DNA from: Clostridium sp. MSJ-8
Lineage (GTDB): Bacteria; Bacillota; Clostridia; Clostridiales; Clostridiaceae
Reading direction: 5' to 3'
Length of the DNA stretch: 64,000 bases
Assembly: GCF_018918325.1 (NCBI RefSeq)
Contig: NZ_JAHLQH010000012.1
Location: 62,001 to 126,000, forward strand
The notes beneath the pieces were generated by a model. It saw only the letters and a program-made list of their open reading frames with translations. It had not been told where the DNA came from and did not search any database. Within the stretch, counting starts at the first letter, position 1. Each line of letters opens with the position of its first letter. Positions 1 to 64,000 of this stretch are shown in pieces. A program made the position numbers and the translations under genes.

Positions 1-125
1 TAATATATTATAGCAGATAATAACAATAAATCTAGAATATTTAATAAAAAGAGTAAAGAAATACTATTAAGTTTCTGTAAAAGTGGTAATACTTAAGAAT
101 ATGAGAAGGATAAGGAGAGAATTAT
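1..125. other. Left edge, no supportable gene
   Basis: An open stretch without a start codon runs from 4 to a TAA at 94-96. It reads like the end of a protein, but an in-frame TAA at 1-3 closes it on the left, so it cannot be called as the tail of an upstream gene. The region just before 126 supplies the AAGGAG ribosome site of the next gene. Confidence 0.4.
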
Positions 126-725
126 ATGTGTAAGAAAAATTATAAGTTAATAGGAATTGGTATAGTTATAATTGTAATAATTTTGTATGTCATTATAGGT
201 TATTTTAGCAATGGAAAAGATGAACTTATAAAAAATAATACTGATAGTATATATGAAGAAGAAGGTGACACAGAATTGCCACTAAAAGACAGTAAAATAG
301 TAGTGGAAATAAAAGGAGAAGTTAATAAACCTAATGTATACTATCTAGAGGAAGGTTGTATAGTACAAGATTTAATAGATATGGCAGGGGGGATTACTGA
401 TAAGGGAGATCTCCAGAATATTAATAGAGCACAAGAGCTATCCAACCATGAATGTATAGTGATTCCAAGCTATGAAGAGAATAATACAATTGCAGAAGGC
501 GGGGAAACAATATCTTCAGCTGTAGGTAATAATGATAAGGTGAATATTAATACTGCAGATTCTACTGAACTTCAAACATTAACAGGAATAGGAGAGAGTA
601 GAGCACAAGCTATAATAGATTATAGAGAAGAGAATGGAAGGTTTAAATCTATAGAAGAGATAAAAAATATAAGTGGAATAGGAGATAAGATGTTTGAGAA
701 AATAAAAGAACACATTACTATTTAG
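126..725 (+). CDS. comEA: ComEA-like helix-hairpin-helix DNA-binding protein
   Basis: This 199-residue protein is probably a membrane-anchored DNA receptor of the competence/DNA-uptake type. An N-terminal membrane anchor (about residues 9-26) is followed by an acidic linker, an SLBB-like domain (about 58-115) and a C-terminal double helix-hairpin-helix domain that starts with VNINTAD and contains LTGIGESRAQAII and ISGIGDKM. The order anchor-SLBB-HhH is the usual ComEA architecture and the length fits. The start is supported by AAGGAGAG a few bases upstream. No comEC lies beside it in the window, so a role in real transformation is inferred only. Confidence 0.85.
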   Translation: MCKKNYKLIGIGIVIIVIILYVIIGYFSNGKDELIKNNTDSIYEEEGDTELPLKDSKIVVEIKGEVNKPNVYYLEEGCIVQDLIDMAGGITDKGDLQNINRAQELSNHECIVIPSYEENNTIAEGGETISSAVGNNDKVNINTADSTELQTLTGIGESRAQAIIDYREENGRFKSIEEIKNISGIGDKMFEKIKEHITI

Positions 726-808
726 TTTAAAAACATATGATTTAATGATATAATATATCAGTATGAATAAAACTGATTAGAAATAGACGTAATATAAGGA
801 GGAACACT

Positions 809-1498
809 ATGAAGAAGAGAATATTAACTAGTATAATAGCAGTTATGGTGTCGGCATCTCTTATTAGTTGTTCTGCTCTGCCAGGTAATAATAAGAAGAG
901 TGAGAATACATCTACTGAAACAGTAGATAGATATGCCAAGCTAAAGGGAGAATGGGCAAAAGACACTACTAAGGCAGATTTCGATAAGAAATATAATGAG
1001 TTATTAAAAGCTATGGAGAAACAAACTGATGATTATGGTTTAAAATATGATAAGAAATCTAGTATTAATGATAAGGATAAAAGTAATACTATAACAGATT
1101 CTTATATAGTAGTGCTTCAAGATAAACCAGAAGAGAATAGACTAGAGAGTTTTTACTTTGGAGAGAAAGTATCTACAGGAGATAATATGACTGGTCAGAT
1201 ATACTTAAAGGCATCTCTTAAGTTTGATGGTAAGACAGCTCTTAAGAAAGAAAAATTCGATTTTGGTGATACATCTATAGCGAAATATTCTGAGATTTTT
1301 ACAGGAAAAAAAGATAGAGATTATTCTTCTATTAACAAGAAGATTATTGATATATTGAAGAGTGATTCAAAAGAAGGAGTTATAACTAGTAATCTTGATG
1401 GATTGTATGAAGAATTTACTATAACAAAGGATTATATTGCTTATACTCTTGAAACAAAAGAACTTACTTTTAAGACAAAAACAGAATTAAACAGTTAA
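809..1498 (+). CDS. Secreted lipoprotein of unknown function
   Basis: The 229-residue product starts with a lipoprotein signal peptide: a positive MKKR, a hydrophobic stretch and a lipobox LISC with the lipidated Cys at about residue 21. The mature part is charged and hydrophilic, rich in Lys, Asp and Ser. I do not recognise a domain. AAGGAGG lies 8 bases before ATG and the gene ends in its own terminator, so it is probably monocistronic. It would sit on the outer face of the membrane. Confidence 0.75.
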   Translation: MKKRILTSIIAVMVSASLISCSALPGNNKKSENTSTETVDRYAKLKGEWAKDTTKADFDKKYNELLKAMEKQTDDYGLKYDKKSSINDKDKSNTITDSYIVVLQDKPEENRLESFYFGEKVSTGDNMTGQIYLKASLKFDGKTALKKEKFDFGDTSIAKYSEIFTGKKDRDYSSINKKIIDILKSDSKEGVITSNLDGLYEEFTITKDYIAYTLETKELTFKTKTELNS

Positions 1499-1505
1499 AA
1501 GAAAA

Positions 1506-1533
1506 TCGTTTAATTATTAAACGAGGATTTTTT
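1506..1533 (+). terminator. Intrinsic terminator
   Basis: An 8-bp perfect stem (1506-1513 with 1517-1524) around a 3-nt loop is followed by a run of six T. It closes the lipoprotein gene. Confidence 0.75.
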
Positions 1534-1609
1534 ATGCACTATATATTCTTTAAGAGGTAAAATCTAAAGAATAATAGTTGCTTATATATATTTTATCTAG
1601 GAGGAGAGT

Positions 1610-1837
1610 TTGATGAAGAAGTTATTAGCAAACATAATTGATCAAATTATAGTGTTTGGGGTAGCAATATTACTTTTATTATTAGTTTCATTAGTAATGA
1701 AATTAATAGGATTTGAATTCCAAAAACCAATAGAAGCTTATATTGGTTCTGTAGCGATAGTTGCTATATTATACTATCCAATAGTAGAAGCAACAGCCCT
1801 TAAGACTACACTTGGAAAAAAATTATTAAATGTATAA
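1610..1837 (+). CDS. Small RDD-family membrane protein
   Basis: The 75-residue protein has two hydrophobic segments (about 13-31 and 46-62). It retains the RDD-family landmarks in reduced form: an Asp in NIIDQII near the start and the closing TLGKKLL motif, which resembles the TPGK(R/K)LL of longer members. Full RDD domains usually have three helices, so this is a short form. AGGAGGAG is correctly placed before the ATG. Function is unknown; other RDD proteins are suspected transport or stress proteins. Confidence 0.65.
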   Translation: MMKKLLANIIDQIIVFGVAILLLLLVSLVMKLIGFEFQKPIEAYIGSVAIVAILYYPIVEATALKTTLGKKLLNV

Positions 1838-1847
1838 ATTTATTTTC

Positions 1848-1893
1848 TAATCTTTAGGTGAGGAGTAATCTTCATCTAAGGATTAAAATTTTT
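1848..1893 (+). terminator. Probable terminator
   Basis: An imperfect stem with several G-T pairs joins 1848-1864 to 1870-1885, followed by AAAATTTTT. It follows the RDD gene. Confidence 0.5.
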
Positions 1894-1982
1894 AATGGCT
1901 AGAAAAATATAAAAGTTTTATAATCATAAGTGTTGATTTTTAGGACTTTAAGTTCTGATTTCTAGAAAAGCCATAAAAATTA

Positions 1983-2025
1983 TATTGCCAAGACAGAATT
2001 CTTAAACAAGTTAAGGATTCTGTCA
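1983..2025 (+). repeat. Short hairpin element, copy 1
   Basis: A 14-bp stem (1992-2005 with 2011-2024, one G-T pair) with a 5-nt loop lies 55 bases before the rRNA methyltransferase gene. The stretch from TATTGCCAAG to TCTGTCAT resembles one at 56717-56760, which also lies between a small membrane-protein gene and the next gene. It matches no riboswitch I know. Confidence 0.4.
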
Positions 2026-2079
2026 TAAAGGCTAAACAAAAGCTAGATAAGAAATATAATATTAAAGTAGGAGAATGTA

Positions 2080-3435
2080 ATGAAAAAAGGTAGCGAAATA
2101 CTAGTTAAGATAGAAAAGACAGAATTCCCCTCAATAGGAATAGGAACATTAGAAGATAAGAAGATATATGCTAAGAACTGCTTTCCAGGACAAGTGATAA
2201 GAGGTAGAGTTAAGAAGAAGAAGGCAGATTATGCAGAAATCAAACCGTTAGAGGTTGAAGAGAGAGCATCATATGAGGTAGAACCTTTATGCCCTCATTT
2301 TGGCATATGTGGAGGTTGTTCATCTCAAACATTAGAATATGATAAACAATTAGAACTTCTATCAGAAGAAGTTAAGGAATTATTTGTTCAAGGTGAAGTA
2401 CCTATGGGTACATATGAAGGAATAATGGGTAGCAAGCTTCAATGGGAATATAGAAATAAGATGGAGTTTACCTTTGGTGATATGGAGAAGGGCGGAGAAC
2501 TTACTCTAGGAATGCATATGAAGAACAAGTCCTTTGGTATAATTACTGTAGATGAATGTAAAATAGTAGATGAAGATTTCAGAAAGATAATAGCTCTAAC
2601 AGTTGATTATTTCAGAAAACAAAACTTACCTTATTATAGAGTAATGAAGAGAGAAGGTTACCTTAGAAACTTAGTTATAAGAAAAGCCTTAAATACCAAA
2701 GAGATTATGGTAAACTTGGTTACAACAACTCAAATAGATTTTGATTTAACAGAATATGTTGAATTATTGAAGAAGCTTGAGTTTAATGGAAACTTGGTAT
2801 CTGTTTTACATACAGAAAATGATTCTTTCTCAGATGCAGTAATTCCAGAGAAAGTAAACCTATTGTATGGAATAGATCATATAGTTGAAGAATTATTAGG
2901 TCTTAAGTTTAAGATATCACCTTTTTCATTCTTTCAAACTAATACAAAAGGTGCAGAAGAGTTATATACTATAGTTAAGGAATATCTAGGTGATAGTGCA
3001 GATAAAGTAGTATTTGACTTATATTGTGGAACAGGTACAATAGGTCAAATAGTAGCACCTAATGCTAAGAAGGTTGTAGGAATTGAGCTTATAGAAGAGG
3101 CAGTAGAAGCTGCTAAGGAAAATGCTAAGCTTAATGGACTAGATAATTGTGAATTCATAGCAGGTGATGTAGCAGTTACTATAAAAGAAGTTAAGGATAA
3201 GCCAGATATAATAATATTAGATCCACCTAGAAGTGGGGTGCACCCTAAGGCCTTAGATTATGTTATTAAATTCAATGCTAAGGAGATAATATATGTATCA
3301 TGTAATCCAAAGACATTGGTTAATGACCTTAAGGTGCTTATAGAAGCAGGATATGATATACAGAAAAGTAAAATTAAGGATATGTTTCCTAATACCCCTC
3401 ATGTTGAGGCTATAGTTAAATTGCGTAGGAAATAA
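2080..3435 (+). CDS. rlmD: 23S rRNA (uracil-5-)-methyltransferase, RlmD/RlmCD type
   Basis: The 451-residue enzyme transfers a methyl group from S-adenosylmethionine to C5 of a uridine in 23S rRNA. It has an N-terminal TRAM RNA-binding domain (about 5-60), the Cys cluster of the [4Fe-4S] site ([10 protein letters not shown], about 71-80), and a C-terminal Rossmann methyltransferase domain with [17 protein letters not shown] and the nucleophile motif YVSCNP. ATG at 2080 follows TAGGAG. The 3' end abuts a truncated integrase pointing back at it, which suggests that this gene end served as an integration site; similar behaviour is reported for rum-type genes in streptococci, as I recall. Confidence 0.88.
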
Positions 3436-3494
3436 GCCATTTTAAAGCCCTCAAGGTATGAAAAAAATAGATTTGCCACCAATTTGCCACCGAA

Positions 3495-3990
3495 TTATTT
3501 ACCTTGGTGGCAAATAACAGATTCAAAGATGTTTACAGTCTCGTTTTCCATTTTCTTAGTTACGTGAGAATAAGTATCTAGAGTGGTTGATATTTTGCTA
3601 TGACCAAGTCTTTTTTGAATGTCTTTTGGATTAGCTCCTGCTTCTAATAACATGGTTGCGTGAGTATGTTTTAAGCTATGAAAATTAAAATTTATTTTAA
3701 GTTCATAATTGACTACTCTAGATAAATATTTAATAGAATTAGTTGTTATTTGTTCTCCGTTTTCTTTAGTGCATACATAATTAGAATCTTTGTAATATTG
3801 GCCATATTCAAGTTTGTTTGTCTTTTGCCATATTCTATGCTTTTTTAATATATTAACTAATGTGTCACCTATCTTTATTGTTCTGTATGAGCTTTTAGTC
3901 TTGGGAGTACCAAGTACAAAACCTACTTTCTCCTTATATATAAGAGTGTGTTCAACAGTTAATGTCTTGTTATCTAAATCTATGTTTTCA
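3495..3990 (-). pseudogene. Truncated phage-type tyrosine integrase (catalytic half)
   Basis: Only the C-terminal catalytic part survives, about 165 recognisable residues. It contains LGTPKTKSSYRTI with the beta-hairpin Lys, the HSLKHTHATMLL box (normally HxLRH, here K replaces R), LGHSKISTTLDTY with the final His and the nucleophilic Tyr, and a typical C-terminal tail. The first catalytic Arg and the whole arm/core-binding half are missing. Homology stops near 3990, where sequence of another element in the opposite orientation takes over. The stop is 59 bases from the rlmD stop, and TTTGCCACC repeats in direct and inverted form lie at the junction, as at attachment ends. It is a dead remnant. 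Confidence 0.75.
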
Positions 3991-3995
3991 GTAAT

Positions 3996-4086
3996 GGTGA
4001 GCAGTCCTGAATCATGGAAAGCAATCAATGAATTTTTTACTGAATCAGTTAAAATATTTGAAGAAATGTTAAAGGTGGTGAAGTGA
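3996..4086 (+). pseudogene. C-terminal remnant of a phage/ICE gene
   Basis: About 28 residues in the + frame (ending EEMLKVVK before TGA at 4084-4086) look like a genuine protein tail: the reading frame changes character exactly where the opposite-strand integrase homology ends. An AAGGTGGTGA ribosome site for the following small ORF lies inside it, as in compact phage operons. The family is unknown. The upstream part of the gene is gone. Confidence 0.4.
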
Positions 4087-4087
4087 C

Positions 4088-4261
4088 ATAACAAAATTAG
4101 AAGAAGCATTACAATCATATATGGATTGTTTTAATGAAAAGTATCCTTTGGTTGCATCAATGGGAATGACAGATGATGAAATCATTGATGATATTGAACA
4201 GTGCATTAAGTCAAGGAAACTTGCTGAAACACCTACATTTGAAGATGATGTTGATTATTAA
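4088..4261 (+). CDS. Small acidic mobile-element protein, start codon degraded
   Basis: The frame reads (I)TKLEEALQSY and so on for 57 residues, ending in EDDVDY. It resembles small acidic proteins I associate with clostridial phages and conjugative elements, of unknown function. A good ribosome site (AAGGTGGTGA) is spaced for a start at 4088, but that codon is ATA. The first in-frame ATG is at 4121, which would give 46 residues without a ribosome site. It was probably ATG-to-ATA mutated and is likely silent or poorly expressed. An intrinsic terminator follows directly. Confidence 0.45.
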   Translation: MTKLEEALQSYMDCFNEKYPLVASMGMTDDEIIDDIEQCIKSRKLAETPTFEDDVDY

Positions 4262-4266
4262 AATAA

Positions 4267-4294
4267 AAACACCTTGGAAACAGGGGGTTTTATT
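4267..4294 (+). terminator. Intrinsic terminator
   Basis: A 10-bp stem with one A-G mismatch (4267-4276 with 4281-4290) has a GAAA tetraloop. The IS element starts just after it, so the insertion separated the terminator from its original downstream sequence. Confidence 0.65.
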
Positions 4295-4363
4295 GTATTT
4301 ATGAATACCACCTGCTAGGCGGGTGGTTCAAAAGAGCTTTTAGCGGTGAGTAGAAAATAAAGA

Positions 4364-4419
4364 ACCTCCGATGTAAGATAATAGTAGGTTTGCCGACCAC
4401 AATTAAATTACATGGAGGT
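4364..4419 (+). promoter_or_regulatory. 5'UTR hairpin that buries the tnpA ribosome site
   Basis: ACCTCC-g-ATGTAA at 4364-4376 is complementary to TTACAT-GGAGGT at 4408-4419, giving a 12-bp duplex with a one-base bulge. The right arm is the ribosome site of tnpA (ATG 4428). Pairing should block translation. A comparable structure is known to repress IS200 transposase in enterobacteria. Confidence 0.75.
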
Positions 4420-4427
4420 GAGTCCAA

Positions 4428-4901
4428 ATGGACAATAGTAGTTTAGCACATAGTAAATGGAATTGTAAATATCACATAGTTTTCGCACCTAAATATAGGA
4501 GACAAATTATATATGGAAAGATAAAAGCTGATATAGGAAAAATATTAAGAAAACTATGTGAGAATAAGGGTGTGGAGATAATAGAAGCGAATGCTTGTAA
4601 AGATCATATACACATGCTTGTAATTATACCACCGAAATTGAGCGTAGCTCAATTTATGGGGTACTTAAAAGGTAAAAGCTCGCTTATGATATTTGATAGA
4701 CATGCAAATTTGAAATACAAATACGGAAACAGACAATTTTGGTGCAAAGGATATTATGTAGACACTGTAGGAAGAAATAAAAAGGTAATAGAGGAATATA
4801 TAAAAAATCAGATACAAGAAGATTTGGCGTATGAACAATTAAGTTTAAAAGAATATATTGACCCGTTTACGGGTGAACCAGTAAAAAAAGGCAAAAAATA
4901 A
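4428..4901 (+). CDS. tnpA: IS200/IS605 Y1 transposase TnpA
   Basis: The 157-residue HUH single-strand transposase carries the HUH motif as HIH in ACKDHIHMLV (about residues 60-68) and the nucleophilic Tyr region GYYVDTVGRNKKVIEEYIKNQ split by a variable residue or two (about 108-128). KYHIVFAPKYRR near the start is the usual family opening. Length is normal and the frame intact, so it may be active. Translation should be limited by the hairpin over its ribosome site. Confidence 0.92.
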   Translation: MDNSSLAHSKWNCKYHIVFAPKYRRQIIYGKIKADIGKILRKLCENKGVEIIEANACKDHIHMLVIIPPKLSVAQFMGYLKGKSSLMIFDRHANLKYKYGNRQFWCKGYYVDTVGRNKKVIEEYIKNQIQEDLAYEQLSLKEYIDPFTGEPVKKGKK

Positions 4902-4902
4902 A

Positions 4903-5000
4903 GCACCTTTGAGGTGCAGCTAGTAAAAGATTGCGGTTGGCAAACCATTCAAAGTGCGAGTAGCACGTGCAAGAACCAGAGGCTTCTAGCCGCAGTGCAA
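4903..5000 (+). ncRNA. Structured right-end region of the IS, possibly omegaRNA-like
   Basis: Between the tnpA stop and the right-end hairpin are about 100 structured bases: a 6-bp hairpin (4903-4908 with 4912-4917), a GTGC/GCAC hairpin near 4954-4966 and a long-range TGCGG/CCGCA pairing (about 4932-4936 with 4989-4993). In IS605 elements with TnpB this position encodes the guide RNA. Here no tnpB is present, so a remnant guide RNA scaffold is an inference only. Confidence 0.35.
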
Positions 5001-5021
5001 ACCACCCGTTTTACGGGTGGT

Positions 5022-5341
5022 CATGATTGTTATGGTGGCATTTTTGTTTATGTAGCATGTTTGCTGAGCTAGCAGAATGTGAAATATCAGTAAAGTAAAA
5101 TACATTAATAAACTCCTACTAAGTTATATTATTATATCGGAAACTGTTGATGATTAAAAAAAATCAAATAGTAGCAATTAATTTTAAAAGAAATATCTTG
5201 TATATAAAATGTATTAAAAAATGTAAAAAGTAAATAATAATAAATATAAAAATCAATTTAGAAATAAAAAATACCGTTTTTTAAAATTGCATTTACATAT
5301 TCTAAGCAAGAATGTTATTATATATATAGGAGGAGAATAAA
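5022..5341. other. AT-rich spacer upstream of the ATPase gene
   Basis: This stretch contains no credible gene on either strand. Its last 20 bases hold the AGGAGGAG ribosome site for the gene at 5342. It is very AT-rich and full of poly-A tracts, so promoter positions cannot be chosen with confidence. Confidence 0.5.
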
Positions 5342-6742
5342 ATGAAAAATATAGTGAGGTTACAGGAAATTCAAGTTAAAAACTTTAAAAACGTCATAAA
5401 TGGTACTGTAAATTTTAATAGTTTTAAGAAGAAAAGATACTTTTCAAATTCATATAATGCAGATATACTTGGGATATATGGGCAAAATGGCTCTGGAAAA
5501 ACGAGTATGGTAGAGGCAATTGATATATTAAAAACAATTTTATCTGGACAGAAAATTGATAAAAATATTAAAAATTTATTGTCTTATAATACTGAATCTG
5601 CATGCTTTAAATATATATTTACTATAGAAGTAGAAGAAAAAAAATATATGGTAAATTACAAGTTTAATTTAAGATGTAATAATGATGAAGATAGAGTTGA
5701 AATTTATAAAGAATCATTAAATTATGCTAACATAGAATTTGATGCTAAAAAAGTAGATGCAGCCAAAAGTATTATTAATTATGATATGGATAAAGAATCA
5801 GAAGAAATTTTTTTACCTATTAAAAATTATAATATTATTGTAAGGGAAGGTGAAAAAACAAATCTAATAGTTTCAAAAGAATTTGCTAAAGAAAATAGTA
5901 CTTCATTTATTTTTAACAAACGTAGCATGGAAATTTTTAAAAAAAGTTTTAAAGATAAAGATGGGGTTTATTATGAAATTATTCGTTCATTACAAAATTA
6001 TGCTATTGCATCATTTGTAATAAAAAATGATTGTTTGGGACATGTTGATTTAAGTGCTATTATACCATTAAATTTTCTGATAGACAGTCAAAATGGACTT
6101 GCTAGAGGAATGCTTATGATTGGATTATTTGATACAAATACAGTTAGCATAGAAATACTTGAAATATTGAATAAAATAATAGAACAAATTAATATTGTTT
6201 TAAATTCGTTAATACCAGGGTTAACAATTGAAACCAAAATTATAAAAGAAGAACTTATGGAAAATGGGAAAGTTGGAAAGGTATTAGAATTACTTTCTGT
6301 TAGAGAAAGTGGAAGAATACCATTAAAATATGAATCGGATGGTATAAAGAAGATAATATCTATATTAAGTGCTCTTATAGCAATGTATAACAATGAAAGA
6401 ATTTGTGTTGTTATAGATGAATTAGATTCAGGAATTTTTGAGTTTTTATTGGGTGAATTATTAAGTGTATTAAAAGAAAAGGCAAAAGGACAATTAATAT
6501 TTACATCTCATAATCTTAGAGCATTAGAAGTTCTAGATAAATATGACATGATATTTACAACAGCAAATCCAGAAAACAGATATATAAGATTAAAATATGT
6601 AAAGAATAGTAATAACTTAAGAGATTTTTATCTGCGTCAAATCTTTCTTGGTGGACAAGATGAGGTTATTTATAAAAAAACAAAAAGTTATGCTATCAGT
6701 AGAGCTTTTAGGAAAGCAGGAGTAAAAAATGAGTCAAGATAA
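5342..6742 (+). CDS. AAA family ATPase (OLD/AAA_15-like), probable phage-defence subunit
   Basis: The 466-residue protein has an SMC/OLD-type ABC ATPase fold. The Walker A motif GIYGQNGSGKTSMVEAI is at about 41-57 and the Walker B/D-loop region VVIDELDSGIFEFLLGELL at about 355-374. TSHNLRALE at about 384-392 carries the switch His, as in OLD-type ATPases. Such ATPases usually work with a nuclease or Toprim partner in abortive-infection systems. The partner frame begins 14 bases before this stop but is broken (see 6729). The neighbouring restriction locus supports a defence role, but substrate and trigger are unknown. Without its partner the system is probably not functional. Confidence 0.75.
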   Translation: MKNIVRLQEIQVKNFKNVINGTVNFNSFKKKRYFSNSYNADILGIYGQNGSGKTSMVEAIDILKTILSGQKIDKNIKNLLSYNTESACFKYIFTIEVEEKKYMVNYKFNLRCNNDEDRVEIYKESLNYANIEFDAKKVDAAKSIINYDMDKESEEIFLPIKNYNIIVREGEKTNLIVSKEFAKENSTSFIFNKRSMEIFKKSFKDKDGVYYEIIRSLQNYAIASFVIKNDCLGHVDLSAIIPLNFLIDSQNGLARGMLMIGLFDTNTVSIEILEILNKIIEQINIVLNSLIPGLTIETKIIKEELMENGKVGKVLELLSVRESGRIPLKYESDGIKKIISILSALIAMYNNERICVVIDELDSGIFEFLLGELLSVLKEKAKGQLIFTSHNLRALEVLDKYDMIFTTANPENRYIRLKYVKNSNNLRDFYLRQIFLGGQDEVIYKKTKSYAISRAFRKAGVKNESR

Positions 6743-6824
6743 GGTAATTGTTTTTATTGTTTAGGGATTTTCATATAAAGAAACATGGGATTTCATTAAA
6801 AAAGATATAAATTCAATTTGCTGA
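6729..6824 (+). pseudogene. Broken Toprim-like partner of the AAA ATPase
   Basis: ATG at 6729 overlaps the ATPase stop by 14 bases, the usual arrangement for a coupled pair. It reads MSQDKVIVFIV, then TAG (6762-6764), then GFSYKETWDFIKKDI to TGA at 6822. A Toprim domain begins with a hydrophobic strand followed by EG and S-D, as in IVEGxSDK. GAG (Glu) to TAG at exactly the metal-binding Glu would give this sequence. Nothing recognisable follows, so most of the gene is deleted. A possible distal fragment is discussed at 15055. Confidence 0.5.
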
Positions 6825-6892
6825 TATAGTAATTTTCATTTATTTTTTCAAATAAGTGTTGAAAAATAATATAAAAAATCTGGAGGTATAAT

Positions 6893-8104
6893 ATGGGGGA
6901 AATAGTTGATGTGAATAGCACAAACAGTAAACAAGAAGTTAATGGCAAATATAATTTGGAGGAGCTTACAGAAGATCTTTTAATGGCTGCAAGAACTTCA
7001 ATTAATAACAATAAGGCATTAAGTGTTCCGATTGCTGAATTGTCTGCACTTGGAGCGGGTGTGGCATCTATTATTCCAGCTTTCAATACTGTTACACAGA
7101 GCACATCTATCGCTACAGATGGACTTTTCAGAATAGCAAATCGTGCAGCAGGAGATAGTTTGAAGATGGCGAAAAATGGAAATGCATGGGGTGCAATGAA
7201 AACAGCCACAGGTGGTTCCAAAATGGTACAGCTTTCAGAAGCAGGGCCTTTGTCTGCAACAACACAAACAGTAGCTTCATTTAACCCAGCAACAATGATG
7301 ATGGCAGTAGCACTTTATTCTATAGAAAAGGATATTGCTGAGATATCGGAAATGCAAAAGAAGATACTCACATTTCTTGAAGTGGAGAATGAATCGCAGA
7401 TAGAAGCTGATGTTGAGACTTTGATGGGAATTGTAACTAACTATAAATACAACTGGGATAATGAACTATCAGTAGCAAGCAGTCATAATTTGGTTATGGA
7501 TATTCAGAATCGAGCAAGAAAGAATATGATAGCATATCAAAAGAAGGTTGTTGATACAGTTTCAGCAAAGAAGATTATTGTCGCTCAGAATAAAGTTAAG
7601 TCAACATTATCCGATTTGGAAAAGAAATTCAAGTACTATAGGTTATCATTGTACACCTTCTCGTTAGCTTCATTGATGGAAATCATGTTAAGTGGTAATT
7701 TTAAAGAAGAGTATATAACTAAGGCAAAAAATGAGATAAAATTCATGTCAGATACATATAGAGAAAAGTTTGAGCTAGGCTCTTTGTACCTAGAGAAACT
7801 TGGCAACGTTGGAGTAGAGTCAAATGTTTTAAAAGGTATTGGTACTGTCGGCAAAACAGTTGGCAAGTTAATTGGTAGTATTCCATTGGTTAAGGAAGGT
7901 TCGGTTGATGAATTCTTACAAGATAAAGGAGCACATTTGCATAAGAATGCTATTGAAATGGAAAAGAAAGCTGTAAAGGAATTTGCGACAGTTGGTAATC
8001 CAGGAACCAGAGTGTTTGTGGAAAAGATGGAGGATATGATTCAGATTTACAATCACACTTCACAAATATGCTTTGATAATGAAAAAATTTATCTGTTGGA
8101 ATAA
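6893..8104 (+). CDS. Protein of unknown family in the defence island
   Basis: The 403-residue product is not one I recognise. It has no signal peptide. After a polar N-terminus comes an Ala/Gly/Ser-rich, moderately hydrophobic stretch (about 45-70, around SALGAGVASIIPAFN) and another hydrophobic patch (about 133-147, FNPATMMMAVALYS). The long middle is helical and charged (150-275), then there is a Gly-rich turn region (310-330, VLKGIGTVGKTVGKLIGS). This alternation of amphipathic helices with membrane-prone segments recalls helical pore-forming or membrane-remodelling proteins, but that is only composition. TGGAGG precedes the ATG. A strong terminator after it separates it from the restriction operon. 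Confidence 0.6.
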   Translation: MGEIVDVNSTNSKQEVNGKYNLEELTEDLLMAARTSINNNKALSVPIAELSALGAGVASIIPAFNTVTQSTSIATDGLFRIANRAAGDSLKMAKNGNAWGAMKTATGGSKMVQLSEAGPLSATTQTVASFNPATMMMAVALYSIEKDIAEISEMQKKILTFLEVENESQIEADVETLMGIVTNYKYNWDNELSVASSHNLVMDIQNRARKNMIAYQKKVVDTVSAKKIIVAQNKVKSTLSDLEKKFKYYRLSLYTFSLASLMEIMLSGNFKEEYITKAKNEIKFMSDTYREKFELGSLYLEKLGNVGVESNVLKGIGTVGKTVGKLIGSIPLVKEGSVDEFLQDKGAHLHKNAIEMEKKAVKEFATVGNPGTRVFVEKMEDMIQIYNHTSQICFDNEKIYLLE

Positions 8105-8167
8105 ATTGAGTAAGAAGCGAAATAAGAAATTACTTTATTATATGTTTGAAATAAATTTTTGTGAAAG

Positions 8168-8217
8168 CATCTTTTTTGTAAATGATAATGCATCTATACA
8201 AAAAAGATGTAATTTTT
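8168..8217. terminator. Strong hairpin terminator, probably bidirectional
   Basis: A 13-bp perfect stem (8168-8180 with 8197-8209) with a 16-nt loop is followed by AATTTTTTT. It isolates the 403-residue gene from the restriction operon. Confidence 0.75.
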
Positions 8218-8312
8218 TTAAATTACATATTGTAATAAAACGGAATATATGATAATATTAATACAACAAGATAAGTAATTTACAAAAGGCACATTTTTAA
8301 GGGGGCGTTTTT

Positions 8313-8885
8313 ATGAAGTTAAGTGATGCTGTACAAGCTTCAAGTGGTTCTCCTCAATTTAGGATAAAAGAGGCACTTGATAAAGAAGCACAAGTATATA
8401 CTTATTACAGTCAATCTGACTTGCTTGATGATCTTATAGGAATTGAATCAAGTAACAAGGAAAACAAGCAGATAAGAACTCATGATAAAGTTCTTACATT
8501 AAAGAAAGATGACATATTATTTAGTTTGATTAGTGGAACAGCAACGATTGTAAGCAAGGAACACGAAGGATATCTCTATACACAAAATTATGTAAAATTA
8601 ACTTTAAATGATGATATTGATCCTAGATTTTTAGTATTTCTTATTAATGAGAGCAGAGATATAAAAAAACAGTTTGCAACAGGACTTCAAGGTTCACAGG
8701 TATTTAAATACACAATAAAACAATTAATTGATATTCAATTACCTAAAATGCCTTTAAAAGAAAAACAAAAAATAATAGGACAAGTTTACTTTAAACAATT
8801 AAGATTAACAGCTCTTAAAAATAGAGTAGCTGAATTACAAAAAAGCAAAATAATTAATCAATTAGAAGGGGTAAGTAAAAAATGA
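8313..8885 (+). CDS. Single-TRD HsdS-like specificity protein
   Basis: The 190-residue protein looks like half of a type I specificity subunit: one target-recognition domain (about 1-155) followed by one helical spacer (about 155-190, KEKQKIIGQVYFKQLRLTAL and on). It differs from the two repeats of the full hsdS downstream. It starts after a strong AAGGGGG ribosome site and its stop overlaps hsdR by 4 bases (ATGA), so the two are translationally coupled. It may pair as a homodimer with HsdM to give a palindromic target, or modulate the main S subunit; both are inference. Confidence 0.7.
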   Translation: MKLSDAVQASSGSPQFRIKEALDKEAQVYTYYSQSDLLDDLIGIESSNKENKQIRTHDKVLTLKKDDILFSLISGTATIVSKEHEGYLYTQNYVKLTLNDDIDPRFLVFLINESRDIKKQFATGLQGSQVFKYTIKQLIDIQLPKMPLKEKQKIIGQVYFKQLRLTALKNRVAELQKSKIINQLEGVSKK

Positions 8886-11800
8886 CAGAAGATCAATTTG
8901 AAAACGAATTAATACAGTATATTACAACAGGAACAATAACTAAACCTGAACATTTAGACGGTATAGGTAATTTTATTAGCAGTAAAGAAAATGTTGATTA
9001 TGTCATAAAAACAAAGTTGTGGGAGTATATGCCTAATATTAAAAATACAGATCAGCTTTGGCAAAACTTTAAAGAGATACTTGAAAGACATAATCAAAAT
9101 ACACTTGATCATCCTTTAAGTGTGGTGGAATTTAATCAGGTAAAGAAAATTATCAGTGATTTAAAAACACCATATGAAGCTGGACAATTTTTATATGGAC
9201 TTAACGGAGTATCTCAAATAGAGATAGATTTAGATGATGGAAGACATGTTTTTCTAACAGTATTTGATCAAAAGAAAATTGGAGCTGGGGATACAGTTTA
9301 TCAAGTTGTTAATCAGATAGAAAGACCTGCTGTTATTACAGGTAAGCAAGACAGAAGGTTTGATACAACACTTCTTATTAATGGATTGCCTATTATACAA
9401 ATTGAAGAAAAACGAGATACACATGATGTAGATGAAGCATTAAATCAGATGCATCAATATATAGATGAAAATCAGTATAGTGATATTTTTTCAACTGTAC
9501 AGATATTAGTAGCTATATCTCCTAATAATGTTAAGTATATGGCAAATACAACTACTGATAAGTTTAATAAAGACTTTGCTTTTAATTGGCAACGTAAAAG
9601 TGATAATAAAATAGTTCGTAATTGGAAAGAATTCGCTGATTCAATGTTAAGCATTCCAATGGCACACCAAATGGCTACAAATTATATGATTCTTGATGGC
9701 ACAAAAAATAAACAAACATTAAAAGTAATGAGACCTTATCAAGTATATGCTACTCAAAATGTAATTGAAAAATTAAAAAGAGTAGATTTTGACATGGGAT
9801 GCAATAAGATAGGTTATATATGGCATACAACAGGCTCTGGTAAAACAATTACAAGTTTTAAAACAGCATGGCTTGCAAGCCGTATGCCTAATATAGACAA
9901 AGTTGTATTTGTAGTGGATAGAATAGCATTGACTAAGCAAACTAATGAGAACTATAGAGCATATGATCCTGATTCAAGAGAAGATGTTATTGGAAGTGTT
10001 CAAGATACTAGCAATACTACTGATTTAAGTAGAAAGTTAAAAAGTAAGGATAACAATATTATTGTTACGTCTGTTCAAAAACTTGATACCCTTGTTAAAA
10101 GAAAGTCATTTAAATCACCAGATAAAAATATTGTGTTTATAGTTGATGAAGCACATCGTTCAACAGGTGGTGATAGTTTTAATAAAATACAAAAAGCATT
10201 CAAGAAGTCAGCATGGGTTGGATATACAGGTACACCAATGTTTGATGAAACAACTAATGGATTAAGAACAGAAGATATATTTGGAGAGCTTTTACATGCT
10301 TATACTATTCGTGAAGCCATTGCTGATAAAAATGTTTTGGGATTTAAAGTAGACTTTGAAACAACTATAGATGAAGATCAAATGAGAGATGTATATCTTC
10401 CTAGCTTTTATAGTGAACGTTATCCAAAATGGACTGAAAAGCAGATACAGAATAAAATAGATAACTTAACATTAGAAGATATGGATGATGCAATAGAACC
10501 AAGTTTTTATGATGAAAATATTGATCATGTAAAGCTTGTAGTTGAAGATATTTTTAAAAACTGGAGAAATCGTTCTAATGATGGTAAGTTTAATGCATTA
10601 TTAACAACTCATGTTGGTGGAGGAAAAGCAAGTACACCAATGGCAATGATGTATTTCCGTGAATTCCAAAGAGTTAATAATGAAAACAGGGAAAAAGGTG
10701 GACAAACATTAAAGGTAGCAGTTACATTTAGTAAAAATACATCTAATAATGATACTATGTTGGAAACTAATAAGGGATTACTTGAAGCTATAGAAGTATA
10801 TAATAAAGAATTTGGCACAAGCTTTGGAATGGATGATACAGATGGATATACTCAAGATGTTATAAGTCGTTTAAATAAAACAGCAAATGATAAAAACTAT
10901 TTAGATATCGTAATTGTTGTAGATCAGCTTTTAACTGGATTTGATGCACCTGATTTAAATACACTTTATGTAGATAGAACACTTAAAGGAGCAGGACTTA
11001 TTCAAGCTTATTCTAGGACAAACCGTATATCCAGCATGGAAGGGAAACCTTGGGGTTGTATTGTTAATTATAGGTGGCCAGTTCAAAATGAAAAGCTTAT
11101 GAATAAAGCTCTTGCAATATATGCTAATAAAGATTCAGCTCTTTTATCAGAAGAAGAGCAGAAAAAGAGTAATGAAAAAGATGGAATTCTTGCTAAACCA
11201 TTTGAAGATGTATTTGAAGAAGTACAAGAAGTGGTTGGAAAATTAAGAGATATGACTAATGATTTTCAACAATTACCTCCTTCTGAAAAGAAAAAAGAAA
11301 ATATGTTTGAATTATTAAAAGCATATAACGCAGGAATGTCTAAGTTAAAGCAGTATGACTTTAAAGAAGTTGATGGTGATAAAATAGGTTTTGATTATGA
11401 TAATCCAGAGATCTTGATAGAAAAATTAGGAATGACAAGCGAAGAAGAAGTAATGCTTACAACAGTTTTGTCAAATGAATTAAAGCAACATATTGCTAAG
11501 AAGAAGAAAGTTCCTTTTTATCAAATAGAGTTAAAAATGATTCATGTAAAAGATATTAAAGTAGATTATGATTATTTAACAGAATTAATTGAAGATTTAT
11601 TAAATCAAGTACATGAAGGAAAGGATAAAGAAGCTGAAGAGACAAAAGAGAAAATTGCTAAATTCGCAAGTGGACTTGATGATAGAAATTATGCAAGTAA
11701 AATTATGAATGCAGCATTAGCGATTATAACAGGTAGCTATCCACCTAAAGATTCAGGTATAAATTATCCTATAAGATTAAAAAATAGTGAAGAAATAATT

Positions 11801-12091
11801 CAAGCAGCAAATAATATTAGTGTTGACAGAAAATTATTAGACTTTAGAGTTGACTGGGGAATTGCAGACATTATAACAAGTGCACAAATGAGAGAAATGT
11901 TTAGCCATCATAAATATGGTATGAAAGATTTAGATGATAATGGTCAAATTAAAGATATTATTGCAAAAGCAAGTGTAGATTATAAAACATTGGCTCACAA
12001 AGAAATAGTACAAGAATTAACTAAAATAAAGTATCGTAATGAGTTAAGAGAGGCAATATATAAACTAGCAGATGAACACATAGAAAGTTAA
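8882..12091 (+). CDS. hsdR: Type I restriction endonuclease subunit R
   Basis: This 1069-residue motor/nuclease subunit cuts unmodified DNA after ATP-driven translocation. The N-terminal PD-(D/E)xK nuclease has FDTTLLINGLPIIQIEEK (Asp, and the E-x-K pair, about 160-178). The SF2 helicase part has Walker A WHTTGSGKTITSF (about 313-325), the DEAH box VDEAHRSTGG (about 421-430), YTGTPMF (motif III) and the motif VI region QAYSRTNR. The C-terminal helical region is intact. Length is normal and no frame breaks are seen. It is read from the half-hsdS and precedes hsdS and hsdM. Confidence 0.95.
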   Translation: MTEDQFENELIQYITTGTITKPEHLDGIGNFISSKENVDYVIKTKLWEYMPNIKNTDQLWQNFKEILERHNQNTLDHPLSVVEFNQVKKIISDLKTPYEAGQFLYGLNGVSQIEIDLDDGRHVFLTVFDQKKIGAGDTVYQVVNQIERPAVITGKQDRRFDTTLLINGLPIIQIEEKRDTHDVDEALNQMHQYIDENQYSDIFSTVQILVAISPNNVKYMANTTTDKFNKDFAFNWQRKSDNKIVRNWKEFADSMLSIPMAHQMATNYMILDGTKNKQTLKVMRPYQVYATQNVIEKLKRVDFDMGCNKIGYIWHTTGSGKTITSFKTAWLASRMPNIDKVVFVVDRIALTKQTNENYRAYDPDSREDVIGSVQDTSNTTDLSRKLKSKDNNIIVTSVQKLDTLVKRKSFKSPDKNIVFIVDEAHRSTGGDSFNKIQKAFKKSAWVGYTGTPMFDETTNGLRTEDIFGELLHAYTIREAIADKNVLGFKVDFETTIDEDQMRDVYLPSFYSERYPKWTEKQIQNKIDNLTLEDMDDAIEPSFYDENIDHVKLVVEDIFKNWRNRSNDGKFNALLTTHVGGGKASTPMAMMYFREFQRVNNENREKGGQTLKVAVTFSKNTSNNDTMLETNKGLLEAIEVYNKEFGTSFGMDDTDGYTQDVISRLNKTANDKNYLDIVIVVDQLLTGFDAPDLNTLYVDRTLKGAGLIQAYSRTNRISSMEGKPWGCIVNYRWPVQNEKLMNKALAIYANKDSALLSEEEQKKSNEKDGILAKPFEDVFEEVQEVVGKLRDMTNDFQQLPPSEKKKENMFELLKAYNAGMSKLKQYDFKEVDGDKIGFDYDNPEILIEKLGMTSEEEVMLTTVLSNELKQHIAKKKKVPFYQIELKMIHVKDIKVDYDYLTELIEDLLNQVHEGKDKEAEETKEKIAKFASGLDDRNYASKIMNAALAIITGSYPPKDSGINYPIRLKNSEEIIQAANNISVDRKLLDFRVDWGIADIITSAQMREMFSHHKYGMKDLDDNGQIKDIIAKASVDYKTLAHKEIVQELTKIKYRNELREAIYKLADEHIES

Positions 12092-12147
12092 TATTATAAT
12101 ATAGATTGCAAAAATATAGATATAAAAAGTTAAAGGAGAAAATATTT

Positions 12148-13389
12148 ATGGATAAAAATAAAGAAAAAAGTAATGTCCCTAAGATAAGATTCCCCGGTTT
12201 TACTGAACCTTGGGAACAGCGTAAATTAATAGAATACCTTGAAGTATCGAAGGAGAAGAATAAGGATGAAGTATATAACAAAGATGATGTTCTCTCTGTT
12301 TCAGGTGACTATGGAATAGTAAACCAGATAGAGTTTCAAGGACGTTCTTTTGCTGGTGCATCAGTTGCAAATTATGGTGTTGTTAAAAATGGAGATGTGG
12401 TTTATACAAAATCTCCACTTAAATCGAATCCATATGGCATAATCAAGACAAACAAAGGAAAAACGGGCATTGTATCAACTTTATACGCTGTATATAAACC
12501 ACTTGAAAATACGAATCCTGAGTTTGTGCAAATCTATTTTGAGCAGGATGCAAGAATGAATAATTATATGCATCCACTTGTAAATAAAGGTGCAAAAAAT
12601 GACATGAAGGTCTCTGACGAAAATGCTTTAAAAGGTGATGTTATCTTTCCGAAAAAAGAAGAACAAATCAAAATTTCAGAGTATTTTTCGAGCCTCGACC
12701 ACCTTATCACCCTTCATCAGCGTAAGTTAGACGACTTAAAAAGGCAAAAAAGGGGATTATTACAAAAAATGTTTCCTAAAAAAGGAGAAAAAGTTCCAGA
12801 GATACGTTTTCCTGAATTTACAAACGATTGGGAACAGCGTAAGTTATATGAAATTGCTAAAATAGTAGGTGGTGGAACACCAAGTACTGCAAATGAAAAA
12901 TATTGGGACGGTGATATAGATTGGTACTCTCCAGCTGAAATAAATGATCAAATTTATGTTGAGAGTAGTGAAAGAAAAATAACAGAATTAGGATTAAAAA
13001 AAAGCTCTGCTAAAATATTGCCAGCATATAAAACAGTTCTTTTTACAAGTAGAGCTGGTATTGGAAAGATGGCTATTTTACGTAAGCCTGGCACTACTAA
13101 TCAAGGCTTTCAATCTATTGTATTAAACGATAATACTGATTCATATTTTGTTTATTCAATGGGAAGCGCTATTAAACAAAAAGCTGAAAAAGTTGCATCA
13201 GGGTCAACATTTGCGGAGATATCTGGTAAGACATTGGGTAACCTTAAATTTATGTTCCCAAATGAAGTAGAACAAAAGCAGATTGGAGAATTTTTTAAAA
13301 AGCTTGACAACCTTATCTCCCTTCATCAGCGAAAGCTAGATCATTTAAAAGAACTAAAAAAAGGATTATTACAACAGATGTTTGTATAG
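12148..13389 (+). CDS. hsdS: Type I restriction-modification specificity subunit S
   Basis: The 413-residue subunit has two target-recognition domains, each introduced by a conserved block (IRFPGFTEPWEQRKL and IRFPEFTNDWEQRKL) and closed by a helical spacer (LITLHQRKLDDLKRQKRGLL and LISLHQRKLDHLKELKKGLL). Each TRD recognises one half of a bipartite DNA site. The ATG at 12148 has AAAGGAG upstream, so I choose it over an in-frame TTG at 12106. The DNA encoding the conserved blocks is repeated, inverted, in a silent cassette at 17.05-17.56 kb. The second TRD is therefore a candidate for exchange by the recombinase at 16104. Confidence 0.93.
   Translation: MDKNKEKSNVPKIRFPGFTEPWEQRKLIEYLEVSKEKNKDEVYNKDDVLSVSGDYGIVNQIEFQGRSFAGASVANYGVVKNGDVVYTKSPLKSNPYGIIKTNKGKTGIVSTLYAVYKPLENTNPEFVQIYFEQDARMNNYMHPLVNKGAKNDMKVSDENALKGDVIFPKKEEQIKISEYFSSLDHLITLHQRKLDDLKRQKRGLLQKMFPKKGEKVPEIRFPEFTNDWEQRKLYEIAKIVGGGTPSTANEKYWDGDIDWYSPAEINDQIYVESSERKITELGLKKSSAKILPAYKTVLFTSRAGIGKMAILRKPGTTNQGFQSIVLNDNTDSYFVYSMGSAIKQKAEKVASGSTFAEISGKTLGNLKFMFPNEVEQKQIGEFFKKLDNLISLHQRKLDHLKELKKGLLQQMFV
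12828..12843 (+). repeat. Inversion repeat at the TRD2 5' boundary of hsdS
   Basis: The 16-mer TTGGGAACAGCGTAAG encodes the WEQRK block. Its perfect reverse complement is at 17545-17560. A 15/16 copy opens TRD1 at 12210-12225. Confidence 0.8.
13306..13331 (+). repeat. Inversion repeat at the TRD2 3' boundary of hsdS
   Basis: These 26 bases encode the LDNLISLHQR block. They are present as a perfect inverted copy at 17051-17076. A diverged direct copy closes TRD1 near 12695-12723. Confidence 0.85.
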
Positions 13390-13411
13390 TATAGAAAGGA
13401 AGTAAAAAAAT

Positions 13412-15001
13412 ATGAATAATAATGTAGAAACAATAAGTGGTAAATTATGGGCTATGGCTGATAACTTAAGAGGTAACATGGATGCTTCAGAATATAAAAA
13501 TTATATTTTAGCATTTATGTTTTATAGATATCTTTCAGAGAACCAAGAGAAATATTTAGTAGATAATAATGTTATTGATGTTAAAGAAGGACAGTCTGTT
13601 AATGAAGCCTATATAGAACAAGCATCAGGAGAAGAACTAGCTGATTATTTAGAAGATATTTCATCAAGTTTAGGATATGCAATTGCACCTAATGATACAT
13701 GGCAATCATTAATTGAAAAAATAGACAATTTACAAGTAATACCTAGCGATTACCAAACAATATTTGATAATTTTAATAAGAATGCAGAATTAAACAAAGA
13801 AGCTTCAAGAGATTTTAGTGGGGTATTTAATGACGTTAATTTAGGAGATTCGCGTCTTGGAAGTACTACTAATGAACGTGCTAAGGCACTTAATGGAATA
13901 GCTAAATTAATTGATAGTATAGAATATAAATCAGAAGATGGTAAAGATGTTTTGGGAGAAATATATGAATATCTTATAGGTCAATTTGCTGCAAGTGCTG
14001 GTAAAAAAGGTGGAGAATTTTATACACCACATCAAGTAAGTATAATTTTAGCTAAGATTGTTACAAGTGATGTTCAAAATAAAGATGAATTTTTCAGTGT
14101 ATATGACCCAACAATGGGATCAGGTTCATTATTGCTTACTGTTGGTCAGGAATTATCAGAGGGAACTCCAATAAAATATTATGGACAGGAATTAAATACA
14201 ACAACTTACAATTTAGCTCGTATGAATTTAATGATGCATGATGTATCTTATAACAATATGATGTTAAGTAATGCAGATACATTAGAAACAGATTGGCCAG
14301 ATGGTCCAGATGAAAAAGGCATAGATCATCCACGTACTTTTGATGCAGTAGTAGCAAATCCACCATATTCAGCAAAATGGGATAACAATGAAACAAAATT
14401 AAAAGATGCTCGTTTTAGTGAGTATGGTAAATTAGCACCTGCATCTAAGGCAGATTATGCATTTATTTTGCATAGCATTTATCATTTGGATAACAATGGA
14501 ACTATGGCGATTGTATTACCTCATGGAGTGTTATTTAGAGGTGCAGCAGAAGGTAAAATAAGAAAAACACTTATTGAAAAAAATTACTTAGATACAGTAA
14601 TAGGATTACCAGCAAATTTATTTTATGGAACAAGTATTCCAACTACAATATTAGTGTTAAAGAAGAATCGTAAGAATAAAGATATATTATTTATTGATGC
14701 AAGTAAAGAATTTGAAAAAGGTAAGAATCAAAATAAATTAAATGAAGAAAATATAGGGAAAATAATAACTACGTTTAAAGAACGTAAAGATGTAGATAAA
14801 TATGCACATTTAGCTTCTATTGATGAAATTAGAGAAAATGATTTTAATTTGAATATTCCACGTTATGTTGATACCTTTGAAGAAGAAGAACCAATAGATT
14901 TAGAAGAAGTAAATAAACAATTAGAAGAAGATAATAGAGAAATAGCAACATTAGAAGCAGAAATTAAAGAACAATTAAAGATATTAGGTGTTAGAATTTA
15001 G
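13412..15001 (+). CDS. hsdM: Type I restriction-modification DNA methyltransferase subunit M
   Basis: The 529-residue N6-adenine methyltransferase protects host DNA and forms the enzyme core with HsdS. It has the N-terminal HsdM helical domain, the SAM-binding motif DPTMGSGSLLLT (about 231-242) and the catalytic NPPYSAKW (about 317-324). C-terminal coiled-coil residues (about 490-525) should contact HsdS. AAAGGAAG precedes the ATG, 22 bases after hsdS. The order S', R, S, M is unusual because hsdM commonly leads the operon. A strong terminator follows. Confidence 0.95.
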   Translation: MNNNVETISGKLWAMADNLRGNMDASEYKNYILAFMFYRYLSENQEKYLVDNNVIDVKEGQSVNEAYIEQASGEELADYLEDISSSLGYAIAPNDTWQSLIEKIDNLQVIPSDYQTIFDNFNKNAELNKEASRDFSGVFNDVNLGDSRLGSTTNERAKALNGIAKLIDSIEYKSEDGKDVLGEIYEYLIGQFAASAGKKGGEFYTPHQVSIILAKIVTSDVQNKDEFFSVYDPTMGSGSLLLTVGQELSEGTPIKYYGQELNTTTYNLARMNLMMHDVSYNNMMLSNADTLETDWPDGPDEKGIDHPRTFDAVVANPPYSAKWDNNETKLKDARFSEYGKLAPASKADYAFILHSIYHLDNNGTMAIVLPHGVLFRGAAEGKIRKTLIEKNYLDTVIGLPANLFYGTSIPTTILVLKKNRKNKDILFIDASKEFEKGKNQNKLNEENIGKIITTFKERKDVDKYAHLASIDEIRENDFNLNIPRYVDTFEEEEPIDLEEVNKQLEEDNREIATLEAEIKEQLKILGVRI

Positions 15002-15006
15002 GTTAA

Positions 15007-15040
15007 ATAAGGAAGATATTTTGTATCTTCCTTATAATAA
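15007..15040. terminator. Terminator of the restriction operon
   Basis: A 12-bp perfect stem (15007-15018 with 15024-15035) with loop TTTTG begins just after the hsdM stop. The right arm ends in CCTTAT without a long T run, so it may rely on stem strength. Confidence 0.65.
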
Positions 15041-15054
15041 ATTATTTTGCTAAC

Positions 15055-15189
15055 AATAAAAAAGATATAGCAAGGTCACCTAAAAAAATAGAAAATGTTG
15101 ATATATTTGTTGAAACTAATCAAAGTGCTAATTCAATTAGAAACTTAATAATGAAAGCATTAAAAAAATACAATATAAATAATATTTGA
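15055..15189 (+). pseudogene. Start-less protein tail of unknown origin
   Basis: This frame reads as plausible protein (KKIENVDIFVETNQSANSIR and on, ending KKYNINNI, TGA at 15187-15189). It is open back only to 15007, inside the hsdM terminator, and has no start or ribosome site. It looks like the last 40-45 residues of a gene whose front was lost when the restriction operon arrived. One candidate is the broken ATPase partner at 6729, which lacks a tail; that is speculative. Confidence 0.35.
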
Positions 15190-15212
15190 TAAAATATATG
15201 GAGGGGAATGTT

Positions 15213-15794
15213 ATGCCGTTAATGAAATGCCCGGTATGTGGTGAGGACATATCAACAAATGCTAATTTTTGTCCGCATTGTGGGGAACCATTTAATAATA
15301 ATGATAATAGAGATGTTAGGGGATTAATACCACCTGATTTTCCAATAGATATGAATCTTGGAAAACAAATTGTTAATTGGACATATGATGCAGCAGTAAC
15401 TGGTTCATACAATAATAGTGGTGATATAAGAGATAAGATACCAAGTGGGAAGATACATGTTTTGTTATTTCAACATGGTTTAAAAATATGTGGTCCTTTT
15501 TTTACACCTTATCTAGAGTTGCACAATTCTCAAATTCATAGCATATCTGAAATGTCAGGGATGGAATTAAAAAATAAATCAGTAATTGGACGTGCTGTAA
15601 TTGGAACGGTTGTGTTTGGTGAAATAGGTGCAATTATAGGAGGATTATCAGGTGTTGGGTTAAAAAATAAGCGTGTATATTATTTAGTAATAAATTATTG
15701 GAGTAGAGATACAAAGGAATTATTTAGTATTACTATTGAGTGTAAAGAATCAAATAGAAGATTTATAGAAAGATTTAATAAACAAAAATCATAA
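15213..15794 (+). CDS. Zinc-ribbon protein with a glycine-zipper segment
   Basis: The 193-residue protein opens with a zinc ribbon (CPVCGEDIST to CPHCGEPF, two CxxC pairs at about 6-9 and 20-23). A middle domain with beta character follows, then a Gly-rich hydrophobic segment (IGRAVIGTVVFGEIGAIIGG, about 126-145) and a basic C-terminus. Similar zinc-ribbon proteins are common and uncharacterised in Bacillota. ATG at 15213 has GGAGGGG upstream and is preferred over the in-frame TTG at 15186. It lies between hsdM and the recombinase but its own ribosome site suggests separate expression. Confidence 0.65.
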   Translation: MPLMKCPVCGEDISTNANFCPHCGEPFNNNDNRDVRGLIPPDFPIDMNLGKQIVNWTYDAAVTGSYNNSGDIRDKIPSGKIHVLLFQHGLKICGPFFTPYLELHNSQIHSISEMSGMELKNKSVIGRAVIGTVVFGEIGAIIGGLSGVGLKNKRVYYLVINYWSRDTKELFSITIECKESNRRFIERFNKQKS

Positions 15795-16103
15795 TTATTA
15801 AATAGTAATTAGACTAAAAGAATGTTTTTTACAAGGATTCTCAAAAGAAAAAAGTGGACTTGCCATTATTCTGAATCTATTGTCTATGAATATATTCCAG
15901 TAGTTTTATTAACGTGGGAAGATTATCAGGATTAAGAATGTGGCGATAAATTAATGGATGTTAATCTTATCTTGTTTATTAGTCTTTGTTATAGAAAATT
16001 TTGTTGGATTTCTTTGTTGGGATGAAGGCAATGTTATTGAATAACATCTACTATTTTAATTATAATATTCTGTCAGCGTGGGAGAAGAAAAGAGGTAATT
16101 AAA
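15795..16103. other. Spacer before the recombinase
   Basis: Only a 37-codon frame (15822-15935) is open here. It has no ribosome site and is not convincing. The rest looks non-coding, and the recombinase ribosome site (AAGAGGTAATT) is at its right edge. Confidence 0.45.
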
Positions 16104-17030
16104 ATGTTAGATGAAATAAAAAGAACTGATTTGTTTTGTGATTATTATGAACAATGGATTACTATATATAAAGAAGGTGCTATTAGCAAGGTAACAATGA
16201 ATAAATACCATATGACACATTCATGGTTAAAAAGATTAATACCTGAAGTTAGGATATGTGATTTAACTCGTATAATTTATCAACAACTACTTAATGATTA
16301 TGCTATATACCATGAACGTCAAACAACAATGGATTTTCATCATCAATTAAAAAGTTCAATTTTAGATGCATTAGATGAAGGATTGTTAGATAGAGATCCA
16401 ACAAGAAAAGCTATAATAAAAGGAAAAACACCTAGAGAAAAGAAGATAAAATACTTGAATCAATTTGAGCTTCATACATTATTAAATAATTTAAAATTGG
16501 AAGATGAAATTAACTGGGATTGGTTTATATTATTGATTGCTAAGACAGGTATGCGTTTTTCTGAAGCATTAGCACTAACACCAAAAGATTTTAATTTTTC
16601 TCATCAAGTTTTATCAATAAATAAAACATGGGATTATAAAAATAATAGTGGATTTATGCCTACTAAAAATAAATCATCTATTAGAAAAATACAATTAGAT
16701 TGGCAGACTATTATTCAATTTTCTCAACTATTAAAAAATTTACCTGATGATAAGCCTATTTTTGTGGATGGAAAGGTATATAACTCTACAATAAATAATA
16801 GGTTAGAAAAACACTGTAAAAATAATAATATACCTGTTATTTCTATACATGGATTAAGGCATACGCATGCATCATTGTTATTGTTTGCCGGAGTATCTAT
16901 AGCTAGTGTTGCTCGTAGATTAGGACATGCAAGCATGACAACTACTCAAAAAACTTATTTGCATATTATACAAGAGCTAGAAAATAAAGATATAGATTTA
17001 GTAATGAGATCTTTATCTGAACTAAGTTAA
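16104..17030 (+). CDS. Tyrosine recombinase of the hsdS inversion system
   Basis: The 308-residue site-specific recombinase probably inverts or shuffles hsdS target-recognition DNA. It has an N-terminal SAM-like core-binding domain (about 5-105) and a catalytic domain with the complete set of active residues: Arg in TGMRFSEAL (about 152), the beta-hairpin Lys in PTKNKSS, HGLRHTHASLL (His and Arg), LGHASMTTTQKTYL (His and the nucleophile Tyr). It is placed between hsdM and a silent, inverted hsdS fragment. The same arrangement is known for phase-variable type I systems such as the pneumococcal hsdS locus. Confidence 0.88.
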   Translation: MLDEIKRTDLFCDYYEQWITIYKEGAISKVTMNKYHMTHSWLKRLIPEVRICDLTRIIYQQLLNDYAIYHERQTTMDFHHQLKSSILDALDEGLLDRDPTRKAIIKGKTPREKKIKYLNQFELHTLLNNLKLEDEINWDWFILLIAKTGMRFSEALALTPKDFNFSHQVLSINKTWDYKNNSGFMPTKNKSSIRKIQLDWQTIIQFSQLLKNLPDDKPIFVDGKVYNSTINNRLEKHCKNNNIPVISIHGLRHTHASLLLFAGVSIASVARRLGHASMTTTQKTYLHIIQELENKDIDLVMRSLSELS

Positions 17031-17050
17031 AAATATAAAATTTATGCTCA

Positions 17051-17076
17051 CGCTGATGAAGGGAGATAAGGTTGTC
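17051..17076 (-). repeat. Inverted partner of the TRD2 3' repeat
   Basis: This is a perfect 26-bp reverse complement of 13306-13331. Similarity continues imperfectly for about 15 further bases toward the TRD. Confidence 0.85.
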
Positions 17077-17544
17077 GAGTTGTTTAAAAAATTGCCCTAT
17101 TTTTTCTTGCTCTAACAATGTTGGAAGATTAATCTTTAAGGATTTTATATTTTCTGCATTTATATTAACATTAGCAGATTGTTGAATAATCCCTTTAAAT
17201 TGACTCTTACAACTGTCTGATTGATAAAAACAACCAAAGAATTCATTATTTAAAATTTTTTTATTAAATCTAAAATCAATTAGATAAGAGCCGAAAATAG
17301 CAGGGATCTCGTCATAAACAATGCCATATGTCCCTACATTACCACTACGAACAATTAAAAAATCCCCAACTTCAACCTTAAATGCCACATAGTCTTTTTC
17401 CGTTGCATCTATTTTAGGAGTATCATTTATCTTTAGAACATTGTCAATCAAATCTGTTCCTCTAAGTAAATAATATTTCTTTGAAATATCATATTCTTCT
17501 GTTGTGTAGAACCCTTGTTTATGAAATTCTGTTATCTCAGAAAC

Positions 17545-17560
17545 CTTACGCTGTTCCCAA
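17545..17560 (-). repeat. Inverted partner of the TRD2 5' repeat
   Basis: This is a perfect 16-bp reverse complement of 12828-12843. Confidence 0.8.
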
Positions 17561-17712
17561 AAGTTAAAAAAGATGTAAAAATTATTGAATTAAAGATAAA
17601 TTTTGTGTTAATATCTGTAAAAAATATGTGTTTTAAAAAGTTTTGCAACGATTTGAGGAGTAAGAGTCAAAGATTTCGCGTATTTTAATTATATATCTCT
17701 GATGATAAAATA

Positions 17713-17746
17713 AACTCAGATAGTGAAAATACTTACTATCTGAGTT
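17713..17746. terminator. Terminator of the methyltransferase gene
   Basis: A 12-bp perfect stem (17713-17724 with 17735-17746) lies just after the 3' end of the minus-strand gene at 17759. The minus-strand side has a T-rich tail. Confidence 0.7.
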
Positions 17747-17758
17747 AAAATTTAATAT

Positions 17759-18373
17759 TTATTTCTTTTTGGCTAAAATGCATAACCAATGTTTATTATT
17801 GTCATAATGACTTTCTATTTCAGAAAATCCTGCTTTCTTTAAAGCATCATGAATTTGTTCTTCATTATAGATGTTCATACCATCAATTACTTTGGTCCAT
17901 TTTTCATCTCCATCATTTAAACCGTCACATTCATTACATATCATGAATATTCCACCATTCTTTAGAATACGATTTACTTCTATAAAGCATTCTACCAAGC
18001 CAGGCCAGAAATAAATAGTTTCAAAAGCAGATGCACAATCGAAAGAAGCATCTAAAAAGGGCATATTTGCAACGTTCCCTTGAATTACTTTACATTTACC
18101 TTCTTTAATTGCAGCTTCATTTACTCTTTTGGATTCTGCTACACTAACTTCAGAATAATCAAGTCCTGTTACATGACTATTATTACATTTGTCTAACCAT
18201 GCAGCTATGTTTGCACCTCCACCACAGCCTATATCTAGAATATTGAGGTTATCTTTTGATGAAAACTTTGAAAATCCCCAATTTGCTAATTGTCGGTGAC
18301 CATTGTTCATAATTTTTACCATTACTTTTCCACCAAGACCATTTGGCTTACAAGTATTTTGAAAAAAACTCAT
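17759..18373 (-). CDS. Class I SAM-dependent methyltransferase
   Basis: The 204-residue enzyme has the SAM-binding motif I LDIGCGGGANIAAW (about 47-60), an acidic residue after TGLDYS (about 74), a motif with GNVANMPFLDASFDCA (about 100-115) and the later VNRILKNGGIF block. This is the UbiE/Methyltransf_11 pattern; the substrate cannot be inferred. AAAGGATGATATT lies just before the ATG. It is transcribed toward the silent hsdS cassette and ends in its own terminator. Confidence 0.85.
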   Translation of the reverse strand: MSFFQNTCKPNGLGGKVMVKIMNNGHRQLANWGFSKFSSKDNLNILDIGCGGGANIAAWLDKCNNSHVTGLDYSEVSVAESKRVNEAAIKEGKCKVIQGNVANMPFLDASFDCASAFETIYFWPGLVECFIEVNRILKNGGIFMICNECDGLNDGDEKWTKVIDGMNIYNEEQIHDALKKAGFSEIESHYDNNKHWLCILAKKK

Positions 18374-18698
18374 AAAATATCATCCTTTCAAATTACAGTT
18401 TAATTGAATATATTTATTATACTACAATGATTATCACAATCAATAACTATAAATGATATTGTTAGAACTTTTTTTGTTTTTGTACCTGTGGTATTCTAAA
18501 GGTACAAAAAGATAATGTCACATAACAATTTATTTTAGTAGGTAGTGAAAATGACATTATCAAATATTTTTGGATGGAGAGAAGAAAAGCAAACAAGTAC
18601 AGTATTGAGGAGCATTAGATAATTAGACAGAAAGCCATATTTTTATATTAATGAATATGAGAATTGTACAATAAAAGCTATTGAAAGAAGATGAGAAA
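18374..18698. other. Intergenic region with a 10-bp inverted repeat
   Basis: GATAATGTCA at 18511-18520 is repeated in inverted form as TGACATTATC at 18552-18561, and a shorter TACCT/AGGTA pair lies just upstream. A 23-codon frame (18551-18622) overlaps the right arm but lacks a ribosome site. The repeat could be an operator for the ADP-ribosylation genes downstream. Confidence 0.4.
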
Positions 18699-19472
18699 AT
18701 GAATCAAAGTGAGAGAAGAATGTATTTAATTCAGAGATTATTAGAGGAACAGGCGCAATATTCAAGTATTGAGATTCCAGCAAATTCAAGTAAACAAAAA
18801 ATATTACTTCGTTCACTAATGAATGTTAGAATGCCCAAACCTATAGATGATGAGTTTGAGAAAATTCAAGACCAATATTTACAAAAGGTCAATGAAGATA
18901 AGGGTATTATAACTTTTGATGATATGAATGAAATACAACCAGATATTTATATTTGGAAAGGAGATATAACAAGACTACAGGTGGGAGCTATTGTGAATGC
19001 TGCTAATAGTGGAATGACTGGATGCTATCAACCTTGTCATAACTGTATTGATAATTGTATTCATACTTATGCTGGTATTCAGTTAAGAAACTATTGTAAC
19101 GATATTATGATAAAGCAAGGAAAAGAGGAGCCTACAGGTCAAGCAAAGATTACACCAGCATTCAATTTGCCTTGTAAGTATGTTATTCATACAGTTGGAC
19201 CTATTGTACAAAATATACTTACTAGAAAACATGAGCTTTTACTTGAATCATGTTATAGATCATGCTTAAACATAGCAGAAGATAATAGTGTGAAAAGCAT
19301 AGCATTTTGTTGTATTTCAACAGGTGTGTTTAATTTTCCAAATGATAAAGCAGCAGAAATTGCGGTAAAGACAGTGAAAGAATATAAACAAAAATTTAAT
19401 TCGAAGATAAAGGTGATATTTAATGTTTTTAAAGAAGAAGATGAAAAAATCTACAATCAGCTACTCAGATAA
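18699..19472 (+). CDS. Macrodomain protein-ADP-ribose hydrolase (sirtuin-linked)
   Basis: The 257-residue protein should remove ADP-ribose from modified proteins. After a helical N-terminal extension (1-75) the macrodomain shows GDITRLQVGAIVNAANSGMTG (read GDITRL and NAAN, about 90-110), Cys/His clusters CYQPCHNCIDNCIH typical of the zinc-containing subclass, and AFCCISTGVFNFP. This subclass occurs with class M sirtuins, and a SirTM gene overlaps the end by 50 bases. An in-frame TTG at 18681 is possible, but ATG at 18699 is preferred; neither has a strong ribosome site. Confidence 0.85.
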   Translation: MNQSERRMYLIQRLLEEQAQYSSIEIPANSSKQKILLRSLMNVRMPKPIDDEFEKIQDQYLQKVNEDKGIITFDDMNEIQPDIYIWKGDITRLQVGAIVNAANSGMTGCYQPCHNCIDNCIHTYAGIQLRNYCNDIMIKQGKEEPTGQAKITPAFNLPCKYVIHTVGPIVQNILTRKHELLLESCYRSCLNIAEDNSVKSIAFCCISTGVFNFPNDKAAEIAVKTVKEYKQKFNSKIKVIFNVFKEEDEKIYNQLLR

Positions 19473-20358
19473 ATTATCAAAGATAAAAGAAAAGATAGAA
19501 CAAGCAGATGCTATTGTAATTGGTGCTGGGGCTGGACTTTCTACATCAGCTGGATTTGATTATAGTGGAGAACGTTTTGAACGATATTTTTCTGATTATA
19601 TAGAGAAATATGATTTTACTGATATGTATTCTGGAGGATTTTATTCTTATGATACCTTAGAAGAATATTGGGCATATTGGAGTAGATATATTTATATAAA
19701 TCGATATATGGATCCTCCAACAAAACTATATAATAATATTTTTAAGCTAGTTCAAGATAAAGACTATTTTGTATTAACAACTAATGTGGATCATTGTTTT
19801 CAAAAAGCAGGTTTTGACAAGAATAGATTATTTTATACACAAGGTGATTATGGATTGTTTCAGTGTAGTAAACCATGTCATTATAAGACTTATGATAATA
19901 AAGAGGTCATTAGAAAGATGGTCCTTAGTCAAGGATTTACAATAGAAGATGGACAATTATTGAAGCCTAAAGAATCAAAAATAAAATTAACAGTACCTAC
20001 GGAGTTAATTCCTAAGTGTCCAAGATGTGGTCGACCTATGGCTATGAATCTTAGAGCAGATGATACTTTTGTTCAGGATGCAGGATGGGATAAGGCTGCT
20101 AGCAGATATGAGAAGTTTATGGAAAATCACAGAGGGGAAAAAGTTGTTTTTATTGAATTAGGAGTGGGGTACAATACTCCTGGCATTATTAAATATACAT
20201 TTTGGCAATATGCATATAATTGGAAAAATGCATTTTATATTTGTATTAATAGTGGGCAGGCATATGTACCACCTGAGATAGAGGATAAATCGATTGGAAT
20301 AGATTCAGATATAGCTAAGGTTATTAATGATTTAAATGCAAAAGAAGAGTATAGATGA
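19423..20358 (+). CDS. Class M sirtuin (protein ADP-ribosyltransferase, SirTM)
   Basis: The 311-residue Sir2-family protein has the NAD-binding GAGAGLSTSAGFDY (about 28-41), TTNVDHCFQKAG (about 121-132) and a zinc-binding set (CSKPC and CPRCGRP). Class M enzymes are reported to mono-ADP-ribosylate a lipoylated GcvH-like protein, with the macrodomain reversing it. Neither gcvH-L nor lplA lies next to this pair, so the target here is open. The start at 19423 has AAGGTGAT at good distance and lies within the macrodomain gene, which suggests coupling. Confidence 0.85.
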   Translation: MFLKKKMKKSTISYSDKLSKIKEKIEQADAIVIGAGAGLSTSAGFDYSGERFERYFSDYIEKYDFTDMYSGGFYSYDTLEEYWAYWSRYIYINRYMDPPTKLYNNIFKLVQDKDYFVLTTNVDHCFQKAGFDKNRLFYTQGDYGLFQCSKPCHYKTYDNKEVIRKMVLSQGFTIEDGQLLKPKESKIKLTVPTELIPKCPRCGRPMAMNLRADDTFVQDAGWDKAASRYEKFMENHRGEKVVFIELGVGYNTPGIIKYTFWQYAYNWKNAFYICINSGQAYVPPEIEDKSIGIDSDIAKVINDLNAKEEYR

Positions 20359-20725
20359 AATGATTAATGTTGCTTGTTAATTATAAAACTAAACTAAATA
20401 CAAAAGAAGCTTTTATTTGAAGTTCACGAAGAAAACTATTAATGTTTTAAATAAATTTATAGCATTAAAATTAATTCTCTTGATCTTTTTCTTGGAAATA
20501 ATGAAGATTTAAGACTATGTAGATGTACGATGCCATTTTATATTAGTTGAGAAATTAGTTTCTTATTAGATGTGACTAATATAGAGTATTATCTTAAAAT
20601 ATTATAAGGTCTTTTCCATGAAAATGTTGAAGGTATAATAATTAATATTATCCAATAAATAACTTCAACACAGTTATGGAAAAGACCTTATATTGTTATT
20701 TTCCTGTAGCAATACGAACTACAGT
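20359..20725. other. Intergenic region with cruciform element A
   Basis: Convergent genes flank this region. Its left half is featureless AT-rich sequence. The right part holds the 88-nt hairpin listed at 20604. No gene was found. Confidence 0.5.
20604..20691. repeat. Repeated cruciform element A, copy 1
   Basis: A 16-bp perfect outer stem (20604-20619 with 20676-20691) encloses a second 8-bp stem (20625-20632 with 20663-20670) and a third weaker one. A near-identical 88-nt copy with the same stem spacing is at 56004-56091. Flanks match for a few bases outside. It may act as a terminator between convergent genes, but the internal conservation suggests a mobile or structured RNA element. Confidence 0.7.
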
Positions 20726-21955
20726 TTATAAGTTATGCTCTTCTAGCCAACGTATTGCTGCGTAAGCATATACAGCACTTCCTTTTGCCAAAGCAGCTTC
20801 GTCAAATTTTGCTTTTGGGTGATGCTGAGGATAACAATAACCATCATTTGGAGTTCCAGCAGCAAATGCAAGCATAATAGATGGAACTTCTTGACTTACA
20901 TAGGCAAAGTCTTCTGAACCTGCTGATTTTGAAGCCTTTTTGTCTCCAGCCATAGCATTTAATTGACCAGCAGTAAATACTGTTGATTCTCCTAATAATT
21001 CTTTAAGATATTTTACAGTACAATTAGATAAATCTTGATCATTTACAAGAGTAGGGCACCCACTTCCAAAAGTAACTTCAGCAGTAGCACGGAAAGATTT
21101 TGCAATACATTCACATATTTCAGTCATTCTAGTTTTTAAGAATTTTCTAACCTCTTCGTCATAAGTACGAATTGTACCACATAGTTCTACAGTATCAGGA
21201 ATAACATTACCAGCATTACCTCCATGAATAGAACCTATTGTAAGAACAGCTTCATCTAAAAGGGACAATTCTCTTGCATTTATTTCTTGAAGGGCAGTTA
21301 TTATATGTGCAGAAACAGTAATTGGATCAACTCCGTTATTTGGCATAGAACCATGACAGCCTTTTCCCTGAACATTAATTGTAAAATAATCTGCAGCAGG
21401 TGCACTAACGCCTCCATCACACACAATTGCAGTTCCTGTTTTAAATGGCATTCCTGCCATAACATGAATCATTAAAGCTGCATTCACATCTGGATTTTTT
21501 AATAATCCGTTGTTAATCATATCTTTTGAACCTTCAAAAATTTCTTCTGCAGGTTGAAACATAAGTTTTATTGTGCCATTAATTTCATTTTCATGATTCT
21601 TTAATAGTTTGGCAGCACCAAGCATCATTGTAGTATGTAGGTCATGACCACATGCATGCATTTTTCCATTTGTTGATGGAAAATCTACATCTGCTTCTTC
21701 TTTTATTGGAAGAGCATCCATATCGCCACGTATTAAAAAAACTTTTCCTGGTTTATGACCACCAGCAGTAGCTATTAAACCAGCTTTTCCACATTCTTGT
21801 GGTTCATAACCTAGTTTAATAAGTTTATTTTTTACAAAATCTAAAGTATCCTTAATATCGAAACCAGTTCCTGGATGTGTATGTAGGTAACGTCTTGTAG
21901 CAATGAGTTCTTCTGAGTATTTTGTTGCTTCTTGTAATAATTCATTTGATATCAT
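20726..21955 (-). CDS. M20 family amidohydrolase (N-acyl amino acid type)
   Basis: The 409-residue metallohydrolase probably cleaves N-acylated amino acids or related amides in the cytosol. The pattern is that of M20D: RRYLHTHPGTGFD near the start, GDMDALPIKEE (about 74-84), the metal-binding MHACGHDLHT (about 98-107), PAEE (about 135) and HGGNAGNVIP. The dimerisation domain and final HHP metal His are present. GGAGGAAAT precedes the ATG. It is transcribed alone, away from the sensor kinase gene. Confidence 0.88.
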   Translation of the reverse strand: MISNELLQEATKYSEELIATRRYLHTHPGTGFDIKDTLDFVKNKLIKLGYEPQECGKAGLIATAGGHKPGKVFLIRGDMDALPIKEEADVDFPSTNGKMHACGHDLHTTMMLGAAKLLKNHENEINGTIKLMFQPAEEIFEGSKDMINNGLLKNPDVNAALMIHVMAGMPFKTGTAIVCDGGVSAPAADYFTINVQGKGCHGSMPNNGVDPITVSAHIITALQEINARELSLLDEAVLTIGSIHGGNAGNVIPDTVELCGTIRTYDEEVRKFLKTRMTEICECIAKSFRATAEVTFGSGCPTLVNDQDLSNCTVKYLKELLGESTVFTAGQLNAMAGDKKASKSAGSEDFAYVSQEVPSIMLAFAAGTPNDGYCYPQHHPKAKFDEAALAKGSAVYAYAAIRWLEEHNL

Positions 21956-22248
21956 ACTGATATTTCCTCCTAATAAATGTTTATTATAGATAAAAGTACT
22001 TATTCTATTATATTTTGTATAAAAAATGGTGCCCTTCGATTATGAGAGCACCGTTGTTTATTAAAATAATATCGTATTTTTGTTAAATTAGCAAGTTTGG
22101 TATTATTTACATAAATAATATCTCATTGCTTATTAGTGGAATTAGGCTATTTATTATATGATGGAAAATACTTAACTATAGAATTAGAATTAAAACACGA
22201 AAATAACATTATGTAAAATTATTTATTCAAAAGAAAAGGAGGATGGGT
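21956..22248. other. Divergent promoter region
   Basis: This region must hold promoters for the amidohydrolase (minus) and the two-component operon (plus). A GGTGC/GCACC hairpin lies near 22029-22053. No gene is visible. Confidence 0.45.
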
Positions 22249-23532
22249 ATGCCATCTATTAGACAGATTCACATTGCACTAGAACTATGGGGAGGTATAT
22301 TTTGCTTAATTGCAGCATTTTGCACATGGATAGAAAGAAAAAGCAGTATTAAGGGGACAACTAGTCTTGTTAAATTACAAGTTATAAATGCAGTATTATT
22401 GTTTTCTGATTCTTTTGCATGGATTTTTCGTGGAAGAGAAACAACATTAGGATATTATATGGTTAGAATTAGTAATTTTCTTGTGTTCTCATTAGGATAT
22501 GCACTTGTTATAGCGTTTTCATCTTATGTAGATAGTGTATGTGAATTAAAGGGAAGACAGAAAAAAATTCTGTATTTTGTAAACATAAGTGCCGTTATAT
22601 TATTTGGAATATTAATAATATCTCAATTTATACATATTTATTATGATTTTGATATACATAATTGCTATTATAGAAAAAATATGTTTTGGATATCTCAAAT
22701 TACTGGAATAATAGAAGAATTAATTATAGCATTAATTATAGTTTCAAATAGAAAGAAGTTAGGTACGTTTAAGTATATAGCATTATTATCTTATGTAATA
22801 CTTCCCATAGTAGCAATGATAATTCAGATATTTGTATATGGAATTGCAATATTAAATATGGCAGTGACAATATCTATATTGTTATTGTTTGCTCAATCAT
22901 TATATGAACAAGCTAATTATATGGCGGAGCAAGAGAGAGAATTGAATAATACAAAAATTCAAATTATGATGTCACAGATTCAACCTCATTTTATATTTAA
23001 TAGTTTAACAACAATAAAACATTTATGCCGAAAGAATCAAGCAGAAGCAATAGAAACAATAGATGAATTTGCATCTTATCTTAGAGGAAGCATAGATTCT
23101 CTTAATCACAATACTTGTATTGAGTTTGAGCATGAGATAGAGCTTGTAAAGAATTATTTGTATATGGAGAAGAAAAGGTTTCAAGATAAATTAAACATTG
23201 TATATGACATTAATGTAGTTGGATTTTTAGTACCACCTCTTAGCATTCAACCGTTAGTTGAAAATGCTGTAAAGTATGGAATAAGGGGAAAAACCTCTGG
23301 TGGAACAATAACAATTTCATCTAATGAAGATAAAGAGAGATATGTTATAAAAGTAATAGATGATGGTGTTGGATTTGATTTATACAAAGATAAAAATGAT
23401 GGAAGAATTCATGTAGGTATAAAAAACACAGAAACAAGGTTAAAACTTATGTGTAACGGATCTCTTAAGATAATAAGTCAAGAAGGAAAGGGTACAGAAG
23501 TTATTATTACAATACCAAAGAAACAAAAATAG
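22249..23532 (+). CDS. LytS-like membrane sensor histidine kinase
   Basis: The 427-residue kinase has six or seven predicted membrane segments in the first 210 residues, a short coiled linker, the His-kinase box SQIQPHFIFNSL (phospho-acceptor His near 247) and a GHKL ATPase domain with the N-box LVENAVKYGI and the G-box region IKVIDDGVGF. This is the LytS/YesM class, with no extracellular sensor domain. GGAGG directly abuts an ATG at 22243, which is too close. The ATG at 22249 has 6-base spacing and is the better start. The cognate regulator follows 28 bases later. Confidence 0.88.
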   Translation: MPSIRQIHIALELWGGIFCLIAAFCTWIERKSSIKGTTSLVKLQVINAVLLFSDSFAWIFRGRETTLGYYMVRISNFLVFSLGYALVIAFSSYVDSVCELKGRQKKILYFVNISAVILFGILIISQFIHIYYDFDIHNCYYRKNMFWISQITGIIEELIIALIIVSNRKKLGTFKYIALLSYVILPIVAMIIQIFVYGIAILNMAVTISILLLFAQSLYEQANYMAEQERELNNTKIQIMMSQIQPHFIFNSLTTIKHLCRKNQAEAIETIDEFASYLRGSIDSLNHNTCIEFEHEIELVKNYLYMEKKRFQDKLNIVYDINVVGFLVPPLSIQPLVENAVKYGIRGKTSGGTITISSNEDKERYVIKVIDDGVGFDLYKDKNDGRIHVGIKNTETRLKLMCNGSLKIISQEGKGTEVIITIPKKQK

Positions 23533-23560
23533 TAAGATTAACAAAAGAAAGGAAAAAACA

Positions 23561-24352
23561 ATGAAGATAATTGTAGCAGATGATGAACCTATAATTTTAG
23601 AGGAAGTTGTAGAGATATTACAAGAATTAGAACCAAAAGCTGAAATATATGATTTTTTAGTTCCAGAAGACCTTTTAGAATTTGCAGAAAATAATCAATG
23701 TGATGTAGCTTTTTTAGATATTGAGATGGGAACAATAAGTGGTGTTCAAGTTGCTAAAAAGCTAAAGCAAATATATCCCAAAATTAATATTATATTTGTA
23801 ACTGGTTATTCAGAGTATGCACAAGTAGCTTTTAAGATAAGAGCAAGTGGATATGTATTAAAACCACCTACAAAAAAGAACATAAAGGAGGAGCTAGAGA
23901 ATTTACGTAATCCAGTATCCTTTAATACATGTGATAAATTAGTAGTGCAATGTTTTGGAAATTTTGATGTGTTTATGAATGGAGTACCTATAAAATTTCA
24001 ACGTAACAAGTCCAAGGAATTATTAGCTTTTCTTATTGATAGAAGAGGTAGTGCAGTTACAGCAAAAGAAATATGTAGTATATTATGGGAGAATAGTGAA
24101 CATGATCTAAAAAATATACAATATCTGCAAAAGTTAAAGAGTGATTTAATAAAAGCATTAAAAGAAGTAGGAGCAGAGAAGGTATTCTTGTATTCTAGAA
24201 ATAATTATTCTATAAATGTTGATGAAGTTTCCTGTGATTATTATGATTATATAAATGATAAGCCAGAAGGTATAAGAGCTTATAATGGTGAGTATATGAA
24301 ACAATATAGTTGGGCAGAAGTAACTAATGCTAATATTGTTAAGGAAAAGTAA
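23561..24352 (+). CDS. Response regulator with SARP-like winged-helix output domain
   Basis: The 263-residue regulator has a receiver domain (1-115) with acidic pocket DDEP, phospho-Asp in VAFLDIEMG (about 54) and the conserved Thr and Lys regions (FVTGYS, VLKPPT). The C-terminal part (125-255) starts VQCFGNFDVFMNG and continues KSKELLAFLIDRRGSAVTA and KEICSILWE. This is the signature of SARP/OmpR-like winged helices rather than the LytTR domain usual for LytS partners. SARP proteins bind tandem direct repeats near -35, and such repeats occur right before the next gene. Confidence 0.82.
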   Translation: MKIIVADDEPIILEEVVEILQELEPKAEIYDFLVPEDLLEFAENNQCDVAFLDIEMGTISGVQVAKKLKQIYPKINIIFVTGYSEYAQVAFKIRASGYVLKPPTKKNIKEELENLRNPVSFNTCDKLVVQCFGNFDVFMNGVPIKFQRNKSKELLAFLIDRRGSAVTAKEICSILWENSEHDLKNIQYLQKLKSDLIKALKEVGAEKVFLYSRNNYSINVDEVSCDYYDYINDKPEGIRAYNGEYMKQYSWAEVTNANIVKEK

Positions 24353-24393
24353 CTAATGTAAATGTATTTTTAATAATGAGAAATATGTCATAT

Positions 24394-24427
24394 TTTGTCC
24401 TAAATTTGTCCTAAAAGAAATTATAAA
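24394..24427 (+). promoter_or_regulatory. Tandem 11-bp direct repeats and -10 box of the surface-protein gene
   Basis: TTTGTCCTAAA occurs twice with no gap (24394-24404 and 24405-24415), which puts both copies on the same face of the helix. A TATAAA -10 candidate lies at 24422-24427. No good -35 is present where the repeats sit. This is the layout of SARP-activated promoters, and the preceding gene encodes a SARP-like regulator. Confidence 0.65.
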
Positions 24428-24472
24428 ATAAAAGTATAGAAAAGTATAAAAGAAAGGTTAGGAGTGGACAAT

Positions 24473-27400
24473 ATGAATAAGGTTAAGAAAAAGATATTAG
24501 CTATAATTGTAGCAATAGCTGTTGCTATAGGGCTATTTCCTATAAAAGCACAAGCAGAAGAAGGTGGAGTTCAATATGAAACAATTGATATAGATAATTC
24601 TTCTTTAAATGGAAATGCAATATGGGGAGCAAGTGAAGAATTTAATAATGATGTAACTTTAGATCATTATGCAGCATTTTATGCTTCTAGTTCAGATAGA
24701 AATGGTGGTATAGGTGGGTTACCTATAGATGGTAAGTTACAAGTAGATGGTAAACAAGTTAGTAATGTTCCTTATAAGTTAGCTGCAGGAGACAATGAAT
24801 CAACAGCTTATGATGGTAATGACTGTATTTGGTTATATTCAGGCAATGAATCTGTTACTATGAATTTACAAACAATAGGAGCTTATGAAAAGATTTATGT
24901 GTTAGCTACAGCAGGTGGCCCAGGCGAAAAAAATTATGCTAAGTTTAATGTTACCTTAAATTATACAGAGGGTAAACCTAGTGAAACTACTTATCAACTT
25001 TACGATTGGTATGATATGAGTTCAGTTGACGGAGTTGAACAATATCCTTCAGTTATGAGAATAGAAAATTCAAATGGAGAATATACTGGAAGTATAGGAG
25101 CAGGACCAATACTTCAATCTGCAACAATAGATGTTGATAAAACAAGGTTATTAAAATCTATTACATTTAATTTGCAAGGGTTAAATAATGGAAATACAAT
25201 CCCAGACAATTTATATTGTGGTGTATTTGCTGTAACTGGTGCAACTCCTTCAGGTGCACCTGATAAGCCAGTTGCAACAGCAGCAACTGATGTTAATAGA
25301 AATACACCATGTTTTACAGCAAACTGGAAAGCTGTTGAGGGTGCTACTAGTTATTGCTTAGATGTAGCAACTGATAGAAACTTCACAAAAATTTTAGGAT
25401 CTTATAATAATACAAATGTTGGTAATGTTACAAGTTATGAAATAAATTCAGAAATTAGTGCAGATACTACTTATTATTATCGTGTACGTGCTATAAATGA
25501 TAAAGGACAAAGTTTAAGTTCAAATCGTATTGCTACAGGTTTACCAGAATGGGCAAGAAGTGCAGGGTTAACTGAAGAAGAAGCAGAATATAATCCAGAA
25601 ACTGGAGCATTAATAGTTAATAAAGATGCTACGCTTACAGGCCCTATCAATATTCCAACTGGTGAAAGCACTATAATAAGCATAAATAATAATAGCGTAA
25701 TAACAGCAGCTCAAGGACAACCAGCAATAAAGGGAAGTGGTTCAGATATTGAACTTTCAATAACTGGATCAGGAAGTATAAAAGGTAGTGATGGTACAAA
25801 TGGTAGTGATGGAACTCCAGCTATAGATTTAAGTGAAGCAAGTGGTACGCTAGAAATATCTGGTAATACAAAAATTTCTGGTGGAGCAGGAGGAAATGCT
25901 CAAGGTGACAATGGAAATGGTGGAAATGGTGCTGATGCCATTAAGGGTGGCACTAAGCTAAATATACAGGTATCAGGTGATTCTACTAATACAGAAATTA
26001 AAGGTGGAAACGGTGGAGCAGCAACTGGAAATGGAACTGGTGGAAATGGTGGCTCTGGAATAAATGGTAATAATATAAATGCACAAGGTGGAAGTAATAT
26101 ATCAGGAGGAACAGGCGGAAGTTCTGAGAGTGGAACTGCAGGACAACAAGGTGAATCAATAGAAGGTTATATATCGGGTAGTATTGAAATAAATGGTAAA
26201 GGTGTATACAATGAAACTTTAACAGTAAATACATCAGGAATTACAAATGCATCAGGAGAAATATCATATAGATGGAAGAGAAATGGAGAATATATAGATG
26301 GAGCTAATGGAATTAGTTATACATTAACTGATAATGACATTGGAGCAATTATAAGTTGTGAGGTTACTTGCTCAGACAAAAAGGGCAGTCTTGAACAGAG
26401 ATTTGAAGGTGTAATAGAAAAAGAAACAGTTGCAAAACCATCAGGCATAACAGTTGATCAAAACGGAGATATAACAGGAGTTACTTCTGAAATGGAATAT
26501 AGTACAACTCCAGATTTTAGTGATGCAATACCATGTTATGGAACAGAAATAACAGGATTAGAATCTGGAACTTACTATATTAGAATAAAGGAAACAGATA
26601 CTACTAAAGCAAGTGAATATGTTAGTGTAACTGTTTCGAAGCCAGAACCAACATATTCAGTAACTGTAAAAAATGGATCAGGAAGTGGTAGTTATAAAGA
26701 AGGTGATATAGTTACTATTACTGCAGATTCTGCTCCAAAAGGAAAAGAATTTGATAGTTGGAGTGTAATAAGTGGAGGAGTGGTTTTGGAAAAAAGTACT
26801 AGTTCTACAACAAAATTTATAATGCCTGCATCAAGTGTAGAAATACAAGCAAATTATAAAGACATTATAACACCAGAACCAACATATTCAGTAACTGTAA
26901 AAAATGGATCAGGAAGTGGTAGTTATAAAAAAGGCGATGTAGTTACTATTACTGCAGATTCTGCTCCAAAAGGAAAAGAATTTGATAGTTGGAGTGTAGT
27001 AAGTGGAAGAGTAGTTTTAGTAAAAAGTACTAGTTCTACAACAACATTTATAATGCCTGCATCAAATGTAGAGTTAAAAGCAATTTACAAGGATATTATA
27101 GTACCAGAGCCAACACCGGACCCAAGTCCAGAACCAACACCAGACCCAAGTCCAGAGCCAACACCGGACCCAAGTCCAGAGCCAACACCGGACCCAAGTC
27201 CAGAACCAACACCAGACCCAAGTCCAGAGCCAACACCGGATCCAAGTCCAGAACCAACACCAGACCCAAGTCCAAAGCCAACACCGGACAAACCAGATTC
27301 TGGAGATGGATCTGATTTAGGAGAAATAAAAAATGATACTAATCCTGACAATAACGAATATGGTGCCAATTTAGATAATAGTTCTTCAGAGTTAAAGGAC

Positions 27401-28054
27401 AAGCTATTAACTCCAGAAGAAAAAGATCGTATATCAAATGGTGAAAATGTAAGAGTTTATCTAGAAGTAGTTGATATTAAGGATAAAGTATCAAAAACAG
27501 ATAAAACATTAATAAATAAAAATATAGATAGTTCTATGCAGATAGGAACTTATTTAGATTTATCATTATTTAAGCAAGTAGGTGCAGATGAACCTAAAAA
27601 GATTACTAATACAAATGGTTCTGTAACAATAAGCTTCAAAGTACCAGAAAACTTAATTAATAATAGTTCTTCTATTAACAGAACATATAAGATAGTAAGA
27701 GTTCATGAAGGTGTTGTATCAATTTTAGATGCTACATTTGATCCAGAAACAGGAAATATTATATTCGAAACAGATGCATTTTCAACTTATGCACTTGTGT
27801 ATACAGATAATGTAAAAGCTGATGTTAAAGATGACAATAAAAATACTAATAAGGACAGTAATACTGGTACACCTATAGCTACTGTAGTAAGTGATAATAA
27901 AACTACATTAGAAAGTAATACACAATCTAATAAGTCTAATGGTATAAAAACAGGCGATACTAATGAAGTTGGAAGCTTATATGCTTTATGTGGAATTTCA
28001 ATGATGGTAATGTTAGTATATGTATATCGTAGAAAATTAAATAAAAACAAATAG
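24473..28054 (+). CDS. Large modular wall-anchored surface protein
   Basis: The 1193-residue protein has a signal peptide (1-29, ending QAEA-like before EEGG), then a beta-rich N-terminal domain (30-255) and one fibronectin type III domain (about 260-355). A Gly/Asn-rich low-complexity region (about 425-560) precedes an Ig-like domain (about 565-650). Two near-identical divergent InlB-type B-repeats (about 722-795 and 799-872) follow, then a PEPTPDPS tandem region, a domain at 955-1110 and a C-terminal sorting region: IKTGD, hydrophobic helix, basic YRRKLNKNK tail. The expected LP of LPxTG is missing. ATG at 24473 with TAGGAG is preferred over GTG at 24464. It likely serves adhesion, under control of the adjacent two-component system. 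Confidence 0.85.
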   Translation: MNKVKKKILAIIVAIAVAIGLFPIKAQAEEGGVQYETIDIDNSSLNGNAIWGASEEFNNDVTLDHYAAFYASSSDRNGGIGGLPIDGKLQVDGKQVSNVPYKLAAGDNESTAYDGNDCIWLYSGNESVTMNLQTIGAYEKIYVLATAGGPGEKNYAKFNVTLNYTEGKPSETTYQLYDWYDMSSVDGVEQYPSVMRIENSNGEYTGSIGAGPILQSATIDVDKTRLLKSITFNLQGLNNGNTIPDNLYCGVFAVTGATPSGAPDKPVATAATDVNRNTPCFTANWKAVEGATSYCLDVATDRNFTKILGSYNNTNVGNVTSYEINSEISADTTYYYRVRAINDKGQSLSSNRIATGLPEWARSAGLTEEEAEYNPETGALIVNKDATLTGPINIPTGESTIISINNNSVITAAQGQPAIKGSGSDIELSITGSGSIKGSDGTNGSDGTPAIDLSEASGTLEISGNTKISGGAGGNAQGDNGNGGNGADAIKGGTKLNIQVSGDSTNTEIKGGNGGAATGNGTGGNGGSGINGNNINAQGGSNISGGTGGSSESGTAGQQGESIEGYISGSIEINGKGVYNETLTVNTSGITNASGEISYRWKRNGEYIDGANGISYTLTDNDIGAIISCEVTCSDKKGSLEQRFEGVIEKETVAKPSGITVDQNGDITGVTSEMEYSTTPDFSDAIPCYGTEITGLESGTYYIRIKETDTTKASEYVSVTVSKPEPTYSVTVKNGSGSGSYKEGDIVTITADSAPKGKEFDSWSVISGGVVLEKSTSSTTKFIMPASSVEIQANYKDIITPEPTYSVTVKNGSGSGSYKKGDVVTITADSAPKGKEFDSWSVVSGRVVLVKSTSSTTTFIMPASNVELKAIYKDIIVPEPTPDPSPEPTPDPSPEPTPDPSPEPTPDPSPEPTPDPSPEPTPDPSPEPTPDPSPKPTPDKPDSGDGSDLGEIKNDTNPDNNEYGANLDNSSSELKDKLLTPEEKDRISNGENVRVYLEVVDIKDKVSKTDKTLINKNIDSSMQIGTYLDLSLFKQVGADEPKKITNTNGSVTISFKVPENLINNSSSINRTYKIVRVHEGVVSILDATFDPETGNIIFETDAFSTYALVYTDNVKADVKDDNKNTNKDSNTGTPIATVVSDNKTTLESNTQSNKSNGIKTGDTNEVGSLYALCGISMMVMLVYVYRRKLNKNK
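26642..27103 (+). repeat. Internal 231-bp tandem duplication
   Basis: Two adjacent copies with a 231-base offset encode the InlB-type repeats (each begins with EPTYSVTVKNGSGSG). DNA identity is high, so the duplication is recent or kept similar by recombination. Confidence 0.8.
27109..27291 (+). repeat. 24-bp tandem repeats encoding PEPTPDPS
   Basis: Seven consecutive 24-bp units encode PEPTPDPS and a diverged unit (PKPTPDKP) ends the array. It forms an extended Pro-rich wall-spanning stalk. Base composition is much more GC-rich than the surroundings. Unit number should vary between strains by slippage. Confidence 0.9.
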
Positions 28055-28066
28055 TTGATTTATTAG

Positions 28067-28108
28067 AAAAATGGCAGATAAATATTAGTGTTTATCTGTC
28101 ATTTTTTT
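28067..28108 (+). terminator. Intrinsic terminator
   Basis: A stem of about 14 bp (28067-28082 with 28091-28105, G-T pairs) and a T run follow the surface-protein gene. Confidence 0.75.
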
Positions 28109-28186
28109 ATTTCTGAAATCCTTGTTAAATTTTTGATATAGGTATAAAATTAAGAATGTCAAAATATGTTGAAAAGAGGGATAAAT

Positions 28187-28867
28187 GTGGAAGACAGTAA
28201 AGTATTATCTGAAGAATCTTCTCATTCTAGTATTAGAGGAGAAGTTGCATTATTAATAGCTGTTATTATTAATAGCTTAGGGGTGGTTTTAATGTTATAT
28301 TCTGGATCGGGAATATCTGCTATATCTAGTGTTCCGTATGCATTTTCAGAAGTATTTAAGAATATATCATTAGGAACATGGACCTATATATTTCAAGGTG
28401 TGTTAGTTATGACTCTAATGATTTTAAGAAAGAAATTTGTACCTGCATATCTTTTTAGTTTTGTGGTAGGTTTTATATTTGGAGAGATGTTAGATGTTCA
28501 TGAACTATGGATAAATGTTTTACCACATACTATTGCATGGCGTATAGTATATTTTATAATTAGTTATTTACTAATAAGTATAGGGATAGCTCTTTCAAAT
28601 AGATGTTGTTTACCTATTATACCAACAGATTTATTTCCACGTGAGTTATCTGATATATTTAATACAGCTTATTCTAAGATAAAGATTGCTTTTGATGTAA
28701 CATGCTTATTAATAACAGCAGGAATGACATTTATTATATTAGGACATTTAGATGGATTAGGAATAGGAACTATCTTGGCAGCTTTTACTATGGGTAAGAT
28801 GATAGGTATAATTGGAGATTGGATGGACAAGCATTATAAGTTTAAATCTTTTATGAGCAAGGAGTAA
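28187..28867 (+). CDS. YczE/YitT-like integral membrane protein
   Basis: The 226-residue protein has about five or six hydrophobic helices and the SLGVVL and GISAISSVPYA signatures of the YczE/YyaS family (NSLGVxxxxxSGxGxSPISSVPY). Function is not established; some members are suspected transporters. GTG at 28187 lies after AGAGGG and is preferred over ATG at 28166, which has no ribosome site. A related domain is fused to a kinase-like domain at 36626. The dehydrogenase gene follows 16 bases later. Confidence 0.7.
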   Translation: MEDSKVLSEESSHSSIRGEVALLIAVIINSLGVVLMLYSGSGISAISSVPYAFSEVFKNISLGTWTYIFQGVLVMTLMILRKKFVPAYLFSFVVGFIFGEMLDVHELWINVLPHTIAWRIVYFIISYLLISIGIALSNRCCLPIIPTDLFPRELSDIFNTAYSKIKIAFDVTCLLITAGMTFIILGHLDGLGIGTILAAFTMGKMIGIIGDWMDKHYKFKSFMSKE

Positions 28868-28883
28868 GAAGTGAGGGAATATA

Positions 28884-29843
28884 ATGAAAGTCGTAATAAC
28901 AGCAAGAGATTATAAAATAGAAGGATGTAATGCAATAGATAACTTAAAAAAAGCAGGACATGAGGTTATAGATTATAGTGAAGAACATTATAGTAACAGT
29001 AGTAGTGAAGAAGAGGTAATTGCTGCAATAGGAGATGCAGATGCAGTTATTGCAGGATTAGAACCATATACAGAATATGTAATTAAGCATTGCAAAAACT
29101 TGAAAATAATTTCTAGAAGAGGGATTGGATATGATAATGTTGATGTATCATATTGTAATAAGAATAACATAACTATAGCTAGAACTGTAGGTGCAGTTGA
29201 AGGTGCTGTGGCAGAACATGTTATGGCATATATTCTATATTATTCTAGGAGAATTGATCTTCAGAACAAGAAGATGCAAGAAGGTAAATGGGACAGAATT
29301 ATGACTTCTGGGGCGAAGAATCATGTATTAGGGCTTGTAGGATTTGGGGGTATAGGTAAGGAAATCGCAAGAAGAGCTATACCTTTTGATATGAAGGTAA
29401 TATATTATTGCCGTAATCCTAGAGATAATTGGCAAGAAGAATATGGTGTGGAATATAAGCCATTAGATGAACTACTTGCAGAAAGTGATTATGTTTCTAT
29501 TAATGTGCCATTAACAGAAGAAACTAGAGGTATGTTTGATGGTGAATTAATAAGCAAGATGAAAGAAGGGAGTTATCTTATTAATATAGCTCGTGGACCT
29601 GTAGTTGATGATAGCTCACTTAAAAGAGCTATAGAGAGTAAGCATTTAGCAGGTGCTGCAATAGATGTTTTTGATAAAGAGCCTTGTATGGATTCAATAT
29701 TAGTTGGAATTGATAATACTATATTAACTCCACATACAGCATCTTATACAAAGGAAAATTTTATATGTATGAATGATATGGCTGCACAAAATGTTATAGA
29801 CTATTTTAATAATTGTCTAAATAAAGATTATAAAGTCATATAA
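28884..29843 (+). CDS. D-2-hydroxyacid dehydrogenase (phosphoglycerate dehydrogenase-like)
   Basis: The 319-residue NAD-dependent enzyme interconverts a 2-hydroxy acid and a 2-oxo acid. It has the nucleotide-binding GLVGFGGIGKEIARR (about 151-165), the catalytic Arg in NIARGPVVD (about 235), Glu in DVFDKEP (about 264) and His in TPHTASYT (about 283). The ACT domain of true serine-pathway enzymes is absent, so the substrate is uncertain. It is coupled to the membrane protein upstream, perhaps linking transport to metabolism of the acid. Confidence 0.82.
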   Translation: MKVVITARDYKIEGCNAIDNLKKAGHEVIDYSEEHYSNSSSEEEVIAAIGDADAVIAGLEPYTEYVIKHCKNLKIISRRGIGYDNVDVSYCNKNNITIARTVGAVEGAVAEHVMAYILYYSRRIDLQNKKMQEGKWDRIMTSGAKNHVLGLVGFGGIGKEIARRAIPFDMKVIYYCRNPRDNWQEEYGVEYKPLDELLAESDYVSINVPLTEETRGMFDGELISKMKEGSYLINIARGPVVDDSSLKRAIESKHLAGAAIDVFDKEPCMDSILVGIDNTILTPHTASYTKENFICMNDMAAQNVIDYFNNCLNKDYKVI

Positions 29844-29954
29844 TATAAATAAAATATTAATTTATGAATAAAAAGAGAATAATATTTAAAAAAACAAAAA
29901 AAGATATATTAATATATAAAAATTACTGATATAATAATCAATAAATAATATGGA

Positions 29955-30082
29955 AAAACAGATTTAGTATAAAGGAATGTGGTGCAAGTCCACGCAGCCC
30001 CCGCTACTGTAAGTATGTTATAATACAAGTCAGATACTTTAGCTATTTCTGATACTGAATTCCTAGGTGGGAGGAATAGAAG
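29955..30082 (+). promoter_or_regulatory. Cobalamin riboswitch
   Basis: The B12-box core is clear: GGTGCAAGTCC (about 29981-29991), GCAGCCCCCGCTACTGTAAG (about 29994-30013) and the CAAGTCAGATAC block (about 30026-30037). A later CCTAGGTGGGAGG (about 30062-30074) fits the kissing-loop region. It controls the following ECF operon by premature termination when adenosylcobalamin is plentiful. Confidence 0.93.
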
Positions 30083-30102
30083 TATAGCTTTGATTGATAT
30101 AG

Positions 30103-30127
30103 AAGGCCCACGTGGGTCTTTTTTTAT
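30103..30127 (+). terminator. Riboswitch-controlled terminator
   Basis: AAGGCCC pairs with GGGTCTT around ACGT, followed by a long T run. It is the expression platform of the cobalamin riboswitch. Confidence 0.85.
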
Positions 30128-30177
30128 TCTTTAGAAAATTATATTTTGTTTATAGGTGCAAATAAGTATCTTAGAAG
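30121..30177 (+). repeat. Post-terminator repeat segment, copy 1
   Basis: TTTTATTCTTTAGAAAATTATA and the following AATAAGTATCTTAGA (about 57 bases in all) recur at 56095-56153 and 60711-60766, each time directly after a hairpin/T-run. Here it forms the leader just before the ECF T gene. Confidence 0.6.
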
Positions 30178-30196
30178 AGGAGGTTATTTTAGAAAG

Positions 30197-31042
30197 ATGT
30201 ATCATGTTCTATCTACATTATGTTTAATTATTTCTATGATGATAGTTACATTTTCTAGTGATAATCCTATGATAGTTCTATCAGCACTTATATGGAGTGT
30301 AGTGTTACTTGTTAGATATAAGGATTATAAGAAGCTTAAGTTAGGTATGCTACTTATGATACCTATGATTTTAGTTACAGGTATAGTAAATATTATTATA
30401 GTGAATGCGGGAAACATAACATTATTCACGATTTTTGGTAAGGCTGTAACTCTTGAGATATTAATGTATATATTGGTGTCTAGCATGAAGCTATTAGTAA
30501 TAATTTATTTGTTTAATATATTAAATAACTTATTAGATACTGATAAGGCTGTTTCTTATTTTAGTAAAAGATGTCCTAGAGTAACATTAATTGTACTTCT
30601 ATCTCTTAAGCTTATACCTAATATGAAGAAAAGAGTACAATCACTTAAGAATACATATATAATTCGAGGAAGTAATCTAGAAGCTTCATCTAAGAAGGAA
30701 AGTATTAAGGCATATGTTCCTATATTGTCTATATTACTAGAAGATTCTCTGGAAAAATCCTTTGATATAGGAGAGAGTGCATATGTTAGAGGATTTGGAA
30801 GTGGCAAGAGAAGTGAGTATGAGAAGAGTAAATTAGTATTTAGAGATTATGTAATTATATTCTATTTTATATTTATTGCAATTATGCACATTACCTTATG
30901 TGTTTTAGGAAAGATAACTTATGATATTTATGGAGGTAATGGTATATTTTCTTTTATAAATGTTTATTCTGTGTTAGAAGCGGCAATAATATTAATTAGT
31001 ATGTTACTAATGATTAGCAATGTAACAACTAAGAAAGGATGA
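30197..31042 (+). CDS. ecfT: ECF transporter transmembrane component T (CbiQ-like)
   Basis: The 281-residue membrane protein couples ATP hydrolysis to the S component. It has about five to six helices and the two coupling-helix signatures: around RGSNLEASS (first Ala-Arg-Gly-like motif) and ESAYVRGFGSGKR (second, usually AMxxRGF). ATG at 30197 is the first proper start. An AGGAGG lies 13 bases before it, which is rather far. A TTG at 30146 would lie within the riboswitch leader and has no ribosome site. The ATPase gene starts directly after the stop. Confidence 0.85.
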   Translation: MYHVLSTLCLIISMMIVTFSSDNPMIVLSALIWSVVLLVRYKDYKKLKLGMLLMIPMILVTGIVNIIIVNAGNITLFTIFGKAVTLEILMYILVSSMKLLVIIYLFNILNNLLDTDKAVSYFSKRCPRVTLIVLLSLKLIPNMKKRVQSLKNTYIIRGSNLEASSKKESIKAYVPILSILLEDSLEKSFDIGESAYVRGFGSGKRSEYEKSKLVFRDYVIIFYFIFIAIMHITLCVLGKITYDIYGGNGIFSFINVYSVLEAAIILISMLLMISNVTTKKG

Positions 31043-31046
31043 TTTG

Positions 31047-32648
31047 GTGGGATATATAGACATAGAGAATCTATCTTATAGCTATAGGATAGGATCTAAT
31101 AAGGTTTTAAATGATATTAACTTATCTATAGATAAGGGCGAGATAGTTCTGATTATGGGTGAGAGTGGTAGTGGCAAGTCATCTTTACTTAGAACGTTAA
31201 CTGGGGCTATTCCTCATTTTTATGGAGGAGAGATAAGTGGAAGAGTTTTGTACGAAGGTAAATCATTAAGTGACATGACTCAGCGAGAGAGAGCTAGTAA
31301 GGTAGCGATGGTATTTCAGTCACCTGAGAGGCAGATTATTATGGATAAGGTACATAAGGAAGTAGCTTTTTCATTAGAGAATATAGCAGTACCAGAGAAT
31401 ACTATAAGAAGAAGAGTATTTGAAGCATTACAGTTCTTGAAGCTATTACCTTATGCGTATAAGGATATAGACAATTTATCTGGTGGTGAGAAGCAGAAGG
31501 TAGTGCTTGCATCAGTTTTAGCTATGAAGACAGATGTAATAATATTAGATGAACCAACTTCTCAGTTAGATCCTCAGAGTAGTGAAGAATTTATTAATTT
31601 ACTTAAGAAGATTAATCAAGAATTAGGTAAAACTATAATAATTGTTGAACAAAAAGTTGATTACATATATGATATAGCGGATAAAATAATACTTTTGAAG
31701 GAAGGAAAGGTTGATTTTATTGGCACTAGACAGGAATTATATAAGAGAAACGATGCAAGGTTCTTGCCTATGTATCTTAAGATAGCTAGACAGTTTCATT
31801 TTACAGATATAAGAGATATAAGAGATATGAGAAGACAATTAGAGATATACCTACAAGATAAGAGAAGAATATCTAATGAATCTAGTAATATTGATATTGA
31901 AGAAAAAGTTATCTTAGATATACATAATATGAATGTTAGGATAGAAAACAAGGATATACTTAAAGATATTAACATTGAATTCTGTGAGGGAAAGATTTAT
32001 AGCATATTAGGTGAAAATGGTGCAGGTAAGAGTACTTTATTGAAGGCTATAATGAATTTGATAAGATATAATGGCACTATTAAACTTAGAGATAAGAAGT
32101 TATCTAAGATTAAATCTTCAGAAATAGCTCATTACATAGGATATGTCTCACAAAATCCTAATGATTATATATCTAAGGATACAGTATATGATGAAGTTAA
32201 GTTTACCTTAGATAACTTTGGAATAGACAATACAACACAAGTTGATGAAGTATTAAAAGAATTAGGAATAGATAACCTTAGAGATAAGAATCCAAGAGAT
32301 ATAAGTGAAGGAGAAAAGGAAAGAGTTGCTATAGCTAGTATTCTAGTTATGAATACGGATATTATACTATTAGATGAACCTAGCAAAGGACTTGATTATG
32401 AAAGTAAGAAGAAGCTTGGAGATATATTAAAGCATCTAAAGGAACAAGGCAGAACTATTATTATGGTTTCTCATGATATAGATTATGTAGCAGAGTATAG
32501 TGACAACATAATACTACTGCTAAATGGTGAGATAATAGACAAAGGTAAAACTCGAGATATATTAAGTGAAGGTATATATTACACATCAACTGTTAATAGG
32601 TTATATAGTGGTGCTTTTACACTTGAGGAGCTGAGTGAGTATGAGTAG
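31047..32648 (+). CDS. ECF transporter fused double ATPase (A1-A2)
   Basis: The 533-residue protein carries two ABC ATPase domains in one chain. Domain 1 has Walker A GESGSGKSSLL (about 34-44), signature LSGGEKQKV and Walker B VIILDEPTSQLDP. Domain 2 (from about 285) has GENGAGKSTLL, a variant signature ISEGEKERV with Glu in place of the first Gly, and IILLDEPSKGLD. The fusion of both ECF ATPases is common in clostridial vitamin transporters. GTG at 31047 has better spacing from AAAGGA than TTG at 31044. Confidence 0.9.
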   Translation: MGYIDIENLSYSYRIGSNKVLNDINLSIDKGEIVLIMGESGSGKSSLLRTLTGAIPHFYGGEISGRVLYEGKSLSDMTQRERASKVAMVFQSPERQIIMDKVHKEVAFSLENIAVPENTIRRRVFEALQFLKLLPYAYKDIDNLSGGEKQKVVLASVLAMKTDVIILDEPTSQLDPQSSEEFINLLKKINQELGKTIIIVEQKVDYIYDIADKIILLKEGKVDFIGTRQELYKRNDARFLPMYLKIARQFHFTDIRDIRDMRRQLEIYLQDKRRISNESSNIDIEEKVILDIHNMNVRIENKDILKDINIEFCEGKIYSILGENGAGKSTLLKAIMNLIRYNGTIKLRDKKLSKIKSSEIAHYIGYVSQNPNDYISKDTVYDEVKFTLDNFGIDNTTQVDEVLKELGIDNLRDKNPRDISEGEKERVAIASILVMNTDIILLDEPSKGLDYESKKKLGDILKHLKEQGRTIIMVSHDIDYVAEYSDNIILLLNGEIIDKGKTRDILSEGIYYTSTVNRLYSGAFTLEELSEYE

Positions 32649-33351
32649 ATACAGAAGATTTTTATATATAATAATTGTTTTAGTACCTCTATTATTACTT
32701 ATGATATTTTCAGGAGATATATCTAATAAGAGCTATTATTCCCTAATTATAACTGCATATATTATATTCTTATTGTTTATGGCTTATATGTACTTTGAAA
32801 AGAGTAAAAAAGGAGTTCAAGAGATAGCAGTAATAGCTACCTTGAGTTCAATATCTGCTATAGGTAGAGTTATATTTGCCCCTATACCTAATGTTCAACC
32901 ATCTACTTTTATTATACTGATATCTGGGCTAGTATTTGGATGGTATGATGGATTCCTTATAGGAGCAACAACAGCCTTTGTATCTAATATATTTTTAGGT
33001 CAAGGACCATGGACACCTTGGCAAATGATTGCATGGGGTATAATAGGTATAATTGGTGGACTTATGAAGAGGAAAAACAAGAAACCCAAGATTGAATATT
33101 TTACAATAATATCATTTGTGTGTGGTATATTGTTTGGATTCATAATGAATATGTGGCATGTTATTGGTTTTCTTAAGGATATAAGTAAAGAAGCAATTTT
33201 ATTAACTTATCTTAATAGTGTATATTATGATGTGTTACATGGTGTGGGAAATGTAATTTTCTCATTAGTATTTTATGAAAGTTTTTATAAGATTTTAAAT
33301 AGATTTTATGCAAGAACTTACTTTAAAGAAGATAATATAAAGGAGAGATAA
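32641..33351 (+). CDS. ECF transporter substrate-binding S component, probable cobalamin type
   Basis: The 236-residue membrane protein has about six to seven helices. Its central block IPNVQPSTFIILISGLVFG and GQGPWTPWQMIAWG is characteristic of S components that sit with cobalamin-regulated ECF genes. The riboswitch upstream and the DUF4430 proteins downstream support a cobalamin or corrinoid substrate. ATG at 32641 follows GAGGAG by 10 bases; a GTG at 32635 is the alternative. The gene overlaps the ATPase gene. Confidence 0.8.
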   Translation: MSRYRRFLYIIIVLVPLLLLMIFSGDISNKSYYSLIITAYIIFLLFMAYMYFEKSKKGVQEIAVIATLSSISAIGRVIFAPIPNVQPSTFIILISGLVFGWYDGFLIGATTAFVSNIFLGQGPWTPWQMIAWGIIGIIGGLMKRKNKKPKIEYFTIISFVCGILFGFIMNMWHVIGFLKDISKEAILLTYLNSVYYDVLHGVGNVIFSLVFYESFYKILNRFYARTYFKEDNIKER

Positions 33352-33353
33352 GG

Positions 33354-35228
33354 ATGGAAAAAAGAATAACTAAAAAAGTTATATCAATTTTAACAATACT
33401 TGTTATGCTACTTGGAATTATGCCTACAAAACCAACATTAGCAAGTGATGTTATGTCAGTTTATGTAAGAGTGGAAGGTGTAAATAGTACTATTGCAGAA
33501 GGTGAAAGTTCAGGTGCAACTGTATATGAAGCATTAACTAATCTTCTAGATAAAAAATCAATTGATTATGTATTAACACAAGGTGCGTATGGTCCATATA
33601 TATCTAGTATAGCAGGATTAACAGAAGCTAGCTTTGGTGGTTATGATGGCTGGATGTATGTTATTAAGAATGGTAGTGTCATAAGTGATTCTATGGATTT
33701 ACAAGATGGATGTGAAGTAACATTTTATTATGGAGCTTATGGTACAACTTATTCACCTAATTCTATAAAGTTTGATCCAGAAGTACCTAAAGCTAATGAA
33801 GAATTTACATTAACAGTTGCTAATTCATCACTTGATTGGACTACTAATCAAGAAGTAGTAACACCATTAAGTGATATTATAGTATCTATTGATGGTCAAA
33901 AATATCTTACTGATGACAAAGGACAGATAAAATTATCTTTAGATAATGGAACACATACTTATGAATTTGTAGATAATAATGATGCAAATACTATTCCAAC
34001 TGTTGTAAAATCAAAAGGAACATTTGTTACAGATGGTGTAAATAAGCCTCAAATTCTATATAGCGATAAAAATTACGACAATACTAATAAAGATAATATA
34101 AGTACTGATTTAGATGAATACATTAAAAACACAACTTCATATATGGTAAGTAACAAAGTTAGCCAATGGGGTGCATATTCACTATACAAACAATCTACTA
34201 AAGCTACTGAAGGATTCCTAGATTCACTAAAAGAAAATATAAGCTATGGTGTTAGTGATATGAGTGGAACAGAATTAGAAAGTGCTATTATAGGCTTAGC
34301 TTCATTAGGATATTCTCCATATAATTTTGAAGGAGTAGATTTAGTAAGTGAGTTATATAATAGAGATATTAATAAGTTCGTGAACAATGAAGCGATATTT
34401 GCTCTTTTAGTATACAGAGCAGTAAACCTACAAGGTGATTACAAGATAACTGAAGCTGATATGGTAAACAAGATATTAGATGGATATGACAACGGTGGAT
34501 GGTCTTGGAATGGAGTTGGTTCAGATCCTGATATGACAGGAGCAGCTATAAATGCATTAGCTCCATATTATAATGGCAAAACTTTAGATGGAGTAGATAA
34601 TACAGAAATAAAGAATAAAGTTAATGGTTCAGTAGAATTATTAAAAAATGCACAATTAGAAGATGGTAATATAGGTGGTACTTATGGAGCATCTAGTGAA
34701 ACTAATGCTTTTGTAATATTAGGACTTGTATCTATAGGAATAGATCCAAATGGTACAGAATTTACTAAGGATAATGGAAGCTTATTAACTGCATTATTAT
34801 CTTATAGCGGAGATAATGGAGCATTTAATCATAATGATTCACTTAAGAATAATATGTATGCTACTGAAAATGTATATAGAGCATTAATAGCATTAAAAGA
34901 TTTCTATAATAACGGTGTGGCTGATTATTATACTTCAAACCTTAAGTTAACTAAAGACGAAGATAATTCTTCTGATATAGATGATTCTAATAAAGATAAT
35001 TCAAATGATAATTCTGGTGTAAACAATAGTATTACATCAAACAATGATAAGAACAATCAAGGAAATTCTACCTTAAGTGGAGATAATAAGACTGCGGTAG
35101 CATCTCAAAATAAAACAGGTGATAATAATAATATGTATATTTTATTACTTATATGTACAACAGCTGTAGTTATAATGGCTAATGCAATAGGCAATAAAAG
35201 AGAAGGATTAAATAATGAAGCTAAATAA
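33354..35228 (+). CDS. Wall-anchored DUF4430 / prenyltransferase-like protein, putative corrinoid-capture protein
   Basis: The 624-residue protein has a signal peptide (1-31) and a DUF4430 domain (about 35-125, with GGYDGWMYVIKNG and DGCEVTFYYG). A beta linker domain (130-225) follows, then alpha/alpha repeats of the prenyltransferase/squalene-cyclase type (about 255-530, with GGWSWNGVGSDPDMTGAAI and ETNAFVILGLVSIGID). The end has a low-complexity Asn/Asp/Ser linker and NKTGD, a hydrophobic helix and a short basic tail. Animal intrinsic factor and transcobalamin consist of the same two folds, and the operon is B12-regulated. Surface corrinoid binding is therefore a strong inference. AAGGAGAGATAAGG precedes the ATG. 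Confidence 0.82.
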   Translation: MEKRITKKVISILTILVMLLGIMPTKPTLASDVMSVYVRVEGVNSTIAEGESSGATVYEALTNLLDKKSIDYVLTQGAYGPYISSIAGLTEASFGGYDGWMYVIKNGSVISDSMDLQDGCEVTFYYGAYGTTYSPNSIKFDPEVPKANEEFTLTVANSSLDWTTNQEVVTPLSDIIVSIDGQKYLTDDKGQIKLSLDNGTHTYEFVDNNDANTIPTVVKSKGTFVTDGVNKPQILYSDKNYDNTNKDNISTDLDEYIKNTTSYMVSNKVSQWGAYSLYKQSTKATEGFLDSLKENISYGVSDMSGTELESAIIGLASLGYSPYNFEGVDLVSELYNRDINKFVNNEAIFALLVYRAVNLQGDYKITEADMVNKILDGYDNGGWSWNGVGSDPDMTGAAINALAPYYNGKTLDGVDNTEIKNKVNGSVELLKNAQLEDGNIGGTYGASSETNAFVILGLVSIGIDPNGTEFTKDNGSLLTALLSYSGDNGAFNHNDSLKNNMYATENVYRALIALKDFYNNGVADYYTSNLKLTKDEDNSSDIDDSNKDNSNDNSGVNNSITSNNDKNNQGNSTLSGDNKTAVASQNKTGDNNNMYILLLICTTAVVIMANAIGNKREGLNNEAK

Positions 35229-35982
35229 GAAAAAGTTAATTATTTTAATAGGTGTATTAATAGTTTCTGCAAGCTTAATTTATGGAGCTAATTATTTAAG
35301 AGCTTCTATAACTAATAGTTCTAATAATAAAGTAGCCTCTAATGTTGATGATAATGAGAAAAGTAAAGCAGAAATCAAAGATAGCAAAAACAAAGATAAT
35401 AAGGAATCTGTAGAAAAAAAGGAGAATACCGAAGATTCTTCAACGGAAAGTAGTAACCCTAAAGAAAATTCTACAGAAAATAGTAACACTAATGACAAGC
35501 ATAAAGCTAGTAGTAATACAGAGAATAATTCATCAGTTAATATAAACCAAAATCAAAATTCTACTTCTAGTAATGATAACAATAATAAAAACACAGAAAC
35601 AAAGAATGAAGATAAAAATGTAAATACTGTTGAGCCAAGCATTGCACCAGTTGAAGAAAAAAAGAGTCCTGCTATAAGTATGCAGATAATAGATGAAGCA
35701 AGTAATTCTTTTGCTCCAAAGAATTACACACTAGAATTTACAAAAGGGGAATCATTTAATGATATAATGAAAAGATTCTTACCTAAGTATGCTACAGACT
35801 ATAAGATGATAGATGGATATTTATCTAAGCTTTTTGGATTAAAAGAAAGAGATGCTGGTATAAACAGTGGATGGATATTCTATGTTAATGGTGTTAAAAG
35901 TCCAGTAGGAATGAAGGACACATACTTGAATGATGGAGATAGTGTTATTTGGAAGTATGTAGTAGATGGAGTTAATAATTAA
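35215..35982 (+). CDS. Membrane-anchored DUF4430 protein
   Basis: The 255-residue protein has an N-terminal membrane helix (about 7-28, no lipobox and no clear cleavage site), a long low-complexity spacer rich in Asn, Ser, Lys and Glu (30-150), and one DUF4430 domain (about 155-253). The domain contains GESFNDIMKRF, INSGWIFYVNGVKSP and NDGDSVIWKYV. The start overlaps the previous stop by 14 bases. The spacer would hold the domain away from the membrane. It may hand the ligand from the wall protein to the ECF S component; this is inferred from order and shared domain. Confidence 0.82.
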   Translation: MKLNKKKLIILIGVLIVSASLIYGANYLRASITNSSNNKVASNVDDNEKSKAEIKDSKNKDNKESVEKKENTEDSSTESSNPKENSTENSNTNDKHKASSNTENNSSVNINQNQNSTSSNDNNNKNTETKNEDKNVNTVEPSIAPVEEKKSPAISMQIIDEASNSFAPKNYTLEFTKGESFNDIMKRFLPKYATDYKMIDGYLSKLFGLKERDAGINSGWIFYVNGVKSPVGMKDTYLNDGDSVIWKYVVDGVNN

Positions 35983-36011
35983 ATTAGCTTTTAAGTTAAA
36001 ATCATAAAATG

Positions 36012-36050
36012 AAAAATCGCTGTGGGCATTAAGCTTACAGCGATTTTTGA
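36012..36050 (+). terminator. Terminator of the cobalamin operon
   Basis: A 12-bp perfect stem (36012-36023 with 36036-36047) with AAAAA on the left and TTTTT on the right arm closes the operon. Confidence 0.8.
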
Positions 36051-36120
36051 CTTTAAAATTATGTTAAATGAATTTGTATAAAAAATATATAATGTGTAAA
36101 TATTAAAACATCCTACAAAC

Positions 36121-36148
36121 TTGACAAATATTTGCGGGGTATTATACT
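36121..36148 (+). promoter_or_regulatory. Promoter of the MarR operon
   Basis: TTGACA (36121-36126) and TATACT (36143-36148) are spaced by 16 bases, a near-consensus sigma-A promoter. Confidence 0.75.
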
Positions 36149-36151
36149 GAT

Positions 36152-36182
36152 ACTTAGAAAACTAATAATTAGAATTCTAAGT
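36152..36182 (+). promoter_or_regulatory. Likely MarR operator
   Basis: ACTTAGAA (36152-36159) and TTCTAAGT (36175-36182) form an 8-bp inverted repeat, and TTAGAATTCTAA (36169-36180) is itself a perfect palindrome. The site covers the expected transcription start, just before the regulator gene, so self-repression is likely. Confidence 0.6.
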
Positions 36183-36195
36183 AAAGGAGGAAAAT

Positions 36196-36621
36196 ATGGA
36201 TAAATCATTTCATTATACATTAATGGCAAATCAAGCATTAGTGCAAAAAAGAATAATAGAGAAGTTAAAAGAAACCAATTTAACAATAGGTCAGCCTAAG
36301 GTTCTAGATTTTCTAAAGGAGCAAGATGGAATAAGCCAGAAAGATATTGCAAAAGGATGTATGATAGAACAAGCATCACTTACATCTATCTTACATAGGA
36401 TGGAAGACTTGGGGATGATAGAACGTAAGATGATAAATGGCAATAGACGTTCTCTATATGTATACTTAACTGAATATGGCAGAGAGTTAGCATTAAAGGT
36501 AGACAATGCCTTTAAAGAAATCGAAAGCAATGCTTTTGCAGGAATATCAGAAGAAGAAACAAAACAATTTATGAAGATTTTCTTGAAGATTGAGGGGAAT
36601 CTTTTAGGAAGGGAAGAATAA
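36196..36621 (+). CDS. MarR family transcriptional regulator
   Basis: The 141-residue winged-helix regulator shows the family pattern: an N-terminal helix, the HTH region QKDIAKGCMIEQASLTSILHR (shortened here; about 55-75), the wing MINGNRRSLYVYLTEYGRE and a C-terminal dimerisation helix. AAAGGAGG precedes the ATG. It is followed by 4 bases and then the fused membrane/kinase gene, which is probably its regulated target together with itself. Confidence 0.88.
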   Translation: MDKSFHYTLMANQALVQKRIIEKLKETNLTIGQPKVLDFLKEQDGISQKDIAKGCMIEQASLTSILHRMEDLGMIERKMINGNRRSLYVYLTEYGRELALKVDNAFKEIESNAFAGISEEETKQFMKIFLKIEGNLLGREE

Positions 36622-36625
36622 AATA

Positions 36626-37903
36626 ATGGAAAAACTTAAGAGGTATATAATTTTTGCAATTGGATTATTTATAAATTCTTTAGGAGTTAGTTTTATAACT
36701 AAAGCTAATTTAGGAACATCACCTATATCATCAGTTCCTTATGTACTTAGTTTGAATTTTCCTCTTACATTAGGAAATTTCACAATTTTATTTAGCTTAT
36801 TATTAATAGCATTACAATTAGTTATTTTAAGAAAGAACTTCAAACTAGAGCATGTTTTACAGATACCAATATCAATTGTGTTTGGATATTTTATTGATCT
36901 TACAATGATTTTATTGCAATCTGTAGATCCTAAGTCATATATTATGAAGATTATATTTTTGTTAATTGGATGTATTATATTAGGCTTTGGAGTTTATCTT
37001 GAAGTATTAGCCGATGTAGCTATGCTTCCAGGAGAGTCATTTGTAAGAGCTGTATCATCTACATGGAATACAGAATTTGGTGTTACCAAGATATGCTTTG
37101 ATGTATCTATAACAGTACTTGCTGTAATTATATCATTTGTTTTATCTCATAAGTTAAATGGTGTTAGAGAAGGAACAATTATAGCAGCACTTTTAGTTGG
37201 TTTTATAGCTAGAAACTTCCAGAGATTCTTGAAACCATTAGAGAATGTAGTGTTTCCTGATAATAAAGGTACTGCAACAGACCAAATAACTGAATCAACT
37301 TATAAAAAACCAGTAATAGTAATAGGTAGACAATATGGTAGTGGTGGATATGAGATAGGCAAATATTTAGCAAAAAAATTAAATCTTGAGTTCTATGATT
37401 ATGACATAATAAAAATGACAGCAGGAACAACTGGAATGTCTACTGAATATATAGAGAAGCGAGAAGAAAAGATGACTAATAGCTTTATATTTGATTTGGT
37501 CAATCAAGTATATGCATATACTCCAGGTAAGGAAGCACCTAAGGATAAGATATTTGAAGCTGAGTCAAAGGTAGTTAGAGAATTAGCTGAGAAGGGAAAT
37601 TGTGTTATAATAGGACGTTGCTCAGATTATGTATTAAGAGATGAAAAGAATGTAATAAGTTTATTTTTACATGCGTCTCTAGAAGATAGAATTTCTAGAG
37701 TTATAAAAAGGGAAGGACTTTCCGAAAAGGATGCCAAAGAAAAGATTCATAAAATGGATAAATTAAGAGCAGATAATTATCATTATTATACTCATAGATT
37801 TTGGGGCTATTCAGGTAATTATGATTTGTCTATTGATACAAGTATAGGAGAAGAAGTGATTGAAGAAATTATAAAGAAAATACTACCTAATTTAAATCAT
37901 TAA
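36626..37903 (+). CDS. YczE-like membrane domain fused to cytidylate-kinase-like domain
   Basis: The 425-residue protein has two parts. Residues 1-205 are a six-helix YczE/YitT-like domain with INSLGVSFITKANLG and TSPISSVPYVL. Residues 225-425 are a cytidylate-kinase-like P-loop domain: VIGRQYGSGGYEIG (about 233-246, a GR(Q)xGSGG variant of Walker A), VIIGRCSDYVL, DRISRVIKREG and the LID-like KLRADNYHYYTHRFWG. The kinase domain would face the cytosol. Its substrate is unknown, since true CMP kinase is a separate housekeeping gene. The MarR gene upstream suggests induction by a small molecule. Confidence 0.8.
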   Translation: MEKLKRYIIFAIGLFINSLGVSFITKANLGTSPISSVPYVLSLNFPLTLGNFTILFSLLLIALQLVILRKNFKLEHVLQIPISIVFGYFIDLTMILLQSVDPKSYIMKIIFLLIGCIILGFGVYLEVLADVAMLPGESFVRAVSSTWNTEFGVTKICFDVSITVLAVIISFVLSHKLNGVREGTIIAALLVGFIARNFQRFLKPLENVVFPDNKGTATDQITESTYKKPVIVIGRQYGSGGYEIGKYLAKKLNLEFYDYDIIKMTAGTTGMSTEYIEKREEKMTNSFIFDLVNQVYAYTPGKEAPKDKIFEAESKVVRELAEKGNCVIIGRCSDYVLRDEKNVISLFLHASLEDRISRVIKREGLSEKDAKEKIHKMDKLRADNYHYYTHRFWGYSGNYDLSIDTSIGEEVIEEIIKKILPNLNH

Positions 37904-38070
37904 TATATTTCAATAATTAATATAAAAATTATATTTTATAAGTAAATAAGATAATGTATATAAAATCCAATGTTATTTAAATATAATTAAAATTATGTTT
38001 TCTAATGATTAGTATCAAATATTATGTGTTTTCATAAATAGCATAATTTCATTAAGTATTTCTAAATATA

Positions 38071-38150
38071 AAAAAATTAAGGTAGCTAAATGTTGTAAAC
38101 TCACTAAAGTTCAAACAGTACAACATTTTAAACGCTACCTTAATTTTTTT
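38071..38150. repeat. Hairpin element B, copy 1 (terminator-like)
   Basis: A 16-bp outer stem (38071-38086 with 38134-38149) and an inner 10-bp stem (38088-38097 with 38119-38128) end in a T run. A close relative is at 54665-54746. Both follow + strand genes. Confidence 0.65.
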
Positions 38151-38196
38151 ACAATAAGAAATACTAAAATTCATTATGAAGATTTATTCAAAGCAA

Positions 38197-38350
38197 TAAT
38201 ATTGATACTAATTAAGAAAATCATAATATTAGCATTATCAAATAACATTGGATTTTTCACTATAATACTATTTACTTAAATCATTAAAATTTGATATTAA
38301 TCAACTGAAAAGATAAATAATCAAAAATAAACAAAGTCAATAATTTTTTT
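38197..38350. repeat. Segment C, copy 1
   Basis: The stretch starting ATTGATACTAATTAAGAAAA and containing AAATAACATTGGATTTTT is repeated at 39600-39745 with about 85-90 percent identity by eye. The AACATTGGATTTTT core also forms the terminator at 49982-50027. Confidence 0.6.
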
Positions 38351-38419
38351 GCTAGAAATTCTGAAGCCTTAAGATACTTTCAGACAATACAGATATACTA
38401 AAATAACCATAACGCTTAA

Positions 38420-38577
38420 ATAATTAAAATATAATAGGCTTAGTGGAAGTAACCATTATTGTTAGGGTTAGAATTATAGGTAGATATAGAATAATATAAC
38501 CATGAAGAATTAAAGGCTAGGTAAGATTAGTATGGAACAATCGGTTACTGAAACTAATGCTATTATATTTTAATTAT
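38420..38577. mobile_element. MITE-A, copy 1
   Basis: This 158-bp element has terminal inverted repeats of about 45 bp: left ATAATTAAAATATAATAG..TTAGT...AGTAACC..TTGTT, and right its imperfect complement ending ATTATATTTTAATTAT. It has no coding capacity. Copies 2 and 3 lie at 38930 and about 39970. Confidence 0.72.
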
Positions 38578-38691
38578 AAAACTGCTTTGTGGAATCAATA
38601 TCATTCTATTTTAATTGATATTGATGAATAATTCTGTATAATTAAGGACATAATAAACAAATGAAAAAGAAATTTATAGGAGCAGGAAGAC

Positions 38692-38892
38692 ATGACAAAA
38701 GAATATAATAGAGACATACATCATTTACATGACAAGAGCTACAAGGATTTATATTCTAAGAAAGAAATAGCAGCAGACTTATTTAAGAACATAATAAAGA
38801 CCGAATGGGCGCAGCATATAGATGCAGATAAATTAACTCTAGTTAATAAGTCCTATGTAACATCAGATTATGAGGAAACAGAGACAATATAA
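38692..38892 (+). pseudogene. Rpn-type PD-(D/E)xK nuclease/transposase, N-terminal fragment
   Basis: Sixty-six residues match the opening of the Rpn family (HLHDKSYKDLYSKKEIAADL, then LVNKSYVTSDYEETE), with an AGGAGCAGGAAG ribosome site. The frame stops just after the first catalytic region. MITE-A copy 2 begins 37 bases later and the central catalytic part of the gene is missing. Confidence 0.75.
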
Positions 38893-38929
38893 TAATATTT
38901 TTGTTGATAATATAGGAAGGTATACTTGA

Positions 38930-39086
38930 ATAATTAAAATATAATAAGATTAGTGGAAGTAACCATTATTGTTATGGCTAAAATTATAGGAAGATATAGA
39001 ATTATATAACCATGAAGAATTAAAGGTTAGTATGAATAATATGGAACAATCGGTTACTGCAACTAATGCTATTATATTTTAATAAT
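38930..39086. mobile_element. MITE-A, copy 2, inside the Rpn gene
   Basis: This 157-bp copy has the same terminal inverted repeats. It lies between the N- and C-terminal Rpn fragments, so it marks the disruption point, with an accompanying loss of perhaps 400-500 bp of the gene. Confidence 0.72.
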
Positions 39087-39087
39087 A

Positions 39088-39594
39088 CATGTATCTTCTG
39101 CTATATTTCTGTTAGATCAAAAGATAGATGCAATAGAATTTCTAAATAGAATCCAGGCTATAGCACTGTTTTTTAGTGAATTAAGTGAAGTTGAAACCAA
39201 GGCATTAAAACATTGGATAAGTAATACAGTAGAGAATAGATTAGCAGAAGCTGCAATAGATATATTGGAAGCCGATAGGGAGGATGTGGAACTTATGGTA
39301 GCAAATAATGCTTTTATACTAAAAGATATGAGAGAAAAATCTAAAGAAGAAGGCAAAATAGAAGGTAGAGAGGAAGGTAGAGAGGAAGGAATAAAAGAAG
39401 GTAGAATAGAAGGTAGAATAGAAGGTAAAATAGAAGGTAAAATAGAAGGTAAAGCAGAGGGAAGAACGGAAGGAATAGAACTTGCAAAAAAAGTATTCAA
39501 ATTTTTTGTGAATGGAGAAAAAATAGAAGATATATCAAGAAAATGTGAAATATCTGAAGATGAAGTTAAAAGAATATTGGATATAAATGATTAA
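39088..39594 (+). pseudogene. Rpn-type nuclease/transposase, C-terminal fragment
   Basis: The frame is open from the MITE edge. It reads AIFLLDQKIDAIEFLNRIQ, then NREDVE-like ADREDVELMVANN, a run of EG(K/R) repeats (about 15 units of four residues) and a short HTH-like tail ending RILDIND. This is the typical C-terminal half of Rpn proteins. An internal TTG at 39265 should not be mistaken for a start. Confidence 0.72.
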
Positions 39595-39599
39595 TATTA

Positions 39600-39745
39600 T
39601 ATTGATACTAATTAAGAAAATCGTAATATTAGCAGTATCAAATAACATTGGATTTTTTATAAGAATACTATTTACTTAAATCAATAATTTGATATTAATT
39701 AACTGAAAAGATAAGTAATCAAAAAAAGATTAATTCAATAATTGT
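39600..39745. repeat. Segment C, copy 2
   Basis: This is a near-duplicate of 38197-38350, here immediately downstream of the Rpn fragment. The position suggests that segment C is the ancestral 3' flank of Rpn genes, and that copy 1 marks another, fully deleted Rpn gene. Confidence 0.6.
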
Positions 39746-39821
39746 TTATGTAGAAATGCAGAATACATAAGATACTAGTTGACAATATAGATATACTAAA
39801 AATCATCATAATATTTAAATA

Positions 39822-39973
39822 ATTAAAATAGAAGTGATTTGATGGAACAAAGCCTTTTTGCTAGGGTAGAATTAATAATATTTAGAATATATATAATACT
39901 ATGATAAAGTGAAGGCCAGTATGAATAAAATTGAGCAAACTGCTTTGTAAAATCAATATCATTCTATTTTAAT
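39822..39973. mobile_element. MITE-B
   Basis: This 152-bp element has imperfect terminal inverted repeats of about 40 bp (left ATTAAAATAGAA..GTGATTTGAT, right TTCTATTTTAAT). The right end ACTGCTTTGT..AATCAATATCATTC is also found alone at 38580-38615 and 40118-40152. It has no coding capacity. Confidence 0.65.
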
Positions 39974-40114
39974 ATGCTTAGTGGAAGTAACCATTATTGT
40001 TAAGGTTAGAATTATAGGATGATATAGAATAATATAACCATGATGAATTAGAGGGTAGTATGAGTAATATGGAACAATCGGTTACTGAAACTAATGCTAT
40101 TATATTTTAATTAT
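39969..40114. mobile_element. MITE-A, copy 3, abutting MITE-B
   Basis: This copy's left tip is replaced by the right end of MITE-B; the internal part and the right inverted repeat are intact. Nested insertion or recombination at the AT-rich ends explains the arrangement. Confidence 0.65.
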
Positions 40115-40203
40115 AAAACTGCTTTGTGAAATCAATATCATTCTATTTTAATATGCTACTGCAACTAATACTTATATATTTTAATTATAGATATTCTTTT
40201 AAG

Positions 40204-40569
40204 TTATAAATCTATATTGCTTCCACTTAACATGAGAGAATAAAAAGTTAAGAATGTAGCAATAAAGTTTTGCCAAGCATCAACTTTATCATCATAGTTT
40301 GAATAATCAGTTTCTAAATATGTTTCGTAATTAAGTAATAAGAAGTAGAATGTACCTATGGCAAATATTCTATTAGATAATAGTTGTAGATAATTATGAT
40401 GCTTATATCTTGTAGTGAAATAATCTGTATTATTTAGAGTATCAATGGCTTGACCTTTCAAGATATAAATATTAGATATAGAAAGTATAAGTGCAATTAT
40501 GAATAAATATAAAAATGATTCTGATATATCTAAGGTTTGTAGTTTGATATATATATCTTTGTTATCCAT
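40204..40569 (-). CDS. Small membrane protein of unknown function
   Basis: The 121-residue protein has an N-terminal hydrophobic helix (about 18-36) and a second one near 65-85, and ends with a weakly hydrophobic stretch (105-118). I do not recognise it. GGAAGTGAAC precedes the ATG. It is divergent from the Bce-type regulator gene, with 86 bases between the starts. Confidence 0.6.
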   Translation of the reverse strand: MDNKDIYIKLQTLDISESFLYLFIIALILSISNIYILKGQAIDTLNNTDYFTTRYKHHNYLQLLSNRIFAIGTFYFLLLNYETYLETDYSNYDDKVDAWQNFIATFLTFYSLMLSGSNIDL

Positions 40570-40654
40570 AAGTTCACTTCCAATGTATAATTTTTATTAT
40601 AATAGTATGTTATACTAAATATAAAATAATGTGAAAAATAGGTGAGCATAAATA

Positions 40655-41317
40655 ATGAAGAAAATACTGATAATTGAAGATGATAAGAGTATTGCTAGTG
40701 AACTAGAACAATTATTGAATAATTCGGGATATCTAGCAATTGCTGTAGAAGATTTTAAGAATGTTCTTGAAAATATACTCAAAACATCTCCTGATTTAAT
40801 TCTTCTAGATATTAATATACCATATATTAATGGGGAAGTATTATTAAAGGAATTACGTAAAGAATCCAATATTCCTGTAATTATGGTTACTAGTAAAAAT
40901 ACAGAAGTAGATGAGGTACTATCTATGAGTTATGGAGCAGATGATTATATTACCAAGCCATATAATCCCACAATATTACTACTTAGAATAGCAGCTATAC
41001 TTAAGAGAACTGGTAGACAATTAGATTCTCTTGTTTATAGAGAATTATCTGTAGATATAGGAAAAGGATTGCTTACAAAGGGCTCTGAACAAATAGTGTT
41101 AACCAAAAATGAGATGATTATATTTAGGCAATTACTTAATAATCAAGGAAATATTGTTTCAAGAGATGATATTATGACTAACTTGTGGAATAATAATGAA
41201 TTTATCAATGATAATGCTCTTACAGTTAATATAAGCAGGTTGAGGAGTAAGCTTAAAAGTATAGGATATGAAGATGCTATTGAAACTAGAAAGGGTCAAG
41301 GTTATGTTTTAATATGA
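40655..41317 (+). CDS. bceR: Response regulator, BceR type (OmpR family)
   Basis: The 220-residue regulator has a receiver domain (DD at about 9-10, phospho-Asp in LILLDINIPY at about 51, VTS and Lys in DDYITKPYNP) and a C-terminal winged helix (LTKNEMIIFRQLL to ALTVNISRLRSKL and GQGYVLI). It acts with the downstream kinase, and its likely operator sits before the ABC genes at 42333. It probably controls resistance to peptide antibiotics. The name is by module type, not proven orthology. Confidence 0.85.
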   Translation: MKKILIIEDDKSIASELEQLLNNSGYLAIAVEDFKNVLENILKTSPDLILLDINIPYINGEVLLKELRKESNIPVIMVTSKNTEVDEVLSMSYGADDYITKPYNPTILLLRIAAILKRTGRQLDSLVYRELSVDIGKGLLTKGSEQIVLTKNEMIIFRQLLNNQGNIVSRDDIMTNLWNNNEFINDNALTVNISRLRSKLKSIGYEDAIETRKGQGYVLI

Positions 41318-42330
41318 AATTTATAAGATACATAAAAGATAGAATAATAGATATTATAATGCTTATTATAGTAGAAATATTAATATCAATGATTTTTTTT
41401 GCATTTAAAGTTCCTAGAGATGTTAAGGTTTCAGTTTCAATTGTAATTGTAGTAGCATTTTTAATTCCATTTACTTTTAACTATTTAAAGAAGAAAAGCT
41501 TTTATGATAAGTTAGAGCAAAATCTAAAAAATTTAGATAAAAAATATTTGGTTTTAGAAACTATATCTAAGCCAACATTTTATGAAGGTGATATATTATA
41601 TAAGACTATGTATGAAGTTGACAAAAGCATGATAGAGAATCTTAATGTATATAAGCATAACATAAGTGATTTTAAGGAATATATAGAAATGTGGATTCAT
41701 GAAGTTAAGATTCCTATTGCAACATTAACTCTTATGAGTCATAACAATAGAGGGACTCTTGATAAGAAATATATAGAACAAATTCAGAGATTAGATGATT
41801 ATACAGATCAAGTGTTATATTATGTTAGAAGTGAAAATGCAGAAAAGGATTATCTTATTAAAGAAACTAATTTGCTTAATGTAATTGGTAAGGTAGCTAT
41901 GAAAAATAAGGATTATTTATTAGAGAATAACATAAATTTAGATGTTAAGAATGTTGATTATGTAGTATATACTGATTCAAAATGGTTAGAATTCATATTA
42001 AATCAAATTATTAATAATAGTATTAAATACAAAAAAGAAAGTGATTCATTTATTAAGATATATGCAGAAGAAACTAAGGATAAGATAATACTTAATATAT
42101 ATGATAATGGCATAGGCATTGCAAGTGAAGATATACCTAGAGTATTTCAGAAGTCCTTTACAGGATATAATGGTAGGATAAGAAGTAAGTCAACTGGTAT
42201 GGGATTATATATAGCAAATCAATTATCTTCAAAGCTAGGACATAAAATAGAGATAGAATCAGTCCAAGGAAAATATACAGATGTGAAGATATCTTTTTCA
42301 TGTAATGATTATTATAGGTTTTCAGATTAA
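41314..42330 (+). CDS. bceS: Intramembrane-sensing histidine kinase, BceS type
   Basis: The 338-residue kinase has only two membrane helices close together (about 12-30 and 38-54) with almost no external loop, as in Bce-type kinases that sense through their ABC transporter. The phospho-acceptor box is MWIHEVKIPIATL (His near 130). The ATPase domain has QIINNSIKY, IYDNGIGI and STGMGLYIA. The start overlaps the regulator stop by 4 bases. Confidence 0.87.
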   Translation: MKFIRYIKDRIIDIIMLIIVEILISMIFFAFKVPRDVKVSVSIVIVVAFLIPFTFNYLKKKSFYDKLEQNLKNLDKKYLVLETISKPTFYEGDILYKTMYEVDKSMIENLNVYKHNISDFKEYIEMWIHEVKIPIATLTLMSHNNRGTLDKKYIEQIQRLDDYTDQVLYYVRSENAEKDYLIKETNLLNVIGKVAMKNKDYLLENNINLDVKNVDYVVYTDSKWLEFILNQIINNSIKYKKESDSFIKIYAEETKDKIILNIYDNGIGIASEDIPRVFQKSFTGYNGRIRSKSTGMGLYIANQLSSKLGHKIEIESVQGKYTDVKISFSCNDYYRFSD

Positions 42331-42332
42331 CA

Positions 42333-42346
42333 TTACAAAATTGTAA
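42333..42346 (+). promoter_or_regulatory. BceR-type operator
   Basis: TTACA-AAAT-TGTAA matches the TNACA-N4-TGTAA consensus that I recall for BceR-like regulators. It lies between the two-component genes and the ABC transporter genes, which is the usual place for the regulated promoter. Confidence 0.65.
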
Positions 42347-42418
42347 TATTGAGTAATATTAAACTAACGACAAGTATTCTCTGATTATATAGAATAATAA
42401 ATGAAAGGAGTGATACTT

Positions 42419-43186
42419 GTGGAGAGTATTTTAAAGATTGACAATGTAGAAAAATATTATGGTAACAAATCATGTCTTACTAAGGCTATTGATGATATAT
42501 CATTTGAAGTAGAAAAAGGTGAATTTGTTGCTATTATGGGTTCATCTGGTAGTGGAAAAACAACATTATTAAATTGTATATCTACTATTGATAGGGTTAC
42601 AGCTGGACATATATATGTGGATGGAGAGGACATTACAACAATTAAAGGAAATGATCTAAATAGATTTAGAAGAGAAAAGTTGGGATTTATATTTCAAGAT
42701 TTTAATTTGTTAGATACATTAACAGCTTATGAGAATATAGCACTTGCATTATCTATTCAAAATATCAACGTAAAAGACATTGAAGGTAGAATAAACAAGG
42801 TAGCTTCAGAACTTGATATACAAGATATCTTAGATAGATATCCTTATCAGATTTCAGGTGGACAGAAACAAAGAGTAGCATCAGCTAGAGCTATAATAAC
42901 TAATCCGAAGCTTATTCTTGCTGATGAACCAACAGGAGCATTAGATTCTAAGTCATCTAAGATGCTTCTAGAGAAGTTTAATTATTTAAATAAGGAATTA
43001 CAAGCAACTATACTTATGGTTACTCATGATTCATTTTCTGCAAGTTATGCAAGTCGTGTTATATTTATCAAGGATGGCAAGGTCTTTAATGAAATTATTA
43101 GAGGTAATTCATCAAGAAAGGACTTTTTTGATAAAATAATAGATGTTTTAACATTGTTAGGTGGGGAGTTAAATGATGCTCTTTAA
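42419..43186 (+). CDS. bceA: ABC transporter ATPase, BceA type
   Basis: The 255-residue ATPase has Walker [13 protein letters not shown] (about 37-48), the Q-loop, the signature [10 protein letters not shown] and Walker [15 protein letters not shown]. This is the MacB/Bce class. The GTG at 42419 is 8 bases after AAAGGAG and gives the right N-terminus. The ATG at 42401 lies upstream of that ribosome site and is unlikely. It overlaps the permease start by 14 bases. Confidence 0.9.
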
Positions 43187-45218
43187 GCTTTCATTAAAAA
43201 ACATAAAAAAGAGTCTTAAGGATTATGCCATCTATTTCTTTACTCTTATATTAGGAGTTGCAATTTTTTATGTTTTTAATTCTCTAGATTCTCAAACAGT
43301 TATGGAAAGTGTAACTGCATCTACAAGAGAAATTATTAAACTTATGACACGGATAATGTCGGCAGTTAGTGTATTTGTATCATTTGTACTTGGTTTTCTT
43401 ATTATCTATGCATCTAGATTTTTAATGAAGAGAAGAAACAAAGAGTTTGGGATTTACCTTATTTTGGGTATGGGCAAGAGAAAGGTTTCTTTGATTTTAT
43501 TCTTTGAGACATTAATAATAGGACTTCTATCATTAATAGTAGGTCTTGGAATAGGTATAATATTATCACAGTTAATGAGTTTATTAGTTGTAAATATGTT
43601 TGAGGCTGACATGACTAACTTTACGTTTGCATTTTCAAGTGCTGCATGCATGAAGACTCTTATATATTTTTCTATAATTTATATTGTTGTTATGGTATTT
43701 AATACTATTAATGTAAGTAGATGCAAGTTAATTGAATTACTTAATTATAGTAAAAAATCTGAGAATGTAAAATTAAAAAATCCTATAATATGTACTGTAG
43801 TATTTATTATAGCTGCAATTTTTTTAGGCTATGCCTATTATATGGTATCTGGTGGAATGCAACATTTAGAGAAAGTATCAGATATAATAAAACCTATTAT
43901 CATAGGTTCAATTTCTACATTCTTTATATTTTGGTCTTTATCAGGGCTTCTTATTAAGATATTTATGTCTATGAAGAAGGTATACTATAAAGGATTAAAT
44001 AGCTTTGTATTAAGACAAGTAAGTAGCAAAATAAATACAACAGTTTTATCTATGACTGTAATATCTATAATGTTATTTATTACAATATGTATATTATCAA
44101 GTAGCTTATCTGTGAAAAGTTCTCTTACAAAAAACATGAATGAACTTGTACCAGTAGATATTGAATTAAATAAATTATGTAATATAAGTGAAGATAATGG
44201 AGCAAAATTAGCAAAAGATTCAAGGATATCTATAAGAGAAACTCTAGAAAACAATGGATTTAATGTGGATGATAACTTTAAAGATATAGTAGATGTAGAT
44301 GTATACATGGTGGATGATTTTTCTTTATCTAAATTTTTAGGAAATAAATTAGATGAAGTTGCAAAGAAGAACCCAACATTAATATATGATTATCCAGAGA
44401 ATATAATGAAGTTAAGTGATTATAATAAGGTTGCAAAGCTATATGGTAATAAAACTTATACTTTAGCAGATAATCAATATATGGTAGTAGCTGACTTTAA
44501 GGATATGATTGATATTAGAAATGAAGTATTAGAAAATAATTCAAGTATAGATATAAATGGAACAAAGTATGAACCTAAATATCCAAAATGTCAATATGGA
44601 TTTTTGGATATTGCATCTAGTCATATAAATACAGGTATTATAATATTACCAGATGAAGCACTTAATAATATGACAATATATAAAAAAATAATGTTAGCTA
44701 ACTATAAGAATAGCACAACAAAGGGTAAAGAAGAAACAGAAGAAAAAATAAATAAATTAATGCGTAATATATATAATAAGGATTCCTTAATAGCACAAAA
44801 TACTAGACTAGATATAGTTAATTCAAGTGTAGGTTTAAGAGCATTAGTAACATTTATTGGGATATATTTAGGTATCATATTCCTTATATCAAGTGCTGAA
44901 ATATTAGCCCTTAAGGAATTAGCAGAGAGCACAGATAATAAAGAGAGATATATGATGTTAAGAAGAATAGGTGTGGATGAAAAAGTCCTTAATAGAGCAT
45001 TATTTAAACAAATAGGTATCTTTTTTATATTTCCTGTATTGGTAGCAATTATTCATTCAATATTTGGAATAAAGTTTTCTGTAGCTATATTAGAAGTTGT
45101 GGGAATTGAAAATTTATTACCATCAATAATAATGACAGCTATATTCTTAATTATTATCTATGGAGGATATTTCTTAATTACTTATATGTGTAGTAAAAAT
45201 ATAATAAAAGAAAAATAA
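43173..45218 (+). CDS. bceB: ABC transporter permease, BceB type (FtsX-like)
   Basis: The 681-residue permease has ten membrane helices in the Bce layout: helices 1-4 in the first 180 residues, more at 205-310, a large external domain (about 320-530) between helices 7 and 8, and a closing FtsX domain (about 545-675). The external domain is the usual peptide-sensing region. Together with BceRSA it forms a detoxification and flux-sensing module. A strong terminator follows. Confidence 0.9.
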   Translation: MMLFKLSLKNIKKSLKDYAIYFFTLILGVAIFYVFNSLDSQTVMESVTASTREIIKLMTRIMSAVSVFVSFVLGFLIIYASRFLMKRRNKEFGIYLILGMGKRKVSLILFFETLIIGLLSLIVGLGIGIILSQLMSLLVVNMFEADMTNFTFAFSSAACMKTLIYFSIIYIVVMVFNTINVSRCKLIELLNYSKKSENVKLKNPIICTVVFIIAAIFLGYAYYMVSGGMQHLEKVSDIIKPIIIGSISTFFIFWSLSGLLIKIFMSMKKVYYKGLNSFVLRQVSSKINTTVLSMTVISIMLFITICILSSSLSVKSSLTKNMNELVPVDIELNKLCNISEDNGAKLAKDSRISIRETLENNGFNVDDNFKDIVDVDVYMVDDFSLSKFLGNKLDEVAKKNPTLIYDYPENIMKLSDYNKVAKLYGNKTYTLADNQYMVVADFKDMIDIRNEVLENNSSIDINGTKYEPKYPKCQYGFLDIASSHINTGIIILPDEALNNMTIYKKIMLANYKNSTTKGKEETEEKINKLMRNIYNKDSLIAQNTRLDIVNSSVGLRALVTFIGIYLGIIFLISSAEILALKELAESTDNKERYMMLRRIGVDEKVLNRALFKQIGIFFIFPVLVAIIHSIFGIKFSVAILEVVGIENLLPSIIMTAIFLIIIYGGYFLITYMCSKNIIKEK

Positions 45219-45301
45219 AATATTATTGACTTAGAGTTAACTACATAAGTTAAAGATATTGATAAGTGGATAGATAGCTTATAAGAATAATTAGAGTTAT
45301 T

Positions 45302-45351
45302 AAATAGTTGTTTGATATAGTTTGAAACTATATTAAACAACTATTTTTTTG
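45302..45351 (+). terminator. Strong intrinsic terminator
   Basis: A stem of more than 20 bp (45302-45313 with 45335-45346, inner 45315-45323 with 45325-45333) and seven or more T close the Bce module. Confidence 0.85.
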
Positions 45352-45437
45352 TATTATCCTAAAATACGAATAATAAGTATAATAAGCATATATTAAAAGT
45401 TTAGAAAATTTTAGAAAAAGTTATATGGAGGTAATAA

Positions 45438-47708
45438 ATGAAAAATTCAGTTATAGGATTTCCACGTGTGGGAAAATTAAGAGAGTTAAAGTTTGCATCA
45501 GAAAAATATTTTAGAAATGAGATAACTAAAGAGGAATTATTAAAGGTAGCTAAAGAATTACGTAAAGAGCATTTATTATTTATGAAAAATCAAGAGATAG
45601 ATTATATACCATCTAATGATTTCTCATTTTATGATAATATGTTAGATACAGCAGTTCTTATAGGTGCTATACCAGATAAGTACAGAGAATTAAACTTAGA
45701 TGAGTTAGACACATATTTTGCAATGGCTAGAGGATATCAAGGTGAAAATGGTGATGTAACAGCTTTAGCTATGAAAAAGTGGTTCAATACAAATTATCAT
45801 TATATGGTTCCAGAGCTTTATGATGATACAAAATTAGAACTAATAGGTAATAAGCCATTCGAATTATATGAAGAGGCAAGAGCAGAAGGAATAGAAACAA
45901 GACCAGTAGTTATAGGACCTTTTACATTCTTAAAACTAGCAAAATACAATGGAACTAAGAAAAAAGAAGAATATGTAGATGCTATAATTGATGTTTATAA
46001 AAATATACTAAAAAAGGTAAATGGTTTAAAGGCTACATGGATTCAAATAGATGAACCTATATTAGTAACAGATTTATCAGCAGAGGATATTGCATTATTT
46101 AAGAAACTATATAATGAGTTGTTAAGTGAAAAAGGAGAAGTTAAAGTATTACTTCAAACATATTTTGGAGATGTTAGAGATTGCTATAAAGATATAGTAA
46201 ACATGAACTTTGATGGAATTGGATTGGATTTCTTAGAAGGAAAGAAATCATTAAGTTTATTAAGTAGTAATGGATTCCCTAAGGATAAAATATTATTTGC
46301 AGGAGTAGTTAATGGAAAGAATATATGGAAGTGTAATTATAAAAACACCATAGAGATTATAAATAATATAAAAGATTATGCTAATAATATAGTAATTCAA
46401 ACATCTTGTTCATTACTACATGTTCCGTATACTTTAGATAATGAACCTAATATGAAAGCAGAAATAAAAGAACATTTTTCATTTGCTATAGAAAAGTTAG
46501 AAGAACTTAATGAGTTGAAGAATTTAGTAGAATCAGCAGATTATACTACAGAATTAGCATATAAGAATAATCAAGAAGTATTTAATAAAGAAAGATTTGG
46601 AGAAGACAAAAAGGTTCAAGAAGCAGTTAATAATCTTACAGAAAAAGACTTCAAGAGAGAATGTGTAAGAAGTGAGAGAGAAAAGATTCAAAAAGAAGAA
46701 TTTAAACTTCCATTACTTCCAACAACAACTATAGGATCATTCCCTCAAACAAAAGAAGTTAAGAGTAATAGAAGTGCTTATAGAAAGGGAGAAAAAACTA
46801 AAGAAGAATATGATGCTACTATAAAGAATTTTATAAAAGAATGCATAAAGAAACAAGAAGAATTAGATATTGATGTGTTAGTACACGGAGAATACGAAAG
46901 AAATGATATGGTTGAGTTCTTCGGAGAAAATTTAAAAGGATATGTTTTCACAGAAAAAGCATGGGTTCAATCATATGGGACAAGATGTGTTAAGCCACCT
47001 ATAATATTTGGAGATATAAGTAGAGAAAGACCTATAACTGTAGAATACAGTTCTTATGCTCAAAGCCTTACAAATAGAATAGTGAAGGGTATGTTAACAG
47101 GCCCTGTAACTATACTTAATTGGTCATTTCCAAGAGAAGATATCTCACTAAAAGAAATGGCTTACCAAATAGGTATAGCTATAAGAGATGAAGTGTGTGA
47201 TCTTGAAAAAGCTGGAATTAAAATAATTCAAATAGATGAAGCAGCACTTCGTGAAAAGCTTCCTATACGTAGAGATGAATGGTATAGTGAATATTTGGAT
47301 TGGGTTATACCAGCATTCCGTCTATGTAGTTCAAAGGTAGTACCTGAAACTCAAATTCATACTCATATGTGCTATAGTGAATTCTCAGATATAATAAAAG
47401 CTATAGACGATATGGATGCAGATGTTATTTCATTTGAGGCATCTAGATCAAAATTAACTATTTTAGATGATCTTAAGAAGAATAATTTTGAAACAGAAGT
47501 TGGTCCTGGAGTATATGATATACATTCACCTAGAGTACCTTCAGTTGAAGAACTTGTATCAGTAATTAAAAATATATTAAACAAGATAGATAAAGATAAA
47601 TTATGGATTAATCCTGATTGTGGATTAAAGACTAGAGGAGTAGAAGAAACTGAAAAGAGTCTTAAGAATCTAGTTGAAGCAACTAAGAAAGTAAGAGCAG
47701 AATTATAA
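45438..47708 (+). CDS. metE: Cobalamin-independent methionine synthase
   Basis: The 756-residue enzyme transfers the methyl group of 5-methyltetrahydrofolate polyglutamate to homocysteine. The N-terminal duplicate domain opens GFPRVGKLRELK. The catalytic C-terminal domain has TTTIGSFPQT (about 428-437), the substrate Asp/Glu in QIDEAALRE and the zinc ligands in HTHMCYSEF and NPDCGLKTRG. Full length and intact. TGGAGG precedes the ATG. The 90-base leader after the preceding terminator holds no T-box, SAM or cobalamin riboswitch that I can recognise. Confidence 0.95.
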   Translation: MKNSVIGFPRVGKLRELKFASEKYFRNEITKEELLKVAKELRKEHLLFMKNQEIDYIPSNDFSFYDNMLDTAVLIGAIPDKYRELNLDELDTYFAMARGYQGENGDVTALAMKKWFNTNYHYMVPELYDDTKLELIGNKPFELYEEARAEGIETRPVVIGPFTFLKLAKYNGTKKKEEYVDAIIDVYKNILKKVNGLKATWIQIDEPILVTDLSAEDIALFKKLYNELLSEKGEVKVLLQTYFGDVRDCYKDIVNMNFDGIGLDFLEGKKSLSLLSSNGFPKDKILFAGVVNGKNIWKCNYKNTIEIINNIKDYANNIVIQTSCSLLHVPYTLDNEPNMKAEIKEHFSFAIEKLEELNELKNLVESADYTTELAYKNNQEVFNKERFGEDKKVQEAVNNLTEKDFKRECVRSEREKIQKEEFKLPLLPTTTIGSFPQTKEVKSNRSAYRKGEKTKEEYDATIKNFIKECIKKQEELDIDVLVHGEYERNDMVEFFGENLKGYVFTEKAWVQSYGTRCVKPPIIFGDISRERPITVEYSSYAQSLTNRIVKGMLTGPVTILNWSFPREDISLKEMAYQIGIAIRDEVCDLEKAGIKIIQIDEAALREKLPIRRDEWYSEYLDWVIPAFRLCSSKVVPETQIHTHMCYSEFSDIIKAIDDMDADVISFEASRSKLTILDDLKKNNFETEVGPGVYDIHSPRVPSVEELVSVIKNILNKIDKDKLWINPDCGLKTRGVEETEKSLKNLVEATKKVRAEL

Positions 47709-47711
47709 GAA

Positions 47712-47752
47712 AAAAATTACCAAGGCGACTATGGCGCCTTGGTAATTTTTTT
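47712..47752. terminator. Bidirectional terminator between convergent genes
   Basis: A 16-bp perfect stem (47712-47727 with 47735-47750) is A-rich on the left and T-rich on the right. It serves metE and the minus-strand MFS gene. Confidence 0.9.
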
Positions 47753-49013
47753 ATGTTGATAGATCTGCAGGAATAGTGTTTTCTGAATTATTTGCAGAAG
47801 CAGATAATTTTAATAGTATCATTCCAAGTATAAACATAATGGATAAGATTCCAACACCTTTATTAACATTACCTGTAAGTTGAGAAACTACACTTACGAT
47901 AGTAGTTCCTAAAAAAGAAGCTCCTTTACCACAGACATCCATAAGTCCAAAATATTCACCAGATTTATTGGCAGGAATAATTTTAGTATAATATGAACGT
48001 GATAATGCTTGAATTCCACCTTGAAACATACCAACAAGTATAGCTAGAATCCAGAATTGAAGTTGTGTTGATAGAATCATTGCAAATAATGATATTCCAA
48101 GATATGCAGTTATACATAACATAATTAGATTTTCAGATTTAAATATATTAGATAATCTTCCAAATATAATAGAGCATGGAAAAGCTACTATTTGTGTGAC
48201 TAATAATGCGAGAAGTAACCCAGTACTATTTAAGCCTAATGCAGAACCATAAGCTGTAGCCATAGATATAATAGTATATACTCCATCTATATAGAAGAAA
48301 AATGATAGCAAGAATAAAAATATCTTTTTTTCATGTTTTATATTCATTAAAGTTGAACTTATTCGCTTAAACCCTGAGATAAGAACTTTGGGTTCTTTTT
48401 CTATATAATGAATTTGCTTATAATTCTTGATTAGAGGACAACTCATTATTACCCACCAAGTAGATATTATTATAAATGATAATGCCATAGCAGTTTCCAT
48501 TGTTATTCCTAGTTTGTTGGATTTTAATACAAGTATTAGAGATATTACGAAAGGTATACAACTACCTATATACCCCCAAGCATATCCTGATGAAGACACT
48601 ATGTCCATTCTATGTTTTTCAGTTACATCTGGCAACATTGAATCATAGAATATAAGACTAGAAGAATATGCTATTTTAGCTAGTATAAATATAATTAAAA
48701 AAATAAGCCATTGTTTAGCAAAACCTAAGCATATACAAGATATAGCACCTATTATAATTGATATTGTGAATATAGGCTTCTTATGATTCTTTGTATCAGC
48801 TAGAGCTCCTAGAATAGGACCAATTAATGCAACAATGAGAGTACCTATTGAGGCTGCATATCCCCAATATGCCATGTAAGAAACAGAAGATAAGCCTGCT
48901 TTTTGAGCTAGGTAGTTAAAATATATAGGGAGAATTGTTGATACCAATAAGGTAAAGGCAGAATTACCAACGTCATATAATATCCAATTTCTTTCCAGTT
49001 TATTTAGCTTCAT
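47751..49013 (-). CDS. MFS transporter, UMF1/Atg22-like
   Basis: The 420-residue permease has about twelve helices. It shows YDVGNSAFTLLV near the start (family signature), GPILGALADTKNHKKP as the conserved loop 2-3, and SRSYYTKIIPANKSGEYFGL in the second half. The substrate is unknown; relatives are efflux pumps. The start overlaps the end of the upstream phospholipase-like gene by 14 bases, so the two are one operon. Confidence 0.85.
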   Translation of the reverse strand: MKLNKLERNWILYDVGNSAFTLLVSTILPIYFNYLAQKAGLSSVSYMAYWGYAASIGTLIVALIGPILGALADTKNHKKPIFTISIIIGAISCICLGFAKQWLIFLIIFILAKIAYSSSLIFYDSMLPDVTEKHRMDIVSSSGYAWGYIGSCIPFVISLILVLKSNKLGITMETAMALSFIIISTWWVIMSCPLIKNYKQIHYIEKEPKVLISGFKRISSTLMNIKHEKKIFLFLLSFFFYIDGVYTIISMATAYGSALGLNSTGLLLALLVTQIVAFPCSIIFGRLSNIFKSENLIMLCITAYLGISLFAMILSTQLQFWILAILVGMFQGGIQALSRSYYTKIIPANKSGEYFGLMDVCGKGASFLGTTIVSVVSQLTGNVNKGVGILSIMFILGMILLKLSASANNSENTIPADLST

Positions 49014-49839
49014 TAATTACTTCCTCCTTTTCCACTAGTTCAGATCCAAAATTATATTTGTAAATATCATTAAGGTAGCTATTCTTATATAAGTGATTAT
49101 CATATTCGTTAATTAAGTCTATAGCAAGAACAATAGCTTTTTCATATAGTTGAAATAATTTTTTAGTACTATCTAAACAATCAAAGTTCTTTTCATAATT
49201 AATAATTAATCCATGCATTTCTTCATAGTTACCAGTTAAACGAAGAAGTGAATATATAATATTCCTTTTTAAATGCGAAGGTGCTATTAGTAGTTTATTA
49301 TAAAAAATCATGCTTTTTAGTGATTTTTGAATATCTTTATCTGTTATATTAGAAAAGAAATCAGAGATAATCTTAGAATTATCAAGTGAAGGGTTAATGT
49401 GAGTTGTTAATTTATGTTTTATTGGATTAAAGCCATTTTTTATAAGTAAGGCTCTATCGAATTCAGCTTCTATTTCAGTATGACTTATTCCACTTTGAGA
49501 TATCTTTTCATCGATATATCCATGACATGTAACATCTAATGCAAAGTGGCATATAAAACCATATATATATGCAATATGTCTTTCATCATAATTATTATTA
49601 ATTATAATTCTAGTTGCTTCATCAAAAAATTCTTTACCAGAATGTTTGTGTATATTAAAGCCAACTTGATTAATTGGATTAGATTTTAGAGCTTTATAAT
49701 AGAATAGAATATCTGGACCATGAAGTCCAATTGAAAATAATTCATAATTTTTATTTATAATAGATTGAGTAGTAGGATTTAGTTTTTTTAATACTTCTGT
49801 GCCTAGTCTATAGTGTGCATATGTTGATGGCATATACAA
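49000..49839 (-). CDS. Zinc-dependent phospholipase C-like protein
   Basis: The 279-residue protein has the His/Asp ligand pattern of the PF00882-type zinc-dependent phospholipase C family: YAHYRLG, GLHGPDILFYY, HKHSGKEFF, GFICHFALDVTCHGYID and HTEIEAEFDR. It has no signal peptide, unlike the alpha-toxin class, so it is probably cytosolic and its substrate is open. AAGGAGATG precedes the ATG. It heads a two-gene operon with the MFS transporter. Confidence 0.82.
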   Translation of the reverse strand: MYMPSTYAHYRLGTEVLKKLNPTTQSIINKNYELFSIGLHGPDILFYYKALKSNPINQVGFNIHKHSGKEFFDEATRIIINNNYDERHIAYIYGFICHFALDVTCHGYIDEKISQSGISHTEIEAEFDRALLIKNGFNPIKHKLTTHINPSLDNSKIISDFFSNITDKDIQKSLKSMIFYNKLLIAPSHLKRNIIYSLLRLTGNYEEMHGLIINYEKNFDCLDSTKKLFQLYEKAIVLAIDLINEYDNHLYKNSYLNDIYKYNFGSELVEKEEVINEAK

Positions 49840-49981
49840 TCATCTCCTTAAGTACTTTTTATACTATATCTAATTGTATATTTTATTGATAAAACTAACT
49901 ATCATAAATAAGTTAAATAGTGTTAAATCTGTGTAAGAAGAAAAAGTATTTAAGAAAGATGATTATATAAAAATAATCTAA

Positions 49982-50027
49982 AAAACCCAATGTTATATTA
50001 ATATTATAAAATAACATTGGATTTTTT
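49982..50027. terminator. Terminator, bidirectional
   Basis: A 15-bp stem with one mismatch (49982-49996 with 50011-50025) has T runs on both strands. It ends the minus-strand operon at 50108-51358. Its AACATTGGATTTTT arm is shared with segment C near 38.2 and 39.6 kb. Confidence 0.75.
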
Positions 50028-50107
50028 AATTAGAGTAATATTATGAATAATTGAATTAATAATAATTGATATTAATCAAATGGAAAAATAAATAAATTCA
50101 ATAATTT

Positions 50108-50836
50108 TTATAAATTCATAAGCTTTGCAGCATTGTTATAGAATACATCTTCCATTTGTTTTTCATTCAATCCGCTAGTTAAAACCTTTTGCATTTCAAC
50201 TGTTGGATGATGGAATGGTGCGTCAGTTCCAAACATAATTCTATCAGCACCTACTGTATCATACGCTTCTTTTATTTTTGAATTCATTGGCATACCAGAC
50301 ATTTCTAAGTATAAATTAGGATGACGTCTAGCCATTTTTAAACTAGCATCAATATATACACCATGACCATGGCCCATGTGAATCATAACAACCTTAACAT
50401 TTGGAAATCTTTCAGCTAAAAGAGCTATACTCCATGGTAATGAATAAGGTGGATGACCACAATGTATAAATACAGGAATATTTAAATCGTCAGCAGCTTG
50501 CATTATAGGATCTACAAAATCAGCATCAGCTACATAAGCTTGTTTTAGAGGATTTAACTTTATTCCTACAAAATTTTCATCTTGAACATAATGATATATG
50601 TTTTTTATTCCTTGTTCACCTTCAAATGGACTAGCATACACTATTGGTAGAATTCTATCAGGATATTTTTTATATGCAGCACATACATCAGGATTATCTC
50701 CAGGATCTCTACCACATAAAATAGTTTTTTCTATTTCATAGTCATCCATTTGTTTAATTAATTCATCTGCATTTATTGAGACTTTACACCAACCACCAAA
50801 GTCGCCTATATGAGCATGTGCATCAATTTTTTTCAT
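50108..50836 (-). CDS. Amidohydrolase-2 family metal-dependent hydrolase
   Basis: The 242-residue TIM-barrel hydrolase has IDAHAHIGDFGG (metal His-x-His, about 4-10), VGIKLNPL, PVFIHCGHPPY (about 118-128), VVMIHMGHGHG and MFGTDAPFHHP (catalytic Asp, about 205). This is the pattern of the decarboxylase-like amidohydrolase family. The substrate is unknown. It is coupled to an ECF S component 6 bases upstream in the operon, which suggests processing of an imported vitamin-like compound. Confidence 0.82.
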   Translation of the reverse strand: MKKIDAHAHIGDFGGWCKVSINADELIKQMDDYEIEKTILCGRDPGDNPDVCAAYKKYPDRILPIVYASPFEGEQGIKNIYHYVQDENFVGIKLNPLKQAYVADADFVDPIMQAADDLNIPVFIHCGHPPYSLPWSIALLAERFPNVKVVMIHMGHGHGVYIDASLKMARRHPNLYLEMSGMPMNSKIKEAYDTVGADRIMFGTDAPFHHPTVEMQKVLTSGLNEKQMEDVFYNNAAKLMNL

Positions 50837-50842
50837 TGTAAA

Positions 50843-51358
50843 TTACATCTCCTTTAATTTTTCTAATACATGAGTTTTTGATAATACACCAGCAAGTATT
50901 ACTGCAAATATTACACCCATTATAGTTTGAATAGTTATTCCTGGAATTCTTGAAATTGCATAAGCATATCCAAATAAAGGAATTTTAACTAGAGTGTACG
51001 CAATTATTTGGAATAGACCACCTAAAGCAGCTCCTACAATCCAACTATATTTAAAGTTCTTGAATAATTTTTCTGCAACTAATCCCATAATTATAGCCAT
51101 TATTCCTTTGATGAAAAATGTAGGTATTACCCATTGCATATATCCGCCTAATAAATCTGATAATGAAGCACCTATAGCACCTGCAAGAGCTCCCTTTTTA
51201 TATCCTAAAATTAATACTGAAATAAATATTAAACAATCTCCTAAGTGAGTGTATCCATTTGGTGATGGTATCTTTATAAAATAAGTTCCAAGATAAACCA
51301 TGGCAGCTAATACAGCCATTTTTGTTAAGCTTTTTGTTTTTGTTTGTGTTTTTTCCAT
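50843..51358 (-). CDS. ECF transporter S component
   Basis: The 171-residue membrane protein has about six helices and starts LTKMAVLAAMVYLGTYFIKI followed by PSPNGYTHLGD, the typical S-component beginning, and FFIKGIMAIIMG in the middle. It belongs to the group-II type that shares an ECF module; no T or A gene is beside it. The ATG at 51358 has GAGGGGG upstream and replaces a TTG at 51385. The ligand is unknown; the downstream hydrolase may act on it. Confidence 0.85.
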   Translation of the reverse strand: MEKTQTKTKSLTKMAVLAAMVYLGTYFIKIPSPNGYTHLGDCLIFISVLILGYKKGALAGAIGASLSDLLGGYMQWVIPTFFIKGIMAIIMGLVAEKLFKNFKYSWIVGAALGGLFQIIAYTLVKIPLFGYAYAISRIPGITIQTIMGVIFAVILAGVLSKTHVLEKLKEM

Positions 51359-51748
51359 TTTAATCCCCCTCGTGAAAATATACAATTAATCCTGTTTGAC
51401 ATGTCAAAAAAAGTCGTTTAAGATTTTTTTTCTATAATATATGCATATTACACCAAAAGCAAATGTATGGGAACAAAATTGGATAATATAAGAAAAATAG
51501 GCAAATTTATTGTGCGATAAAGAAAATGGAAGTAAAACATAGAAATAAATAGCATTGATTAGATATTTAGATTTTTTTGGGTATAAATAAATATTAAATC
51601 AATTTTACAATGTTACTATAAGGGGATAGAATAAAGCCATAAATTAAATATTTTGAATTAGTACTTCATAGTTTTTTCTGTTTTCCTGGTATACCAAAAC
51701 AGAACTAATTGTGGAGTTTTTTGTTTTTATAAAAGCAATTTAATTGAT

Positions 51749-51809
51749 AGTAACAATGAGGTTACATTATTTTAGAATAAATAATATCTAAGATAATGTA
51801 ACCTTTTTT
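51749..51809 (+). terminator. Leader terminator 1 of the purine-type operon
   Basis: A 16-bp stem with one G-T pair (51759-51774 with 51789-51804) precedes a T run. It is introduced by AGTAACAATGAGGTTACAT (51749-51767), which is repeated 98 bases later. Confidence 0.7.
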
Positions 51810-51846
51810 ATAATAATTAAACAAAGAGGTTTTATTATTAAAGAAA

Positions 51847-51896
51847 AGTAACAATGGAGTTACATAAGTCTTGTGATAGACTTGTGTAACTTTTTT
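51847..51896 (+). terminator. Leader terminator 2 of the purine-type operon
   Basis: A 14-bp stem with one G-T pair (51858-51871 with 51878-51891) plus a T run ends 8 bases before the ribosome site of the amidohydrolase gene. Its entry sequence AGTAACAATGGAGTTACAT repeats that of terminator 1 with two changes. Confidence 0.75.
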
Positions 51897-51917
51897 CGTT
51901 TGTAGGAGGAAGTAATT

Positions 51918-53285
51918 ATGAAGATAGATATATTAATTAAAAATGCATTAATATGCACAATGGATGATGATAAAAAGGTTTATGAAGATGGTTGTATTGG
52001 AATAAAAAATGGAAAGATAACTTTTATAGAAGATAAAAATTTCAATTTAGATGAATATGAAGCAGATGAAGTTATAGATGCAAAAGGAAAAGTGGTAATG
52101 CCTGGGTTTGTAAATACACACATTCATATATTTCAATCATTTTTAAAAGGCTTAGGAGCTGATCATAGATTAATAGAATGGCTTAATTTATCAGCACTTC
52201 CTTATGGTGAAATAATGAATCCAAGACAACAATATTTAGCAGCACAATTAGCATCAATGGAAGCTATTAAGAGTGGATGTACAACACTTGCTGAATTTTT
52301 CTATACTAATCAAGACCCTAATCTTGCTTATGGAGTAATAGATGGAATGAAATCAACAGGAATAAGAAGTGTATTCATAAGAACATTCCAAGACACAGGA
52401 GAAGAATATGGAATGCCAAAGTGCTTTATAGAACCTATATCAAAGGTAATTAAGGAAGTAGATGATTTAAGAAAGAAATATAAAAAAGAAGATGAAGCTG
52501 AAGATGATATGTTAAGTATCTGGACAGGACCAGATGTTACTTGGTCAACAACAAAAGAAGGATATGAAGGAATGTTAGAATACTGTAAGTCTGAAAAAGT
52601 AAAATATTCAATGCATATACTAGAGACAGAAGTAGATAATGAAATGTGTAATAGATATTATGGGAAAAACATAGTTGAATTATTAGAAGAAATAGGATTT
52701 TTAACAGAAGATTTCTTAGGAGTACATTGTGTTAATCTTACACATAACGATATAGAGAAATTTGCAAAATATAACGTTAAGATAAGTCATAATCCAGCAG
52801 CTAATATGTATCTTGGATCAGGAGTTGCACCTATACCAGAAGCATTGTCAAAAGATGTAACAGTTTCAATGGGTACAGATGGAGCAGCAAGTAATAATAG
52901 TACAGATATGTTAGAAAGTCTTAAGCTTGCAGCAGTTATTCAAAAAGGTTTCCATAGAGATGCAGCTATTATAAGTGCAGATGAAGTGGTTAATATGGCA
53001 ACAAGAGGTGGAGCAAAGGCAGTAGGAAAAGAAAAGACTATAGGAACATTAGAAGTAGATAAGAAAGCTGATATTATAATATTTAATCCAGATCATCTTA
53101 AGTCAACACCTATGCATGATCCATTTGCTACAATAGTATATTCTTCTGGAGAAGAAAACATAGATACAACAATAGTAAATGGAAAAATTGTATACCATAA
53201 AGGTATATTTAGAAATGGTGTAGATGAAGAAAAACTTATATATGATATCAAAGAAGAAATAAAAGATTTAAAGAAAAAGATATGA
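51918..53285 (+). CDS. Amidohydrolase (chlorohydrolase/deaminase type)
   Basis: The 455-residue enzyme is of the SsnA/TrzA/adenosine-type deaminase group. It has DAKGKVVMPGFVNTHIHIFQ (metal HxH at about 68-70, read in two parts), TLAEFF, SMHILETEVDN (His, about 231), VHCVNLTHNDIE, HNPAANMYLGSG and the catalytic Asp in VSMGTDGAASNNS. It probably deaminates a purine or pterin-like base. It is followed after 34 bases by an NCS2 permease, which supports purine salvage. TAGGAGGA precedes the ATG. Confidence 0.85.
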   Translation: MKIDILIKNALICTMDDDKKVYEDGCIGIKNGKITFIEDKNFNLDEYEADEVIDAKGKVVMPGFVNTHIHIFQSFLKGLGADHRLIEWLNLSALPYGEIMNPRQQYLAAQLASMEAIKSGCTTLAEFFYTNQDPNLAYGVIDGMKSTGIRSVFIRTFQDTGEEYGMPKCFIEPISKVIKEVDDLRKKYKKEDEAEDDMLSIWTGPDVTWSTTKEGYEGMLEYCKSEKVKYSMHILETEVDNEMCNRYYGKNIVELLEEIGFLTEDFLGVHCVNLTHNDIEKFAKYNVKISHNPAANMYLGSGVAPIPEALSKDVTVSMGTDGAASNNSTDMLESLKLAAVIQKGFHRDAAIISADEVVNMATRGGAKAVGKEKTIGTLEVDKKADIIIFNPDHLKSTPMHDPFATIVYSSGEENIDTTIVNGKIVYHKGIFRNGVDEEKLIYDIKEEIKDLKKKI

Positions 53286-53319
53286 TAAATCAAAAATATA
53301 ATAATAGGAGGAGATTGTA

Positions 53320-54666
53320 ATGGAAAACACAAAAGACGGATTATTAATTGGAGTTAATGATAAAGTAAGTACAGGAAAATCTATATTTTTAGGATTACAA
53401 CACATACTATCTATGGATTTATATATAATGCCAATAATTTTGGCAGGAATGATAGGTATGGGAACAACAGATACAGCGTTCTTTATTCAGATGAGTTTCT
53501 TTGCATGTGGTATTGCAACTATAATTCAAACTGCATTTGGAATAAAGTTACCTGTAGTTCAAGGTCCATCATATGTTCCTCTTGGGGCTTTAGCTGCTAT
53601 AGCAATGCAATTTGGTGTAGGAACAATGATAGGCAGTCTTATTCCTGGTGCAATAGTGGTAATATTATTAGGATATTTTAAAGTTTTTGCAAAGGTAGTT
53701 AAGAAAATAGTTCCAACATATATAGGTGGGCTTGTAGTATTAATAGTTGGTATTTCAATTGCACCTACAGCAATAAATGGTGTAGCAAGTACAGATGGAA
53801 ATCTAACTGCTAATGTTTTATCAGGATTAACAGCTGCAGTAGTATTAATTGCTTGTATGGTAATAAGTTATAAATCTAAAAAAATTGGTGGCAAAGTGCG
53901 TTTAGTTTCAGTAATACTTGCATTAGTAGCTGGTACAATTGTTGCTGCATTATTTGGTCAAGTTGATTTTTCACCTGTAAAGGAAGCAAGTTGGATACAA
54001 TTACCTAAGTTATTTCATTTTGGAACTCCTAAGTTTGATTTAGGATCATGCATACTTATGATAGTAGTATATATGGCTGTATTATTAGATACAATGGGAA
54101 CATGGGTTACTGTATCATCTGTAACTGGAGAGAAGCTTACTGATGAGAGATTAAATAGAGCAGCAATGGGAGAAGGAGCTGGATGCCTTGTAGGCTCATT
54201 ATTTGGAGGTACTCCATTAACAGGTTATTCTTCTAATGTAGGAATTATAGCTATAACAAGAGTCGGCAGCAGAAAAGTAATAATTACTAGCGGTATAATA
54301 TTAATGATTTTAGGAATGGTACCTAAATTTATGAGTGTTATTGCATGTATTCCAACTCCAGTTGTAAATGGTGTGTTTGCAATAGTATGTATAATACTTA
54401 TAAGTAATGGAATTAAGATAATACAAAAAGAAGCATTGTCAGAGAAGACTTCATTAGTTGTAGGAATATCAGTACTAGTAACAGTTGGAACAATTATAAT
54501 GCCTTCAGATATAATAAATATGTTACCAAAGGTTGTAACATACTTTGTATCATCTGCAACTGCAGTAGGAGCAACAACAGCTGTTATACTTAACTTACTT
54601 CTTCCAGAAGAGAAGAAGGAAAAAAAAATAGATAAGCATGCAAAACCAGTGCCTGTAGAAGCATAA
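53320..54666 (+). CDS. NCS2 family nucleobase permease (xanthine/uracil type)
   Basis: The 448-residue symporter has about fourteen hydrophobic segments. It shows GLQHILSMDLYIMPII near the start, VVQGPSYVPLGALAAI (the conserved QGP motif), GEGAGCLVGSLFGGTPLTGYSSNVG (substrate region, read as GEGAGC and GGTPLTGYS) and GVFAIVCIILISNGIK. The TxYSxNVG block is typical of purine/uracil transporters. It is coexpressed with the deaminase. Hairpin element B copy 2 follows as terminator. Confidence 0.9.
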   Translation: MENTKDGLLIGVNDKVSTGKSIFLGLQHILSMDLYIMPIILAGMIGMGTTDTAFFIQMSFFACGIATIIQTAFGIKLPVVQGPSYVPLGALAAIAMQFGVGTMIGSLIPGAIVVILLGYFKVFAKVVKKIVPTYIGGLVVLIVGISIAPTAINGVASTDGNLTANVLSGLTAAVVLIACMVISYKSKKIGGKVRLVSVILALVAGTIVAALFGQVDFSPVKEASWIQLPKLFHFGTPKFDLGSCILMIVVYMAVLLDTMGTWVTVSSVTGEKLTDERLNRAAMGEGAGCLVGSLFGGTPLTGYSSNVGIIAITRVGSRKVIITSGIILMILGMVPKFMSVIACIPTPVVNGVFAIVCIILISNGIKIIQKEALSEKTSLVVGISVLVTVGTIIMPSDIINMLPKVVTYFVSSATAVGATTAVILNLLLPEEKKEKKIDKHAKPVPVEA

Positions 54667-54746
54667 AAAAATTAAGTTAGCTAAATGTTGCAAACTAATA
54701 AAGGTTAAAATAGTACAACATTTTTAATGCTAACTTAATTTTTTCT
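54665..54746. repeat. Hairpin element B, copy 2 (terminator-like)
   Basis: A 16-bp outer stem (54665-54681 with 54729-54744), the inner AAATGTTG/CAACATTT arm and the T run repeat the plan of 38071-38150. Loop sequences (ACTAATAAAGG vs ACTCACTAAAG) are also similar, so the two are related by descent. Confidence 0.65.
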
Positions 54747-54832
54747 TTTTTAAAATATTAAACTTATGTTCATAAAGGCAGAAATTGTTGAATTTATGAT
54801 ATAATTAAGTATATAAATTTTAGGAAGGATAA

Positions 54833-55945
54833 ATGATGTTGATAGAGAAAATGAAATCAATACACAGATTATTATTTGGTAATGTAATGGACGAGCCGAA
54901 AGAATGTACCCAGAATATTTACGTTTTTAGGTATATTTGTTATTGTGTATTTTTCTATACAATAGATATGGCTTTGAATGAATTAGGAATTTTCATAGTA
55001 GATAAGAATATTTTTCGTTGTGGATATTTAGTGGTAATAGTATTCACACTTTCATATATAGGTTTTTTAATACATTTTAAATTTGAACATTCTATAACAA
55101 AATATATTGGTATTACAGCTTTAACACTGATTATTACAGCTGCTAATGTTTCGCTGACATACCATATGGTATTGATTCTTACAATACCAGTTATTGTAGC
55201 AGGAATGTATTCTTCTAAGAAATTTTCTCGATATACTTTTGTAATTATGATTTTATCAATAATTATTAGTACATATGGAGGATATTTTTTCGGTATATGT
55301 GATGCAAATATGGTTCTTTTAACTACTACTTCTCTTAGAAAGTTAAATAATAATGGCATATTTGCAATAACAGAAATAAATAAGAAACCAATAATTACAT
55401 TGGCAATGTTTTATGTACTACCACGTTGCCTTATAGCTATTCTTTTTGCATATGTATCAAGAATAGTAAATACAGTTATAAGGAAATCTCAAAGACAAGC
55501 AATTATTGACTTTATGACAGGGCTTTATAATAAAAATAAATTAATAGAAATTATCGAAGATGAAACATATACTAATCAGAAAATTGGTATTATTTATTGG
55601 GATGTTAATCATTTAAAATATGTAAATGATACATATGGTCATCAAGCAGGAGATCAATTAATTACCAGAATAGCTTGTTCTATTCAAGATGCAGTTGAGG
55701 AAAAAGGAATTTCATTAAGATATGGTGGAGATGAATTTATTGCAATTATACCAGATGCAACATATGATGATGTTGAACGAATAATAAGTAGATGGAATGA
55801 ATTTCTAAAACAAATACAATCTAAAAATGAGTATCCTGTTTCGGCAGCTGTAGGATATGCACTAGGAGAGGGAAAGGACCTTGAAAAAATTATTGCTATA
55901 GCTGATAAGTATATGTACAATAATAAACAAAATAATGATCTATAG
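54833..55945 (+). CDS. Membrane diguanylate cyclase (GGDEF)
   Basis: The 370-residue protein has six or so membrane helices in residues 27-215 and a GGDEF domain (about 225-365) with DFMTGLYNKNKLIE, WDVNHLKYVNDTYGHQAGD and the active-site loop YGGDEF (about 300-305). The catalytic motif is complete, so it should make cyclic di-GMP. No inhibitory RxxD five residues before it is evident. AGGAAGG precedes ATG at 54833; the next codon is also ATG. It is monocistronic. Confidence 0.9.
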   Translation: MMLIEKMKSIHRLLFGNVMDEPKECTQNIYVFRYICYCVFFYTIDMALNELGIFIVDKNIFRCGYLVVIVFTLSYIGFLIHFKFEHSITKYIGITALTLIITAANVSLTYHMVLILTIPVIVAGMYSSKKFSRYTFVIMILSIIISTYGGYFFGICDANMVLLTTTSLRKLNNNGIFAITEINKKPIITLAMFYVLPRCLIAILFAYVSRIVNTVIRKSQRQAIIDFMTGLYNKNKLIEIIEDETYTNQKIGIIYWDVNHLKYVNDTYGHQAGDQLITRIACSIQDAVEEKGISLRYGGDEFIAIIPDATYDDVERIISRWNEFLKQIQSKNEYPVSAAVGYALGEGKDLEKIIAIADKYMYNNKQNNDL

Positions 55946-56003
55946 ATATTTTATAGTCCTTAGAAAAAAATTGCAGAATTTTACTTTTTGCTCTTGAAAT
56001 ATT

Positions 56004-56091
56004 ATAAGGTCTTTTCTATGAAAATGTTGAAGTTATAATAAGTGATACTACTTAATAAATAATTTTAACAGGATTATGGAAAAGACCTTAT
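56004..56091. repeat. Repeated cruciform element A, copy 2
   Basis: This 88-nt copy of the element at 20604 has the same outer stem with one G-T pair. The inner arm is slightly degraded (TGTTGAAG versus TTTTAACA). Confidence 0.7.
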
Positions 56092-56094
56092 ATT

Positions 56095-56153
56095 TTTATT
56101 CTTTAGGAAATTATAGTTTTGGTGTAGTTATAGATAAGTATCTTAGACATAGT
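56095..56153 (+). repeat. Post-terminator repeat segment, copy 2
   Basis: TTTTATTCTTTAGGAAATTATA and, 20 bases on, ATAAGTATCTTAGACATAG repeat the segment after the cobalamin riboswitch. It follows the T run of element A directly. Confidence 0.6.
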
Positions 56154-56363
56154 ATTTAAGTAATGTTAAAGCAAACTACCTAAAGAGTAAAAAAAATAGT
56201 GCTATGATAGAACCCAAAAGTAAGATTTGTAACCTGTCATAAGGCGCTAACAAAATCGATGGCTTCATAAAGTCGCATTGATGATTTTTTATAGACTATT
56301 GTAAATTTAATGGAAAATAAATATAATTAAAGGCATAAAGCTTTATTTTAAGGTGGTGTAAGA

Positions 56364-56705
56364 GTGAGTAATTGTTGGATAATCTTTAGCTTAATTATTT
56401 TTTTAGCTCTTTATATGAGAACTAAAAAAGAAAAAAAGCTAATTATGAAGCAGCATATTATGAGAAAAAGAAATAAGAAGGAGAGAGTTATAATGATAGA
56501 ACTTGCAAAAAAATTTATAGGAAAGAAATGTTTAATATATACTTTTGATACACAAGTAACAGGAGTAATAAATGAAGTGACAGATGGAGGAGTATTAATT
56601 GACAATAATGGTAGTACAGAAGTTTTAAATATGGACTTTATTGTTAGAATAAGAGACTATCCTAAGAATAAAAAAGGTAAGGATAAATCAGTAGTTTTAG
56701 ATTAG
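56364..56705 (+). CDS. Small membrane-anchored protein of unknown function
   Basis: The 113-residue protein has an N-terminal helix (about 3-18), a very basic stretch (19-42) and a soluble C-terminal domain (44-105) with GKKCLIYTFDTQVTGVI and NMDFIVRIRDYP. This part looks like a small beta-barrel of the Sm or DUF6897 kind. GTG at 56364 has AAGGTGG at good distance. An internal ATG at about 56493 with AGGAGAG upstream (GAAGGAGAGAGTTATAATG) could produce the soluble domain alone, and may be the true start. Confidence 0.55.
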   Translation: MSNCWIIFSLIIFLALYMRTKKEKKLIMKQHIMRKRNKKERVIMIELAKKFIGKKCLIYTFDTQVTGVINEVTDGGVLIDNNGSTEVLNMDFIVRIRDYPKNKKGKDKSVVLD

Positions 56706-56716
56706 TAAAATAATTG

Positions 56717-56760
56717 TATTGCCAAGTTAGAATTAAAAAATAAGTTTTGAAATCTGTCAT
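56717..56760 (+). repeat. Short hairpin element, copy 2
   Basis: It is related to 1983-2025 (TATTGCCAAG at the left, TCTGTCAT at the right). Here ATTGCCA pairs with TGGTAAT to close a stem. Confidence 0.4.
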
Positions 56761-56856
56761 GGTAATGAATAAAAATTAATGTTGTGGAGATAATAACTTA
56801 GAAGATATTATAAAAATAGTGAAAAAATATTTATAGATATAATAAACGGAGAAAAT

Positions 56857-58170
56857 ATGCAAAAGGTAGATTTAACAAAAGGTAAAGTGGCATCAGTTAT
56901 AATGTTATTAGCATTACCTATAATGGGTAGTTCTCTATTACAGTTTACTTATAATATAATAGATATGATGTGGGTTGGTAAGATGGGAAGTAATGCAGTA
57001 GCTAGCATTGGAACATCTAGTTTATATGTTAATATAGGTAATGCACTCAACTCATTAGTAGTTATAGGTTGTGGGATAAAGGTAGCACATGCCATTGGTG
57101 AAAAAAATGATAAGGAAGTAAGTGAATACATTAATGTAGGAATTGTAATTAACACTATTATAGGAGTGATATTTGGATTAATTCTTATATTATGTGGAAG
57201 ATATTTTATTGACTTTTTACATGTTAATAATGCAACAGTTGAAAAAGATGCTTATCTATATTTAATAATAAATGCACCTATATTGTTTTTCTCTTTCTTT
57301 AACATGTTATATACTAGGATACTGGGAAGCTTTGGAAATAATAAGCTTGCTTTTAAGATTAATTTAATAGGTGTATCTTTAAATATAATTTTAGATCCTA
57401 TATTTATATACATATTAAGGTATGGAGTAGTAGGTGCAGCAATTAGTACTTTAATATCTAATGTAACAATGTTCATCTTATTTAAGAGTTTTTCAACAGG
57501 AACACTTAAATATAATAAAAAAATTAAATTAGATGTTAATAAGATAGTAGATGTTATTAAGTTAGGATTACCTATGGCTATTCAGAGAGTATTATTTACT
57601 ATAATTAATATATTGTTAGCTAGGATAATAGCTATATTTGGTTCAGATGCTATTGCAGCACAAAAAGTAGGAGCTCAAATAGAGGCTGTTGCCTATATGG
57701 TAATAGGTGGACTTAATGGTGCAGTTGCAAGTTTTACAGGACAGAATTTTGGAGCGAAGGAATACAAGCGTATAAGAGAAGGATATAGGTGCTCATTAAG
57801 TATAGGAATTGCTTATGCACTGTTTACGGCAGTTATATTTTGGATTTTCGATAGAGAATTAATAAGTATATTCATAAAAGATGAAGAAACCATAATTATG
57901 GCAGCTGGATATTTACATGCAGTAGCTTTTTCACAAGCTTTTAGTGCAATAGAAATGATATCTAATGGTCTTTTTACAGGAATAGGTAAACCTAATATAT
58001 CAGCTACCATAAGTATTGTATTTACAACTTTGAGGATCCCTTTAGCATTAGTACTTACAAGATTTTTTGGAGTAAATGGTGTATGGATGAGTATAGCTAT
58101 ATCTAGCGTAATAAAAGGTATTTTTGCTTACTTATTATATATTGTACAATTAAGAAAAAAATATATTTAA
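56857..58170 (+). CDS. MATE family efflux transporter
   Basis: The 437-residue exporter has twelve helices in two similar halves. It opens with LALPIMGSSLLQFTYNIIDM and has MWVGKMGSNAVASIG (helix 1-2 signature) and GQNFGAKEYKRIREG at the start of the second half. The Na+- or H+-driven substrates are probably drugs or metabolites. It ends 18 bases before the HAD gene, so the two may be cotranscribed. Confidence 0.9.
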   Translation: MQKVDLTKGKVASVIMLLALPIMGSSLLQFTYNIIDMMWVGKMGSNAVASIGTSSLYVNIGNALNSLVVIGCGIKVAHAIGEKNDKEVSEYINVGIVINTIIGVIFGLILILCGRYFIDFLHVNNATVEKDAYLYLIINAPILFFSFFNMLYTRILGSFGNNKLAFKINLIGVSLNIILDPIFIYILRYGVVGAAISTLISNVTMFILFKSFSTGTLKYNKKIKLDVNKIVDVIKLGLPMAIQRVLFTIINILLARIIAIFGSDAIAAQKVGAQIEAVAYMVIGGLNGAVASFTGQNFGAKEYKRIREGYRCSLSIGIAYALFTAVIFWIFDRELISIFIKDEETIIMAAGYLHAVAFSQAFSAIEMISNGLFTGIGKPNISATISIVFTTLRIPLALVLTRFFGVNGVWMSIAISSVIKGIFAYLLYIVQLRKKYI

Positions 58171-58188
58171 TTAGAATTAGGAGATAAT

Positions 58189-58845
58189 ATGAATAGATAT
58201 AATTATGTTTTATTAGATTTAGATGGAACTATTACAGATCCAAAAGAAGGAATAACTAAAGGAATAAAATATGCATTAGATTATTATGGAATAGAAGTGG
58301 ATAGTTTAGAGACGTTATGTAAGTTTATAGGACCACCGCTTAATTATTCATTTCAAGAATACTATAATTTCTCAGAAGACAAAAGCAAAGAGGCAGTAGA
58401 TAAATATAGAGAATATTATGGATCTAAAGGCATATATGAAAATATATTATATGATGGAATGGAGGATTTTCTTAAAGAATTAAATAATATAGGTGTTCAA
58501 GTTATGCTTGCAACATCCAAGCCACAAGTGTATGCTGAAAAGATATTAGAACACTTCCATATAGATAAATATTTTACTTTTATTGGAGGAAGTAATTTAG
58601 ACTTGAGCAGAAATAAAAAAGAAGAAGTTATAAAATATGTTATAGAAGAAAATAATTTACCATTAGAAGAGGTTGTTATGGTTGGAGATAGAGAATATGA
58701 TATCATAGGTGCTAAGAAAAACAATATTAGTTCTATAGGTGTATTGTATGGTTACGGAGATAAAGAAGAATTAGAAAATGCGGGAGCTGATTATATAGCT
58801 AGTAACTTATTGGATTTAAAGAAAATAATATGTTTAAATGAATAA
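58189..58845 (+). CDS. HAD superfamily phosphatase, phosphoglycolate-phosphatase-like
   Basis: The 218-residue hydrolase has motif I LLDLDGTITDPKEG (nucleophile Asp, about 9), motif II MLATSKP (about 104-110), the Lys region NKKEEVIKYV and motif IV VMVGDREYDIIGAKKN. The helical cap at 15-85 is of the C1 type. It probably acts on small phosphates such as phosphoglycolate, nucleotides or pyrophosphate. AGGAG precedes the ATG. Confidence 0.87.
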   Translation: MNRYNYVLLDLDGTITDPKEGITKGIKYALDYYGIEVDSLETLCKFIGPPLNYSFQEYYNFSEDKSKEAVDKYREYYGSKGIYENILYDGMEDFLKELNNIGVQVMLATSKPQVYAEKILEHFHIDKYFTFIGGSNLDLSRNKKEEVIKYVIEENNLPLEEVVMVGDREYDIIGAKKNNISSIGVLYGYGDKEELENAGADYIASNLLDLKKIICLNE

Positions 58846-58895
58846 AATTCATCTGTTTTTAAGTAAAGTACTTTTCATAATTTTATATACGAAAA

Positions 58896-58936
58896 GGTTA
58901 TTGCATTAACAATTTTTAATAGCTAATGCAATAACC
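58896..58936 (-). terminator. Terminator of the aldo/keto reductase gene
   Basis: A 13-bp perfect stem (58896-58908 with 58924-58936) has TTTTC after it on the minus strand. It may also stop the plus-strand HAD transcript. Confidence 0.7.
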
Positions 58937-59012
58937 CCATCATCTATATTTAATTATAGATATTTCATCTATCTAATTGGCAGGGTGTATAGCAGGTTTG
59001 GAGTAAATTTAT

Positions 59013-59933
59013 TTATGGTAATTGGTTACCTGCTGCTTGATAAATTTCATACCACTCTTGTCTAGTTAATGTAATATTAGATGCTTTTGCAATTTCTTTT
59101 AGACGATTAGGATTCATAGTTCCTACTATAGTTTGAATTTTTGCAGGATGTCTTAATATCCATGCAGTAGCAATAGTTGTATTAGTTACATTATATTTTT
59201 CTGATATTTCATTTATTTTATTGTTTAATTCTTTAAATTTATCATTATCTAAAAACACACCTTCAAAGAATCCATATTGATATGGTGACCAAGCTTGTAT
59301 TTTTATATCTTTTAAACGGCAATATTCTAAGACACTACCATCTCTGTTGATAGAAGAGGTATTATTTATGTTCATATTTAATCCGGAATCTATCATTCCA
59401 GTATGCATTATACCAAATTGTAATTGATTTATTATTATTTTGTTATTTAAATATTTATTAAGTAATTCTATTTGCATAGGAGTGTGATTACTTACACCGA
59501 ATTCTCTTACTTTACCTTCTTTGTGTAATATTGAGAAAGCTTCTGCAACCTCTTCTGGCTCCATAAGAGTATCAGGTCTATGAAGTAATAAGGTATCAAT
59601 ATAATCTGTTTTTAATCTTTTTAGGCTTCCGTTTACTGAATTTAATATATGTTCTTTTGAAAAGTCATACATAACTCCAGGCACTATGGAACATTTAGTT
59701 TGAATGATTATTTTATCACGAATAGATGGATTCTTAATAAGAATTTCTGAAAATATTTCTTCGGATTTACCATTTCCATATATGTCGGCATGATCAAAGA
59801 AGTTGATGCCTTCTTCAATAGCCGTTTTTACAAGAGCATCTATATTAGTTTTAGAAGTATCAGCCATTCTCATACAACCAATTCCTATTTCAGATACATT
59901 AATATTAGATTGACCTAATTTAAAATATTTCAT
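59013..59933 (-). CDS. Aldo/keto reductase
   Basis: The 306-residue NADPH-dependent reductase shows IGIGCMRMADTSK, the catalytic Asp/Tyr in FFDHADIYGNGKSEE (about 47-61), Lys in IIQTKCSI, His in TLLLHRPDT and the cofactor segment IVGTMNPNRLKEI near the end. It resembles the YdhF/oxidoreductase subgroup. AAGGAGG lies before the ATG. It is a single-gene unit on the minus strand; the substrate is unknown. Confidence 0.88.
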   Translation of the reverse strand: MKYFKLGQSNINVSEIGIGCMRMADTSKTNIDALVKTAIEEGINFFDHADIYGNGKSEEIFSEILIKNPSIRDKIIIQTKCSIVPGVMYDFSKEHILNSVNGSLKRLKTDYIDTLLLHRPDTLMEPEEVAEAFSILHKEGKVREFGVSNHTPMQIELLNKYLNNKIIINQLQFGIMHTGMIDSGLNMNINNTSSINRDGSVLEYCRLKDIKIQAWSPYQYGFFEGVFLDNDKFKELNNKINEISEKYNVTNTTIATAWILRHPAKIQTIVGTMNPNRLKEIAKASNITLTRQEWYEIYQAAGNQLP

Positions 59934-60097
59934 AAGATAAGCCTCCTTAATTGATGTTTAAATTATATACTATTATATCATTAGTTATATAAATAAGTAT
60001 CTGAATTTGTAATGAAATATATGATAAAAATTCACTTTTGTAATTATTATACTAATGATAAACTAAAATTGAATTATATGTTAAGGGGAAATTTGTT

Positions 60098-60580
60098 ATG
60101 AAGAAGAATTATTTAAAATATATTAGTGCTTTGATACTATTTGGATTGAATGGGATAGTAGCAAGTTCTATAGCACTATCAAGTTATGAGATTGTTATGT
60201 TACGAACTTTTATAGGTAGTATATTATTATTAATTTTGTTCTTGTCGATGAAGAATAAATTTACTTTTTATAAACATAAGAAATCTTTTGTATTTCTTAT
60301 TATTTCGGGTATAGCTATGGGAGCTAGTTGGATGTTTCTCTATGAAGCATATCAAGAGATAGGAGTGAGTTTAGCTTCTATTGAATATTATTGTGAACCT
60401 GTAATTGTAATGATTTTATCGCCTATTATATTTAAAGAAAAACTTACATATAAGAAAATACTTGGATTCATATGTGTAGTAGCTGGAATATTGTTAGTTG
60501 ATGGACAAGAAATTGGTAATATAGATAAAAAGTTTGGAATATTCTGTGGTGCAATGTTTAGTGAATTGTCAAGTGAATAA
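60098..60580 (+). pseudogene. Truncated EamA/DMT-family transporter
   Basis: Only the first EamA half (160 residues, five helices) is present, with LRTFIGSILLL, GISMG-like IAMGASWMFLYEAYQ and EPVIVMILSPIIFKEKLT. The protein normally continues through a second half after KKFGIFCGAM; here it ends at SELSSE. About 80 bases later the thi leader begins. The second half has been deleted. A five-helix half can function as a dimer in some small transporters, but for this family truncation is more likely. Confidence 0.7.
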
Positions 60581-60661
60581 TTATTTATTGACATTATTGG
60601 TAAGTACTTATATAATGAAAATGTAAAAATTAATACTTAATTTGTTTAGAGTGAACGTTTT

Positions 60662-60716
60662 GAGTTCATGAAGGGGTACACCACCACGGGTGTAGTTTTT
60701 CATGAGCTCTTTTTTT
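60662..60716 (+). terminator. Leader hairpin/terminator before the thi operon
   Basis: GAGTTCATGAA (60662-60672) pairs with TTCATGAGCTC (60699-60709), enclosing a smaller ACACC/GGTGT stem, with seven T following. The TPP riboswitch core (CTGAGA and ACCTGATCTGG-like parts) is not visible. Confidence 0.7.
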
Positions 60717-60766
60717 ACTTTATAGGTAATTATATATTATGGATAAGTATCTTAAACATAGTTATT
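60711..60766 (+). repeat. Post-terminator repeat segment, copy 3
   Basis: TTTACTTTATAGGTAATTATAT and GATAAGTATCTTAAACATAG again follow a hairpin/T run directly, as at 30121 and 56095. This copy lacks about 10 internal bases. Confidence 0.55.
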
Positions 60767-60829
60767 TATACATCTTTACAATAGCATTAGTTATAGAGTA
60801 AAAAAAGAAAAATATAGGAGGTGAAAGTT

Positions 60830-61024
60830 ATGGTTATTGTTAATGGAAAGGAATTACAAGCAGCTAATAAGACAATTGCTAATTTAGTTGCAGAAGAAGG
60901 ATATAACTTATCTAGAATAGCAATAGAGTTAAATGGGGAAATTATCCCTAAATGTAATTATGATAAAACAATATTGAAAAATGGAGATAAGTTAGAAGTA
61001 GTAACATTTGTAGGAGGAGGCTGA
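60830..61024 (+). CDS. thiS: Sulfur carrier protein ThiS
   Basis: The 64-residue ubiquitin-fold protein carries sulfur as a C-terminal thiocarboxylate for thiazole synthesis. It shows VIVNGKELQAANKTIANLV, IAIELNGEIIPK and the required C-terminal Gly-Gly (FVGGG). ATG at 60830 is 8 bases after AGGAG and fits the family length; the GTG at 60821 lies on the ribosome site. thiF follows after 5 bases. Confidence 0.92.
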   Translation: MVIVNGKELQAANKTIANLVAEEGYNLSRIAIELNGEIIPKCNYDKTILKNGDKLEVVTFVGGG

Positions 61025-61029
61025 TAATT

Positions 61030-61671
61030 GTGAATAAGATTGTATCTAAGGAGAAACTTTATGAAGCTTTGGCTATGAGACATGGTGAAGAGAATCAAGC
61101 AAAGTTTGAAAGAGCAACAGTAAATATATTTGGATTAGGTGGATTAGGATCTAATGTAGCAGTTGCACTTACAAGATGTGGAGTGGGGCATTTAAGACTT
61201 ATAGATTATGATAAAGTGGACTTAACTAATCTTAATAGACAACAATATTTTTTAGAGCAGGTAGGAATGTATAAAACAGAAGCACTGAAAGATAATCTAC
61301 TTAAGATTAATCCTTATGTAAATATAGAGATAATAACAACTAAGGTTACTGAAGAAAATGTATCTGAGTTAGTAAAGTTAGATGGTATTATATGTGAAGC
61401 ATTTGATAAACCAGAAGCAAAGTCACTTATAATTGATGCTTTTTTCTCACAAACAAATTACAATGATAGATTTATAGTAGCAGCTTCTGGAATGGCTGGC
61501 TTTGGTAGAAGCAATTTAATAATTACGCAGAAGATAAATGATAACTTCTATCTATGCGGCGATAGAGAATCAGATGTAGCAATAGAGAACAAGCTTGTTT
61601 CTTCTAGAGTTGCTATATGTGCAAACCATGAAGCAAATACAATAATAGAATTAATATTACAAGATAGGTAG
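61030..61671 (+). CDS. thiF: ThiS adenylyltransferase ThiF
   Basis: The 213-residue E1-like enzyme activates the ThiS C-terminus with ATP. It has the nucleotide-binding FGLGGLGSNVAVALTRCGVG (about 34-53) and the DxxxxxNLNRQ block LIDYDKVDLTNLNRQQYF (read in parts, about 58-75). The shorter clostridial form lacks the rhodanese domain. GTG at 61030 follows GGAGGAGG, which is the thiS 3' end. Confidence 0.9.
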   Translation: MNKIVSKEKLYEALAMRHGEENQAKFERATVNIFGLGGLGSNVAVALTRCGVGHLRLIDYDKVDLTNLNRQQYFLEQVGMYKTEALKDNLLKINPYVNIEIITTKVTEENVSELVKLDGIICEAFDKPEAKSLIIDAFFSQTNYNDRFIVAASGMAGFGRSNLIITQKINDNFYLCGDRESDVAIENKLVSSRVAICANHEANTIIELILQDR

Positions 61672-61680
61672 GGAAGTTAA

Positions 61681-62454
61681 ATGATGAATGATGATAAATT
61701 AATAATTGGAGGACATGAATTTAATTCACGTTTTATATTAGGATCAGGCAAATATGATCTAAACCTTATTAATGCTGCTATAAATGAAGCAGGAGCAGAG
61801 ATTATAACTCTAGCAGTACGTCGTGCAAATAGCTCAGGACAAGAAAATATATTAGAACATATTCCTAGTGGAATTACATTATTACCAAATACATCAGGTG
61901 CAAGAAATGCAGAAGAAGCTATTCGTATTGCTAGGCTAGCTAGAGAGATGGGATGTGGAGACTTTGTGAAGATAGAAGTAATTCGTGATAGCAAATATCT
62001 ATTACCAGATAATATGGAAACTATAAAAGCTACAGAAGTATTAGCTAAAGAAGGATTTATTGTAATGCCTTATATGTATCCAGATTTAAATGTAGCTAGA
62101 GATTTATATAACGCAGGAGCTTCTTGTATCATGCCACTTGCAGCTCCAATAGGTAGTAATAAGGGATTATGTACTAAAGAATTTATACAGATATTGGTGG
62201 ATGAAATAGAATTACCTATTATAGTTGATGCAGGAATAGGTAGTCCATCTCAAGCTTGTGCTGCTATGGAAATGGGAGTAGATGCAGTAATGGCAAATAC
62301 TGCTATAGCAACTGCTGGAGATATTGTATCTATGGCTAGTGCATTTAAGAAAGCAATTGAAGCAGGAAGACAAGCTTATTTGTCTGGATTAGGAAGAGTA
62401 TTAATTAAAGGTGCAGATGCTTCATCACCATTAACAGGATTTATAGTAGATTAG
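61681..62454 (+). CDS. thiG: Thiazole synthase ThiG
   Basis: The 257-residue TIM-barrel enzyme forms the thiazole ring from deoxyxylulose phosphate, dehydroglycine and ThiS thiocarboxylate. It has [11 protein letters not shown] near the start, [30 protein letters not shown], the Schiff-base Lys in that strand and a [11 protein letters not shown] phosphate-binding loop. Two ATG codons in tandem (61681, 61684) follow GGGAAG. Confidence 0.94.
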
Positions 62455-62468
62455 GAGAAGATAATATT

Positions 62469-63629
62469 ATGGATAATAAGAGAATAAACCATATGGAATA
62501 TATGGAGGGAATGGAAGTATTAGAATCAGATATTATGGATAAAGTAATATCTGAAATGAATGATTATGACTATAATAAATATACTGTTAATGATGTAAGA
62601 AGAGCTTTAAGTAAGGAATATCTTAATCTTGAAGATTTTAAAGCATTATTATCTAAAGCTGCAGAAGAATGTTTAGAAGAAATGGCACAAAGAGCTAAAG
62701 TAGAAACTAGAAAACATTTTGGTAATTCAGTATATATGTTTACACCTATATATATAGCTAATTATTGTGAAAATTATTGTATATATTGTGGATTTAATTG
62801 TCATAATAAAATACGTAGAGCTGCTTTGAATGAAGAAGAGATTCATAAGGAGATGGCAGCTATTAGTAAGACTGGATTAGAAGAGATTCTTATACTTACA
62901 GGAGAGAGCCGTAAGGTATCAGATGTTAAGTATATAGGAGAAGCTTGTAAGATTGCAAAGCAATATTTTAAAATGGTAGGATTAGAAGTATATCCCATGA
63001 ATTCTGATGAATATGCATATTTACATAAGTGTGGTGCAGATTATGTTACTGTATTTCAAGAAACATATAATTCTGATAAGTATGAAACATTACATTTAGA
63101 AGGACATAAGAGAATATTCCCTTATAGATTTAATGCACAAGAGAGAGCATTAAAAGGTGGAATGAGAGGTGTAGGATTTGCTGCTCTTTTAGGTTTAGAT
63201 GATTTTAGAAAGGATGCTTTTGCAACTGGCATGCATGCTTATTTACTTCAGAGAAAATATCCACAAGCAGAGATTGCATTCTCATGTCCTAGGTTAAGAC
63301 CTATTATAAATAATGATAAGATTAATCCAAAAGATGTTCATGAAAAACAATTATTGCAAGTAATTCTTGCTTATCGTATATTTATGCCATTTGCAAGTAT
63401 TACAATATCAACTAGAGAGTGTGAGAGATTTAGGAATAATATAATAGGTCTTGCTGCAACTAAAATATCTGCTGGAGTTAGCACTGGAATAGGAAGTCAT
63501 GTAGAAGAGGTTGAAGATAAGGGAGATGCTCAATTTGAGATATCTGATGGAAGAACTGTAGCTGAGGTTAAGGAAGCTATAGTAGAGAGAGGACTTCAAC
63601 CAGTTATGAATGATTATGTGTATGTATAG
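62469..63629 (+). CDS. thiH: 2-iminoacetate synthase ThiH (radical SAM)
   Basis: The 386-residue radical-SAM enzyme cleaves tyrosine to dehydroglycine. The [4Fe-4S] motif reads CENYCIYCGFNC (CxxxCxxC, about 99-110). It has TGESRKVS, QETYNSDKYETLHLEGHK and the C-terminal GIGSHVEEVEDKGDAQFEI block. It is the partner of ThiG. AGGAG lies before the ATG, 14 bases after thiG. The 3' end overlaps the next gene by 8 bases. Confidence 0.94.
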   Translation: MDNKRINHMEYMEGMEVLESDIMDKVISEMNDYDYNKYTVNDVRRALSKEYLNLEDFKALLSKAAEECLEEMAQRAKVETRKHFGNSVYMFTPIYIANYCENYCIYCGFNCHNKIRRAALNEEEIHKEMAAISKTGLEEILILTGESRKVSDVKYIGEACKIAKQYFKMVGLEVYPMNSDEYAYLHKCGADYVTVFQETYNSDKYETLHLEGHKRIFPYRFNAQERALKGGMRGVGFAALLGLDDFRKDAFATGMHAYLLQRKYPQAEIAFSCPRLRPIINNDKINPKDVHEKQLLQVILAYRIFMPFASITISTRECERFRNNIIGLAATKISAGVSTGIGSHVEEVEDKGDAQFEISDGRTVAEVKEAIVERGLQPVMNDYVYV

Positions 63630-64000
63630 AGATTTTTTGGTTGTAACTAATAGACATTTGTATGCAAGATCTATAGAAGAACAGATAAAACGTATTATTA
63701 AAGAAAAGCCTATAGCAATAGTATTAAGAGAGAAGGATATGGATATAGATCAATATAGACAACTTGCAATTAAGATAATAAATATATGTAGAGAAAATAA
63801 TATAGAACTTATGTTACATTCTTATGTAGATGTAGCAATGGAACTTAATTATAAGAATATTCATTTACCTTTGCACATAGCAAGAACACTTGGAGAAAAA
63901 ATTAAATTTTTTAACAAGATAGGTATATCTATCCATTCAGTAGATGAGGCAATAGAAGCAGAAAATATAGGAGCAACTTATATTACAGCTGGGCATATAT
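63622..64000 (+). CDS. thiE: Thiamine phosphate synthase/TenI-like protein (partial)
   Basis: The first 126 residues lie in the window and the gene runs off the right edge. FLVVTNRHLYAR, IVLREKDMD, IELMLHSYVDVAMELNYKNI and IGISIHSVDEAIEAENIGATY (read in two parts) give the ThiE/TenI TIM-barrel. The ATG at 63622 overlaps thiH by 8 bases and has no ribosome site of its own, so it is translationally coupled. With only the N-terminal half visible, ThiE and TenI cannot be separated. Confidence 0.8.
   Translation, partial: MYRDFLVVTNRHLYARSIEEQIKRIIKEKPIAIVLREKDMDIDQYRQLAIKIINICRENNIELMLHSYVDVAMELNYKNIHLPLHIARTLGEKIKFFNKIGISIHSVDEAIEAENIGATYITAGHI

Follow-up and report, generated by a model that had tools for sequence, protein, structure and literature searches.

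Bacterial proteins that join an SLBB (DUF4430) domain to an alpha/alpha toroid have been on record for some time. Those described in the accessible text of Burroughs et al. 2007 (PMC1796856) are secreted, occur in both domain orders and carry Gram-positive anchors, a sorting signal being present in several, not all, members; their hosts are usually without B12 synthesis, and among their operons are some that pair CbiO and CbiQ with a second SLBB protein, for which B12 scavenging was proposed. ECF-CbrT of Lactobacillus delbrueckii (PDB 6FNP) is, by the accessible text of its report, a B12-specific ECF transporter with experimentally demonstrated transport of cobalamin and cobinamide, and one that accepts several cobalamins; it was studied by expression in an E. 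coli strain lacking btuF, btuC and metE (PMC5997447). The accessible text of a Lactobacillus proteome study (PMC9963975) mentions the DUF4430 protein LGG_02295, whose gene is tied by annotation to the neighbouring rtpR gene, and uses the annotation 'additional lipoprotein component of putative cobalamin ECF transporter'.

The operon described here lies in a window of 64,000 nucleotides, the whole stretch of DNA analysed; all positions follow its numbering, and every feature named is on the forward strand. It resembles the 2007 systems in its SLBB domain, toroid fusion, CbiO/CbiQ partners and second SLBB protein, as far as the accessible text describes them. The riboswitch and the CbrT-type S component, both tested at the window, are not named in the accessible text of that paper, and we go beyond that text by counting the riboswitch link and adding structure models (PMC1796856). 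The idea of B12 scavenging was already published in 2007 as a prediction; the window operon is a well-supported further example. Its S component and CbrT (6FNP) are of one S-component family, but the single operon in the window supplies dedicated T and A-A genes and also encodes two surface proteins, whereas cbrT of L. delbrueckii sits, according to the accessible text, in nrdJ-cbrS-cbrT-pduO (PMC5997447). The Lactobacillus case is similar in associating an extra surface component with a cobalamin ECF transporter; however, it is a proteome annotation only, and a toroid protein is not described in the accessible text (PMC9963975).

The larger surface protein, D1, shares with animal transcobalamin, haptocorrin and intrinsic factor an alpha/alpha toroid and a beta-grasp domain of DUF4430 type. 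It differs from these carriers in that the beta domain comes first, in that an extra beta-strand domain precedes the toroid, and in being putatively surface-anchored where the animal proteins are soluble; its corrinoid binding is predicted. Bacteroides reportedly possess surface lipoproteins that capture B12 and feed a dedicated importer (Wexler et al. 2018), an outer-membrane system built from a different protein family. The window system and these lipoproteins are thus alike in surface capture of B12 for a dedicated importer, while the families differ. The titles and abstracts of open PMC papers listed in our searches yielded no experimental B12-binding test of a bacterial DUF4430-toroid protein.

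Riboswitch, transporter and host

A cobalamin riboswitch and a terminator are followed by five closely spaced genes, for EcfT, fused EcfA-A, the S component, D1 and D2. EcfT (end 31042) and EcfA-A' (start 31044) nearly touch, as do the S component (end 33351) and D1 (start 33354); EcfA-A' (end 32648) overlaps the S component (start 32635), and D1 (end 35228) overlaps D2 (start 35215). The initial annotation had read a cobalamin riboswitch followed by ECF T, fused A-A and S components and two DUF4430 proteins, an order borne out by Rfam, Pfam, TIGR and PDB matches and by a structure model. The locus is a CbiO/CbiQ-type operon with a second SLBB (DUF4430) protein.

The aptamer (29929..30060) matches RF00174 at 39.5 bits (E 1.7e-6), above the family's gathering score of 31.5 bits; it is the sole match above any Rfam gathering score in the window and the genome's only RF00174 match at E <= 0.001. 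Long-form (class I) cobalamin riboswitches have a large peripheral extension of the aptamer. In the RF00174 alignment this extension is absent from the window aptamer, where 6 bases stand in for 62 model positions; for this reason we do not file it with the long class, and its compactness points to a form resembling class II. A hairpin read from the letters (30059..30077), which we take to be P13-like, has a loop, GTGGG (30067-30071), complementary both to CCCGC of the aptamer (30000-30004) and to the terminator arm CCCAC (30107-30111); we infer that the loop may pair with one or the other and that such pairing could effect switching. The likely expression platform is an intrinsic-terminator-like hairpin with a T run (30101..30122). 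It was the one such hairpin found, where shuffled sequences gave a mean of 0.0; the surrounding 89 bases exceed their shuffles in stability by no more than a modest margin (z -1.70), since 11 of 200 shuffles did equally well.

EcfT (30197..31042), a membrane protein of the CbiQ family, is taken to start at the ATG at 30197: read from there it matches PF02361 (CbiQ, E 8.4e-7), from the mechanical TTG start at 30146 the CbiQ match is absent at E 0.1, and the alignment with the ortholog in L035 begins at the residue equivalent to that ATG. The fused EcfA-A' ATPase (31044..32648) contains two ABC_tran stretches, with TIGR04520 and TIGR04521 both above cut-off. Two ECF S families are above cut-off in the S component (32635..33351), which is of the CbrT (B12) type: its best and sole significant PDB match as a single sequence is 6FNP chain A (E 1.3e-13), and a profile of 10 S components finds 6FNP at E 1.2e-21, the only match at 0.001. 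A CbrT homologue as S component, EcfT and two ATPase domains make the set of transporter parts complete, and support assignment of the transporter as a CbrT-type ECF cobalamin importer, with ATP-driven corrinoid transport predicted. The host genome has two genes for B12-binding-domain proteins above cut-off, one MetH-like and one B12-radical-SAM-like, and gave no match to CbiC, the single corrin-synthesis marker searched. The corrinoid uptake role originally proposed for the locus is upheld by these host features together with the riboswitch and the CbrT-type S component.

The DUF4430 proteins and their likeness to cobalamin carriers

D1 (33354..35228; 624 aa) begins with a signal-peptide-like N terminus, recognised by eye (33354..33446), followed by a DUF4430 or transcobalamin-beta-like domain (residues 38-128, 33465..33737; iterative HMM and Foldseek), a middle beta-strand domain with approximate boundaries drawn from predicted secondary structure (residues ~131-226, 33744..34031), and an alpha/alpha toroid placed by predicted fold and profile (residues 260-530, 34131..34943). 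It ends in a putative anchor (35106..35225) made of QNKTGD, a hydrophobic stretch and a charged tail. Of the architecture first claimed for it, signal peptide, DUF4430 and toroid stand; the wall-sorting tail does not stand in canonical form, QNKTGD being a degenerate, non-canonical sorting signal and not LPXTG. An LPXTG-type motif, [LNS]PxTG, occurs in 11 of 19 D1-type proteins (window D1 is counted among the 19, without the motif), and two sortase genes are above cut-off in the host genome. D1, whose ectodomain can be delimited as residues 31-545, is probably bound to the cell wall.

Taken as a single sequence, D1 gave no DUF4430 match in Pfam and only one chance-level match in the PDB, searches too weak for this protein, and profiles and structure models were therefore needed. 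DUF4430 is matched by 14 of 21 aligned D1-type proteins, window D1 not being among the 14. The top PDB match of the D1 model (pTM 0.60) in Foldseek is the beta domain of human transcobalamin, 5no0 (E 8.8e-5; TM 0.67 by target length). Overlay of a predicted structure on intrinsic factor had been put forward as a check; by VIA-align Z, terpene cyclases outscore intrinsic factor for D1. In Pfam searches PF01122 (Cobalamin_bind) is absent from window D1 and matched by one of 21 D1-type proteins (E 3.4e-5), the same number as each of the squalene cyclase, prenyltransferase and GH127 families.

D2 (35215..35982) has an N-terminal membrane anchor seen by eye, a low-complexity linker and a C-terminal DUF4430 domain (PF14478, E 1.2e-12; residues 160-249, 35692..35961, by iterative HMM). 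Alone it matches nothing in the PDB at E 1; its profile finds transcobalamin-2 weakly (E 0.13), ranked behind three chains of an unrelated protein.

The fuller likeness comes from L093, a bacterial relative with the animal domain order, toroid then DUF4430. The 15 best Foldseek matches of its model are chains of transcobalamin, haptocorrin and intrinsic factor (E 1.4e-9 to 2.4e-6), the next fold appearing only at E 7.5e-4, and the alignments cover 303 to 331 residues spanning both domains. By VIA-align Z there is a tie, with cobalamin carriers at 17.9-19.0 and terpene cyclases, on the toroid alone, at 18.5-18.9; the two-domain superpositions on carriers have an rmsd of 6.9-8.2 A. With model pTMs of 0.60 (D1) and 0.68, seating of DUF4430 over the toroid is a tentative prediction. 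Profiles were built from 54 of 74 DUF4430 stretches and 42 of 65 toroid stretches. Cobalamin carriers are absent from the best 60 of 79 PDB matches of the toroid profile and from the 59 matches of a natural-order profile, terpene cyclases being matched by both, and the list of families for 15 proteins of natural order does not include PF01122. Against toroid models and profiles, terpene cyclases, prenyltransferases, sugar epimerases and complement thioester domains do at least as well as the cobalamin carriers. Resemblance of the surface protein to transcobalamin and intrinsic factor, as the initial annotation had it, is nonetheless supported by the models: by the top match of the D1 beta domain and the best 15 matches of L093, together with PF01122 in one of 21 D1-type proteins.

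Distribution of the association

Cobalamin riboswitches beside DUF4430 genes were counted in sampled genomes of the host's class at a distance of 10 kb on either strand, 40 of 43 genomes having DUF4430 matches among the matches listed. An RF00174 match lies within 10 kb of 55 of the 82 DUF4430 matches, in 31 of the 40 genomes; uniform placement predicts 1.5 matches. The genome count is the safer unit, since several matches may be domains of one protein. Three RF00174 matches are below the family cut-off, and one of these underlies two of the 55 (both in genome G058); without it the counts become 53 of 82 and 30 of 40. The survey suggested at the outset thus bears out the association, and chance, at 1.5 expected, was set aside.

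A contig search with D1 alone returned zero relatives, and an alignment of S components was therefore used for the scan, with 10 of 15 aligned S components as seed. Among the best 80 of 346 loci, the ones named, DUF4430 is found in 73 and the toroid in 69, in a sample biased by a seed alignment that came from loci found through D1. A same-strand riboswitch occurs anywhere in the fetched stretch at 54 of these 80 loci, and was not found by a sequence-only search at the other 26. Across S-component loci DUF4430 and toroid are fused in both orders or encoded by separate neighbouring genes. That D1 reverses the domain order of the animal carriers is confirmed, and in the toroid tree the proteins so ordered cluster with support, in 20 rows. 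The window's Clostridiaceae group has this order, and Fonticella tunisiensis (L068) and Caloramator proteoclasticus (L069) supply orthologs of the window proteins; the opposite order is found in Syntrophomonas and Moorella.

Within the window's own genus the two-domain protein is patchy. A near full-length D1-type match is present in 2 of 68 genomes, its own included; matches at E 1e-20 occur in 12 of 68, and those that are not near full-length cover the toroid part.

Proposed function and its alternatives

We think it probable that the host is a clostridium in need of B12 and that the locus is its operon for corrinoid uptake, repressed by B12, with D1 and D2 as transcobalamin-like surface binders. 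At low levels of cobalamin in the cell, the riboswitch would allow read-through of the terminator and the five genes would be expressed. Corrinoid would then be bound at the surface, in the manner of transcobalamin, by exported D1, which is probably attached to the wall, and by membrane-tethered D2; its place would be between the alpha/alpha toroid and the beta-grasp domain, DUF4430. By concentrating it near the CbrT-type S component they may hand it on, and the S component, EcfT and EcfA-A' would import it with ATP for enzymes such as MetH.

Which corrinoid is taken up is a finer question. Salvage, with a preference for incomplete corrinoids such as cobinamide or for cobamides other than B12, is a tentative option: ECF-CbrT accepts cobinamide and several cobalamins, by the accessible text of its report (PMC5997447), and the missing CbiC match is compatible with lower-ligand attachment or remodelling, but the present evidence does not separate one corrinoid from another. 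It is rather improbable that the ECF transporter alone imports B12 while D1 is a co-regulated surface protein for some other ligand, such as a glycan or a protein of the host, and its toroid serves as a generic alpha/alpha-barrel scaffold. The toroid's matches to terpene cyclases, prenyltransferases, sugar epimerases and complement thioester domains, at least equal to those to cobalamin carriers, would fit that account, as would the transport of B12 by reconstituted ECF-CbrT (accessible text of PMC5997447). A role as an adhesin only was also considered and set aside.

A cobalt importer of CbiMNQO type under a cobalamin riboswitch, its DUF4430 proteins binding metal, seems to us hardly credible. 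EcfT is classed as CbiQ, a cobalt transport family, a cobalamin riboswitch governs a cobalt importer in C. difficile according to the accessible text of PMC11477304, and the structural matches of L093 include, at rank 42, the solved DUF4430-like protein 3u7z, which bears the annotation of a putative metal-binding protein. The S component, however, matches CbrT significantly and CbiM only below threshold (E 0.08), and there would be little point in bringing in cobalt under B12 control where corrin synthesis is missing, as the lack of a CbiC match in the host indicates; on these grounds cobalt import was set aside.

Returning to corrinoid uptake by D1 and D2, an unlikely variant is a sandwich formed in trans, in which the corrinoid sits in the D1 toroid and D2, by means of its own DUF4430 domain, displaces the DUF4430 lid of D1 and delivers the ligand to the S component. 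Were such domain exchange true, the separate toroid and DUF4430 genes of sister lineages would be the unfused form of one machine, and the Clostridiaceae order would be a fusion distinct from that of Syntrophomonas and Moorella.

If binding by D1 and D2 is true, the operon would represent Gram-positive surface capture of B12 built like human intrinsic factor, and would offer a model for surface proteins that feed a substrate-binding membrane S component. It would also support the proposal of 2007 that animal B12 carriers were acquired from such bacteria.

A probable cobalamin-uptake operon of a kind already predicted

The plus-strand interval 29929-35982 comprises a cobalamin riboswitch, a terminator-like hairpin and then five closely packed genes: EcfT, a fused EcfA-A ATPase, an S component, the exported DUF4430 and alpha/alpha-toroid protein D1 (33354..35228, 624 aa) and the membrane-tethered DUF4430 protein D2 (35215..35982). 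EcfT is identified as CbiQ if read from ATG 30197, and the fused A-A protein passes two ECF ATPase models. The identity of the S component is indicated by its top PDB match, 6FNP chain A (E 1.3e-13), which is also the sole PDB match at 0.001 for a ten-sequence S-component profile (E 1.2e-21). 6FNP is the ECF-CbrT complex of Lactobacillus delbrueckii, which transports both cobalamin and cobinamide when reconstituted in proteoliposomes (PMC5997447). On either side of the operon lies a membrane protein: a DUF6198 protein at 28166-28867 and a longer one at 36626-37903 that by eye resembles a fusion of DUF6198-type and cytidylate-kinase-like parts.

The core of our finding is an already published prediction, given both the description by Burroughs et al. 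2007 (PMC1796856) and a published annotation, 'additional lipoprotein component of putative cobalamin ECF transporter' (PMC9963975). Burroughs et al. 2007 describe a transcobalamin-like clade in low-GC Gram-positives, with fusions to a toroid in both orders, exemplified by Desulfotomaculum and Bacillus, with anchor motifs, and with CbiO and CbiQ operons containing a second SLBB protein (their name covering DUF4430); they report that key B12 synthesis enzymes are usually absent from the hosts, and propose B12 scavenging together with transfer to animals. In the open-paper literature, judged by title and abstract, we found no experimental test of B12 binding by a bacterial DUF4430-toroid protein. 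What the present analysis adds to the prediction is a further instance, statistics on riboswitch association, structural matches and the assignment of its S component to CbrT.

Riboswitch association and proposed control

DUF4430 is present in 86 of 196 genomes sampled from the class, and 43 of the 86 were searched for cobalamin riboswitches, with a match in 39. Among the matches listed, 44 of 82 DUF4430 hits lie within 5 kb of a riboswitch (0.8 expected under uniform placement), 55 of 82 within 10 kb (expected 1.5) and 58 of 82 within 15 kb (expected 2.3); the 10-kb pairs, again among listed matches, span 31 of 40 genomes. Hits on either strand count, and several may be domains of one protein, so the genome figure is the safer; leaving out one riboswitch below the family cut-off gives 53 of 82 hits and 30 of 40 genomes.

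The window riboswitch (29929-30060) is the only match to the cobalamin family RF00174 at E <= 0.001 in a whole-genome covariance search. It is compact, at 132 bases, and the 14 other sequences chosen for comparison are long (172 to 191 bases). This form appears class II-like, and its preferred cobalamin may accordingly differ. For the region of the closest ortholog (L035), a sequence-only search found no more than a short, incomplete match. The loop GTGGG (30067-30071) is complementary both to CCCGC in the aptamer (30000-30004; one G-U pair included) and to CCCAC in the terminator (30107-30111). We propose that bound cobalamin would hold the loop in the aptamer, so that the terminator is free to form and shuts off the operon, and that in the unbound state the loop would pair with the terminator arm, allowing transcription to continue.

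Relatives of the operon and of D1

Eighty named loci, the best of 346 from an S-component profile search, were fetched, a sample biased towards operons of this kind by its seed, whose S components were taken from D1-containing loci. DUF4430 occurs in 73, a toroid in 69 and both in 66; the seven loci lacking DUF4430 all start at a contig end that falls within the operon or on its border, and do not establish its absence. A sequence-only search placed a riboswitch on the same strand, anywhere in the fetched stretch, in 54 of the 80, in a few of them only downstream of the S component. Fused genes in these best 80 loci number 32 with the toroid before DUF4430 (the natural order, that of the animal carriers), 20 with DUF4430 first, as in D1, and three others; 86 genes encode DUF4430 without a detected toroid and 47 the reverse.

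In a toroid tree of 80 rows 20 DUF4430-first proteins, D1 included, form one supported group (98/92) separate from the main natural-order group (24 rows), the DUF4430-first label requiring three changes in total. Lutibacter sp. B2 (L105), labelled Bacteroidota, clusters in this tree with Thermotaleaceae; its assembly is possibly mislabelled. Full D1 is rare in the window's genus (2 of 68 genomes). Operons of DUF4430, EcfT, A-A and S component also occur in five records that bear archaeal MAG labels (Aciduliprofundum, DHVE2; L099, L104, L112, L116 and L130), which may reflect transfer or a binning error. An orthologous operon in a genome assembled as one contig and 74% complete (L042; G053 contig C1:14000-33000) looks fragmented by stop codons or frame changes, likely through sequencing errors.

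Surface proteins and the host's probable need for B12

After a signal-like N terminus, D1 has its DUF4430-type domain at residues 38-128 and its toroid at residues 260-530, with a beta-strand domain between them; a linker then leads to the C-terminal anchor. Searched alone, D1 gives no Pfam DUF4430 match; 14 of 21 aligned D1-type proteins do. One of the 21 matches the eukaryotic cobalamin-binding family PF01122 (E 3.4e-5), squalene-cyclase, prenyltransferase and GH127 families also being matched by single members, and PF01122 is absent from the families listed for 15 natural-order proteins. The tail motif of D1 is QNKTGD; [LNS]PxTG occurs in 11 of 19 listed D1-type proteins, D1 counted among the 19, and the host has two sortase genes. 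A 1196-aa surface protein at 24464-28054 combines InlB B-repeat-like domains with proline-rich EPTPDPSP repeats and closes with IKTGD followed by a hydrophobic tail; the resemblance to QNKTGD perhaps marks a local sorting-signal variant. In D2 a low-complexity linker joins an N-terminal membrane segment, recognised by eye, to the DUF4430 domain.

A second cluster in the same genome (L053; contig C35:1-19900) contains two EcfT/A-A pairs and an S component, together with a DUF4430 protein of 351 aa and a toroid protein of 877 aa that partially matches DUF4430; the genome search (E <= 0.001) found no RF00174 match there. Its S component carries the motif IPQFKP and differs from the CbrT-like one; the same type in another genome (L047, genome G012) is adjoined by cobalamin riboswitches.

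The corrin-synthesis marker CbiC had no match in the host genome (the control search was positive in 7 of 14 well-known genomes), and two B12-binding-domain proteins exceed the cut-off. Of these, one is MetH-like and the other resembles B12-dependent radical SAM enzymes, each scoring under the full-length-model cut-offs. Together these fit a B12 user reliant on import, the synthesis side being judged from one marker. In the proposed mechanism, surface D1 and tethered D2 would feed corrinoid to the importer.
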